Below, piece by piece: positions 1-34,746 of a stretch of 34,746 nucleotides of DNA; positions within the stretch are counted from its first letter, which is position 1; each line of letters begins with the position of its first letter. The stretch is from Alcanivorax sp. (lineage in GTDB: Bacteria; Pseudomonadota; Gammaproteobacteria; Pseudomonadales; Alcanivoracaceae), in contig JAKUPL010000035.1 in NCBI GenBank assembly GCA_022449455.1, positions 1-34,746 of the forward strand, given 5' to 3'. Under the pieces are notes generated by a model that was given only the letters and a program-made list of their open reading frames with translations, did no database searches and was not told the origin of the DNA. The position numbers and the translations under genes were made by a program.

Positions 1-80
1 CCCGGAAGGCACCCACACAGATCCGCGTCCCGGATAGAAACCCCTCGCATCGATTTCCCGCTAAAGCGCGATGAACCCAA

Positions 81-110
81 AAAAAGCCCCGGCCAAGGCC
101 GGGGCTTTTT
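81..110. terminator. Intrinsic terminator, probably bidirectional
   Basis: A perfect 14-bp inverted repeat (81-94 and 97-110) with a 2-base loop carries a GC-rich core flanked by A5 on the left and T5 on the right. It can therefore work in either direction. It lies about 30 bp past the stop codon of the leftward lipoprotein gene, so it most likely ends that transcript and also one entering from the left edge. The first 80 bases contain no gene that I can support. Confidence 0.9.
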
Positions 111-138
111 GTTACCACACCTGTTTAAACCACCGGGA

Positions 139-2178
139 TCAGGGCGCCAGGCCACCGAGCAGACCGGTGAGCAGATCCGGCAGGTTCTGCCCCGCTTCCA
201 GCAGACATTCCAGCGGCAAGGTCGGGCTCAGGCCACCGGCGCCGGCTTCCGGGCAAAGCTGCCCGGTGACCGGGTCGGCGTCGCCTTCACCGCCACCGAG
301 GCCGCCGCCCAGACCACCCAGCAGATCCTGCAGCTGGCCGAAGTTGCCTCCCACCTCCATCAGACAGGTGAGCGGCAGGGTCGGGCTCAGGCCAGCTTCC
401 GCCGCGTTCGGGCAGATCTGCGCCAAGCCCTCACCCAGGCCGGGGATTTCCGGCACGCCGCCGTCACCGCCGGGAGCGCCGGGCAGGTTGCCCAGGGCCT
501 CGGTGATGCAGGCCGCCGGGTCCAGATTGTCGGCGCCGGACGCCGCCGGGCAGAGCGCGTCGGTGAGCGGGTTGCTGCCGCCCAGGCCGCCGAGCAGATC
601 GGTCAGGCCGCCCAGGTTGCCACCGGCCTCGGTGAGGCAATCGATGGGCGTGGTCGGACCCACTTCGCCTTCGGCGGTGGCCGGGCAAATCTGACCGAGC
701 AGTTGATCGGCACCGGGCAGGCCACCGCCACCGTCGCCGCCGGGCAGCGGCAGCGCGCCGGGCAGGCCTTCCAGTGCTTCCATGAAGCAGGCCGCCGGGT
801 CCGCGTTGCCACCCTCGGAGGCCGTCGGGCACAGCTGGTCGAACAGCGGGTTATCGCCGCCGATCACGCCGAGCAGGTCTTCCAGGCCACCAAAGCCGCT
901 GCCCAGTTCGCTCAGGCAGGCGATGGGCGTGGTCGGGCCCAGTTCACCGGCCGCCGCGTCCGGACAAATCTGCTCCAGCAGCATGCCGGTACCCGGGATC
1001 TGCGGGGTACCGCCGCCACCACCGGCGGGCAGCTTCTGCAGCGCCTCGGTGAGACAGGCCGCCGGGTCCAGGCTGCCGGCGCCGGAGGCCGCCGGACAGA
1101 GCGCGTCGGTAAGCGGGTTGCCGCCACCCAGTTCGCCGAACAGGTCGGTGAGCCCGCCCAGGTTGCCGCCCGCCTCGGTGAGGCAGTCAATGGGCGTGGT
1201 CGGGCCGATTTCACCGCCCAGCGCGTCCGGGCAGATGGCGCCCAGCGCATCGGTGAGCTCCGGCGGCAGGCCGGGGCCTTCACCGCCACCGCCACCGGGC
1301 AGACCCGGCAGGTCGCCGAGACCCGGCAGGCCGGGCAGACCGTTGCCGGCGAGCCCTTCCTTCAGGCAAGCCACCGGATCCACCAGGCCGGTGCTGTGTT
1401 CCAGGGGGCACACGGCTTCGGTGATCGGGTTGGGGGTGCGGATCTGGTCGACGATGGTCACGTACACACGGCTGACCTCGTTAAGACAATCGAGCACCGT
1501 GGTCGGGCCGAAGCCGCCGGCGGCGGTGGTCGGGCAGAAGCCGTCCGCGCCGGGGATGGACGGCGCGCCGCCGCCACCGGTGCCCGGGAACTCAGGCAGG
1601 CCGCCACCGGCGCCGCCGGCGATTTCCGCCAGACAGGTGGCCGGGTCAAAGCCACCTGCCGCGGCCGCTTCCGGACACAGCTGCTCGGTGATCGGATTGC
1701 TGCCGCCGATCAGGTCCTGCAGTTGACCGAGATTACCGGCGGATTCCTGCAGACAGGCCAACGGGAAGGTCAGGGAACCGCCGCTGAGCAGATCCTGCGG
1801 ATTCTGCAGGTTGTCCAGGAAGGCGGCGGGATCGAACAGGCCACCCGGATCGAAGGACTCCGAGGCCACCGGGCAGAACTGCGCCACCACGCTGGTCGGG
1901 TCCGGCGCGCCGCCGTCTTCGGCTTCCGCCTCCTGCACACAGGCGCCGGGATCGACGCTGGCCCCCGGGGCCTGGCCGCCGCTGGCCTGCGGGCAGAACT
2001 CTTCGGTGAATTCGTTGCTCTCGTCCACCACCGCCGCCATTTCCTGGGGCAGTTCACGGGTGGACGGTGTCGGTGTGCCGGCGGAGTCGCCGCCGCCACC
2101 GCCGCCCCCGCCGCCGCAGGCGGTGAGCAGCAGCGCCAGTACGCCGCCGCCGATCAGCTTCTTGATATCGGTATCCAA
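139..2178 (-). CDS. Large repetitive lipoprotein with 13 paired-cysteine modules
   Basis: The 679-residue product starts with a lipoprotein signal peptide: charged start, hydrophobic stretch, lipobox LTAC with the lipidated Cys at residue 21, then a run of nine glycines. The rest is built from short modules of the form C-P-x(about 8-14)-P-x(2-4)-C followed by a hydrophobic residue, x and Glu. I count 13 such Cys pairs (26 Cys besides the lipobox one). In the C-terminal two thirds an ICP..GPTTP..C type alternates with an LCP..DPAAC type, joined by Gly/Leu/Pro-rich linkers resembling collagen-like repeats. The start codon is TTG, chosen because GAGGGG lies 6 bases upstream and the signal peptide begins there. 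It is probably anchored in the outer membrane facing the periplasm or surface. Function unknown; disulfide-linked stalk or matrix protein is only a guess. Large ORFs in other frames over this gene are compositional shadows. Confidence 0.85.
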   Translation of the reverse strand: MDTDIKKLIGGGVLALLLTACGGGGGGGGGDSAGTPTPSTRELPQEMAAVVDESNEFTEEFCPQASGGQAPGASVDPGACVQEAEAEDGGAPDPTSVVAQFCPVASESFDPGGLFDPAAFLDNLQNPQDLLSGGSLTFPLACLQESAGNLGQLQDLIGGSNPITEQLCPEAAAAGGFDPATCLAEIAGGAGGGLPEFPGTGGGGAPSIPGADGFCPTTAAGGFGPTTVLDCLNEVSRVYVTIVDQIRTPNPITEAVCPLEHSTGLVDPVACLKEGLAGNGLPGLPGLGDLPGLPGGGGGEGPGLPPELTDALGAICPDALGGEIGPTTPIDCLTEAGGNLGGLTDLFGELGGGNPLTDALCPAASGAGSLDPAACLTEALQKLPAGGGGGTPQIPGTGMLLEQICPDAAAGELGPTTPIACLSELGSGFGGLEDLLGVIGGDNPLFDQLCPTASEGGNADPAACFMEALEGLPGALPLPGGDGGGGLPGADQLLGQICPATAEGEVGPTTPIDCLTEAGGNLGGLTDLLGGLGGSNPLTDALCPAASGADNLDPAACITEALGNLPGAPGGDGGVPEIPGLGEGLAQICPNAAEAGLSPTLPLTCLMEVGGNFGQLQDLLGGLGGGLGGGEGDADPVTGQLCPEAGAGGLSPTLPLECLLEAGQNLPDLLTGLLGGLAP

Positions 2179-2184
2179 GGTTTA

Positions 2185-2190
2185 CCCCTC
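2185..2190 (-). promoter_or_regulatory. Ribosome binding site supporting a TTG start
   Basis: GAGGGG on the minus strand sits 6 bases before the TTG at 2178. No ATG or GTG near it gives both this spacing and the complete lipoprotein signal peptide, so this site decides the start. Confidence 0.6.
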
Positions 2191-2318
2191 CGTCTGTTCT
2201 CGTCGTTATCGCCCCCGATGAGGGATGGCGCATGGAGCGACTATGGAAGGGGTGTGCAAAGCGATGTAGACCGGCGGGGTTGCGCCTGTGTAATGAAGCG
2301 TAGCCGGCGGTATCGAAG

Positions 2319-2345
2319 GGTGTCCGGGGTGCCGCCCCGGACACC
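2319..2345. terminator. Strong 11-bp hairpin between two leftward genes
   Basis: A perfect 11-bp GC-rich stem (2319-2329 with 2335-2345, 5-base loop) follows the leftward peroxiredoxin-like gene by about 50 bp. The T-rich tail (TTTTATTA) lies on the plus-strand side only. By the classical rule it would stop rightward, antisense transcripts; on the minus strand it is preceded by A's and has no U tract. It may still protect the 3' end of the leftward mRNA. The flanking 2191-2318 holds the upstream region of the lipoprotein gene and no recognisable gene. Confidence 0.6.
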
Positions 2346-2395
2346 TTTTATTACCGAGGCCTCGGGGGCTGGTACGGGCGTTCGGGAAGCGCGTC

Positions 2396-3253
2396 TCAGC
2401 GCGGTTCCGTCGTCATGGTGTCCAGCACCCGCAAAAAGGCGGTGGGCTCCGGGCGCACCCGGTCATGGTCCGCCACATTGACGTAGCGGATTCCGCCGTC
2501 GGCGTCGGTGATCAGCACCGTGGGCCGCACCGTATCACGGGGGTGACCGAACAGCTCCAGCCCCAGCGGCGTGCCGCCCGGGTCGATCAGGTCCAGGGCG
2601 CGCGCCGAGGCCAGCCGCGGGTCCACCCACCACTCCAGCGACACGCCCAGACGACGGGCCAGCCGGGCGGTGCGCGCCAAAGGCTGGGCACTGATCAGTA
2701 CCAGGCGCGCGCCACGCCGTTCCAGTTGTGGCCGGCGCCGCATCAGTTCACGGAGCTGCGCCATGGACAGCGGGCACCAGGGGCCACGCACGAACAACAA
2801 CACCGTCGGCCTGCCCCGCAAGCCGGCGCTGCTGACCAGCCGGCCCCGTAGGTCCCTGAAGGTCAGCGACGGCAGTGTCTGGCCCGGCCGGGGCCCGCGC
2901 CGCCGGTCGCTCCGTTGTGGTTTGAAAGTGAGCAGACACAGGCACAGTCCCACCAGGCCCAGGCCGGCGTAGAGCCAGGCGAGAGGCCGGGGATCGCCCA
3001 GGGACAGGGTCCCCGTCAGGGTCACGGCGGCGCCCGCCCAGGCACAAAGAATCAACGGCGGCAACCGGGCCGTGGCGCGCGCCGGACCGACCCGTAACAC
3101 GCCAGCGATCAGCGTCAGAAGCGGTGCATTGACCAGCACCACACCCAGCCATAACCAGTGATCGCCGCGCCACCACAGAGACAAAGCATGGGCGCAAAGC
3201 AACAGAACGGTCAGCGGATACAGGGCAATGAACCACGCTTTCAGGCGTGCCAT
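2396..3253 (-). CDS. Membrane-anchored peroxiredoxin/AhpC-TSA-like protein
   Basis: The 285-residue product has about four transmembrane helices in its first 125 residues, then a thioredoxin-fold domain of the AhpC/TSA (redoxin) type. The segment RGPWCPLS fits the peroxidatic or redox-active loop: the first Cys of the usual CPxC is present, but the second position is Ser, so a resolving Cys is missing in the motif. A one-Cys peroxidase relying on another thiol is therefore more likely than a disulfide reductase. The start at 3253 is preferred over an in-frame ATG at 3322 because GGGGAAG precedes it and a candidate -10 box lies between the two. The exact substrate cannot be told from the sequence. 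Confidence 0.75.
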   Translation of the reverse strand: MARLKAWFIALYPLTVLLLCAHALSLWWRGDHWLWLGVVLVNAPLLTLIAGVLRVGPARATARLPPLILCAWAGAAVTLTGTLSLGDPRPLAWLYAGLGLVGLCLCLLTFKPQRSDRRRGPRPGQTLPSLTFRDLRGRLVSSAGLRGRPTVLLFVRGPWCPLSMAQLRELMRRRPQLERRGARLVLISAQPLARTARLARRLGVSLEWWVDPRLASARALDLIDPGGTPLGLELFGHPRDTVRPTVLITDADGGIRYVNVADHDRVRPEPTAFLRVLDTMTTEPR

Positions 3254-3289
3254 GACTTCCCCCCGAAAAACAATCCGGTTTACTGTTTT

Positions 3290-3316
3290 ATTATAGGTCG
3301 GCGACGATATCGCCGA
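3290..3316 (-). promoter_or_regulatory. Candidate promoter with overlapping inverted repeat
   Basis: A perfect TATAAT on the minus strand (3295 to 3290) lies about 37 bp upstream of the start of the peroxiredoxin-like gene. Just upstream, where the spacer and -35 would be, is a 7-bp inverted repeat TCGGCGA-N5-TCGCCGA (3298-3316). No good TTGACA is present at the expected distance. The arrangement suggests a promoter that needs, or is blocked by, a dimeric regulator binding the repeat. The regulator is unknown. Confidence 0.5.
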
Positions 3317-3423
3317 CGCCAAAGACTAAGTGGTAACGGCGCCGCGAACAAGCCAGAATAGGCGCCCTCACCGACCCGCGAACCGCTTTCGACACCGCCC
3401 GCAGGGCGGCCGTAAGGACGGCC

Positions 3424-4257
3424 ATGAACGCTCGCTACGCCAGTCTGCGTGACCGCTGGCGCCACATTATTTTTGGCACCGACACGCCCGCCGGGCGCTG
3501 GTTCGATCAGTTACTGATTCTGGCCATCATCGCCAGCGTGGTGGCGGTGACCCTGGACAGCGTGCAGTCCATCCATCAGCGTCACGGCACCCTGCTGTAC
3601 GCGGCGGAGTGGTTCTTCACCCTGCTGTTCACCCTGGAATACATCATCCGTCTGTGGGTCAGCGACCGGCCGCTGCGCTACGCGCGCAGCTTCTACGGGG
3701 TGGTGGATTTGGTGTCGGTGATTCCGACCTATCTGAGTCTGCTGCTCCCCGGCGCCAATTATCTGCTGACCATCCGCGCCCTGCGGGTACTGCGGGTGTT
3801 CCGGGTGCTCAAGCTGGCCCATCTGATGGACGAGGCCAATCAGCTGGGCAGCACTTTGGTGCGCACCCGGCGCAAGATCGGCGTGTTCATGTTCGCGGTG
3901 GTGGTGGTGATCATCATCTTTGGCAGTCTGATGTACGTGGTGGAGGGCCCCGCCAACGGTTTCACCAGCATTCCGCGCAGCATCTACTGGGCCATCGTCA
4001 CCATCACCACGGTGGGCTATGGCGACATCTCGCCGCAAACACCGTTCGGTCAGGCGGTGGCCTCGCTGGCCATGATCACCGGCTACGCCATCATCGCCGT
4101 GCCCACCGGCATCGTCACCGCGGAAATGTCCCGGGCGCACATGGTCAAGCGCTATGAGCGGGAATGCCCGAACTGCCATCGCCACGACCACGATCCGGAC
4201 GCGCGCTTTTGCAAGCAGTGCGGCACCGGCCTGCCACGCCCCGGGGAGCCGGCCTAA
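3424..4257 (+). CDS. Voltage-gated-type potassium channel
   Basis: The 277-residue protein has the six-helix layout of voltage-gated K+ channels. Helix S4 shows arginines at every third position (R118, R121, R124, R127), and the pore loop holds the selectivity filter TTVGYGD at 195-201. After S6 there is a short cytoplasmic tail with a zinc-ribbon-like four-Cys motif (C248, C251, C263, C266). It should let K+ cross the inner membrane in response to voltage or another signal; the tail could be a regulatory site. AAGGA stands just before the ATG. The stop codon overlaps the stop of the convergent gene by 4 bp, so there is no room for a separate terminator. Confidence 0.92.
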
Positions 4258-4814
4258 AGCCGTCCCAACTCGAAGGTTTCGCCGTCGGAGTCGATCACCA
4301 GGCGGGCACCGTCGCCCTGCTCTTCCCGGCGCGCCTGCTCCACCAGGCGGTAGAATACGGTACGCGCGATCAGCGCTTCGAGATTATCGCGCACATGCAC
4401 GTAGGGGCGCGGCTCGCCGCTGTCCGGATCGGTCTCCACACGCAGCGGGTGGCGGGCACCGGCCACCACATGGGCGTCCACGTTGGTGGTGAACACCAGC
4501 TTGTCGGGGCCGTCGCCGCTCACCGGCTCCACCTCGGTGGCCACGAACGGCACGTCGTCCACCTGGATGCGCAGTTTTTCCACCGGCGTGACCAGAAAAT
4601 AGTCGTCGCCCTCGCGCAACAGGATGGTGGAGAACAGCTTCACCATGCGGTGCCGCTCGATGGGCGAGCCCTGGTAATACCAGGTGCCGTCACTGGCGAT
4701 GCGCATGTCGATGTCGTCGCGGCGCTCCGGGTTCCATTTGTGAACCGGCGGCAGGCCCTGTTCGTCCTGCTCCGCCTTTTCCAGCAGCGCCAGCAGTTCC
4801 TCGGCTTTGCTCAT
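4254..4814 (-). CDS. DUF1285 family protein
   Basis: The 186-residue soluble protein matches the DUF1285 family: an N-terminal section with PPVHKWNP, then D-I-x-M-R-I-x-x-D-G-x-W-Y-Y and I-x-R, V-x-L-F-S-x-I-L-like signatures typical of that family. No signal peptide or membrane helix. The biochemical role of the family is not known. It lies 7 bp downstream of a TetR-type regulator on the same strand and is probably co-transcribed with it. Its stop codon overlaps that of the convergent K+ channel gene. Confidence 0.85.
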
Positions 4815-4821
4815 GATGTCC

Positions 4822-5454
4822 CTATTTACCGCGCTGACCCTTGTTGCCCATGCGGATGCCGATTTCCACCAGGAAATCCAGGAAGTCGGGCTTGTCGTCG
4901 ATCAGCCGCTGATAGAACGGCGACTGCATCAGCGCCACGGCGCCATGGGCCAGCGCCCAGGCCGCGCAGATGTGGTACATGGGCGGCACGTCCTCCAGGG
5001 AGCCCTCCTGGATGCGCGCTTCGACGATGTGGGTCAGCTGATTGAAGTTGGCTTCGCGAATGCGATGCAGCTTGTCGACCAGGTCCGGCACCGCGTGATC
5101 CTTGATCACCTTGTTTTCCAGCCGGTCGAACAGCTGGTAGCGGGCCGGATCACCGATCCGGAAACGGAAGTATTCCCGGGCCAGCGCTTCCTTGTCGTGG
5201 CTGCCGTGGATGCTGTTGAAGACCTCCGCCAGATCCTCCTCGTAGCGCAGCATCAGCAGCAGGTAGATTTCGTTCTTGGTTTCGAAATGCTTGTAGATGG
5301 TGCCTTTGCCGATCCCCACCCGGTCGGCGATCATTTCCACCGTGACCCGATCTTCCCCCTGCTCCAGAAACAGCGCCAGGGCGGCGTCGAGAATCTCCTG
5401 CTCCCGCTGCCGGAATTCCCGTGCCTTGCGCGTCGCTTTTTCCAGATCTCCCAT
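4822..5454 (-). CDS. TetR/AcrR family transcriptional regulator
   Basis: The 210-residue protein begins with a TetR-type helix-turn-helix at about residues 18-65, recognised by I-L-D-A-A-L-x-L-F, the recognition helix with [12 protein letters not shown] and the following ETKNEIY. The C-terminal ligand-binding half is helical and not diagnostic, so the inducer is unknown. It is the first gene of a two-gene unit with the DUF1285 gene. The start is supported by AAGGAG about 6 bases before the ATG. Autoregulation is plausible, as for most members of the family, but not shown. Confidence 0.93.
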
Positions 5455-5483
5455 CGACTTCTCCTTATTCCCGCCACCCGGGG

Positions 5484-5494
5484 ACGGTTACCGT
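5484..5494. promoter_or_regulatory. Possible operator upstream of the TetR gene
   Basis: ACGGTTACCGT is an odd-length palindrome centred about 35 bp upstream of the TetR start, inside a slightly larger GTTACC direct repeat. Its position fits an autoregulatory operator. The site is short and the call rests only on position and symmetry. Confidence 0.25.
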
Positions 5495-5620
5495 TACCCT
5501 ATCACAACCCGAAGCCCTGCACGCCCCCGTCATGGCCGTTACAATCGGGCCAGGTCCCACCACGTGACGGGCGGCCCCGCCGCGCCGGTGCCGGGCCGGA
5601 TCATACTCAAGGAGCCCCTG

Positions 5621-6730
5621 ATGGTCGATCTCAAAGCGGAATTCCCCCTCCAGGATGAGGTGCTGTATCTCAACCACGCGGCGGTGGCGCCCTGGCCGCG
5701 ACGCACCCGCGACGCGGTGGTCGCCTTCGCCGATCAGAACATCCAGGTGGGCGCCCGGGACTACCCGGCCTGGCTGGAAGTGGAAGCGCGCCTGCGCCAG
5801 CGCCTGGCCCGGCTGATCCAGGTCGCCCCCACCGAGGTGGCGCTGCTGAAGAACACCTCCGAGGGGCTGTCGGTGATCGCCCAGGGGCTCGACTGGCAAC
5901 CGGGAGACCGGGTGCTGATCAGCGACCAGGAGTTTCCGTCCAACCGCATCCCCTGGCAGGCCCTGGCCGACCGGGGCGTGGACGTGGTGGAAGTGGACGT
6001 GAACGGCGAAGGGGCTGAACAGCGTGTCATCGACGCCATCGGTGAAGGCACCCGGCTGGTGTCCCTGTCGTCGGTGCAGTACGGCAGCGGCATTCGCCTG
6101 GACCTGGCGCCGATCGGGCGCGCCTGCCGCGAGCGCGGTGTGCTGTTCTGCGTGGACGCGATTCAGAGCCTGGGCGCGGTAGCCTTCGACGCCGGCGCCT
6201 GTTTCGCCGATTTCGTGGTCGCCGATGGCCACAAATGGATGCTCGGTCCGGAGGGGCTGGCGCTGTTCTATTGCCGCCCGGCGGTGCGCGACCAGCTCAC
6301 CCTGCGTCAGCACGGCTGGCACATGATCGAGGCCGCCGGCGATTACACCCGCAAGGACTGGCAGGTGGCCGCCGACGCCACCCGCTTCGAGTGCGGCAGC
6401 CCCAATATGCTGGCCACCCACGCTCTGGACGCGTCCCTGTCGTTGTTCGAGGAGCTGGGCATGGACCGGGTGGAGGCGGCCCTGGCGGACCGGGTCGCCC
6501 ATCTGCACCAGGGCCTGGCGGCGCGCGGCGCCGAGCTGTTGAGCCCGGCGGACCCGGCCCGCCGCGCCGGCATCGTCACCTTCCGGCTGCCCGGCGAGGC
6601 GCCGACGGACACCCGGGCCCGGCTGCACGCCGGCGGCGTGGTGTGCGCCGAGCGCGGCGGCGGCGTGCGGCTGTCGCCCCATTTCTACACTGACTATTCG
6701 GTCATGGATCGCGCTCTGGCTCTGCTGTAG
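5621..6730 (+). CDS. Class V aminotransferase / cysteine desulfurase-like protein
   Basis: The 369-residue product is a fold-type I PLP enzyme of the class V aminotransferase family (NifS/CsdA-like). It begins with the family-typical LYLNHAAVAPWP. The PLP-binding lysine is K205 in DGHKWMLGPEGLA, preceded by the Asp of FCVDAIQS that contacts the pyridine nitrogen. No clear catalytic Cys loop of true SufS/IscS desulfurases is visible near the C-terminus, so the substrate may differ (kynureninase-, isopenicillin-N-epimerase- or selenocysteine-lyase-like). The start at 5621 is supported by AAGGAG 6 bases upstream; a longer in-frame reading has no such site. The next gene follows 9 bp later. Confidence 0.82.
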   Translation: MVDLKAEFPLQDEVLYLNHAAVAPWPRRTRDAVVAFADQNIQVGARDYPAWLEVEARLRQRLARLIQVAPTEVALLKNTSEGLSVIAQGLDWQPGDRVLISDQEFPSNRIPWQALADRGVDVVEVDVNGEGAEQRVIDAIGEGTRLVSLSSVQYGSGIRLDLAPIGRACRERGVLFCVDAIQSLGAVAFDAGACFADFVVADGHKWMLGPEGLALFYCRPAVRDQLTLRQHGWHMIEAAGDYTRKDWQVAADATRFECGSPNMLATHALDASLSLFEELGMDRVEAALADRVAHLHQGLAARGAELLSPADPARRAGIVTFRLPGEAPTDTRARLHAGGVVCAERGGGVRLSPHFYTDYSVMDRALALL

Positions 6731-6739
6731 GATCGCCGC

Positions 6740-7564
6740 ATGCACTCACCACGATTCTACCAATGGCTCTGCGAACGGCTGCAGCGTCAGCCCGAGCACG
6801 GCGAATGGCCGCTGGGCGACCTGGAAAGCCAGCGCGCCCAATTGCGCCCCTGCGATGTGCTGCTGGTGGACGGCGAAAGTGCCCTGGACCGGCGCCTCAA
6901 GGTGCTCACCGGCAGCCGCTTTTCCCGTGCCCTGCTTTATATAGGCCGGCCCCACGAAGTGGCCGACCCGGCCCTACGCGCGCTGCTGGCCGATTACCTG
7001 CCCTGTGGGCCGGACACCCAGCTGGTGCTGGACGCCAGCCTGGAACGGGGGCTGTGGGTGCGCGATCTGAGCAACCTGCACGGCCTGCATCTGCGCGTCT
7101 GCCGGGCCCAGAATCTGTCCCCGGAGGAGTGCCAGGACGCCCTGCGGTTCGCCATCAGCCGCCTGGGCACCGGCACCCAGCATGGCTGGAGTACCCTGCT
7201 GCTGCTGTGGCTGGTGCCGTGGCGCACCCTGTCGGCGCGCCTGCGCCGGCGGCTGCTCAACCGCTGGGCCAATGATCTGCTGCGCGCCATCACCGGCACC
7301 ACCGCCGGCGAGGCGTTCGCCTTCATCCAGTTTCCGGTGCACCCGCTGGTCAAACAGCCGGAGGACGCCGCCGCCCGGCTGTTGCGTTTGCAGCCCCGGC
7401 TGTTCCACGCCGCCGACTTCGACCATTCCCCCTACTTCGACGTGATCAAGGCCCCCTACCTGCTGCAGGCGGTGCCGTCCGGTTTCGGCGCGGTGCCCTG
7501 GAAAGGCAATGCCGGCGCGCTCGTCCCCGAGCAGCGCCGGCAGCATCTTTCCGTGGTCGACTGA
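6740..7564 (+). CDS. YiiX/NlpC-P60-like protein with degenerate active site
   Basis: The 274-residue protein aligns by eye with the YiiX-type (permuted papain-like NlpC/P60) family, often called 'lipo-like' proteins. It has the family's P-x-D-V-L-L-V-x-G start, a T-x-S-x-x-S-x-A-L-Y-I-G segment, an L-R-V-C-R strand and the C-terminal DFDHSPYFDVIK signature. The usual catalytic His in W-S-H-x-x-L-Y-I-G is Arg63 (FSRALLYIG). The usual nucleophile region A-I-C-S-x-L-I-A-x-A-F reads AITGTTAGEAF, with Thr185 in place of Cys. It is therefore probably a non-catalytic binding protein acting on lipid or peptide amide substrates. It lies 9 bp after the aminotransferase-like gene, likely in one operon. 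Confidence 0.72.
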   Translation: MHSPRFYQWLCERLQRQPEHGEWPLGDLESQRAQLRPCDVLLVDGESALDRRLKVLTGSRFSRALLYIGRPHEVADPALRALLADYLPCGPDTQLVLDASLERGLWVRDLSNLHGLHLRVCRAQNLSPEECQDALRFAISRLGTGTQHGWSTLLLLWLVPWRTLSARLRRRLLNRWANDLLRAITGTTAGEAFAFIQFPVHPLVKQPEDAAARLLRLQPRLFHAADFDHSPYFDVIKAPYLLQAVPSGFGAVPWKGNAGALVPEQRRQHLSVVD

Positions 7565-7571
7565 CCGCTCG

Positions 7572-9209
7572 CTAGCGACGCCGGCGCAACGCACCCAGCC
7601 CGGCCAGCACCAACGCCAGCCACAGGCCCGCGGCACCGCCGCCACCCCCGCCACCGCCGCCGCTTTCTTCACCGCGGGCGCTCTCCGCGCCGGCCCGGGC
7701 CGGGGTCACGAAAGCGGTGGTATCCCCGGCGGGGAAGTCGCCCGCCGCGTTGCCCGCGCTCATGAACACCCGGCCGTCACCGGCGCCCTGCAGCGCCAGG
7801 GTGCGCGAGGTGGTGACGCCACGGGTCAGGTCGCCCAGGTCACAGCGCACCGTCGCCCCGGCCACGCAGCCCTCCGGCAGCGATTGCCAGTCCCAGCCGT
7901 CCGGCAGCCGGAAATCCACCCAGGCGCGGGGCGCGTCCCGGTGGGTAGCCTGGTTGGTGACCGTGGCGGTGACCCGCACCGCGCCGCCGGCGCGCACCGT
8001 GGTGGCCTCCAGTTTCAGGTCCGGCTGGTCGGAGAACACCACGCTCAGGCGTTCCTCATTGGCGGTGTAGTAATCGTGCTCGTCGCTGATCGGTACGATG
8101 CGCGCCAGACCGGCCACCGCGCCGGCGCCGGTATGGGTCAGGTGCAGGCGATGGATCTGGCCGCTGGCGCCGGTGTCCAGGTTGTTCCAGCCCTGGCACA
8201 GGTTGTAACCGGTCTGCTCACGGCAATTCAGATCGTCGGCCCAGACGTTCAATCCGCCCTGATGGTCGATGCGCAGGCCCACACCCCGGGCGGCGTTGAC
8301 CAGGCTGCGGTTGCTGATGCGCGTCTCCAGGGTCAGGGTCTGGCCGGGGCCGGCGTACAGGGCGCCGCCGGCGGTTTCACTCTCCAGATCCACCATGGCC
8401 CCGCCGGAAGTGCGTTCGATCCAGTTCAGATAGGCGCTGACCCGGGTGTACACCGCTGGCACGCCGGAGGCGCACTGCTTGGCCCCGTAGCTGGTGACGC
8501 CGGCCAGCCAGGTCCGGTCGCCGTCCCGATAGACCAGCGGCCCGCCACTGTCGCCCCGGCAGGTGTCCTGATCCACGCCGGCCACCGGATTCATCTCCCC
8601 GGCGCACAGCTGGCCGCCGCCCAGGTTGTTCCAGTGACGGGCGCACTGGGAGGGGCTGACGTAGTCCAGATCCGCCTGTTGCAGCAGCGTGGACATGGAG
8701 GTGTTTTCGGTCTGCCCCCAGCCCAGGGCACGCAGTGCCTCGTCCGGATTGCCCCGGCGCAGCCGCTCCATTTCCGCGTTCTTGGCCAGGTCCAGGGCCG
8801 CCTGGGCGGAGGGCGCTTCCAGTTCCAGCAGCGCCAGATCGTTCTGGTAGATGTCACTGCGATAGCCATCGTGCACGTGCACCGCGCGCACCGCGATGGT
8901 TTCCGCCGGAGTGGCGTAGCGGTTCAGGTGGCCCAGCGCCACGAATAAAGTACCAGCGTCGAAATCCACGCCGTTGGTCCGCACGCAGTGTGCGGCGGTC
9001 AGCACCCAGCGCGGCGCCACCAGGGCACCGCCGCAGCGGGTGCCGGCGTAATTGGCATTGCCGGACAGGCTGCGCTTGACCTCCACCATCCAGGACGGTG
9101 CGCGGCTGACGTCCTCGCCGCCGATGATGCGGGGGGTGGCCTCGGCGGCGGCCGCGACCCCCGCGTACAAGTTGACCAGCAAACCGATTACGAGAAATGA
9201 ATGACGCAT
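7572..9209 (-). CDS. Secreted trypsin-like serine protease with GlyGly-CTERM tail
   Basis: The 545-residue protein has a signal peptide, then an S1 protease domain that starts after the activation site R27-IIGG. The triad is visible: H74 in TAAHC, D124 in NDLALLE and S221 in GDSGGP. D215, six residues before the Ser, predicts trypsin-like cleavage after Arg/Lys. Residues about 270-505 look like beta-rich domains. The end is a Gly-rich stretch, one hydrophobic helix and RRRR: the GlyGly-CTERM sorting signal recognised by rhombosortase, usually on type II-secreted proteins. So it is probably exported by the T2SS and processed at the surface. It converges with the YiiX-like gene with only 7 bp between the stops. 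Confidence 0.92.
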   Translation of the reverse strand: MRHSFLVIGLLVNLYAGVAAAAEATPRIIGGEDVSRAPSWMVEVKRSLSGNANYAGTRCGGALVAPRWVLTAAHCVRTNGVDFDAGTLFVALGHLNRYATPAETIAVRAVHVHDGYRSDIYQNDLALLELEAPSAQAALDLAKNAEMERLRRGNPDEALRALGWGQTENTSMSTLLQQADLDYVSPSQCARHWNNLGGGQLCAGEMNPVAGVDQDTCRGDSGGPLVYRDGDRTWLAGVTSYGAKQCASGVPAVYTRVSAYLNWIERTSGGAMVDLESETAGGALYAGPGQTLTLETRISNRSLVNAARGVGLRIDHQGGLNVWADDLNCREQTGYNLCQGWNNLDTGASGQIHRLHLTHTGAGAVAGLARIVPISDEHDYYTANEERLSVVFSDQPDLKLEATTVRAGGAVRVTATVTNQATHRDAPRAWVDFRLPDGWDWQSLPEGCVAGATVRCDLGDLTRGVTTSRTLALQGAGDGRVFMSAGNAAGDFPAGDTTAFVTPARAGAESARGEESGGGGGGGGGAAGLWLALVLAGLGALRRRR

Positions 9210-9410
9210 GACGATCCCACCTACCCCTATATTCGTACGGAGCGGATACTAGAGGGGGCGGGACGTGAAAGACCATACTCACGCCTTAATATTAATAAGC
9301 CATCATTCTTATTTGTGAACGAATCGGTACGTCATTCGGGCCTGACGCACAGCAAAAATTGGCAAAATATGCAATTAGCGGCAATGAATGCCGCGAATGG
9401 ATCGGAGCCG
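9210..9410. other. AT-rich upstream region of the protease gene
   Basis: This stretch is much richer in A/T than the rest and contains the palindrome TTAATATTAA (9286-9295). Read on the minus strand it is the upstream region of the protease gene, whose own RBS-like AGGTGGGA lies before the ATG at 9209. A promoter is likely here, but no pair of -35/-10 boxes stands out. An open frame on the plus strand crosses it without a ribosome site or protein-like composition. Confidence 0.4.
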
Positions 9411-9484
9411 GCAGGAGCGGTCGTCCGACCGCGAGGGGAAGGCTTCGGAGGCAGGAAATCGCGGTGGAACCACCGCTCCTGCAG
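9411..9484. repeat. Pair of REP-like hairpins in inverted orientation
   Basis: GCAGGAGCGG...CCGCGA at 9411-9432 forms a stem CGGTCG-TC-CGACCG. The same kind of unit reads on the opposite strand at 9459-9484, with a 7-bp stem GCGGTGG-AA-CCACCGC. The flanking GCAGGAGCGG and TCGCGG match the style of pseudomonad REP sequences, which often occur as head-to-tail or inverted pairs in intergenic DNA. No REP-associated transposase gene is present in the window. The pair lies between the protease promoter region and the 3' end of sodC. Confidence 0.75.
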
Positions 9485-9502
9485 CTAAGGTGAACAGGAC
9501 TG

Positions 9503-9529
9503 TGCAGGAACGGTGGTTGCGCCGCGATG
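9503..9529 (+). repeat. Third, decayed REP-like unit
   Basis: TGCAGGAACGGTGG..CCGCGATGG resembles the REP units just upstream (GCAGGAGCGG...CCGCGA) but the stem is imperfect (CGGTG against CGCCG, one wobble pair). It ends about 10 bp before the stop codon of sodC and could serve as part of its 3' end. It is best seen as a diverged third copy of the same element. Confidence 0.55.
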
Positions 9530-9539
9530 GGGAGCGATA

Positions 9540-10067
9540 TCAGTCGGGCACGACCCCACAGGCCACGCGGGCCCCGCCGCCGCCCAGGGGCTTGGGCTGG
9601 TCGGAGTAGTTATCGCCGCCGGCGTGAATCATCACCGCCCGGCCTTCCAGATCGTCCATGTCCAGGCGCGGCGCCAGGACCGGGATGGTGGCGTTGCCGT
9701 CGGCGTCCACGTACAGCGCCGGCAGGTCGCCCAGGTGACCGTCACCCCAGGGGGTGCCGTGGTGGCCGGTTTCTTCCGGATCGTAGTGACCACCGGCGGC
9801 CGCCGCCGCGGTCATCTTGCCGTCCTTCTCGGCGGGCTCGCAGGAGGCGTTCTGGTGCACATGGAAACCGTGAGCGCCCTGCTCCAACCCCTTCAGCTCC
9901 GGGGTGAACACCAGGCCGTGGTCACTTTCCGTGACGGTGACCTGCCCCACCCGTTCGCCGACACCGTCCGCGCTCACCGCATGCAGAGGAATGCTGGTGG
10001 CGGCGTGGCCGGCGCCGGCCACGGCGGCGGTGAGCAGGCCCAGGGCGAAACGTTGATGAATGCGCAT
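9540..10067 (-). CDS. sodC: Periplasmic Cu/Zn superoxide dismutase
   Basis: The 175-residue product has a cleavable signal peptide ending near GAGHA and a full Cu/Zn-SOD domain. Metal ligands are visible: HGFHVHQ (copper), GGHYDP and [15 protein letters not shown] (bridging and zinc His plus the zinc Asp), and [11 protein letters not shown] (last copper His). The conserved Cys pair is in NASCEP and RVACGV. It converts superoxide to peroxide and oxygen in the periplasm. The start at 10067 is chosen because AAGGAG lies 8 bases upstream and the signal peptide begins there; an in-frame ATG 24 bases earlier has neither. It is divergent from katE, which removes the peroxide formed. Confidence 0.95.
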
Positions 10068-10448
10068 TGTGTTGCTCCTTGTCAGTGACATCGGTCCATC
10101 CTCTTCCCGAGGCGTGGTGTCCCTGTTGTAACGCGCCGTTCATTCGGAGACCAGCGATGAACCCGGCCCAAAAGCGTTTTTTTAGTTTTTTACGTTCCGT
10201 CCCGGGAATCGGGAGACAGGGGGAAGGCGGACCCGCCGGTAGGGGAAAACCCGTACTGAAAGCGGTTTTTTATTCCTTGTCGCGATGAAAAAGCGCTTTA
10301 AAAAAACGTAAGGAAATCAGGAAATATATTGGAGCCGGCCCGTCCATCCCCAAGCCTCCGTGAGGGGCTTGTGAACGCCATCAACACGGCCCTAGGCTGT
10401 CCACTCCCAAGGAGCGGTAATGGCAAGCAACCCGCAGCAGGAGGCAGC
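10068..10448. other. Divergent sodC-katE intergenic region
   Basis: About 380 bp between two oxidative-stress genes that point away from each other. The right half has several A/T-rich runs and the palindrome AAAGCGCTTT (10290-10299), in contrast with the GC-rich surroundings, so the katE promoter most likely lies there. AAATATAT at about 10322-10329 is a possible -10 region. I cannot assign an OxyR, Fur or stationary-phase sigma site with confidence. AGGAGG at 10439 serves as the katE ribosome site. Confidence 0.4.
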
Positions 10449-12554
10449 ATGGCCAGGAAGTCAGCCCAGTCCGAATTGAAAGCCGCCAAACTCGGCGACC
10501 AGAAAATCCAGCGCGGCCACGGCGGCGAAACTCATCAGGTTCAGGCCGGCGATACCCCGCCGCTCACCACCCGCCAGGGCGTGCCGGTAGCCGACAATCA
10601 GAACTCTCTGCGTATCGGTGAACGGGGCCCCGGCGCGCTGGAGGATTTTCATTTCCGCGAGAAACTGTTCCATTTCGATCATGAGCGCATTCCCGAGCGG
10701 GTGGTGCATGCCCGCGGCTTCGGCGCCCATGGCTTCTTTGAATGCTATGAATCGCTGAGCGACATCACCCGCGCCGATCCCTTTAAAAAGAAGGGCCAGC
10801 GCACCCCGGCGTTCGTCCGTTTCTCCACCGTGGCCGGCAACAAGGGCTCCGGCGATCTGGCCCGTGACGTGCGCGGCTTCGCCGTCAAACTCTATACCCA
10901 GGAAGGCAACTGGGATCTGGTCGGCAACAACATCCCGGTGTTCTTTATCCAGGACGCCATCAAGTTTCCCGATCTGATCCATGCCGCCAAGCAGGAACCG
11001 GACCGGGGCTTTCCCCAGGCGCAGACCGCCCACGACAACTTCTGGGATTTCCTGTCGCTGACCCCGGAAAGCATGCACATGGCCATGTGGATCATGTCCG
11101 ATCGCACCATTCCCCGCTCCTTCCGCTTCATGGAGGGGTTCGGCGTGCACACCTTCCGGCTGGTCAACGCGGACGGCGAGTCCCGCTTCGTGAAATTTCA
11201 CTGGAAGCCGAAGCTGGGACTGCAGTCGGTGGTCTGGAACGAGGCGCTGAAAATCAACGGCGCGGATCCGGACTTCCACCGCCGCGATCTGTGGGGCGCC
11301 ATCGAAGCCGGCGACTACCCGGAATGGGAGCTGGGCATGCAGATTTTCGACGAAGCGTTCGCGGACCGTTTCGAATTCGACGTGCTGGACCCCACCAAGA
11401 TCATTCCGGAAGAGCAGGTGCCGATCACGCCGGTGGGCCGGCTGGTGCTGGACCGCAACGTGGACAATTTCTTCCAGGAAACCGAGCAGGTGGCGTTCTG
11501 CACCCAGAACGTAGTGCCCGGCATCGACTTCACCAACGATCCGCTGCTGCAGGGGCGTAACTTTTCCTATCTGGATACCCAGCTCAAGCGGCTGGGCGGC
11601 CCCAACTTCACCGACATTCCGGTGAACGCGCCGAAGTGCCCGTTCCACACCCTGATGCAGGACGGCCACATGTCCATGCACAACCCCAAGGGCCGCGTCA
11701 ACTATGAGCCCAACTCCTGGGACCGGGAGGCGGCCGGCCCGCGGGAGGATCCGGACCAGGGCTACCGCAGCTTTCCCGCCGAGGAGGCCGGCGCCAAGCG
11801 GCGGCTGCGCCCGGAAAGCTTCGCCGACCATTACAGTCAGGCGCGCCAGTTCTATCTGAGCCAGACCGAGGTGGAACAGGGCCACATCATCGATGCCTTC
11901 GTGTTTGAACTGAGCAAGGTGGAAACGCCGCCGATCCGCGCCCGCATCGTTTCCCACCTCCGCAACATCGACGGCGGCCTGGCGCAAGGCGTGGCCAACG
12001 GGCTGCGCATCGACCCGCTGCCGGAGCCGGCGGAAGCCGCCCAGCCCACCCGCGAGGATCTGCCGCGCTCCACGCCGCTGAGCATCGTGCTCAATCAGCC
12101 GGGCCGCTTCACCGGCCGCAAGCTGGGCGTGCTGGTCAGCGACGGCGCCGACAGCAAGATTCTCACCGCCCTGGAGAAGGCCGCTCTGGCGGAAGGGGCC
12201 CGGGTGGCTTACGTGGCGCCCGCCATCGGCGGGGTCCGCACCAGCGACGGCGACTGGCTGGAAGCGGACGAGAAAATCGACGGCGGCCCCTCGGTGCTGT
12301 TCGACGCGGTGGCCCTGGTGGTCAGCGAGGACGGTGCCCGGGAGCTGGCCGGCCTGCCGCCGGCCCGGGATTTCGTCAGCGACGCCCTGGCCCACAAGAA
12401 GTACATCGGCTTCACCAGCGCGGCGGTGCCGCTACTGGATCTGTCCGGCCCGGACGGCGCCGGCACCCAGGGGGTGCTGCCGCTGGACGACGCCGCCGAC
12501 GCCGCCCGCTTTCTGGAGGCCTGCGGAGCGCTGCGCTGCTGGGACCGGGCCTGA
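10449..12554 (+). CDS. katE: Large-subunit catalase, HPII type
   Basis: The 701-residue size and layout are those of clade 2 large catalases. An N-terminal arm leads to the catalase core with the distal His H87 in [12 protein letters not shown], the distal Asn in [17 protein letters not shown] and the proximal haem ligand Tyr374 in [10 protein letters not shown]. The extra C-terminal flavodoxin/class I amidotransferase-like domain follows from about residue 555 ([13 protein letters not shown]). It breaks down hydrogen peroxide in the cytoplasm. The start at 10449 follows AGGAGG; the frame is open further upstream but without a ribosome site or conserved sequence. Only 3 bp separate its stop from the first Alternative Complex III gene, which is unusual for katE and suggests co-transcription with the respiratory genes. 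Confidence 0.95.
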
Positions 12555-12557
12555 CCG

Positions 12558-13223
12558 ATGCCGCAGATATTCAGGCCCGGGGCCAATGCCCTGACCTGGA
12601 TGGTGCTGGCGCTGGCGGCGCTGCTGCTGGTGGCCCTGGTGGTGGTGGCGGCGGGCTATTACCGCTCGCCCTACTACAGCCAGATCGGCGACCGGCCGGC
12701 GCAGCCGGTGCCGTTCAGCCATAAGCACCATGTGGGCGAGCTGGGCCTGGATTGTCGTTATTGCCACACCGGCGTGACGCAAAGCGACTTCGCCGGCGTG
12801 CCGGAAAGCGAGGTCTGCATGACCTGCCACTCCCAGCTGTGGACCGACGCGGAAATGCTGGCGCCGGTGCGCGACAGCCTGCGCGACGGCGAGCCCCTGC
12901 ACTGGCAGCGGGTTCACGACCTGCCCGACTACGTGCGCTTCAGCCACAGTGGGCACGTCAACCATGGGGTGCCCTGCGAGGCCTGCCACGGCCGCGTGGA
13001 CCGGGAGCCGCTGACCACCAAGCGGGAAACCCTGTTCATGCAATTCTGCCTGGACTGCCACCGCAACCCGGGGCCGCGACTGCGGCCGCCTGGGGCGGTG
13101 TTCGAAATGGGCTGGGCGCCGGAGGCCGGCACCGACCGGGACGCCCTGGGCGATCGCCTGACGGCCCGCTACCACACGCCTTCCACGGACCGGCTCACGG
13201 ACTGCAGCCTATGTCATCAATGA
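12558..13223 (+). CDS. actA: Alternative Complex III pentahaem cytochrome c, ActA
   Basis: The 221-residue protein has one N-terminal membrane helix (about 13-34), then five CxxCH haem c sites at residues 66-70, 87-91, 140-144, 164-168 and 216-220, the number known for ActA. The last motif is at the extreme C-terminus, CSLCHQ. Anchored in the inner membrane with haems in the periplasm, it should pass electrons from the quinol-oxidising core of Alternative Complex III to the ActE cytochrome or to the oxidase. It begins 3 bp after katE with only a weak ribosome site, so its translation may be coupled to katE. Its end overlaps the start of actB. Confidence 0.93.
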   Translation: MPQIFRPGANALTWMVLALAALLLVALVVVAAGYYRSPYYSQIGDRPAQPVPFSHKHHVGELGLDCRYCHTGVTQSDFAGVPESEVCMTCHSQLWTDAEMLAPVRDSLRDGEPLHWQRVHDLPDYVRFSHSGHVNHGVPCEACHGRVDREPLTTKRETLFMQFCLDCHRNPGPRLRPPGAVFEMGWAPEAGTDRDALGDRLTARYHTPSTDRLTDCSLCHQ

Positions 13224-16198
13224 TCGCCCGGGAGAACGACGCGGAAGTCGCCGCCCTGCGCCGGGCCCTGGGGCAACGGCGCGGTCGCGATTACTGGCGC
13301 AGCCTGGAGGAGTTCGCCGACACCCCGGCGTTTCAGCGCCTGATCGAGGAAGACTTCCCGCGTCTGGCGCCGCTCTGGGAGGGCCGCGTCACCCGGCGCG
13401 GCCTGCTCGGGCTGATGGCCGCCTCCCTGGCCCTGGGCGGCCTCACCGCCTGCGGCCCGCAGCCTCCGGAACAGATCGCGCCCTACACCCGGCGCCCGGA
13501 GGACCTGCTGCCCGGCCGGCCACGCTGGTACGCCTCCACCCTGCCCCTGGACGGCTACGCCCGCGGGGTGCTGGTGAAAACCTTCGAGGGCCGGCCGGTG
13601 AAGATCGAGGGCAATCCGGAACACCCGGCCAGCCTGGGCGCCACCGACAGCATCGCCCAGGCGGAGCTCCTCGGCCTCTATGACCCGGACCGCTCCCGCA
13701 CGATCCGCTACCGGGGCAGCGCCAGCAGCCAGGGCGCCTTTCTCGAACAGCTGGACCGCCGGCGCTCGCGCTGGGCGCGGGAGGGCGGCCTGTGCCTGCT
13801 CACCGGCCCGCTCACCTCGCCCAGCCAGCGGGCGCTGATCGAGCGGCTGCGCCGCCGCTACCCGGAACTGCGCTGGTACCGCCACGCGCCGCTGGACGGC
13901 GCCGGCGACCCGGATCCGCGGCCGGCGGTGCGCTACCGGCTGGACCGGGCCCGGGTGATTCTCGACCTGGACGCGGACTGTCTGGACCAGGGCCCGGCCA
14001 AGCTGGTGCACGCCCGCCATGTCATGGGCCGGCGCCACCCGGACCCGCAACGCCAGGACCACGGCCTGCCCAACCGACTCTACTGCGTGGAAAGCACCCC
14101 CTCGGTCACCGGCGCCAGCAGTGACCATCGGCTGCCGCTGGCGGCGCCGGACGTGCCGCTGTTCGCCGCCGCCCTGGGCCGGCGTCTGGGGGTGCCGGGG
14201 CTGGCCGGCGCTGGGGATCCCGCCGGGGTGGACCCGGCTTGGCTGGACGCGCTGGCCGACGACCTGCGCCAGGCCGGCGACGGCGCCGCGGTGATTCCCG
14301 GCCGTGCCCAGCCCGCCGCCCTGCACCGCCTTGCGCTGGCCCTCAACCAGCAGCTGGGCGCGGTGGGCCACACCGTGCTGCCGGCGCCGCCGCTGGCGCC
14401 GGCGGACGGCGATCTGCCGGCGTTGGCGGAAGCCATCAACCAGGGCCGGGTGGACGGCCTGTTGATGCTCGACACCAACCCGGTGTACAGCGCCCCGGGG
14501 GCGCTGGAGTTCGCCGACCGGCTGGCGCGGGTGCCGTTCAGCGTGCACCTGGGGCAGTACCACGACGAAACCGGGCGCGCCGCCCTCTGGCACCTGCCCG
14601 CCGCCCATCCCCTGGAACGCTGGGACGACGCCCGCGCCTTCGACGGCACCGCCAGCGTGCTGCAGCCCACCATCGTGCCCCTGTTCGGCGGCTTCAGCGC
14701 CCAGCAGGTGCTGGCCGCCTTCGACGGCGACTACCGCGCCGACGCCCGCGAGCTGGTGCGCGCCCACTGGCGCCGCCAGTGGCCGGACGACGACTTCGAG
14801 GGCCGCTGGCGGGCGGCCCTGCAGCGTGGCTGGATCGAGGAAGCGCCCGCCGCGCCGGCGGCCCTGCCGATGCCCACGGACCTCACCGCGCCGGTGGCCG
14901 CCGACCACGGTCTGGTGCTGCAGTGGCGGGCGGACCCGGCGCTGCACGACGGCCACTACGCCAACAACGGCTGGCTGCAGGAGCTGCCGCGCCCGCTCAC
15001 CAAGCTGACCTGGGACGGCGCCGCGCTGATCGCCCCGGCGCTGGCCGCGGAGAAGGGCCTGCGGCGGGGCCAGCACGTGATCCTGGAGCGAGATGGCCGG
15101 CGTCTGGAAGTGCCGGTGTGGATCCAGCCCGGCCAGCCGCCCCGGGCGGTGACCCTGTATCTGGGCCAGGGGCGCACGGCGGTGGGCCGGGTGGGCGACG
15201 GCGTCGGCGTCAACGCCTATCGCCTGATGCCGGCCTCCGGCGCCCTGCAGGCCGGCGGCCTGAGCCTGCTGCGCACCGACCGGTTCAGCGAGCTGGCCGA
15301 CACCCAGCAGCACCATCGGGTGGAAGGCCGCGACGTGCTCAAGGAAACCGACCTGGACGGGTTCCTGGAGGACCCGGCGTTCGCCCGGCCGGCGCACCCG
15401 GAACCACCCCCGTCCCTGTATCCGGAGTGGGACTATCCGGGCCACGCCTGGGGCATGAGCATCAATCTGAACAGCTGCACCGGTTGCAACGCCTGCGTCA
15501 CCGCCTGCCAGGCGGAAAACAACATTCCCATCGTCGGTGCCGAGGAGGTGCGGCGCGGCCACGAGATGCACTGGATCCGCGTGGACCGCTATTTTCAGGG
15601 CCCCGCCGAGGCGCCGGAAACGCGCTTCCAGCCGGTGCCCTGCATGCACTGTGAAAAAGCGCCCTGCGAATACGTGTGCCCGGTGGAAGCCACCCAGCAC
15701 AACAGCGAGGGCCTCAACGACATGGTCTACAACCGCTGCGTGGGCACCCGCTACTGTTCACAGAACTGCCCCTACAAGGTGCGGCGCTTCAACTGGTACC
15801 ACTACACCGACACCGCCGCCAAACTGGCCACCCCGGCGGCGGCCCACAACCCGGACGTGACGGTGCGCAGCCGGGGCGTGATGGAGAAATGCACCTACTG
15901 CGTGCAGCGCATCAATCAGGCGGAAGCGGACGCCCGCAACGCGGGCCGGCCACTGCGCGACGGCGAACTGAAGACCGCCTGCCAGCAGGTCTGTCCCACC
16001 GGCGCCATCGAATTCGGCGATCTCAACGATCCGCGCAGCGCCGTGTCCCGGGCCAAGGCCAGCGTGCTTGATTACGCCATGCTCGGCGAACTCAATACCC
16101 GGCCGCGCACCACCTACCAGGCGGAGGTGCGTAACCCCAACCCGGCGATCCGCGAACACCGCGACCCCGCACCGAACGACCCGGAGGCGCCGGCATGA
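13220..16198 (+). CDS. actB: Alternative Complex III Fe-S/molybdopterin-like subunit, ActB
   Basis: The 992-residue protein begins with a soluble arm and a Tat-like signal, TRRGLLGLMAASLALGGL with RR at 59-60. This runs into a lipobox-like LTAC (C78). A long domain related to molybdopterin oxidoreductases follows to about residue 720, then an iron-sulfur domain with four Cys groups: CTGCNACVTAC (from C753), CMHCEKAPCEYVCP, RYCSQNCP with CTYC, and CQQVCP. In known Alternative Complex III the first domain has lost its molybdenum cofactor and the Fe-S clusters form an electron wire. The start is placed at 13220, where ATGA overlaps the actA stop; ATG at 13211 is equally possible, as neither has a clear ribosome site. 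Its TGA overlaps the actC start. Confidence 0.93.
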   Translation: MIARENDAEVAALRRALGQRRGRDYWRSLEEFADTPAFQRLIEEDFPRLAPLWEGRVTRRGLLGLMAASLALGGLTACGPQPPEQIAPYTRRPEDLLPGRPRWYASTLPLDGYARGVLVKTFEGRPVKIEGNPEHPASLGATDSIAQAELLGLYDPDRSRTIRYRGSASSQGAFLEQLDRRRSRWAREGGLCLLTGPLTSPSQRALIERLRRRYPELRWYRHAPLDGAGDPDPRPAVRYRLDRARVILDLDADCLDQGPAKLVHARHVMGRRHPDPQRQDHGLPNRLYCVESTPSVTGASSDHRLPLAAPDVPLFAAALGRRLGVPGLAGAGDPAGVDPAWLDALADDLRQAGDGAAVIPGRAQPAALHRLALALNQQLGAVGHTVLPAPPLAPADGDLPALAEAINQGRVDGLLMLDTNPVYSAPGALEFADRLARVPFSVHLGQYHDETGRAALWHLPAAHPLERWDDARAFDGTASVLQPTIVPLFGGFSAQQVLAAFDGDYRADARELVRAHWRRQWPDDDFEGRWRAALQRGWIEEAPAAPAALPMPTDLTAPVAADHGLVLQWRADPALHDGHYANNGWLQELPRPLTKLTWDGAALIAPALAAEKGLRRGQHVILERDGRRLEVPVWIQPGQPPRAVTLYLGQGRTAVGRVGDGVGVNAYRLMPASGALQAGGLSLLRTDRFSELADTQQHHRVEGRDVLKETDLDGFLEDPAFARPAHPEPPPSLYPEWDYPGHAWGMSINLNSCTGCNACVTACQAENNIPIVGAEEVRRGHEMHWIRVDRYFQGPAEAPETRFQPVPCMHCEKAPCEYVCPVEATQHNSEGLNDMVYNRCVGTRYCSQNCPYKVRRFNWYHYTDTAAKLATPAAAHNPDVTVRSRGVMEKCTYCVQRINQAEADARNAGRPLRDGELKTACQQVCPTGAIEFGDLNDPRSAVSRAKASVLDYAMLGELNTRPRTTYQAEVRNPNPAIREHRDPAPNDPEAPA

Positions 16199-17547
16199 GC
16201 GCCGGCGACGACGGGCTGGTGCCGGACCTGGGCCGGGGCGCCCTCACCGACCGGGTGCGCGCCACGGTGTTGGGCCGGCGCACGCCCAGGGCCTGGTTTC
16301 TGGCGCTGGGGCTGGCGACGCTGGTGTCGCTGTTGTTTCTGCTCGGCGTGGTGTACGTGCTCAGCGTCGGCGTGGGCGCCTTCGGCCTGAACATTCCGGT
16401 GGCCTGGGGCTTCCCGATCATCAATACCATCTGGTGGATCGGCATCGCCCACGCCGGCACCCTGATCTCGGCGGTGCTGTGGCTGACCCGTCAGGACTGG
16501 CGCGCCTCCATCAGCCGCTCGGCGGAAGCCATGGCCATGTTCGCCATCGTGCTGGCCGGCAGCTATCCGCTGCTGCATCTGGGGCGTCCCTGGCTGGCCT
16601 ACTATCTGCTGCCCTACCCCAACCTGATGGACCTTTGGCCGCAGTGGCGCAGCCCGCTGGTGTGGGATTTCTTCGCCATCGCCAGCTACCTCCTGTTCAC
16701 CGCCAGTTTCCTGTATCTGAGCCTGCTGCCGGACTTGGCCAGCCTGCGTGACGGCGCGCGACGGCGCTTCCAGCAGCTGTTTTACGGCGTGCTGGCCCTG
16801 GGCTGGCGCAACTCGGCCCGGCACTGGGCCCGCTACGAACAGGCCCACCGGGTGCTGGCGGTGATCGCCGCGCCCATCGTGGTGTCGGTGACCGGCACCA
16901 TCTCCCTGGACCTGGCGGTGAGCATCGTACCCGGCTTCCACTTCACCATTTTCCCGCCCTACTTCGTGGCCGGGGCGCTCTATTCCGGCTTCGCCACCGT
17001 GGCCATCATCGCCATTATTCTGCGCGGCCTGTTCGGGTTCCGGGATCTGATTACCCGCGCCCATCTCAACCGGCTGGGCATCATGATGCTGTGCTTCGTG
17101 CTGGTGGTGGACTACGCCTACCTGCAGGAAATCTTCACCGCCTTCTACACCGGCGAGGCCTTTTATCGCGGCGTCTATTTCGACCGCTGGACCGGCCCCT
17201 ACGCGCCCTACTACTGGGGCATGATCCTGTGCAACGTGGTGCTGGCCCAGGGGCTGTGGTTCCGCCGTCTGCGCGAGAGCGTGCCCGGGCTGCTGTCTCT
17301 GGCGGTGATCGCCGACATCGGCATGTGGCTGGAGCGCTTTCAGATCGTCATCACCAGCACCCACAAGGACTACATGCCCAGCGCCTGGGACACGGTGCGG
17401 CCCACCGCCTGGGACTGGCTCACCTACGCCGGCTCCATCGGCGTGTTCTTCGTGCTGCTGTTGCTGTTCATCCGCCTGATGCCCTCGGTGTCCATGCACG
17501 ACATGCGCGCCCTGCTGCACCGGCGCCGGGAGGGCGGCCATGGCTGA
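16195..17547 (+). CDS. actC: Alternative Complex III NrfD-like membrane subunit, ActC
   Basis: The 450-residue protein is almost entirely hydrophobic, with about ten transmembrane helices, and matches the NrfD/PsrC family (for example the FGLNIPVAWGFPIINTIWWIGIAHAGTLIS segment near the start, and HFTIFPPYFVAGALYSGFA later). It should hold a quinol-binding site in the membrane and give electrons to the Fe-S clusters of ActB. Its ATG overlaps the actB stop as ATGA, and actD starts 8 bp before its end, so the subunits are probably made in a coupled way. Confidence 0.94.
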   Translation: MSAGDDGLVPDLGRGALTDRVRATVLGRRTPRAWFLALGLATLVSLLFLLGVVYVLSVGVGAFGLNIPVAWGFPIINTIWWIGIAHAGTLISAVLWLTRQDWRASISRSAEAMAMFAIVLAGSYPLLHLGRPWLAYYLLPYPNLMDLWPQWRSPLVWDFFAIASYLLFTASFLYLSLLPDLASLRDGARRRFQQLFYGVLALGWRNSARHWARYEQAHRVLAVIAAPIVVSVTGTISLDLAVSIVPGFHFTIFPPYFVAGALYSGFATVAIIAIILRGLFGFRDLITRAHLNRLGIMMLCFVLVVDYAYLQEIFTAFYTGEAFYRGVYFDRWTGPYAPYYWGMILCNVVLAQGLWFRRLRESVPGLLSLAVIADIGMWLERFQIVITSTHKDYMPSAWDTVRPTAWDWLTYAGSIGVFFVLLLLFIRLMPSVSMHDMRALLHRRREGGHG

Positions 17548-18070
17548 ACGTCTGCACGGTTTGCTGGCCCGCTTTCCCGACGCCGACCGGCTGATCGCCG
17601 CCAGCCGCGACCTGCGCGAGTGCGGCCTGAGCCGGCTGGATGCCTATACGCCCCATCCGGTGGCCGGGCTGCCGGAGGCATTGGGCGTGCGCGACCGGCG
17701 GGTGCCGCTGACGGCGTTGATCTGCGCCGTGCTGGCCGGCGCCGGCACGCTGGCGCTACAGGTTTACGCGTCCCTCGACTACCCCTTCAATGTGGGCGGC
17801 AAACCGGTGGTCAGCTGGCCGGCCTACATGATCGTCACCTTCGCCATGAGCATGGTGGGCGCCACTCTGGGGGCGCTGTTTTCCATGCTGCTGCTGAACG
17901 GCTTTCCCCGGCCCTACCACCCGCTGTTCAACGTGGCGGAGTTTGACGCCGCTTCCCGGGACGGCTTTTTCCTCTGCGTGGAAGCGGCGGACCCGCGCTT
18001 CGACGCGGAACGGCTCAACCAGCGGTTGAAGCAACACGGCGCCGATCGCGTCTGGGAGGTACCGTCATGA
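17540..18070 (+). CDS. actD: Alternative Complex III subunit ActD (DUF3341)
   Basis: The 176-residue protein has two membrane helices (about 52-75 and 90-117) between soluble ends, the layout of the DUF3341/ActD family. The segment VSWPAYMIVTFAMSMVGATLGA and the following PYHPLFN with GFFLCVEA are typical. It is a structural subunit without cofactors that packs against ActC and ActB. It overlaps actC by 8 bp and actE by 4 bp. Confidence 0.92.
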   Translation: MAERLHGLLARFPDADRLIAASRDLRECGLSRLDAYTPHPVAGLPEALGVRDRRVPLTALICAVLAGAGTLALQVYASLDYPFNVGGKPVVSWPAYMIVTFAMSMVGATLGALFSMLLLNGFPRPYHPLFNVAEFDAASRDGFFLCVEAADPRFDAERLNQRLKQHGADRVWEVPS

Positions 18071-18633
18071 GCAGCGCCGGCATCCGGCGCCGCGCGCTGA
18101 TGGCCTCCGTGCTGGCCCTGACCCTGGTCGCCTGCGAGCAACCAGACATGGCCAACCAGCCACGGGTGGACACCTACGAACCGACCCCCGCGTTCAGCGA
18201 CGGCCGCGCCGCCCGCCCGATTCCGGACGGCGCCGTGGCCCGGGACGGCGGCGAGCCGGCGACGATACCGGCGCACAACCCGCTGCCGATCAACCGGGCC
18301 ACCCTGGACCACGGCCGCCATCAGTTCGAGGTGTTCTGCGCGCCCTGCCATGGCCGCAACGGCAAGGGCCGTGGCGTGATCGTGCAGCGCGGCTTTCCGG
18401 CGCCGCCCAGCTACCACAGCGCGCGCCTGCGCGACGCCGACGATGCCCATTTCTACAAGGTGATCCGCGATGGCTACGGCGCCATGTACCCCTATGCCAG
18501 CCGGGTGGCACCGCGCGACCGCTGGGCCATCATCGCCTACATCCGCAGTCTGCAGTTCAGCCAGCACGCGCGCCCGCGGGACGTGCCCGCCGACCGCTGG
18601 CCGCTGCCCGAGCCCCGCAAGGTGACGCCATGA
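18067..18633 (+). CDS. actE: Alternative Complex III monohaem cytochrome c lipoprotein, ActE
   Basis: The 188-residue product has a lipoprotein signal peptide (lipobox LVAC, C23) and a single class I cytochrome c domain. The haem site is C91-APCH; the probable axial Met is in GAMYPYASRV. The C-terminal helix with WAIIAYIRSLQ is also typical. It would sit in the periplasm, anchored by lipid, and carry electrons from ActA to the haem c domain of oxidase subunit II. It overlaps both neighbours by 4 bp. Confidence 0.93.
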   Translation: MSSAGIRRRALMASVLALTLVACEQPDMANQPRVDTYEPTPAFSDGRAARPIPDGAVARDGGEPATIPAHNPLPINRATLDHGRHQFEVFCAPCHGRNGKGRGVIVQRGFPAPPSYHSARLRDADDAHFYKVIRDGYGAMYPYASRVAPRDRWAIIAYIRSLQFSQHARPRDVPADRWPLPEPRKVTP

Positions 18634-19700
18634 GCACGCCCGGACGGTGGCCGCCGTGGCCGACGCTGGCGCTGGCCGGCCTGGGTCTGTGCGCCCTGGC
18701 CCCGCTGTTCGGGGTGGACGCCTTTTTGCGCGCCTGGCTGGTGGCGGCGCTGGCCGGCCTGGCGCTGCCGCTGGGCGCGCTGCCGGTGCTGATGACCCAC
18801 AACCTGACCGGCGGCCGCTGGGGCGAGCCAGCGCGGCCGGCGCTCAAGGCCACCGCCGCCACCCTGCCCTGGACGCTGCTGCTGTTCGTGCCGCTATTGC
18901 TGCTCGCCCCCCGGCTGCTGGTGTGGAGTGGCGACCTGAGCGGGCTGCCGGAAACGGTGGCGCACAAGCGCTTCTATCTGAACCTGCCGTTCTTTTATGG
19001 CCGGTTCGCGCTGTACGCGTTGGCGTGGCTGCTGCTGGCCGCGCGTCTGGGCGTGTGGCGCGGCGAGCGCCGGCCCACCGGCGCCAGTGCCGGCGGCCTG
19101 GTGCTGTGGGCGCTGACCGTCACCTTCTTCGCGGTGGACTGGATCATGAGCCTGGAGCCGGCCTGGTACTCCGACATTCTCGGGCTGATCGTAATCGGCG
19201 CGCTGCTGTCCATGGCGCTGACGGTGCCGCTGCTGACACCGGGCCTGTACTCGGACCGGGACCCGGCTCTGGAAAGCGCCCGCCGCGATCTGGTGCATCT
19301 GTGGCTGACCGCCATTCTGTTCTGGGTGTTCGTGGCGTTCAGCCAGTATCTGATCATCTGGAGCGGCGACCTGCCCCACGAGATCCGCTGGTATCTGCAC
19401 CGGAGCCAGGGCGGCTGGCAGTGGCTGGCGGCGGCGATGATGGTGCTGTGCGGCGCGCTGCCGTTCGTGGCACTGCTGCCGCCCCACTGGAAGCGGCGCG
19501 GGCGCCCCCTGGCGATACTGGCCGCCCTGGTGTTGCTGGGCCATGTGTTGGAGCTGGTGTGGCTGGTGCTGCCCGCCTACTACCCGGAACACTGGACGCC
19601 GGGCTGGCGCACGCCGCTGGCCCTGGCCACGGTGGCCGCGCTGCTGATCTGGCGCATCGGCGCGCGGTTGCCGGCGGACCCGCGGGAGGCGATGCGATGA
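18630..19700 (+). CDS. actF: Alternative Complex III integral membrane subunit, ActF
   Basis: The 356-residue protein has about ten transmembrane helices and the signature stretches of ActF: SLEPAWYSDILGLIVIGA and LFWVFVAFSQYLIIWSGDLPHEI. ActF is a relative of ActC that forms part of the membrane core of Alternative Complex III. It overlaps actE by 4 bp upstream and the next small gene by 4 bp downstream. Confidence 0.93.
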   Translation: MSTPGRWPPWPTLALAGLGLCALAPLFGVDAFLRAWLVAALAGLALPLGALPVLMTHNLTGGRWGEPARPALKATAATLPWTLLLFVPLLLLAPRLLVWSGDLSGLPETVAHKRFYLNLPFFYGRFALYALAWLLLAARLGVWRGERRPTGASAGGLVLWALTVTFFAVDWIMSLEPAWYSDILGLIVIGALLSMALTVPLLTPGLYSDRDPALESARRDLVHLWLTAILFWVFVAFSQYLIIWSGDLPHEIRWYLHRSQGGWQWLAAAMMVLCGALPFVALLPPHWKRRGRPLAILAALVLLGHVLELVWLVLPAYYPEHWTPGWRTPLALATVAALLIWRIGARLPADPREAMR

Positions 19701-20065
19701 CCCGTGACCCCGGCTACGAAACCCGCGACGTGGCGCCCCGGGTGCCGCTGATCGCCGGCTTGGCGGTGGCCGCTTTTCTGCTGCTGGTGCTGGCCCTGAT
19801 CGCCGCCGGCTTCGCCCTGCGCGGCGGGGGCGGCGGCGCGCCCAGCGTGGGCGGCTTCGCCGAGCTGCCGCTGACCGATGATCGCACGCCCCATCTGCAG
19901 GGCGCGCCGGGCCGGGACCTGGCGCGCCTGCGCGCAATCAGCGAAGAGGGGCTGCACGACTACGGCTGGGTGGACCGGGACGCCGGCATCGTGCATCTGC
20001 CCATCGAACGGGCCATGGACCTGTACGCGCGCCGTCACGGCGACCGGGAGGCGGACCATGAGTGA
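19697..20065 (+). CDS. Small membrane-anchored protein of the ACIII-caa3 operon
   Basis: The 122-residue protein has one membrane helix (about 18-41) followed by a Gly run and a periplasmic part of roughly 75 residues. It ends with a distinctive patch, LHDYGWVDRDAGIVHLPIERAMDL. Similar short proteins with a Y-x-W-V-D...G-x-V-x-x-P-I-x-x-A-M pattern are, from memory, common between ACIII or oxidase genes and sco genes, without known function. It is fully embedded in the operon: its ATG overlaps the actF stop by 4 bp, and the sco start lies 8 bp inside its end. A role in assembly of the ACIII-oxidase supercomplex is a reasonable guess. Confidence 0.82.
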   Translation: MTRDPGYETRDVAPRVPLIAGLAVAAFLLLVLALIAAGFALRGGGGGAPSVGGFAELPLTDDRTPHLQGAPGRDLARLRAISEEGLHDYGWVDRDAGIVHLPIERAMDLYARRHGDREADHE

Positions 20066-20891
20066 CCGGTTGTTGCCGTTGCTGCTGGCGGCTCTGTTGC
20101 CGCTCTGCCTGCCGGCGGCGGGCGCCCGGGCGGAGACCCGCGAAGCCCGCACCCTGAACAGCGTGGGCGTGGACCAGCGGGTGGGCGAGCGCGTGCCCCT
20201 GGACCTGAAGCTGCGCGACCGCCAGGGCCGCACCGTGACCCTGGGCCAACTGCTGGACGGGCGCCCCGCCCTGCTGGAACTGGCCTGGTACGACTGCCCG
20301 AACCTGTGCGACCTGTCCCTGCGCCGGCTGGGCAGCCAGCTCTCCGACGTGAAATACCGGCCGGACCGGGACTACCGGGTGATCACCGTCAGCCTGGATC
20401 CGCACGAGGGTCCCGCCGACGCCGCCCACGCCGCCGCCATGCTGGATGAGAGCTACCAGGGGCCGGCCACCGGCTCACCCTGGCACGTGCTCACCGGCGA
20501 CCGGGACGCGATCCGGCGATTGGCCGCGGCCATCGGCTTTCGCTACCAGTACGACGCCGACACCGACCAGTACGCTCACCCGGCCGGTCTGGCGGTGTTG
20601 GACAGAGGCGGCCGCATCGCCTCCTATCTGCTGGGTCTGACCTTCTCCGGCCACGATCTGCAGTTGGCCCTGACCCGCGCCGGTGACGGCGAGCTGGGCT
20701 CGTTCGTCGATCAGATCGCGCTGCGTTGCTTCCATTTCGACCCGGAGAAAGGTGCCTACACTCTGGACGTACTGCGCGTGCTGAACCTGGCCTGCCTGGT
20801 CACCGCCGTGGCACTGGCACTGGGGGTGGGCACCCTGCTGTGGCGCCGACGCCGGCGCGGGCCGGACCCCGAACACCAGGAGGACCCCTGA
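20058..20891 (+). CDS. sco: SCO1/SenC-type copper chaperone
   Basis: The 277-residue protein has a signal peptide, a thioredoxin-like SCO domain and a C-terminal membrane helix (about 244-262) followed by arginines. The copper-binding Cys pair is C80-PNL-C84 in YDCPNLCDLS, and the third ligand His is in QYAHPAGLAVLD. SCO proteins insert copper into the CuA centre of cytochrome oxidase subunit II, the product of the gene directly downstream. A C-terminal rather than N-terminal anchor is common for SCO proteins in such operons. It overlaps the preceding small gene by 8 bp. Confidence 0.92.
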   Translation: MSDRLLPLLLAALLPLCLPAAGARAETREARTLNSVGVDQRVGERVPLDLKLRDRQGRTVTLGQLLDGRPALLELAWYDCPNLCDLSLRRLGSQLSDVKYRPDRDYRVITVSLDPHEGPADAAHAAAMLDESYQGPATGSPWHVLTGDRDAIRRLAAAIGFRYQYDADTDQYAHPAGLAVLDRGGRIASYLLGLTFSGHDLQLALTRAGDGELGSFVDQIALRCFHFDPEKGAYTLDVLRVLNLACLVTAVALALGVGTLLWRRRRRGPDPEHQEDP

Positions 20892-20894
20892 ACC

Positions 20895-21902
20895 ATGGCC
20901 GCCGATCAAGATCGCTGGCAATTGCTGCTGTTCCCGGACGCCGCCTCCAGCGTGGCCGGCTCCGTGGACATCCTGTTCTGGACCATGGTGGTGGTGTGCG
21001 GCCTGATCGTGGTGCTCGTATTCACCCTGCTGCTGGTGTTGTCGGTGCGCTACCGGGCCGGCGCCCGGGTGGACCGCACCCCGTCGCCGAAACTGTTCAA
21101 CAACCGCTGGCTGGAGATCGGCTGGACCCTGCCGGTGCTGGCCGGCTTCCTGGTGTTTTTTGGTTGGGGGGCGGCGCTGTATGTGGACATCTTCGATCCG
21201 CCGGCGCGCGACGGCGAGGACGTGCGCCAGATCAACGTGATCGGTAAGCAGTGGATGTGGAAATTCCAGCACCCGGAGGGCATCCGCGAAATCAACGACC
21301 TGCATCTGCCGGTGGGCCAGACCGTGGAGCTGCGGCTCACTTCCCAGGATGTGATTCACAGCTTCTTCGTGCCCGCCTTCCGCATCAAACAGGACGTGCT
21401 GCCGCAGCGTTATACGCGGCTGCGCTTCACGCCGGTGAAGACCGGCCGCTTCGACCTGTTCTGCGCGGAGTATTGCGGCCTGTCCCATTCCGGCATGGTC
21501 GGCAAGGTGGTGGTGATGGCGCCGGAGCGGTTCCAGGCCTGGCTGCAGCGCCGCGACCGGGGCGAAAGCCCGGCCCGCGAAGGCGAACGGCTGTTCCGGC
21601 AGTACGGCTGCAGCGGCTGCCACGGTGCCGCCTCCCGGGTCAACGCGCCGGATCTGACCGGTCTGTACGGCAAGCCGGTGCCCCTGGAAAGCGGCGAAAC
21701 CGTCACCGCCGACGCCCAGTATCTGAGGGACTCGGTGATGTTCCCCAGCCGCCAGGTGGCCGCCGGCTACCCGGATATCATGCCCTCCTTCAAGGACCAG
21801 ATCAGCGAGGAGGACCTGCTCAAACTGCTCGCTTATTTGCAGTCCCTGGATGAATCGTCCCGGGCCGACGCGCCCCGCCAAAAGGAGACCGACGCGCCAT
21901 GA
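20895..21902 (+). CDS. coxB: Cytochrome c oxidase subunit II with fused cytochrome c (caa3)
   Basis: The 335-residue protein has two N-terminal membrane helices (about 22-50 and 71-95), a periplasmic cupredoxin domain carrying CuA and a C-terminal cytochrome c domain. CuA ligands are visible: His in DVIHSFFVP, and C190-AEY-C194 followed by GLSHSGM. The haem c site is C239-SGCH with a probable Met ligand in YPDIMPSF. The fused haem domain makes this a caa3-type oxidase able to take electrons straight from the Alternative Complex III cytochromes. AGGAGG upstream supports the ATG; the TGA overlaps the coxA start by 4 bp. Confidence 0.95.
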
Positions 21903-23512
21903 TCCGCGACGTCCGCACCGGCCCCGCGCCGCGCCACCATTACCTGAACGCGGGCCACGGCCTGGCCAGCTGGTTCCTGACCAAGGACCACAAGCGCATA
22001 GCCTGGCTGTATTTCGTCAGCATCACCGGCTTCTTCTTTCTCGGTGGGCTGGCGGCCACGCTGATCCGGCTGGAACTGATCACGCCCAACGGCGACCTGC
22101 TCAGCAGCGACGCTTACAACCGGCTGTTTTCCCTGCACGGCATCGTGATGGTGTGGTTTTTCCTGATTCCATCGATCCCCACCACCTTTGGCAACTTCCT
22201 GCTGCCGCTGATGGTGGGCGCCCGCGACCTGGCCTTTCCGCGCCTGAATCTGCTCAGCTGGTACGTGTACATCATCGGCGGCCTGTTCACCCTGATCGCG
22301 GCGGTGGCCGGCGGCATCGATACCGGCTGGACCTTCTATACGCCCTACAGCACCCTGTTCGCCAACGGCGCTGTGCTGGCCGCCGCCACCGGCGTGTTCA
22401 TCGTCGGCTTCTCCTCGATCCTTACCGGCATCAATTTCATCGTCACCGTGCACACCATGCGCGCGCCCGGGCTCACCTGGTTCCGCCTGCCGCTGTTCGT
22501 ATGGGCGCAGTACGCCACCAGCCTTGTGATGGTGCTGGCCACACCGGTGCTGTCGGTGACGCTGGTGCTGCTGGCGGTGGAGCGGGTGTTCGGGGTGGGC
22601 ATTTTCGACCCGTCCCTGGGCGGCGACCCGGTGCTGTTCGAGCATCTGTTCTGGTTCTACTCGCACCCGGCGGTGTACATCATGATCCTGCCGGCCATGG
22701 GGGTGGTCAGTGAGGTGGTGTCCTGCTTCGCCCACAAGCGCATTTTCGGCTATCGGGTGATGGCCTTTTCGATCCTCGCCATCGCCCTGTTCGGCTTTCT
22801 GGTATGGGGCCATCATATGTTCGTGTCCGGCCAGTCGATCTATGCCGGGGTGGCGTTCTCGCTGCTCAGCTTTCTGGTCTCGGTGCCCTCGGCGATCAAG
22901 ATCTTTAACTGGTTGGCCACGCTGTACAAAGGCCATGTGCGGTTCGACGCGCCCATGTTGTTCGCCATGAGCTTTCTCGGCCTGTTTCTGATCGGCGGCC
23001 TCACCGGGGTGTTCGTGGCCACCCTGGCCCTGGACGTGCAGATGCACGACACCTACTTCGTGGTGGCGCATTTCCACTACATCATGGTGGGCGGCGCGGT
23101 GTCCGCCTACATGGCCGCGCTGCATTTCTGGTGGCCCAAGATCACCGGTCGGCTGTACCCGGAAATGTGGGCGCGGGTATCGGCGATCATCGTGTTCGCC
23201 GGCTTCAACCTGACCTTTTTTCCGCAGTACATCCTGGGCTGGGCCGGCATGCCCCGCCGCTACCACGCCTACGTGGAAGATTTTCAACTTCTTAACGTGT
23301 TTTCTTCCGCCGGAGCGAGCATGCTGGCGGTGGGGTACCTGTTGCCGTTGATTTATCTGCTGTGGTCATTGCGCTACGGCGCCCACGCCAGCGCCAATCC
23401 CTGGAACGCGCGGGGCCTGGAATGGACGGTACCGTCACCGCCGCCGGAGGAGAATTTCGAGCGCCCGCCACGGGTCGAGCACGAGGCCTACGCCTATGAC
23501 ACGGACGCCTGA
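21899..23512 (+). CDS. coxA: Cytochrome c oxidase subunit I, A2-type signature
   Basis: The 537-residue protein has about 12 membrane helices. Haem a and a3 ligands are in [10 protein letters not shown] and [13 protein letters not shown]; CuB ligands are H256 and GHHMF, with the cross-linking Tyr260. Where most aa3 oxidases have HPEVY, this one reads Y254-S-H-P-A-V-Y260. The proton-channel Glu is replaced by Ala258 and the YS pair is present, the mark of A2-type haem-copper oxidases such as the R. marinus caa3. The K-channel Lys is present in PSAIKIFNW. It reduces oxygen to water and pumps protons across the inner membrane. Confidence 0.95.
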
Positions 23513-24152
23513 ACACACCGTGATCGTCGCGCACCAGTTCGAGAATCTGGAGCAGCAGTTCGATGCGGACCTGCTGGGCATGTGGCTGTTCCTGGTCACC
23601 GAGGCACTGCTGTTTTCCGGCGCCTTCCTGGCGCTGGCGGTCTATTACCACCAGTACCACGACACCTTCTCCGCCGCCGCCCGCGAGCTGCACTGGCTGC
23701 TGGCGGGGGCCAATTCCGTGATTCTGCTGACCAGCGGTCTGGCGGTGGCGTTGGCGGAGCAGGCCGCCGACCAGGGCCGGCGCCGGGCGGCGCTGCTCGG
23801 CCTGCTGGCCACCATCGCGCTGGGGCTGGTGTTTCTCGCCATCAAGGGCTACGAGTACCACAGCGAATACCAGGCCGGGCTGATGCCGTTTCTGCAGCAG
23901 CCGTTCGCCTATGACGGCCCCAACCCGCACAACGCCATGCTGTTCTATAATTTCTATTTCGTGCTCACCGGCCTGCACGCGGCGCACATGGTCATCGGTC
24001 TGGCGGTGCTGATGGTGATCGCCGTGCTCACCTGGCGCTGGCGGGACGGCGCCCGGGTTGCCCGGCAGGTTCGCATCGCCGGGCTTTACTGGGCCTTCGT
24101 CGACATTGTCTGGGTGTTGGTCTATTGCTCGCTGTATCTGGTGGGGCGCTGA
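23496..24152 (+). CDS. coxC: Cytochrome c oxidase subunit III
   Basis: The 218-residue protein has five membrane helices, the shorter form of subunit III usual in caa3 operons. Typical segments are [32 protein letters not shown] and [18 protein letters not shown]. It has no cofactor and stabilises subunit I. It starts 17 bp before the end of coxA, and the subunit IV gene follows after 1 bp. Confidence 0.93.
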
Positions 24153-24153
24153 T

Positions 24154-24447
24154 ATGAGCAGGCCGCGCCACGACCGGACCCCGGCCTCAGCCACCGGCCG
24201 CTTCGTGGCCCTCTACGTGGTGCTGCTGGTACTGCTGGCGGCCAACATGGCGGGTACCCTGCTGTCGCTGGGCCCCTGGGCCATTCCCGCCCGGCTGGCG
24301 GTGGCGGCCGGCATGGTGGCGGTGATCGCCACCACCTTCATGCGCCTGCGCCAGGGCACGGTGCTGGTACGGCTGGTGGCGGTGATGAGCCTGCTGTGGA
24401 TTCTGTTCCTGTTCGTGCTCACCTTCGCCGACTTCCTGACCCGCTGA
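24154..24447 (+). CDS. Cytochrome c oxidase subunit IV-like protein
   Basis: The 97-residue product has three membrane helices (about 18-40, 42-62 and 68-92), the fold of bacterial oxidase subunit IV (COX4_pro/CoxD family). I chose the ATG at 24154, just past the coxC stop, because the frame upstream of it lies within coxC and gives a non-membrane extension. It is the last gene of the respiratory operon. No clear terminator hairpin is present in the 30 bp before the convergent glutamate-synthase-like gene. Confidence 0.85.
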   Translation: MSRPRHDRTPASATGRFVALYVVLLVLLAANMAGTLLSLGPWAIPARLAVAAGMVAVIATTFMRLRQGTVLVRLVAVMSLLWILFLFVLTFADFLTR

Positions 24448-24477
24448 ACGGCCTTTCAGACTGCGCTGTAAGGGCTT

Positions 24478-26115
24478 CTACTTGTGATGAAGGGGCCCCA
24501 CCGGTCGGCGTGGCCGGAAGCTGTCCGGATCGGCGGCGCGCCACCACTCGCCGTAGACGGTGTCCTCCGGCGCGTCCAGCAGCACGTTCGGTTGCAGAAA
24601 GTCGTACATTTTGTCCAGGGTCACCAGCTCGGTGGTGCCGCGCCGATGCATCAGATGCCGGGGCAGCAGTTCGCCGGGATGCTCCAGCCCCGCCGCCGCG
24701 ATGACCTCGGCCAGATGTTCCAGGGTGTGACGCTGGAAGTTGGCCACCCGGGGCGCCTTGTCCGCCACCACCAGACCGCGCTGGCGGCTGGGGTTCTGGG
24801 TGGCCACGCCGGTGGGGCAGCGGTCGTTGTGGCAGCTCTTGGTCTGCACGCAGCCCAGGCTGAGCATGAAAGCGCGGGCGGCGTTGCACCAGTCCGCGCC
24901 CAGCGCCATATTGGCGGCCAGGGTGTAGGCGCTGTACACCTTGCCGCTGGCCGCCAGCCGCACCCGCGAACGCAGGCCGGTGCCAACCAGTGCATTGCGC
25001 ACCATCAGCAGGCCCTCGCGCAGCGGCAGCCCCAGATGATCGGAAAATTCCTCCGGCGCCGCGCCGGTGCCGCCCTCGGTGCCGTCCACCACGATGTAGT
25101 CCAGCTCGATACCGGAATCCAGCATGGCCTTGCACAGCGCCAGCACTTCCCAGGGATGGCCCACGCACAGCTTCACGCCCACCGGCTTGCCGCCGGAATC
25201 CTCGCGCAGAGAGGCGGCGAGTTCGAGCAGCTCGCGGGGCGTGGAAAAGGCGCTGTGCCAGGCCGGCGAGCGGCAATCCTCGTTCATGGGAATCTTGCGG
25301 GTGTCGGCGATCTCGCGGGTGATCTTGGCCGCCGGCAGCACGCCACCGTGGCCCGGTTTGGCGCCCTGACTGAGCTTGATTTCGATCATCTTGACCTGAT
25401 CCAGGGTGGCCTGCTCGCGGAACAAGCCGCGGTCGAAGTGCCCGTCCCGGTCGCGGCAACCGAAGTAGCCGCTGCCGATTTCCCACACCAGGTCGCCGCC
25501 GTGACGACGGTGGTAGGGACTGATACCGCCCTCGCCGGTGTCGTGGTAGAACCCGCCGCGCCGCGCGCCCAGATTGAGCGCTTCGATGGCCGGCGCGCTC
25601 AGCGAGCCGAAGCTCATCGCCGATATGTTCAGCAACGCCGCCTCGTAGGGTTGGGTGCAGGCCTCGCCGCCGACCCGCACGCGGAAATCCGCGTCCGGTT
25701 TCGGACGCGGCGCCATGGAATGAGCCAGCACCTGGAACTCGGCGTCGTAGGCGTCCAGGTCGCTGCCGAACGGCTTCACGTCCACCTGGTCCTTGGCCCG
25801 TTCGTAGATCAGCGAGCGCATGTCCCGGTTGTAGGGCCGCCCTTCCCGGTCGTTCTCGACGATGTATTGACGCAGGAAGGGCCGCAGAAATTCGAAGAAC
25901 CAGCGAAAATGCGCCAGCAGCGGATAGTTACGCAGCAACGTATGGCGCGACTGGATCAGATCCCAGAGACCGCGCAGTCCGAGCACACCAAACACCGCCA
26001 GGGCCGCCCAGGCCCAGGGCGATCGCGACCAGCGCCACACCGCCGCCGCGGCCACCGCGGTGCACAGCCAGACCAGAACCAGAGCCCCGTAACGCGCCGG
26101 TGCGGTAGTACTCAT
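24478..26115 (-). CDS. Membrane-anchored FMN-binding glutamate synthase-like protein
   Basis: The 545-residue protein has two N-terminal membrane helices (about 8-28 and 32-52), then a TIM-barrel domain of the FMN-dependent glutamate synthase large-subunit family. Recognisable are the flavin-binding region (SFGSLSAPAIEALNLGA, KPGHGGVLPA, VDGTEGGTGAAP) and the Cys cluster CVQTKSCHNDRCPTG for an Fe-S centre. It lacks the glutaminase and other domains of full GltB, so the true reaction is not known; such stand-alone proteins are widespread. It starts back to back with the ModE-type gene. Confidence 0.87.
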   Translation of the reverse strand: MSTTAPARYGALVLVWLCTAVAAAAVWRWSRSPWAWAALAVFGVLGLRGLWDLIQSRHTLLRNYPLLAHFRWFFEFLRPFLRQYIVENDREGRPYNRDMRSLIYERAKDQVDVKPFGSDLDAYDAEFQVLAHSMAPRPKPDADFRVRVGGEACTQPYEAALLNISAMSFGSLSAPAIEALNLGARRGGFYHDTGEGGISPYHRRHGGDLVWEIGSGYFGCRDRDGHFDRGLFREQATLDQVKMIEIKLSQGAKPGHGGVLPAAKITREIADTRKIPMNEDCRSPAWHSAFSTPRELLELAASLREDSGGKPVGVKLCVGHPWEVLALCKAMLDSGIELDYIVVDGTEGGTGAAPEEFSDHLGLPLREGLLMVRNALVGTGLRSRVRLAASGKVYSAYTLAANMALGADWCNAARAFMLSLGCVQTKSCHNDRCPTGVATQNPSRQRGLVVADKAPRVANFQRHTLEHLAEVIAAAGLEHPGELLPRHLMHRRGTTELVTLDKMYDFLQPNVLLDAPEDTVYGEWWRAADPDSFRPRRPVGPLHHK

Positions 26116-26308
26116 GAATGCTTCGCTCCCCTACGGAATAACCGATCAAGCCGGTTGACGGTTTCGCCCGAGCCTACCGCAAAAGCGACCCGGTCGCCGC
26201 GCCGCAAAAGTAAAGGCTGGTAAACGCCACACCGCCGTGTCGGCGGGGCCGCCGGTGCACTACACTCTGCCTCTACCGTGTATGGCGACGAGGAAGACCA
26301 CAACGTCC

Positions 26309-26653
26309 ATGGCCAACTACATCAAACTGCGCGCCCGTCTGATGCGCGACGACGACATCGCCTTCGGCCCCGGCAAGGCGCAACTGCTGGACGCCATCGA
26401 AAGCACCGGCTCGATTTCCGCGGCGGCCCGCGAGGTGGGCATGAGCTACCGGCGCGCCTGGCTGCTGGTGGACACCATGAACCGCTGCTTCCGGGAGCCG
26501 TTGGTCCATTCCGCCCCCGGCGGCAAGCACGGCGGCGGCGCCGAGGTCACCGAGGCAGGGCGGCGTATTCGCCAGCGTTACCGGCAGATGGAACAGGCGC
26601 TGCGTGATCTGGCCGACGACTTCGAAACAAGCCTGGAGAACGAACTGAACTGA
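26309..26653 (+). CDS. Stand-alone ModE-type winged-helix regulator
   Basis: The 114-residue protein is the N-terminal DNA-binding domain of ModE without the molybdate-binding Mop/TOBE domains. Signatures: LLDAIESTGSISAAAREVGMSYRRAW (helix-turn-helix), then the wing with GGKHGGGAEVTEAGRRI and a C-terminal dimerising helix. In full ModE, molybdate binds the missing domains, so this form must sense metal another way or through a partner. The start is set at MANYIKLRARLM (26309), where the family usually begins, with AGGAAG about 12 bases upstream; ATG at 26282 is an alternative. It lies 118 bp upstream of a TonB-dependent receptor whose promoter carries a ModE-like box. Confidence 0.88.
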   Translation: MANYIKLRARLMRDDDIAFGPGKAQLLDAIESTGSISAAAREVGMSYRRAWLLVDTMNRCFREPLVHSAPGGKHGGGAEVTEAGRRIRQRYRQMEQALRDLADDFETSLENELN

Positions 26654-26693
26654 ACGCCCGGCAAAACCCGCCGGTCACGCTGCTGGCTTTTCT

Positions 26694-26727
26694 TTGACTA
26701 CCGCTATATCCTGCCATGCATAACGAA
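26694..26727 (+). promoter_or_regulatory. ModE-box-like operator over a promoter
   Basis: CGCTAT (26702-26707) and ATAACG (26720-26725) form an inverted repeat with a 12-bp spacer. The extended form ACCGCTATATC-N6-TGCATAACGAA is close to the ModE consensus ATCGCTATATA-N6-TATATAACGAT as I remember it: about 9 of 11 and 8 of 11 matches. TTGACT at 26694-26699 is a good -35 box immediately upstream, and CATAAC at 26719-26724 a weak -10 (19-bp spacing), so a bound dimer would cover the promoter of the TonB-dependent receptor. Seen directly: the repeat and position. Inferred: ModE-type repression. Confidence 0.7.
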
Positions 26728-26771
26728 TTTTAACAGTCGTACCATTCGCTCGTCAGCCAGAGAGTTTTTCC

Positions 26772-28814
26772 ATGAACGTTTTTCTTTTTCCGGCGGCCCT
26801 GTGCCTGCCGGTGGCTTCGCTTTGCCTGCCGGCCCACGCCGCTCCCTCCCCTGAATCCGGCGACCGCTTCGAACTGGGCGTTCTGGAACCGGTGGTGGTG
26901 CAAGGGGACGGCATCGACGCCGACCAGACCAGTACCCACTCCACCGTCACCAGCGACGATATGCGCCGCTTCAACCGCACCGACGTCTCCCAGGCGCTGG
27001 AGCTGCTGCCCGGCGTCAATACCGTGATGATGGGCGGTCGCAGTGAGCGGCTGATCAATGTACGCGGCTTCGACTCTCGCCAGGTGCCGCTGTTTATCGA
27101 TGGCATTCCGGTGTACGTGCCCTACGACGGCAACATCGATCTGTCCCGTCTGACCACCTACGACGTGGCGGAAATCTCGGTGAGCAAGGGCTACACCTCG
27201 CTGTTGGCCGGCCCCAACACCCTCGGCGGCGCCATCAACGTGGTCGGTCGCCGGCCCCGGCTGGGCACCGAGGCGGAAGCCGGCTACGGCATGAGCTTCG
27301 ACGATCGCTTCTCGCGCAACGCCTGGGACAGCTACGCCAACGTGGGCACCAACCAGGGCCGCTGGTACGCCCAGGTCGGTGGCTCGATCCGCGATCAGGA
27401 CTATTTCCCGTTGGCCGGTGACTTCGACCCCACCGCCGACGAAGACGGCGGCCGCCGGGAGAACTCGGAATACACCGACCGCAAACTGTCGCTGCGTCTG
27501 GGCTTTACCCCCAACGCCTCCGACGAATACGTGTTCAGCTATTACAAGCAGGACGGTGAGAAGCAGACGCCCCCCTATGCCGGTGACGATCCCAACACCC
27601 GGGTGCGTTTCTGGCAGTGGCCCTGGTACGACAAGGAAAGCTTCTACTTCAATTCCAAGACCCGGCTGCATGAGCATCTGGAGGCCAGGCTGCGGCTCTA
27701 CTACGACAGCTTCGAGAATTCGCTGCGCTCCTACGACGACGCCACTTACAGCAGCATGAACCGGCCCTACGCCTTCGACAGCACCTACGACGATTACTCC
27801 TGGGGCGGCAGCGTGGAACTGGGCACCGACCTGTTCGAGCGCCACGATCTGCGCCTGGCGGTGCATTACAAAACCGACGTTCACCGCGAAGTGGGCGACA
27901 TCGGCGAGCCGGAGCAGCGCTTTGAAGACCGCACCGTCTCGGTGGGCGTGGAAGACCGCTTCGCCGCCACCGACCGGCTGACGCTGCTGGCCGGCATCAG
28001 CTATGACCGGCTGCGCGGCGAGCAGGCCGACAATCTGGTCAACGGCACCATCGAACCGTTCGAGCTGGCGTCCACCTCGGCGGTCAATCTGCAGGCCGGC
28101 GCCCTGCTCGCCTTCCACGACCACCTCAAAGGCCGCCTGATCGCCTCCAAGCGCAGCCGTTACCCGACCATCAAGGACCGCTACTCGTTCCGCATGGGCT
28201 CGGCGCTGCCGAACCCGGATCTGGACGCGGAAACCAGCACCGGCGTGGAAGCCGGTCTGGCCGGCGACCTGCTGGTCGGCACCAATACGCCGATGCATTG
28301 GGGCGCCGCGGTGTTCCGCAACGAGATCGACGACAGCATCCAAAGCATCGCCATCGACAACGGCCTGTGCAGCTCGCCGCCCTGCTCGCAATTGCAGAAC
28401 GTGGCGGAGTCGGTGCTGCAGGGCGCCGAGGCGGAGCTGACCGTGAACCTGGGCAACGCCTGGCAATACCACCTCAACTACACCTACCTGCACCGGGACA
28501 ACAAGTCCGACCCGGACCTGCGCGCTCTGGACACCCCCCGCCACAGCGGCTTCACCTATCTAAGCTGGTTCCTGGGCGACACCTGGACCCTCACCGCCAG
28601 CGCCCGTGCCGACAGCGGCCGCTACAACGACAGCGACGGCACGCGGCAAACCGCCGGTTTCGTCACCACCGGCCTCAAGGCCGCCTGGCGGCCGCTGCCG
28701 CAATGGCAGCTGGAAGCCGGCGTGGACAACCTGGGCGACAAGCTCTACGCCTATGACGAGGGCTACTACGAGCCGGGCCGCACCTACTTCACCAAGGTGC
28801 GCTGGCGCTACTGA
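26772..28814 (+). CDS. TonB-dependent outer-membrane receptor
   Basis: The 680-residue protein has a signal peptide (cleavage near AHA-AP), a possible TonB box (LEPVVVQGDG), a plug domain (about 45-160, with LELLPGVNTV, LINVRGFDSRQVPLFIDGIPVY and GPNTLGGAINVV) and a 22-stranded barrel ending in the aromatic WRY. It should move a scarce ligand across the outer membrane with TonB energy. A Cys pair at 533/538 lies in a probable outer loop. The ModE-type gene just upstream and the ModE-like box in its promoter suggest molybdate, tungstate or a metallophore complex as ligand, unlike the iron or cobalamin usual for the family. It leads an operon with a small secreted protein and a di-haem protein. 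Confidence 0.93.
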   Translation: MNVFLFPAALCLPVASLCLPAHAAPSPESGDRFELGVLEPVVVQGDGIDADQTSTHSTVTSDDMRRFNRTDVSQALELLPGVNTVMMGGRSERLINVRGFDSRQVPLFIDGIPVYVPYDGNIDLSRLTTYDVAEISVSKGYTSLLAGPNTLGGAINVVGRRPRLGTEAEAGYGMSFDDRFSRNAWDSYANVGTNQGRWYAQVGGSIRDQDYFPLAGDFDPTADEDGGRRENSEYTDRKLSLRLGFTPNASDEYVFSYYKQDGEKQTPPYAGDDPNTRVRFWQWPWYDKESFYFNSKTRLHEHLEARLRLYYDSFENSLRSYDDATYSSMNRPYAFDSTYDDYSWGGSVELGTDLFERHDLRLAVHYKTDVHREVGDIGEPEQRFEDRTVSVGVEDRFAATDRLTLLAGISYDRLRGEQADNLVNGTIEPFELASTSAVNLQAGALLAFHDHLKGRLIASKRSRYPTIKDRYSFRMGSALPNPDLDAETSTGVEAGLAGDLLVGTNTPMHWGAAVFRNEIDDSIQSIAIDNGLCSSPPCSQLQNVAESVLQGAEAELTVNLGNAWQYHLNYTYLHRDNKSDPDLRALDTPRHSGFTYLSWFLGDTWTLTASARADSGRYNDSDGTRQTAGFVTTGLKAAWRPLPQWQLEAGVDNLGDKLYAYDEGYYEPGRTYFTKVRWRY

Positions 28815-28849
28815 GCGGCGCGCTCCAGACGGTCATTCAGGAGATCACC

Positions 28850-29386
28850 ATGACATTCGTTTCCCGTTACGCCGCCCTGGCGCTGCTCGCCCTGCCGCTG
28901 GCCGCGCCGGCCATGGACGCCGGCGAGGCCGACGGCTGTGCCACCTACGAAGCGCCGGAACAGGCCGTGATCGAACGGCTCACCGCGCCCTCTCTGCCCG
29001 AGCCCCGCGGCGCGGAAGGCGCGGCCCCGGCGCGCCTCGACACCGGCACCGCTTACCGCGCCACGCTATCACCCCAGGACGACTTTGCGTTCGCCGCCGA
29101 ACCCGGCCGCCATACCCTCGCGGACGGCGCCTACGCCGGCGCCTTCGTGTTCCACACCGACCGGGCCGGCCCCTATCGCGCCTACATCGACGACGCCAGC
29201 TGGGTGGATCTGGTGGACAAGGACGGCGCCCTGGTGCCCTCGGAGGATTTCGGCGGCCGCCACCAATGCGAGGCGCTGCGCAAGTTCGTGGTCTATTCCT
29301 TGGACGCGGATCGGGACTATGTGCTGCAACTGAGCGGCGGCACCCGGCAGCGCGTGCGCGTGCTGGTGCAACCGGACCGTCGCTGA
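28850..29386 (+). CDS. Small secreted periplasmic protein of the receptor operon
   Basis: The 178-residue product has a signal peptide (cleavage near APA-MD) and no membrane helix. It has two Cys after cleavage (in DGCATY and RHQCEALRK), probably one disulfide. The second half (AGPYRAYIDDASWVDLVDKDGALV...LQLSGG) reads like a beta-sandwich domain. Similar small proteins occur, as far as I recall, beside TonB-dependent receptors, sometimes with misleading names; the function is unknown. It lies 35 bp after the receptor gene, and its TGA shares one base with the next ATG (TGATG), so it is translationally linked with the di-haem gene. A periplasmic binding or receptor-accessory role is a guess. 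Confidence 0.8.
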   Translation: MTFVSRYAALALLALPLAAPAMDAGEADGCATYEAPEQAVIERLTAPSLPEPRGAEGAAPARLDTGTAYRATLSPQDDFAFAAEPGRHTLADGAYAGAFVFHTDRAGPYRAYIDDASWVDLVDKDGALVPSEDFGGRHQCEALRKFVVYSLDADRDYVLQLSGGTRQRVRVLVQPDRR

Positions 29387-30639
29387 TGGGCCAGCCACGA
29401 TGGCGGTGGCCTCTGTCATTACTGCTTGTGGCACTGATCGGCCAGGCCGGTGCCGGGCCGGCGCCGGACCCGCGCCGGGGCGAGGCGTTCTTCAACACCG
29501 CCTTCGTGGCGGCGCCCTCCCCGGCCAGCCTGCGCGACGGGCTCGGCCCGCTGTTCAACGCCGCCGCCTGCGACCAGTGTCATAGCCGCGGCGGCCGGCG
29601 CGTGCGGCCCGCCGACGGCGAGCCGCTGCCCACCGGTCTGGTGATGCAACTCAGCCAGCGGAAGGCGGGCGGCGCCCGGGGCCCCCACGACGCCTACGGC
29701 ACCACCTTCAATCCGCTGGCGGTGGCCGGCGTGCCCGCCGAGGGCCGGATAACCGTGCGCTGGCGCACCCGGCACGGCCGCTACACGGATGGCGAGGGCT
29801 GGCGGCTGCAAACGCCGGACTATGAATTCCAGGCGCTCAGCCTCGGCCCCCTGGGCGAGGCGGCGGCGTTCTCCGTGCGCGGCGCCGCCGCCCTGGACGG
29901 TGTCGGGGCGCTGGCGGCTATTCCAACGGCGGTGATCCTGGCCGGGGCGGATGCCGGCGACCGGGACGGCGACGGCATCAGCGGTCGGCCCAACTGGATC
30001 GAGGTGGACGGCGAACGGCGCCTGGGTCGCTTCGGCTGGAAGGCCAACCACCCGGACCTGGAAACACAGATCGCCGCGGCCCTGATCAACGAGCAGGGCA
30101 TCACCACCTCGCGACGTCCGGAATCCGGCTGCGCCCCGCCGCAGCGGCGCTGCCGGGCGGCGCCCAACGGCGGCGAGCCGGAGATGGCCGACGACGACCT
30201 GGCCGCCCTGGTGGCGTTCGTCGCCGGGCTGGCACCGCCGGCGCCGGTGGCCGATCCGTCCGGCGACGGCGCCGAGCTGTTCCGCGCGCTGGGCTGCGCC
30301 GCCTGCCATCGACCGTCCATCGAATGGCGGCAACAGGGACGAACGGCGCGCCTGGCACCGTACACGGATTTGCTGCTGCACGATCTTGGCGAAGGGTTGG
30401 CCGACCATCGACCGGACCACGACGCCGACGGCCGGGAATGGCGCACCGCGCCGCTGTGGGGGCTGGGGCGGGCGCGCCGTGCCGGGCTGCCAGCCTGCTA
30501 CCTGCACGATTGCCGCGCGCGCACCCTGGAGGAAGCGGTTCTCTGGCACGGCGGCGAAGCCGCCGCCAGCCGGGACGCCTTCACCACCCTGCCCGGCCCG
30601 CGCCGGCGGGCGCTGCTCCACTTTCTGGAAGGCCTTTGA
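29386..30639 (+). CDS. Di-haem oxidoreductase-like (DHOR) periplasmic protein
   Basis: The 417-residue protein has a signal peptide and two haem c sites, C62-DQCH and C304-AACH. The layout matches the di-haem 'thiol oxidoreductase-like' family (DHOR, related to cytochrome c peroxidase). Typical segments are FNAAACDQCH with AGG-rich surroundings, RDGDGISGRPNWIE, RFGWKANHPDLETQIAAALINEQGI and TDLLLHDLGEGLAD. The C-terminal PLWGLGRA and FLEGL are also family-like. Members often stand in iron- or metal-uptake operons with imelysin proteins; no imelysin gene is present here. Third and last gene of the TonB-receptor operon; it could change the redox state of the imported metal or of its carrier, which is inference. 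Confidence 0.88.
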   Translation: MGQPRWRWPLSLLLVALIGQAGAGPAPDPRRGEAFFNTAFVAAPSPASLRDGLGPLFNAAACDQCHSRGGRRVRPADGEPLPTGLVMQLSQRKAGGARGPHDAYGTTFNPLAVAGVPAEGRITVRWRTRHGRYTDGEGWRLQTPDYEFQALSLGPLGEAAAFSVRGAAALDGVGALAAIPTAVILAGADAGDRDGDGISGRPNWIEVDGERRLGRFGWKANHPDLETQIAAALINEQGITTSRRPESGCAPPQRRCRAAPNGGEPEMADDDLAALVAFVAGLAPPAPVADPSGDGAELFRALGCAACHRPSIEWRQQGRTARLAPYTDLLLHDLGEGLADHRPDHDADGREWRTAPLWGLGRARRAGLPACYLHDCRARTLEEAVLWHGGEAAASRDAFTTLPGPRRRALLHFLEGL

Positions 30640-30677
30640 CGGGTCGCGGGCCGGTCCGCGTTTCTCCCCGGCCCCGC

Positions 30678-32036
30678 TTACTGGTCGTCGGCGTCGGAGA
30701 CGTCGTCGGCGGGCTCCCCGCCGTCCTCGTCGTCCACCTTGGGCGGCAAGGCCCGGCGTGCCTTGGCGCCCAGCTCGTGCAGCTTGTGGGCCTGGCCGAG
30801 CAGATTGCCGCGCCCCTCGGTGAGCCGTTTGTAAGCGGTTTCCCAGGAATCGTGGGCGCGGTCGATCTTGTCGCCCACGTCCGCCAGGGACTCGCTGAGG
30901 CGGGTGATCTGATCGCAGATCAGGCCGGCCCGGTTGGCGATGTCCAGGGCGTTGCGGTTCTGGTACTCGTAGCGCCAGATATTCTGGATGGTGCGCAGGG
31001 TGACCAGCAGCGTGGTCGGGCTGACCAGCACGATATTGCGCTCATAGGCTTCGGTGTAGAGCCCCGGGTCCGCTTCCATGGCGGTCATGAAGGCTCCTTC
31101 CACGGGAATGAACAGCAGCACGAAGTCGAGGCTGCGCACCCCTTCCAGGTTGCCGTAAGCCTTGATGTTCAGGCCCTTGATGTGGGCGCGCAGGGATTGC
31201 AGGTGCTGGTCGCGGCTTTCCCGCCGGGTGTCGTCGTCCTCGGCACTGACCAGGCGCTCGTAGGCGACCAGCGACACCTTGGCGTCGATCACCACGTCCT
31301 TGTCTTCCGGCAGGTGGACGATGGCGTCCGGCAGCCGGCGCCCGCCGTCCTCGCTTTTCAGCGCCACCTGGGTGTCGTACTCGCGGCCCTTGGTCAGGCC
31401 GGAGCTTTCCAGCACCCGTTCCAGGATCATCTCGCCCCAGTTGCCCTGGGTTTTCACCTGGCCCTTGAGCGCCTGGGTCAGGTTGCGGGCGTCCAGGTGC
31501 ATCTGCTGGTTCAGGCTTTTCAGATGCTGGAGCTGCTCGGTCATGGCCGCCTGGGCGCGGGTGTCGTCGCTGTGGATCTGATCCACCCGGCGGCGGAACT
31601 CGGCCAGCTGCTCGCGGAACGGGTTGAGCAGCGTGTCCAGCCCCTGCCTGTTGTTCTCCTCGAACTGCTTGCTGCGGCGTTCGAAAATCTTCGCCGACAG
31701 GTTCTCGAACTCCTGTTTGAGCTGCTCGCGGCTTTGCTCCAGAAACGCCAGCTTGTCCTGCTGGCCGGCCAGCCGCTCCTCCAGGCGCGCCTTGTCGGCG
31801 CGGGCCTGGGCGTACTGGCCCTGGAGGTCCTGCAACTGCCGCTCCAGGGCGCCGGCGCGCTCCTGCTCGCGGGCCAGCTCGCGACCGCGCGCCTCACCGT
31901 CGTGCAGCGCCTGGTCCCGCTCCCGGCCCAGCCGGTTGAGCGGCGCCCGGGTCAGCAGCAACGCCACCAGGGCGGTGACCACCACCGCCAGGGTCATCGC
32001 CAGCGCCAGTAGCATCGGATCGCCGAGTCCGTTCAT
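30678..32036 (-). CDS. rmuC: DNA recombination protein RmuC
   Basis: The 452-residue protein has an N-terminal membrane helix (about 8-28), a long coiled coil rich in Glu, Gln, Arg and Leu (about 33-135) and the RmuC nuclease-like core. Typical stretches are GNWGEMILERVLESSGL, PDAIVHLPEDKDVVIDAKVSLVAYERLV and NIVLVSPTTLLVTLRTIQNIW. The core belongs to the restriction-endonuclease-like fold. RmuC limits recombination of inverted repeats in E. coli. It overlaps the end of tatD by 4 bp (ATGA), so the two are one unit. It converges with the di-haem protein gene. Confidence 0.95.
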   Translation of the reverse strand: MNGLGDPMLLALAMTLAVVVTALVALLLTRAPLNRLGRERDQALHDGEARGRELAREQERAGALERQLQDLQGQYAQARADKARLEERLAGQQDKLAFLEQSREQLKQEFENLSAKIFERRSKQFEENNRQGLDTLLNPFREQLAEFRRRVDQIHSDDTRAQAAMTEQLQHLKSLNQQMHLDARNLTQALKGQVKTQGNWGEMILERVLESSGLTKGREYDTQVALKSEDGGRRLPDAIVHLPEDKDVVIDAKVSLVAYERLVSAEDDDTRRESRDQHLQSLRAHIKGLNIKAYGNLEGVRSLDFVLLFIPVEGAFMTAMEADPGLYTEAYERNIVLVSPTTLLVTLRTIQNIWRYEYQNRNALDIANRAGLICDQITRLSESLADVGDKIDRAHDSWETAYKRLTEGRGNLLGQAHKLHELGAKARRALPPKVDDEDGGEPADDVSDADDQ

Positions 32037-32830
32037 GCCGCCGCCTTACTGAACAGAGTGTAGAAATTATCACGGGTGACCCGCGCCACCTCCGCCACCG
32101 GCAGCGCTTTCAAGTCGGCCACGCATTCCGCCACCCGCGCCACATGGCGGGGCTCATTGGGTTTGCCCCGGAACGGCACCGGCGCCAGCCAGGGCGAGTC
32201 GGTTTCGATCAGCAGGCGCTCCAGGGGCAGCGCGCGCACGGTGTCGCGCAGGGGCTCCGCATTGCGAAAGGTGACGATGCCGGAAATGGAAATATAAAAC
32301 CCCATCGCCATGGCCTGCTCGGCCATGTCGGTGTCCTCGGTGAAGCAATGCAGCACGCCGCGCACTTCGCCGCCGCCGTGCTCGCGCAGCAGCGCCAGGG
32401 TGTCCTCCTTGGCGCCCCGGGTGTGAATCACCAGCGGCAGACCGGTGCGGCGGGCGGCCTGAATGTGCGCCACGAAGCGGCGTTGCTGCCACTCGCGCTG
32501 CTCCTTGGCGTAGAAGTAATCCAGACCGGTTTCGCCGATGGCCACCACCCGGGGGTGGTCCGCCAGACGCACCAGCTCGTCCGCGTCCGGCTCGCGGGAT
32601 TCCTTGTAGAGCGGATGCACGCCCACGGTGGCGTGCACGTCCGCATGGCTTTCGGCCAGGGCGCGTACCCGTGGAAAGGTTTCCAGGTCGACGCCGATGC
32701 ACAGCATATGGGAAATACCGTCGGCGCGGGTGGCCGCCATCATCGCCTGGAAATCGCCGTCGTAAGCATCCAGGTTGAGCCGGTCCAGATGGCAGTGGGA
32801 ATCCACCAGGTCGAGGGAAACGTCGGGCAT
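32033..32830 (-). CDS. tatD: TatD family metal-dependent hydrolase/DNase
   Basis: The 265-residue protein is a TIM-barrel metal hydrolase of the TatD family. Metal ligands are visible: H-x-H in VDSHCHLD, Glu in AIGETGLDYFY, His in LVIHTRGA, His in GVLHCFTED and Asp in LIETDSPWL. Family members act as 3'-5' exonucleases or DNases, perhaps in repair of oxidised DNA. AAGGAG lies 10 bases before the ATG. Position near pilZ and holB is a common gammaproteobacterial arrangement, here interrupted by the KGG-repeat gene and a small ORF. Confidence 0.95.
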   Translation of the reverse strand: MPDVSLDLVDSHCHLDRLNLDAYDGDFQAMMAATRADGISHMLCIGVDLETFPRVRALAESHADVHATVGVHPLYKESREPDADELVRLADHPRVVAIGETGLDYFYAKEQREWQQRRFVAHIQAARRTGLPLVIHTRGAKEDTLALLREHGGGEVRGVLHCFTEDTDMAEQAMAMGFYISISGIVTFRNAEPLRDTVRALPLERLLIETDSPWLAPVPFRGKPNEPRHVARVAECVADLKALPVAEVARVTRDNFYTLFSKAAA

Positions 32831-32993
32831 CGCGGAGGGCTCCTTGTCGGCCGGTTGAAGCAGGTTCCACGGCGGGAACGGGCGATGCCAAGGGTAGCGA
32901 CGCCGAGCGGCCTTGGCCAGTCCCGCACACCGGCCCCGACCAGCTGGAAAAATGGTCGGAGCCCTTTCCAGCGTCGCGGAAAACGACGCGCAT

Positions 32994-33024
32994 AAAAAAG
33001 CCGCCCGGCGACAAGCCAGACGGC
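32994..33024 (-). terminator. Intrinsic terminator after the KGG-repeat gene
   Basis: Read on the minus strand, a 10-bp stem with two G-U pairs (33024-33015 with 33009-33000) and a 5-base loop is followed directly by T6 (32999-32994). It lies about 50 bp past the stop of the KGG-repeat gene and so ends that transcript before tatD, giving tatD-rmuC its own promoter somewhere in 32831-32993. Confidence 0.85.
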
Positions 33025-33072
33025 CCTTTCGATGCGCGGCGGTGCTCCGCGCGGTACGTTCACGACACCGTA

Positions 33073-33381
33073 TCAGGAGCGGCGGCCGCCTCCGTGGCTG
33101 CGCTGACCGCCCTTGCGGCCGGCTTCCGCCGCCCGTTGCGGGTCGTTCTTGAAGTTGCCGGAACTGTGCTCACCGCCTTTCTCTCCGGCCTGGGCGGCCA
33201 GGTCCCGGTCGTGCTTGAAATTACCCGGGCTGTTCTGTCCACCTTTCCCGCCGGCTTCGGCGGCGCGCTCCGGGTCATTCTTGAAGTTGCCGGGGCTTTC
33301 CTCGCCGCCTTTCTGGCCGGCACGGGAAGCGCGTTCACGATCCTCGGCAAAGTTTCCAGAACCTCCACGATGTTCAGTCAT
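33073..33381 (-). CDS. KGG-repeat stress-induced protein
   Basis: The 102-residue, very hydrophilic protein consists mostly of four tandem 22-residue repeats of the form (S/P)GNFxxDxxxAxxAGxKGGxxS, the KGG motif known from GsiB-like general stress proteins. No hydrophobic core, signal peptide or membrane helix, so it is probably intrinsically disordered and protects against drying, heat or osmotic stress, as suggested for the family. AAGGAGAG stands 9 bases before the ATG. The repeats also exist at DNA level (66-bp units) and create long open frames on the other strand that are not genes. It forms its own unit with a terminator downstream. Confidence 0.93.
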   Translation of the reverse strand: MTEHRGGSGNFAEDRERASRAGQKGGEESPGNFKNDPERAAEAGGKGGQNSPGNFKHDRDLAAQAGEKGGEHSSGNFKNDPQRAAEAGRKGGQRSHGGGRRS

Positions 33382-33390
33382 GATGTCTCT

Positions 33391-33417
33391 CCTTGAAGTT
33401 TTCGATCCTTGAAGTTT
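33391..33417 (-). repeat. Duplicated 11-bp element in the KGG gene leader
   Basis: On the minus strand AAACTTCAAGG occurs twice, 16 bp apart (33417-33407 and 33401-33391). The copy near the gene contains the ribosome binding site. It may be a small local duplication that doubles the Shine-Dalgarno-like AAGG, or a paired binding site in the leader. The rest of 33418-33611 shows no gene and no promoter that I can name. Confidence 0.5.
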
Positions 33418-33611
33418 CCAATCCTTCGGAACACCGGACGCTGCCGTGAGCGACCGGTGAACACAAGCTAGTGCCGCCTGCCTGCCAGGAAAAGAGTCCC
33501 CATTGAAGGTTTTACATCAGGGGTCGCCGGGCGCGGCGGAAAACATCGCCTCCCTGGTACCTTGCGCTGGGTCGAAAGTATCGCTTTGCGACGCTCAGAA
33601 GTGCCAATTCC

Positions 33612-33851
33612 GTGAACCCTTTGGCGCTTTGTTCGCTTGATCACGAATCGATGACGTCAAATAGTTTCACCCTTCGGCACCAGCCCGGATCGCCGCTAGG
33701 GCCTTGTATTGAAGCCTTGGCGATACCTTTGGATGAGTTGGTAAAAATACGATTTACACTTTCGATTAAAGCGTTGCGTTCCGAAAAAAAGGCTGTCTAT
33801 GATGCTCTGGCGCATGCCGGCCTTCATGGACGAATCACACTCAATGTGTAA
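33612..33851 (+). CDS. Small ORF of unknown function, possible gene remnant
   Basis: A 79-codon frame from GTG (or 66 codons from ATG at 33651) ends at TAA 33849-33851. I do not recognise the product. The second half, EALAIPLDELVKIRFTLSIKALRSEKKAVYDALAHAGLHGRI, reads like a normal folded protein with amphipathic helices. Base composition is clearly less GC-rich than the neighbours. There is no convincing ribosome site before either start. It is the only plus-strand frame between leftward genes, and a hairpin follows it 56 bp later. It could be a young acquisition, a fragment of a larger lost gene or non-coding. Confidence 0.35.
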   Translation: MNPLALCSLDHESMTSNSFTLRHQPGSPLGPCIEALAIPLDELVKIRFTLSIKALRSEKKAVYDALAHAGLHGRITLNV

Positions 33852-33907
33852 GGCGGCCAGGGACGGCCATCGGCATCCGGCGACTCAGGGACGTGTGTTC
33901 GCCGGGC

Positions 33908-33935
33908 GTGACGGGAACAGGGAGGTTCCCGTCAC
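33908..33935 (+). terminator. Terminator-like hairpin
   Basis: A perfect 11-bp stem (33908-33918 with 33925-33935, 6-base loop) is followed on the plus strand by CTGCGTTTT, a weak U tract. It may end a transcript of the small plus-strand ORF. It also lies 50 bp past the stop of the leftward pilZ gene, where it could act as the 3' hairpin of the holB-pilZ transcript. Confidence 0.6.
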
Positions 33936-33984
33936 CTGCGTTTTCCTTCCCTCTCTCGACCACGATCGCTGACGCTCACGACGC

Positions 33985-34332
33985 TCACATGGTATGGGTG
34001 GGCCGATCGGATTGCAGCGCGCCGGCCAGATGGTTCTCGATGGTGCGGCGGGCGGTGTCGTCCTGGTCGGAGAACTGCACGCCGATGCCGGCGGTGCGGT
34101 TGCCCTGGGCGCCCTGGGGGGTGATCCAGACCACCTTGCCGGCCACCGGAATCTTGTCCGGCTCGTCCATCACGTTGAGCAGCAGGAAGATTTCCTCGCC
34201 CAGCTGATAGTCCTTGTCGGTGGGTATGAACAGGCCGCCGTTGGTGATGAACGGCATGTAGGCGGAATACAGTGCGGCCTTGTCCTTGATGCTCAGGGAC
34301 AGGATGCCGCTGCGGCCTCCGGGCATTTTCAT
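33985..34332 (-). CDS. pilZ: Type IV pilus assembly PilZ protein
   Basis: The 115-residue size and sequence fit the original PilZ of type IV pilus biogenesis: ILSLSIKDKAALYSAYMPFITNGGLFIPTDKDY, then GEEIFLLLNVMDEPDKIPVAGKVVWITPQGAQG and GIGVQFSDQD. This class lacks the N-terminal R-x-x-x-R c-di-GMP motif of other PilZ domains and works through PilB/FimX-type partners. The start at 34332 follows GGGGGGG and matches the usual N-terminus; an in-frame ATG at 34395 gives an unlikely Cys/Lys-rich extension. The gene is immediately downstream of holB, as in pseudomonads, but a hairpin and T/A tract lie between. Confidence 0.94.
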   Translation of the reverse strand: MKMPGGRSGILSLSIKDKAALYSAYMPFITNGGLFIPTDKDYQLGEEIFLLLNVMDEPDKIPVAGKVVWITPQGAQGNRTAGIGVQFSDQDDTARRTIENHLAGALQSDRPTHTM

Positions 34333-34350
34333 GTGTGTTTCCCCCCCTAT

Positions 34351-34374
34351 GGGCGCCCCGGCGCCCTTTTTTTT
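34351..34374 (+). terminator. Plus-strand terminator in the holB-pilZ gap
   Basis: GGGCGC-CCCG-GCGCCC (34351-34366) followed by T8 (34367-34374) is a textbook rightward terminator, but both flanking genes run leftward. On the sense mRNA the order is A8 and then the same hairpin, just upstream of the pilZ ribosome site. It may block antisense transcripts entering holB, or the hairpin may shape pilZ translation. Confidence 0.65.
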
Positions 34375-34400
34375 GCACGCCGATTCGGCGTTCAAGCAGA

Positions 34401-34746
34401 TTAGAAGCCGCTGGCGGAGGCGTCAACGCCCACCAGGATCAGCAGCCACTGCTCCATCAGCAATTCCTTGTTGGGGTTGGCGCCGGCCAGCAACTGGCGC
34501 CGCCCCTCCATCACCCGCCGGGCGGCGGCCAGCAACCGGGCCGGCGGCACCTGGGCGGCCAACTCCCGCAGCAACGGTTCCACCTTGGGGTCGGTGACGG
34601 TGGCCGGGTCGGCCTCGCCGCCCTCCTCGCCCAGCGCCGCCAACACCGCCGCCCGGGCCAGCCAGCCGTACAGCACACCGGCCATCACCCGGGGGTCCTG
34701 GCCGGCCAGCACCTGCCCGGCCTGGGCCGGCGAGGCGCGCCCGCGG
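34401..34746 (-). CDS. holB: DNA polymerase III delta' subunit, 3' part
   Basis: The frame is open to the right edge, so only about the last 114 residues are in the window and the start lies outside. The visible part is the helical C-terminal domain of HolB: VMAGVLYGWLARAAVLAAL, then VMEGRRQLLAGANPNKELLMEQWLLIL, where ANPNKELLxE is the usual signature. HolB is part of the clamp loader that places the sliding clamp on DNA during replication. Its neighbour pilZ supports the call. The GTG at 34712 is internal and should not be taken as a start. Confidence 0.9.
   Translation of the reverse strand, partial: RGRASPAQAGQVLAGQDPRVMAGVLYGWLARAAVLAALGEEGGEADPATVTDPKVEPLLRELAAQVPPARLLAAARRVMEGRRQLLAGANPNKELLMEQWLLILVGVDASASGF

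What the first reader, a model, noticed from the sequence alone, without database searches (positions are those of the whole stretch)
26309..28814. ModE-type regulator, ModE box and TonB-dependent receptor: possible active molybdate/tungstate uptake across the outer membrane
A ModE DNA-binding domain gene is followed by CGCTAT-N12-ATAACG directly on the promoter of a TonB-dependent receptor. Molybdate is usually thought to pass porins, so a ModE-controlled receptor implies a rarer ligand such as a metallophore-bound oxyanion. No modABC transporter gene is nearby.
Basis: partly seen in the sequence, partly recalled or inferred. Interest (0 to 1): 0.75.

Follow-up and report, generated by a model that had tools for sequence, protein, structure and literature searches.

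The report
Molybdenum-controlled outer-membrane uptake receptor
Next to a short molybdenum-type regulator lies an outer-membrane receptor whose relatives in many bacteria carry the molybdenum regulator's DNA site or sit among molybdenum genes, which suggests that bacteria actively pull molybdenum through the outer membrane instead of letting it leak in.

Summary
In detail: a 114-residue ModE-type DNA-binding protein (26309-26653), a 24-bp ModE operator (26702-26725) and a TonB-dependent receptor (TBDR, 26772-28814), followed by an unclassified protein (p178) and a di-haem oxidoreductase. The operator core has one place in the 4.22-Mb genome, which has 19 TBDR plug domains. It is kept in 4 of 4 genus members with the receptor while flanking DNA diverges.

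Relatives support the reading. Of 78 with enough upstream DNA, 32 carry a perfect core, against 2 of 553 other ORFs in the same loci. A ModE-domain gene lies near 40 of 80, modA near 20. A relative in 2102 of 5426 E. coli genomes ends, in both copies read, a MolABC-like/ModD operon with a perfect core, annotated as iron transport.

Partner genes are modular: a di-haem enzyme (56 of 91 loci) and a MolABC-type importer (9 of 91) never co-occur. I propose that a molybdenum complex is imported, then either split in the periplasm for ModABC or carried in whole by MolABC.

Not shown: ligand, metal response, DNA binding. The regulator lacks molybdate-binding domains, the genome's own modA has no operator, and 16 of 80 relatives lack a strict molybdenum link.

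The parts
26309..26653 (+). ModE-type regulator, DNA-binding domain only (114 aa), no molybdate-binding TOBE/Mop domain
   Evidence: TIGR00637 95.4 bits, cut-off 98.5; 2ijl, 1o7l, 1b9m by phmmer; the only TOBE domain found in the genome is in the ModC-like ORF. An earlier GTG start at 26237 (138 aa) is possible.
26670..26687 (+). terminator-like stem with T-rich tail, after the regulator gene and before the operator
   Evidence: consensus scan only; 1 found, 0.4 expected in shuffles; function not tested
26702..26725 (+). ModE-type operator CGCTATATCCTGCCATGCATAACG (core CGNTAT-N12-ATANCG)
   Evidence: site plus 2 bp 24-26 of 26 identical among four genus members while 40 bp upstream match at 12-25 of 40 and 20 bp downstream at 2-20 of 20; fits the E. 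coli consensus cited in PMC545781 (passages)
26772..28814 (+). TonB-dependent receptor (680 aa)
   Evidence: PF07715 + PF00593; AlphaFold2 mean pLDDT 86.6, pTM 0.87; nearest solved folds OprC, Cir, PirA, PfeA
28850..29386 (+). p178: exported-looking 178-aa beta-sandwich protein with two invariant cysteines, no Pfam or NCBIfam match at E 0.001
   Evidence: 10-sequence alignment with invariant C30 and C140; model pLDDT 84.6, weak PPC/collagen-binding-like fold match; signal peptide judged by eye
29386..30639 (+). di-haem oxidoreductase (DHOR, PF06537), 417 aa, two CXXCH motifs
   Evidence: PF06537 E 7e-62; CXXCH count; relatives in 35 of 80 receptor loci

Best explanation
The receptor is an energy-driven outer-membrane importer for a molybdenum species (molybdate or tungstate, most likely chelated), normally held off by ModE-type repression through the 26702-26725 operator and released in molybdenum shortage. 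After passage, the periplasmic partner p178 is thought to take up the ligand and the di-haem enzyme to help free the oxyanion for ModABC, encoded elsewhere in the genome. In other bacteria p178 is replaced by a solute-binding protein or a small PF00174-like protein, and the periplasmic step by a MolABC-type importer. Shown: genes, operator, its conservation and enrichment, gene association and the modular exclusion. Inferred: repression, the metal, a chelate as ligand, and the roles of p178 and the di-haem enzyme.
For: Operator core upstream of the receptor: 10 of 10 positions in 32 of 78 relatives and 9 of 10 in 15, against 2 and 9 of 553 other ORFs in the same loci; shuffles of 79 upstream stretches give 0 and 1.1. 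A further 13 Flavobacterium receptors carry CAGTAT-N12-ATACTG, also seen at 4 of 553 other ORFs; this variant was read off these same promoters. ModE-domain gene near 40 of 80, 29 of them with a short form; modA near 20; ModE, modA or molbindin near 46. Receptor directly after molbindin-modA-modB-ModC-like ATPase in L081, and operator-receptor-SBP-DHOR-molbindin after a molybdopterin oxidoreductase in L082. More distant relatives (33-39% identity): E. coli MolABC-like/methyltransferase/ModD/receptor operon with a perfect core starting 48 bp before its first gene on a plasmid record, and a perfect core at the same place on a chromosome, the permease closest to HI1471 MolB in the PDB; a P. aeruginosa plasmid receptor with a perfect core, near moaA and nar genes; Shinella and Proteus with perfect cores and MolABC-like genes. 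Residues at least 90% conserved across 47 receptors lie in the plug (36 of 111) and extracellular loops (32 of 152), rarely in periplasmic turns (2 of 35).
Against: The regulator lacks a molybdate-binding domain and the only TOBE domain found in the genome is ModC's, so how it senses metal is unknown. The genome's own modA has no operator (best 7 of 10, chance level). G002 keeps the regulator (96%) but lacks receptor and operator. 16 of 80 relatives have no strict link, A. vinelandii among them; of these, 3 have a MolB-like permease, 4 a 9-of-10 site and 2 no usable upstream DNA. The backwards control pattern reached 9 of 10 upstream of 9 of 78 receptors, against 1 of 553 elsewhere, so the 9-of-10 class is weak. 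Two of three named Alloalcanivorax relatives lack the di-haem gene in the fetched flank. The exclusion patterns rest on few independent switches: 3 for MolABC versus di-haem, 6 for the middle partner. No experiment was run.
Confidence: 0.8

Rival explanations
1. The receptor imports a ferric or other siderophore; ModE control reflects cross-talk, for example because catechol siderophores bind both iron and molybdenum.
For: The closest folds include the enterobactin receptors PfeA and FepA, one entry being PfeA with protochelin (5nc4); public annotation of relatives says siderophore or iron transport; the MolA-like binding proteins found near 7 of 80 relatives belong to a type that also serves siderophores (recalled). 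Catechol siderophores that bind molybdenum are recalled, not tested.
Against: Many neighbours are molybdenum genes; I recognised no iron-specific gene among the 40 neighbour clusters listed, but those were named by eye. Fur sites were not searched for.
Confidence: 0.1
2. The DNA-binding-only ModE protein does not respond to molybdenum here: it is a fixed or differently cued repressor retained from a molybdenum regulon.
For: No molybdate-binding domain in the protein and only ModC's TOBE found in the genome; own modA lacks the operator; the regulator persists without the receptor in G002.
Against: 29 of 80 receptor loci have short forms, 10 of them with modA nearby, and in L041 and L043, which have no such receptor beside them, short forms adjoin modA and modB. 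The short form therefore recurs in molybdenum loci.
Confidence: 0.2
3. Copper (or another haem-enzyme metal) import: the receptor feeds the di-haem protein or the nearby cytochrome oxidase cluster.
For: OprC, a copper receptor, is the best fold match; an oxidase cluster lies upstream in the window (names by eye).
Against: OprC is matched at only 17-19% identity. CrtA-type copper receptors are 707-911 residues long and in over 75% of loci are followed by PepSY_TM genes (PMC12914433, section 4); this one has 680 residues and is followed by p178 and DHOR. Relatives sit with molybdenum genes.
Confidence: 0.04
4. Tungsten, not molybdenum, is the physiological cargo.
For: ModE- and ModA-type proteins handle tungstate too (passages of PMC9171197); nothing here separates the two.
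Against: The modA and modB genes tested match NCBI's molybdate models above cut-off, and one relative neighbours nitrate reductase genes. Tungstate transporter genes (tup, wtp) were not searched for.
Confidence: 0.1

Closest known systems
ModE repression of modABC (E. coli)
   Same: same 24-bp operator core and spacing; homologous DNA-binding domain
   Different: target is an outer-membrane receptor; regulator lacks the molybdate-binding domains; own modA lacks the operator
MolBC-A of Haemophilus influenzae (HI1470-1472)
   Same: MolB-like permeases neighbour 9 of 91 receptor relatives; the E. coli copy is closest to HI1471 in the PDB; molB is repressed about 10-fold by molybdate (PMC4031551, passages)
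   Different: not seen in the window; the passages of PMC4031551 that I read do not name an outer-membrane receptor
ModA-IcmP molybdate delivery in Pseudomonas aeruginosa
   Same: active molybdate delivery across the outer membrane (PMC8602904 and PMC9171197, passages)
Metal-specific TBDRs (OprC copper, CrtA copper, MnoT manganese)
   Same: TBDRs for a scarce metal, under metal-responsive control (PMC8602904 passages; PMC12914433 abstract and section 4)
   Different: other metals, regulators and neighbours

Membership tests
ModE regulators | ModE-type winged-helix DNA-binding domain | tested here: met
   TIGR00637 95.4 bits, slightly under the 98.5 cut-off; 2ijl, 1o7l and 1b9m matched
ModE regulators | C-terminal molybdate-binding TOBE/Mop domains | tested here: not met
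   protein ends at 114 aa; Pfam shows HTH_1 only; single TOBE found in the genome is ModC's. Hence filed as a ModE-type DNA-binding protein, not as full ModE
ModE operator | CGNTAT-N12-ATANCG core upstream of the target gene | tested here: met
ModE operator | binding by the cognate protein, altered by molybdate | not testable with these tools
   needs a binding assay
TonB-dependent receptors | plug domain plus 22-strand barrel | tested here: met
   PF07715, PF00593; 22 barrel strands counted by me from the DSSP elements of the model
TonB-dependent receptors | TonB box near the mature N terminus | tested here: inconclusive
   an EPVVV stretch at residues 39-43 resembles one by eye; residues 40-53 are low-confidence in the model
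CrtA-type copper receptors | 707-911 residues, usually followed by a PepSY_TM gene | tested here: not met
   680 residues; next genes are p178 and DHOR
DHOR (PF06537) | domain match with two CXXCH haem motifs | tested here: met
   E 7e-62; two motifs

The most novel reading that the evidence does not exclude
A widespread, unrecognised molybdophore pathway: ModE-controlled receptors bring in an unknown molybdenum chelate, which is either oxidatively split in the periplasm by an exchangeable di-haem enzyme (DHOR or MauG/CCP type) with one of three exchangeable periplasmic proteins and handed to ModABC, or carried whole into the cytoplasm by MolABC and processed there with the ModD and methyltransferase partners. 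It would include an operon whose receptor gene is in over a third of complete E. coli genomes and which is annotated as iron transport.
Probability: 0.3. Interest if true: 0.88.

Novelty: new variant of a known kind. Interest (0 to 1): 0.77.

Why it matters
Molybdate is usually assumed to reach the periplasm passively. A ModE-linked receptor family across Proteobacteria and Bacteroidetes implies energy-driven uptake across the outer membrane and probably a chelated cargo. It would reassign receptors now annotated as iron or siderophore transport, give roles to periplasmic di-haem enzymes and to p178, and make the question of whether bacteria use molybdophores testable by deleting one gene in easy laboratory species.

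Tried and rejected
Looking for an operator at the genome's own modA led nowhere. The second ModE-like match in the genome (contig 56) is a 361-aa protein with a long C-terminal part, near a NuoE/FdsG-like ORF (named by eye); it was set aside as another kind of regulator. A copper receptor was considered because of OprC and the nearby oxidase and set aside. A molybdopterin-binding role for the small PF00174-like partners was considered; 16 of the 31 downstream sequences have no or one cysteine in their last 150 residues, and the Mo-ligating cysteine (recalled) is not generally kept, so I do not propose cofactor uptake; one of the 31 (L129) looks like a wrong-frame ORF. An RRxF-type motif was found in only 11 of 35 solute-binding-protein rows, so no TAT claim is made. 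The sigma-70 scan gave no plus-strand promoter. The E. coli ATPase gave no PDB match at the strict 1e-40 limit I set. Of the E. coli binding protein's PDB matches, MolA (HI_1472) is second and weak.

Rows left out of counts: the operator count with a full upstream stretch drops L131 and L140 (78 of 80; one search kept 79, dropping L140 only). The tree drops L083 and the short L142. The 80 loci are the best 80 of 381 relatives. Of 23 plasmid records with a relative I fetched 11. Neighbour calls depend on the E-value limits set; the partner types of the 11 plasmid loci were entered by me.

Literature: ten searches listed no paper whose title or shown abstract describes a ModE-controlled or molybdate TBDR; only the rows listed were looked at. 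The library lacks most subscription journals, and regulon databases could not be searched. Studholme and Pau 2003 and Tirado-Lee 2011 are not held, so an earlier prediction cannot be excluded.
Full report
What is there. The window (G000:C29 of a 4.22-Mb genome) belongs to Alloalcanivorax, inferred from 90-93% identical receptors in three named species of that genus. On the plus strand follow a 114-residue ModE-type DNA-binding protein (26309-26653), a terminator-like stem (26670-26687), the operator CGCTATATCCTGCCATGCATAACG (26702-26725), a 680-residue TBDR (26772-28814), p178 (28850-29386) and a di-haem oxidoreductase of PF06537 (29386-30639). The three coding regions after the operator are 35 bp apart or overlap by one base, as in an operon.

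More than chance. The exact site occurs once in the window and in none of 100 shuffles. The looser core CGNTAT-N12-ATANCG has one place in the whole genome, the same one, while 19 plug domains of TBDRs were found there. The backwards control pattern also occurs once, and 85 of 94 genomes of relatives hold the core somewhere, so the count alone proves nothing; position and conservation do. In the genus, the ModE-type gene was found in 5 of 13 genomes, the window's included, and the receptor in 4 of 13. All 4 genomes with the receptor keep the site with 24-26 of 26 bases identical, while 40 bp upstream match at 12-25 of 40 and 20 bp downstream at 2-20 of 20 in ungapped comparison. G002 keeps the ModE-type gene at 96%; receptor, p178, di-haem gene and operator are missing there, and rmuC is the next gene (rmuC named by eye from its likeness to the window's). 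Operator and receptor go together, but a regulator can persist alone.

The regulator. It matches the ModE domain model just below its cut-off (95.4 of 98.5 bits) and the solved chains 2ijl, a 135-residue protein deposited as molybdenum-binding transcriptional repressor, and E. coli ModE. It has no TOBE/Mop domain, and the only TOBE domain found in the genome is that of the ModC-like ORF. The genome has ModABC on contig 25 (ModA by NCBI model; ModC-like match below cut-off; ModB by eye) and three matches to the molybdopterin oxidoreductase family PF00384, so it needs molybdenum. Its modA has no recognisable operator: the best score in about 560 bp is 7 of 10, chance level. As the core has no other place in the genome, the operator here appears to serve the receptor operon alone. 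PMC545781 (passages) already noted DNA-binding-only ModE genes in delta-proteobacteria with an unclear sensing mechanism.

Relatives. A scan with a six-sequence receptor alignment gave 381 relatives, of which the best 80 were kept. Upstream of the receptor, 32 of 78 have 10 of 10 core positions and 15 have 9 of 10, against 2 and 9 of 553 other ORFs of at least 250 aa in the same loci; shuffles of 79 stretches give 0 and 1.1. Two control patterns gave no perfect match upstream of receptors, but the backwards one reached 9 of 10 at 9 of 78, against 1 of 553 elsewhere; this may reflect AT-rich palindromic promoters and tempers the 9-of-10 class. Thirteen Flavobacterium receptors share CAGTAT-N12-ATACTG, also seen at 4 of 553 other ORFs; this variant was read off the same promoters, so it is descriptive only.

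Gene company. Within about 11 kb, a ModE-domain gene is found in 40 of 80 loci (29 with a form of at most 170 aa, 13 with one of at least 250 aa, 2 with both), modA in 20 and a molbindin in 12; counting these genes alone, 46 of 80 have at least one. With perfect operators (and the Flavobacterium variant) included, 64 of 80 have a molybdenum link and 16 have none, among them Azotobacter vinelandii. Of the 16, three have a MolB-like permease, four a 9-of-10 site and two no usable upstream DNA. In L081, a two-TOBE molbindin, modA, modB, a ModC-like ATPase (below cut-off) and the receptor follow one another; in L082 a perfect operator precedes receptor, solute-binding protein, DHOR and a two-TOBE molbindin, and follows a molybdopterin oxidoreductase. 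Short ModE-type genes without such a receptor beside them adjoin modA and modB in L041 and L043.

More distant relatives, found by a separate tblastn search of plasmid records (23 records, 32-39% identity), repeat this. In the E. coli record the receptor is last in an operon of a MolA-like protein, a permease, an ATPase, a methyltransferase and ModD, with CGATATATATGTAAATATATAGCG starting 48 bp before the first gene (ModD model 504 bits). A chromosomal copy has the same site and gene order. The permease is closest to HI1471 (MolB) among solved chains (E 5e-65; next FhuB, 3e-49); the binding protein matches HI_1472 more weakly (E 5e-8; best is 4pag, 2e-25). The receptor gene is in 2102 of 5426 complete E. 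coli genomes, and ABC genes of the operon are annotated as iron transport. A P. aeruginosa plasmid record has a perfect core starting 38 bp before the receptor, then a molybdopterin-dependent-oxidoreductase-type gene that matches the small PF00174-like partners, moaA and nar genes. Among the 11 fetched records, perfect cores lie before the receptor or its MolABC-like operon in 4 (E. coli, P. aeruginosa, Shinella, Proteus), 9-of-10 sites before the receptor or its operon in 4 (Methylorubrum, Paracoccus, two Azospirillum), and neither in 3 (Bartonella, Novosphingobium, Sphingomonas); Novosphingobium has a ModE-domain gene (53%) about 2 kb away, and Bartonella has MolABC-like genes.

Modules. In the 80 loci a DHOR (35) and a CCP/MauG-type di-haem protein (16) never occur together, and neither do a solute-binding protein (31), p178 (9) and a downstream PF00174-like protein (31, one doubtful). 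Over 91 loci, a MolB-like permease (9) never occurs with a di-haem enzyme (56) or with modA (20). The naive hypergeometric probability for the first is 9e-5, but the tree needs only 3 switches between MolABC and di-haem and 6 between middle partners (FastTree, with long-branch warnings), so the independent evidence is modest. Loci are also cut at 8 kb or by contig ends.

Structure. The receptor model (pLDDT 86.6) is a TBDR fold nearest to OprC, Cir, PirA and PfeA at 15-20% identity. Among 47 family members, residues at least 90% conserved fill 32% of the plug, 21% of extracellular loops and 18% of outer strand halves, against 10% of inner strand halves and 6% of periplasmic turns (topology assigned by me from the model's secondary structure, assuming strand 1 runs outward). 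That fits a common external ligand but does not identify it. p178 is a two-cysteine beta-sandwich with weak similarity to PPC/collagen-binding domains (TM about 0.4).

How it most likely works. In molybdenum shortage, ModE-type repression at 26702-26725 is lifted and the receptor operon is expressed; the receptor, driven by TonB, imports a molybdenum species; p178 and the di-haem enzyme prepare it in the periplasm for ModABC. The chelate is inferred from three points: free molybdate is small enough for porins (established view, recalled), the receptor fold is that of chelate receptors, and no di-haem enzyme was found beside any of the 9 MolABC-type importers, as if that importer took the complex whole. 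The di-haem role is the weakest step: two of three named Alloalcanivorax relatives lack that gene within the fetched flank.

Known or new. Precedents seen: P. aeruginosa ModA-IcmP molybdate delivery (PMC8602904, PMC9171197 and PMC11734730, passages), MolBC-A with molybdate repression of molB through an unknown factor (PMC4031551 passages), and copper TBDRs (PMC12914433 abstract and section 4). A term search of a 2024 TBDR review found neither molybd nor tungst, but also neither nickel nor copper, so its silence means little (PMC11658791). Ten literature searches gave no ModE-controlled TBDR in the titles or abstracts listed; this does not rule out an earlier database prediction. I rate it a new variant of a known kind: known protein families and a known operator in an arrangement that implies a new transport route.

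Noticed in passing
L167:2353-8827 and L178:3077-9551 (E. coli): MolABC-like/methyltransferase/ModD/TBDR operon with a perfect ModE core in both copies read, with ABC genes annotated as iron transport; the receptor gene is in 2102 of 5426 complete E. coli genomes.
   Followed up: partly
L002:1444-2529 (own genome, contig 56): 361-aa protein with a ModE-like DNA-binding domain and a long C-terminal part, beside a NuoE/FdsG-like ORF (by eye).
   Followed up: no
Flavobacterium loci, e.g. L162:7949, L148:5114, L148:5185, L148:7819: Operator variant CAGTAT-N12-ATACTG, in some loci two or three copies, also just after the short ModE gene.
   Followed up: partly
L175:8946-9833, L170:8003-8845 (Azospirillum): A TonB-family gene directly after the receptor, as if the receptor had its own energiser.
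   Followed up: no
window 33073-33381, minus strand: Small protein of tandem KGG-type repeats (GNFKNDPERAAEAGxKGG); a longer ORF of the same kind is in G002 (L037:3937-4374).
   Followed up: no
window 139-2178, minus strand: 679-aa glycine-rich repetitive protein with repeated CP...PTTPIDCL units.
   Followed up: no
L114 and L082: A MAG labelled Verrucomicrobiaceae carries this locus and seems to be the same contig as in G074 (equal length), which the genome search places in the window's order; the label or the binning looks wrong.
   Followed up: no
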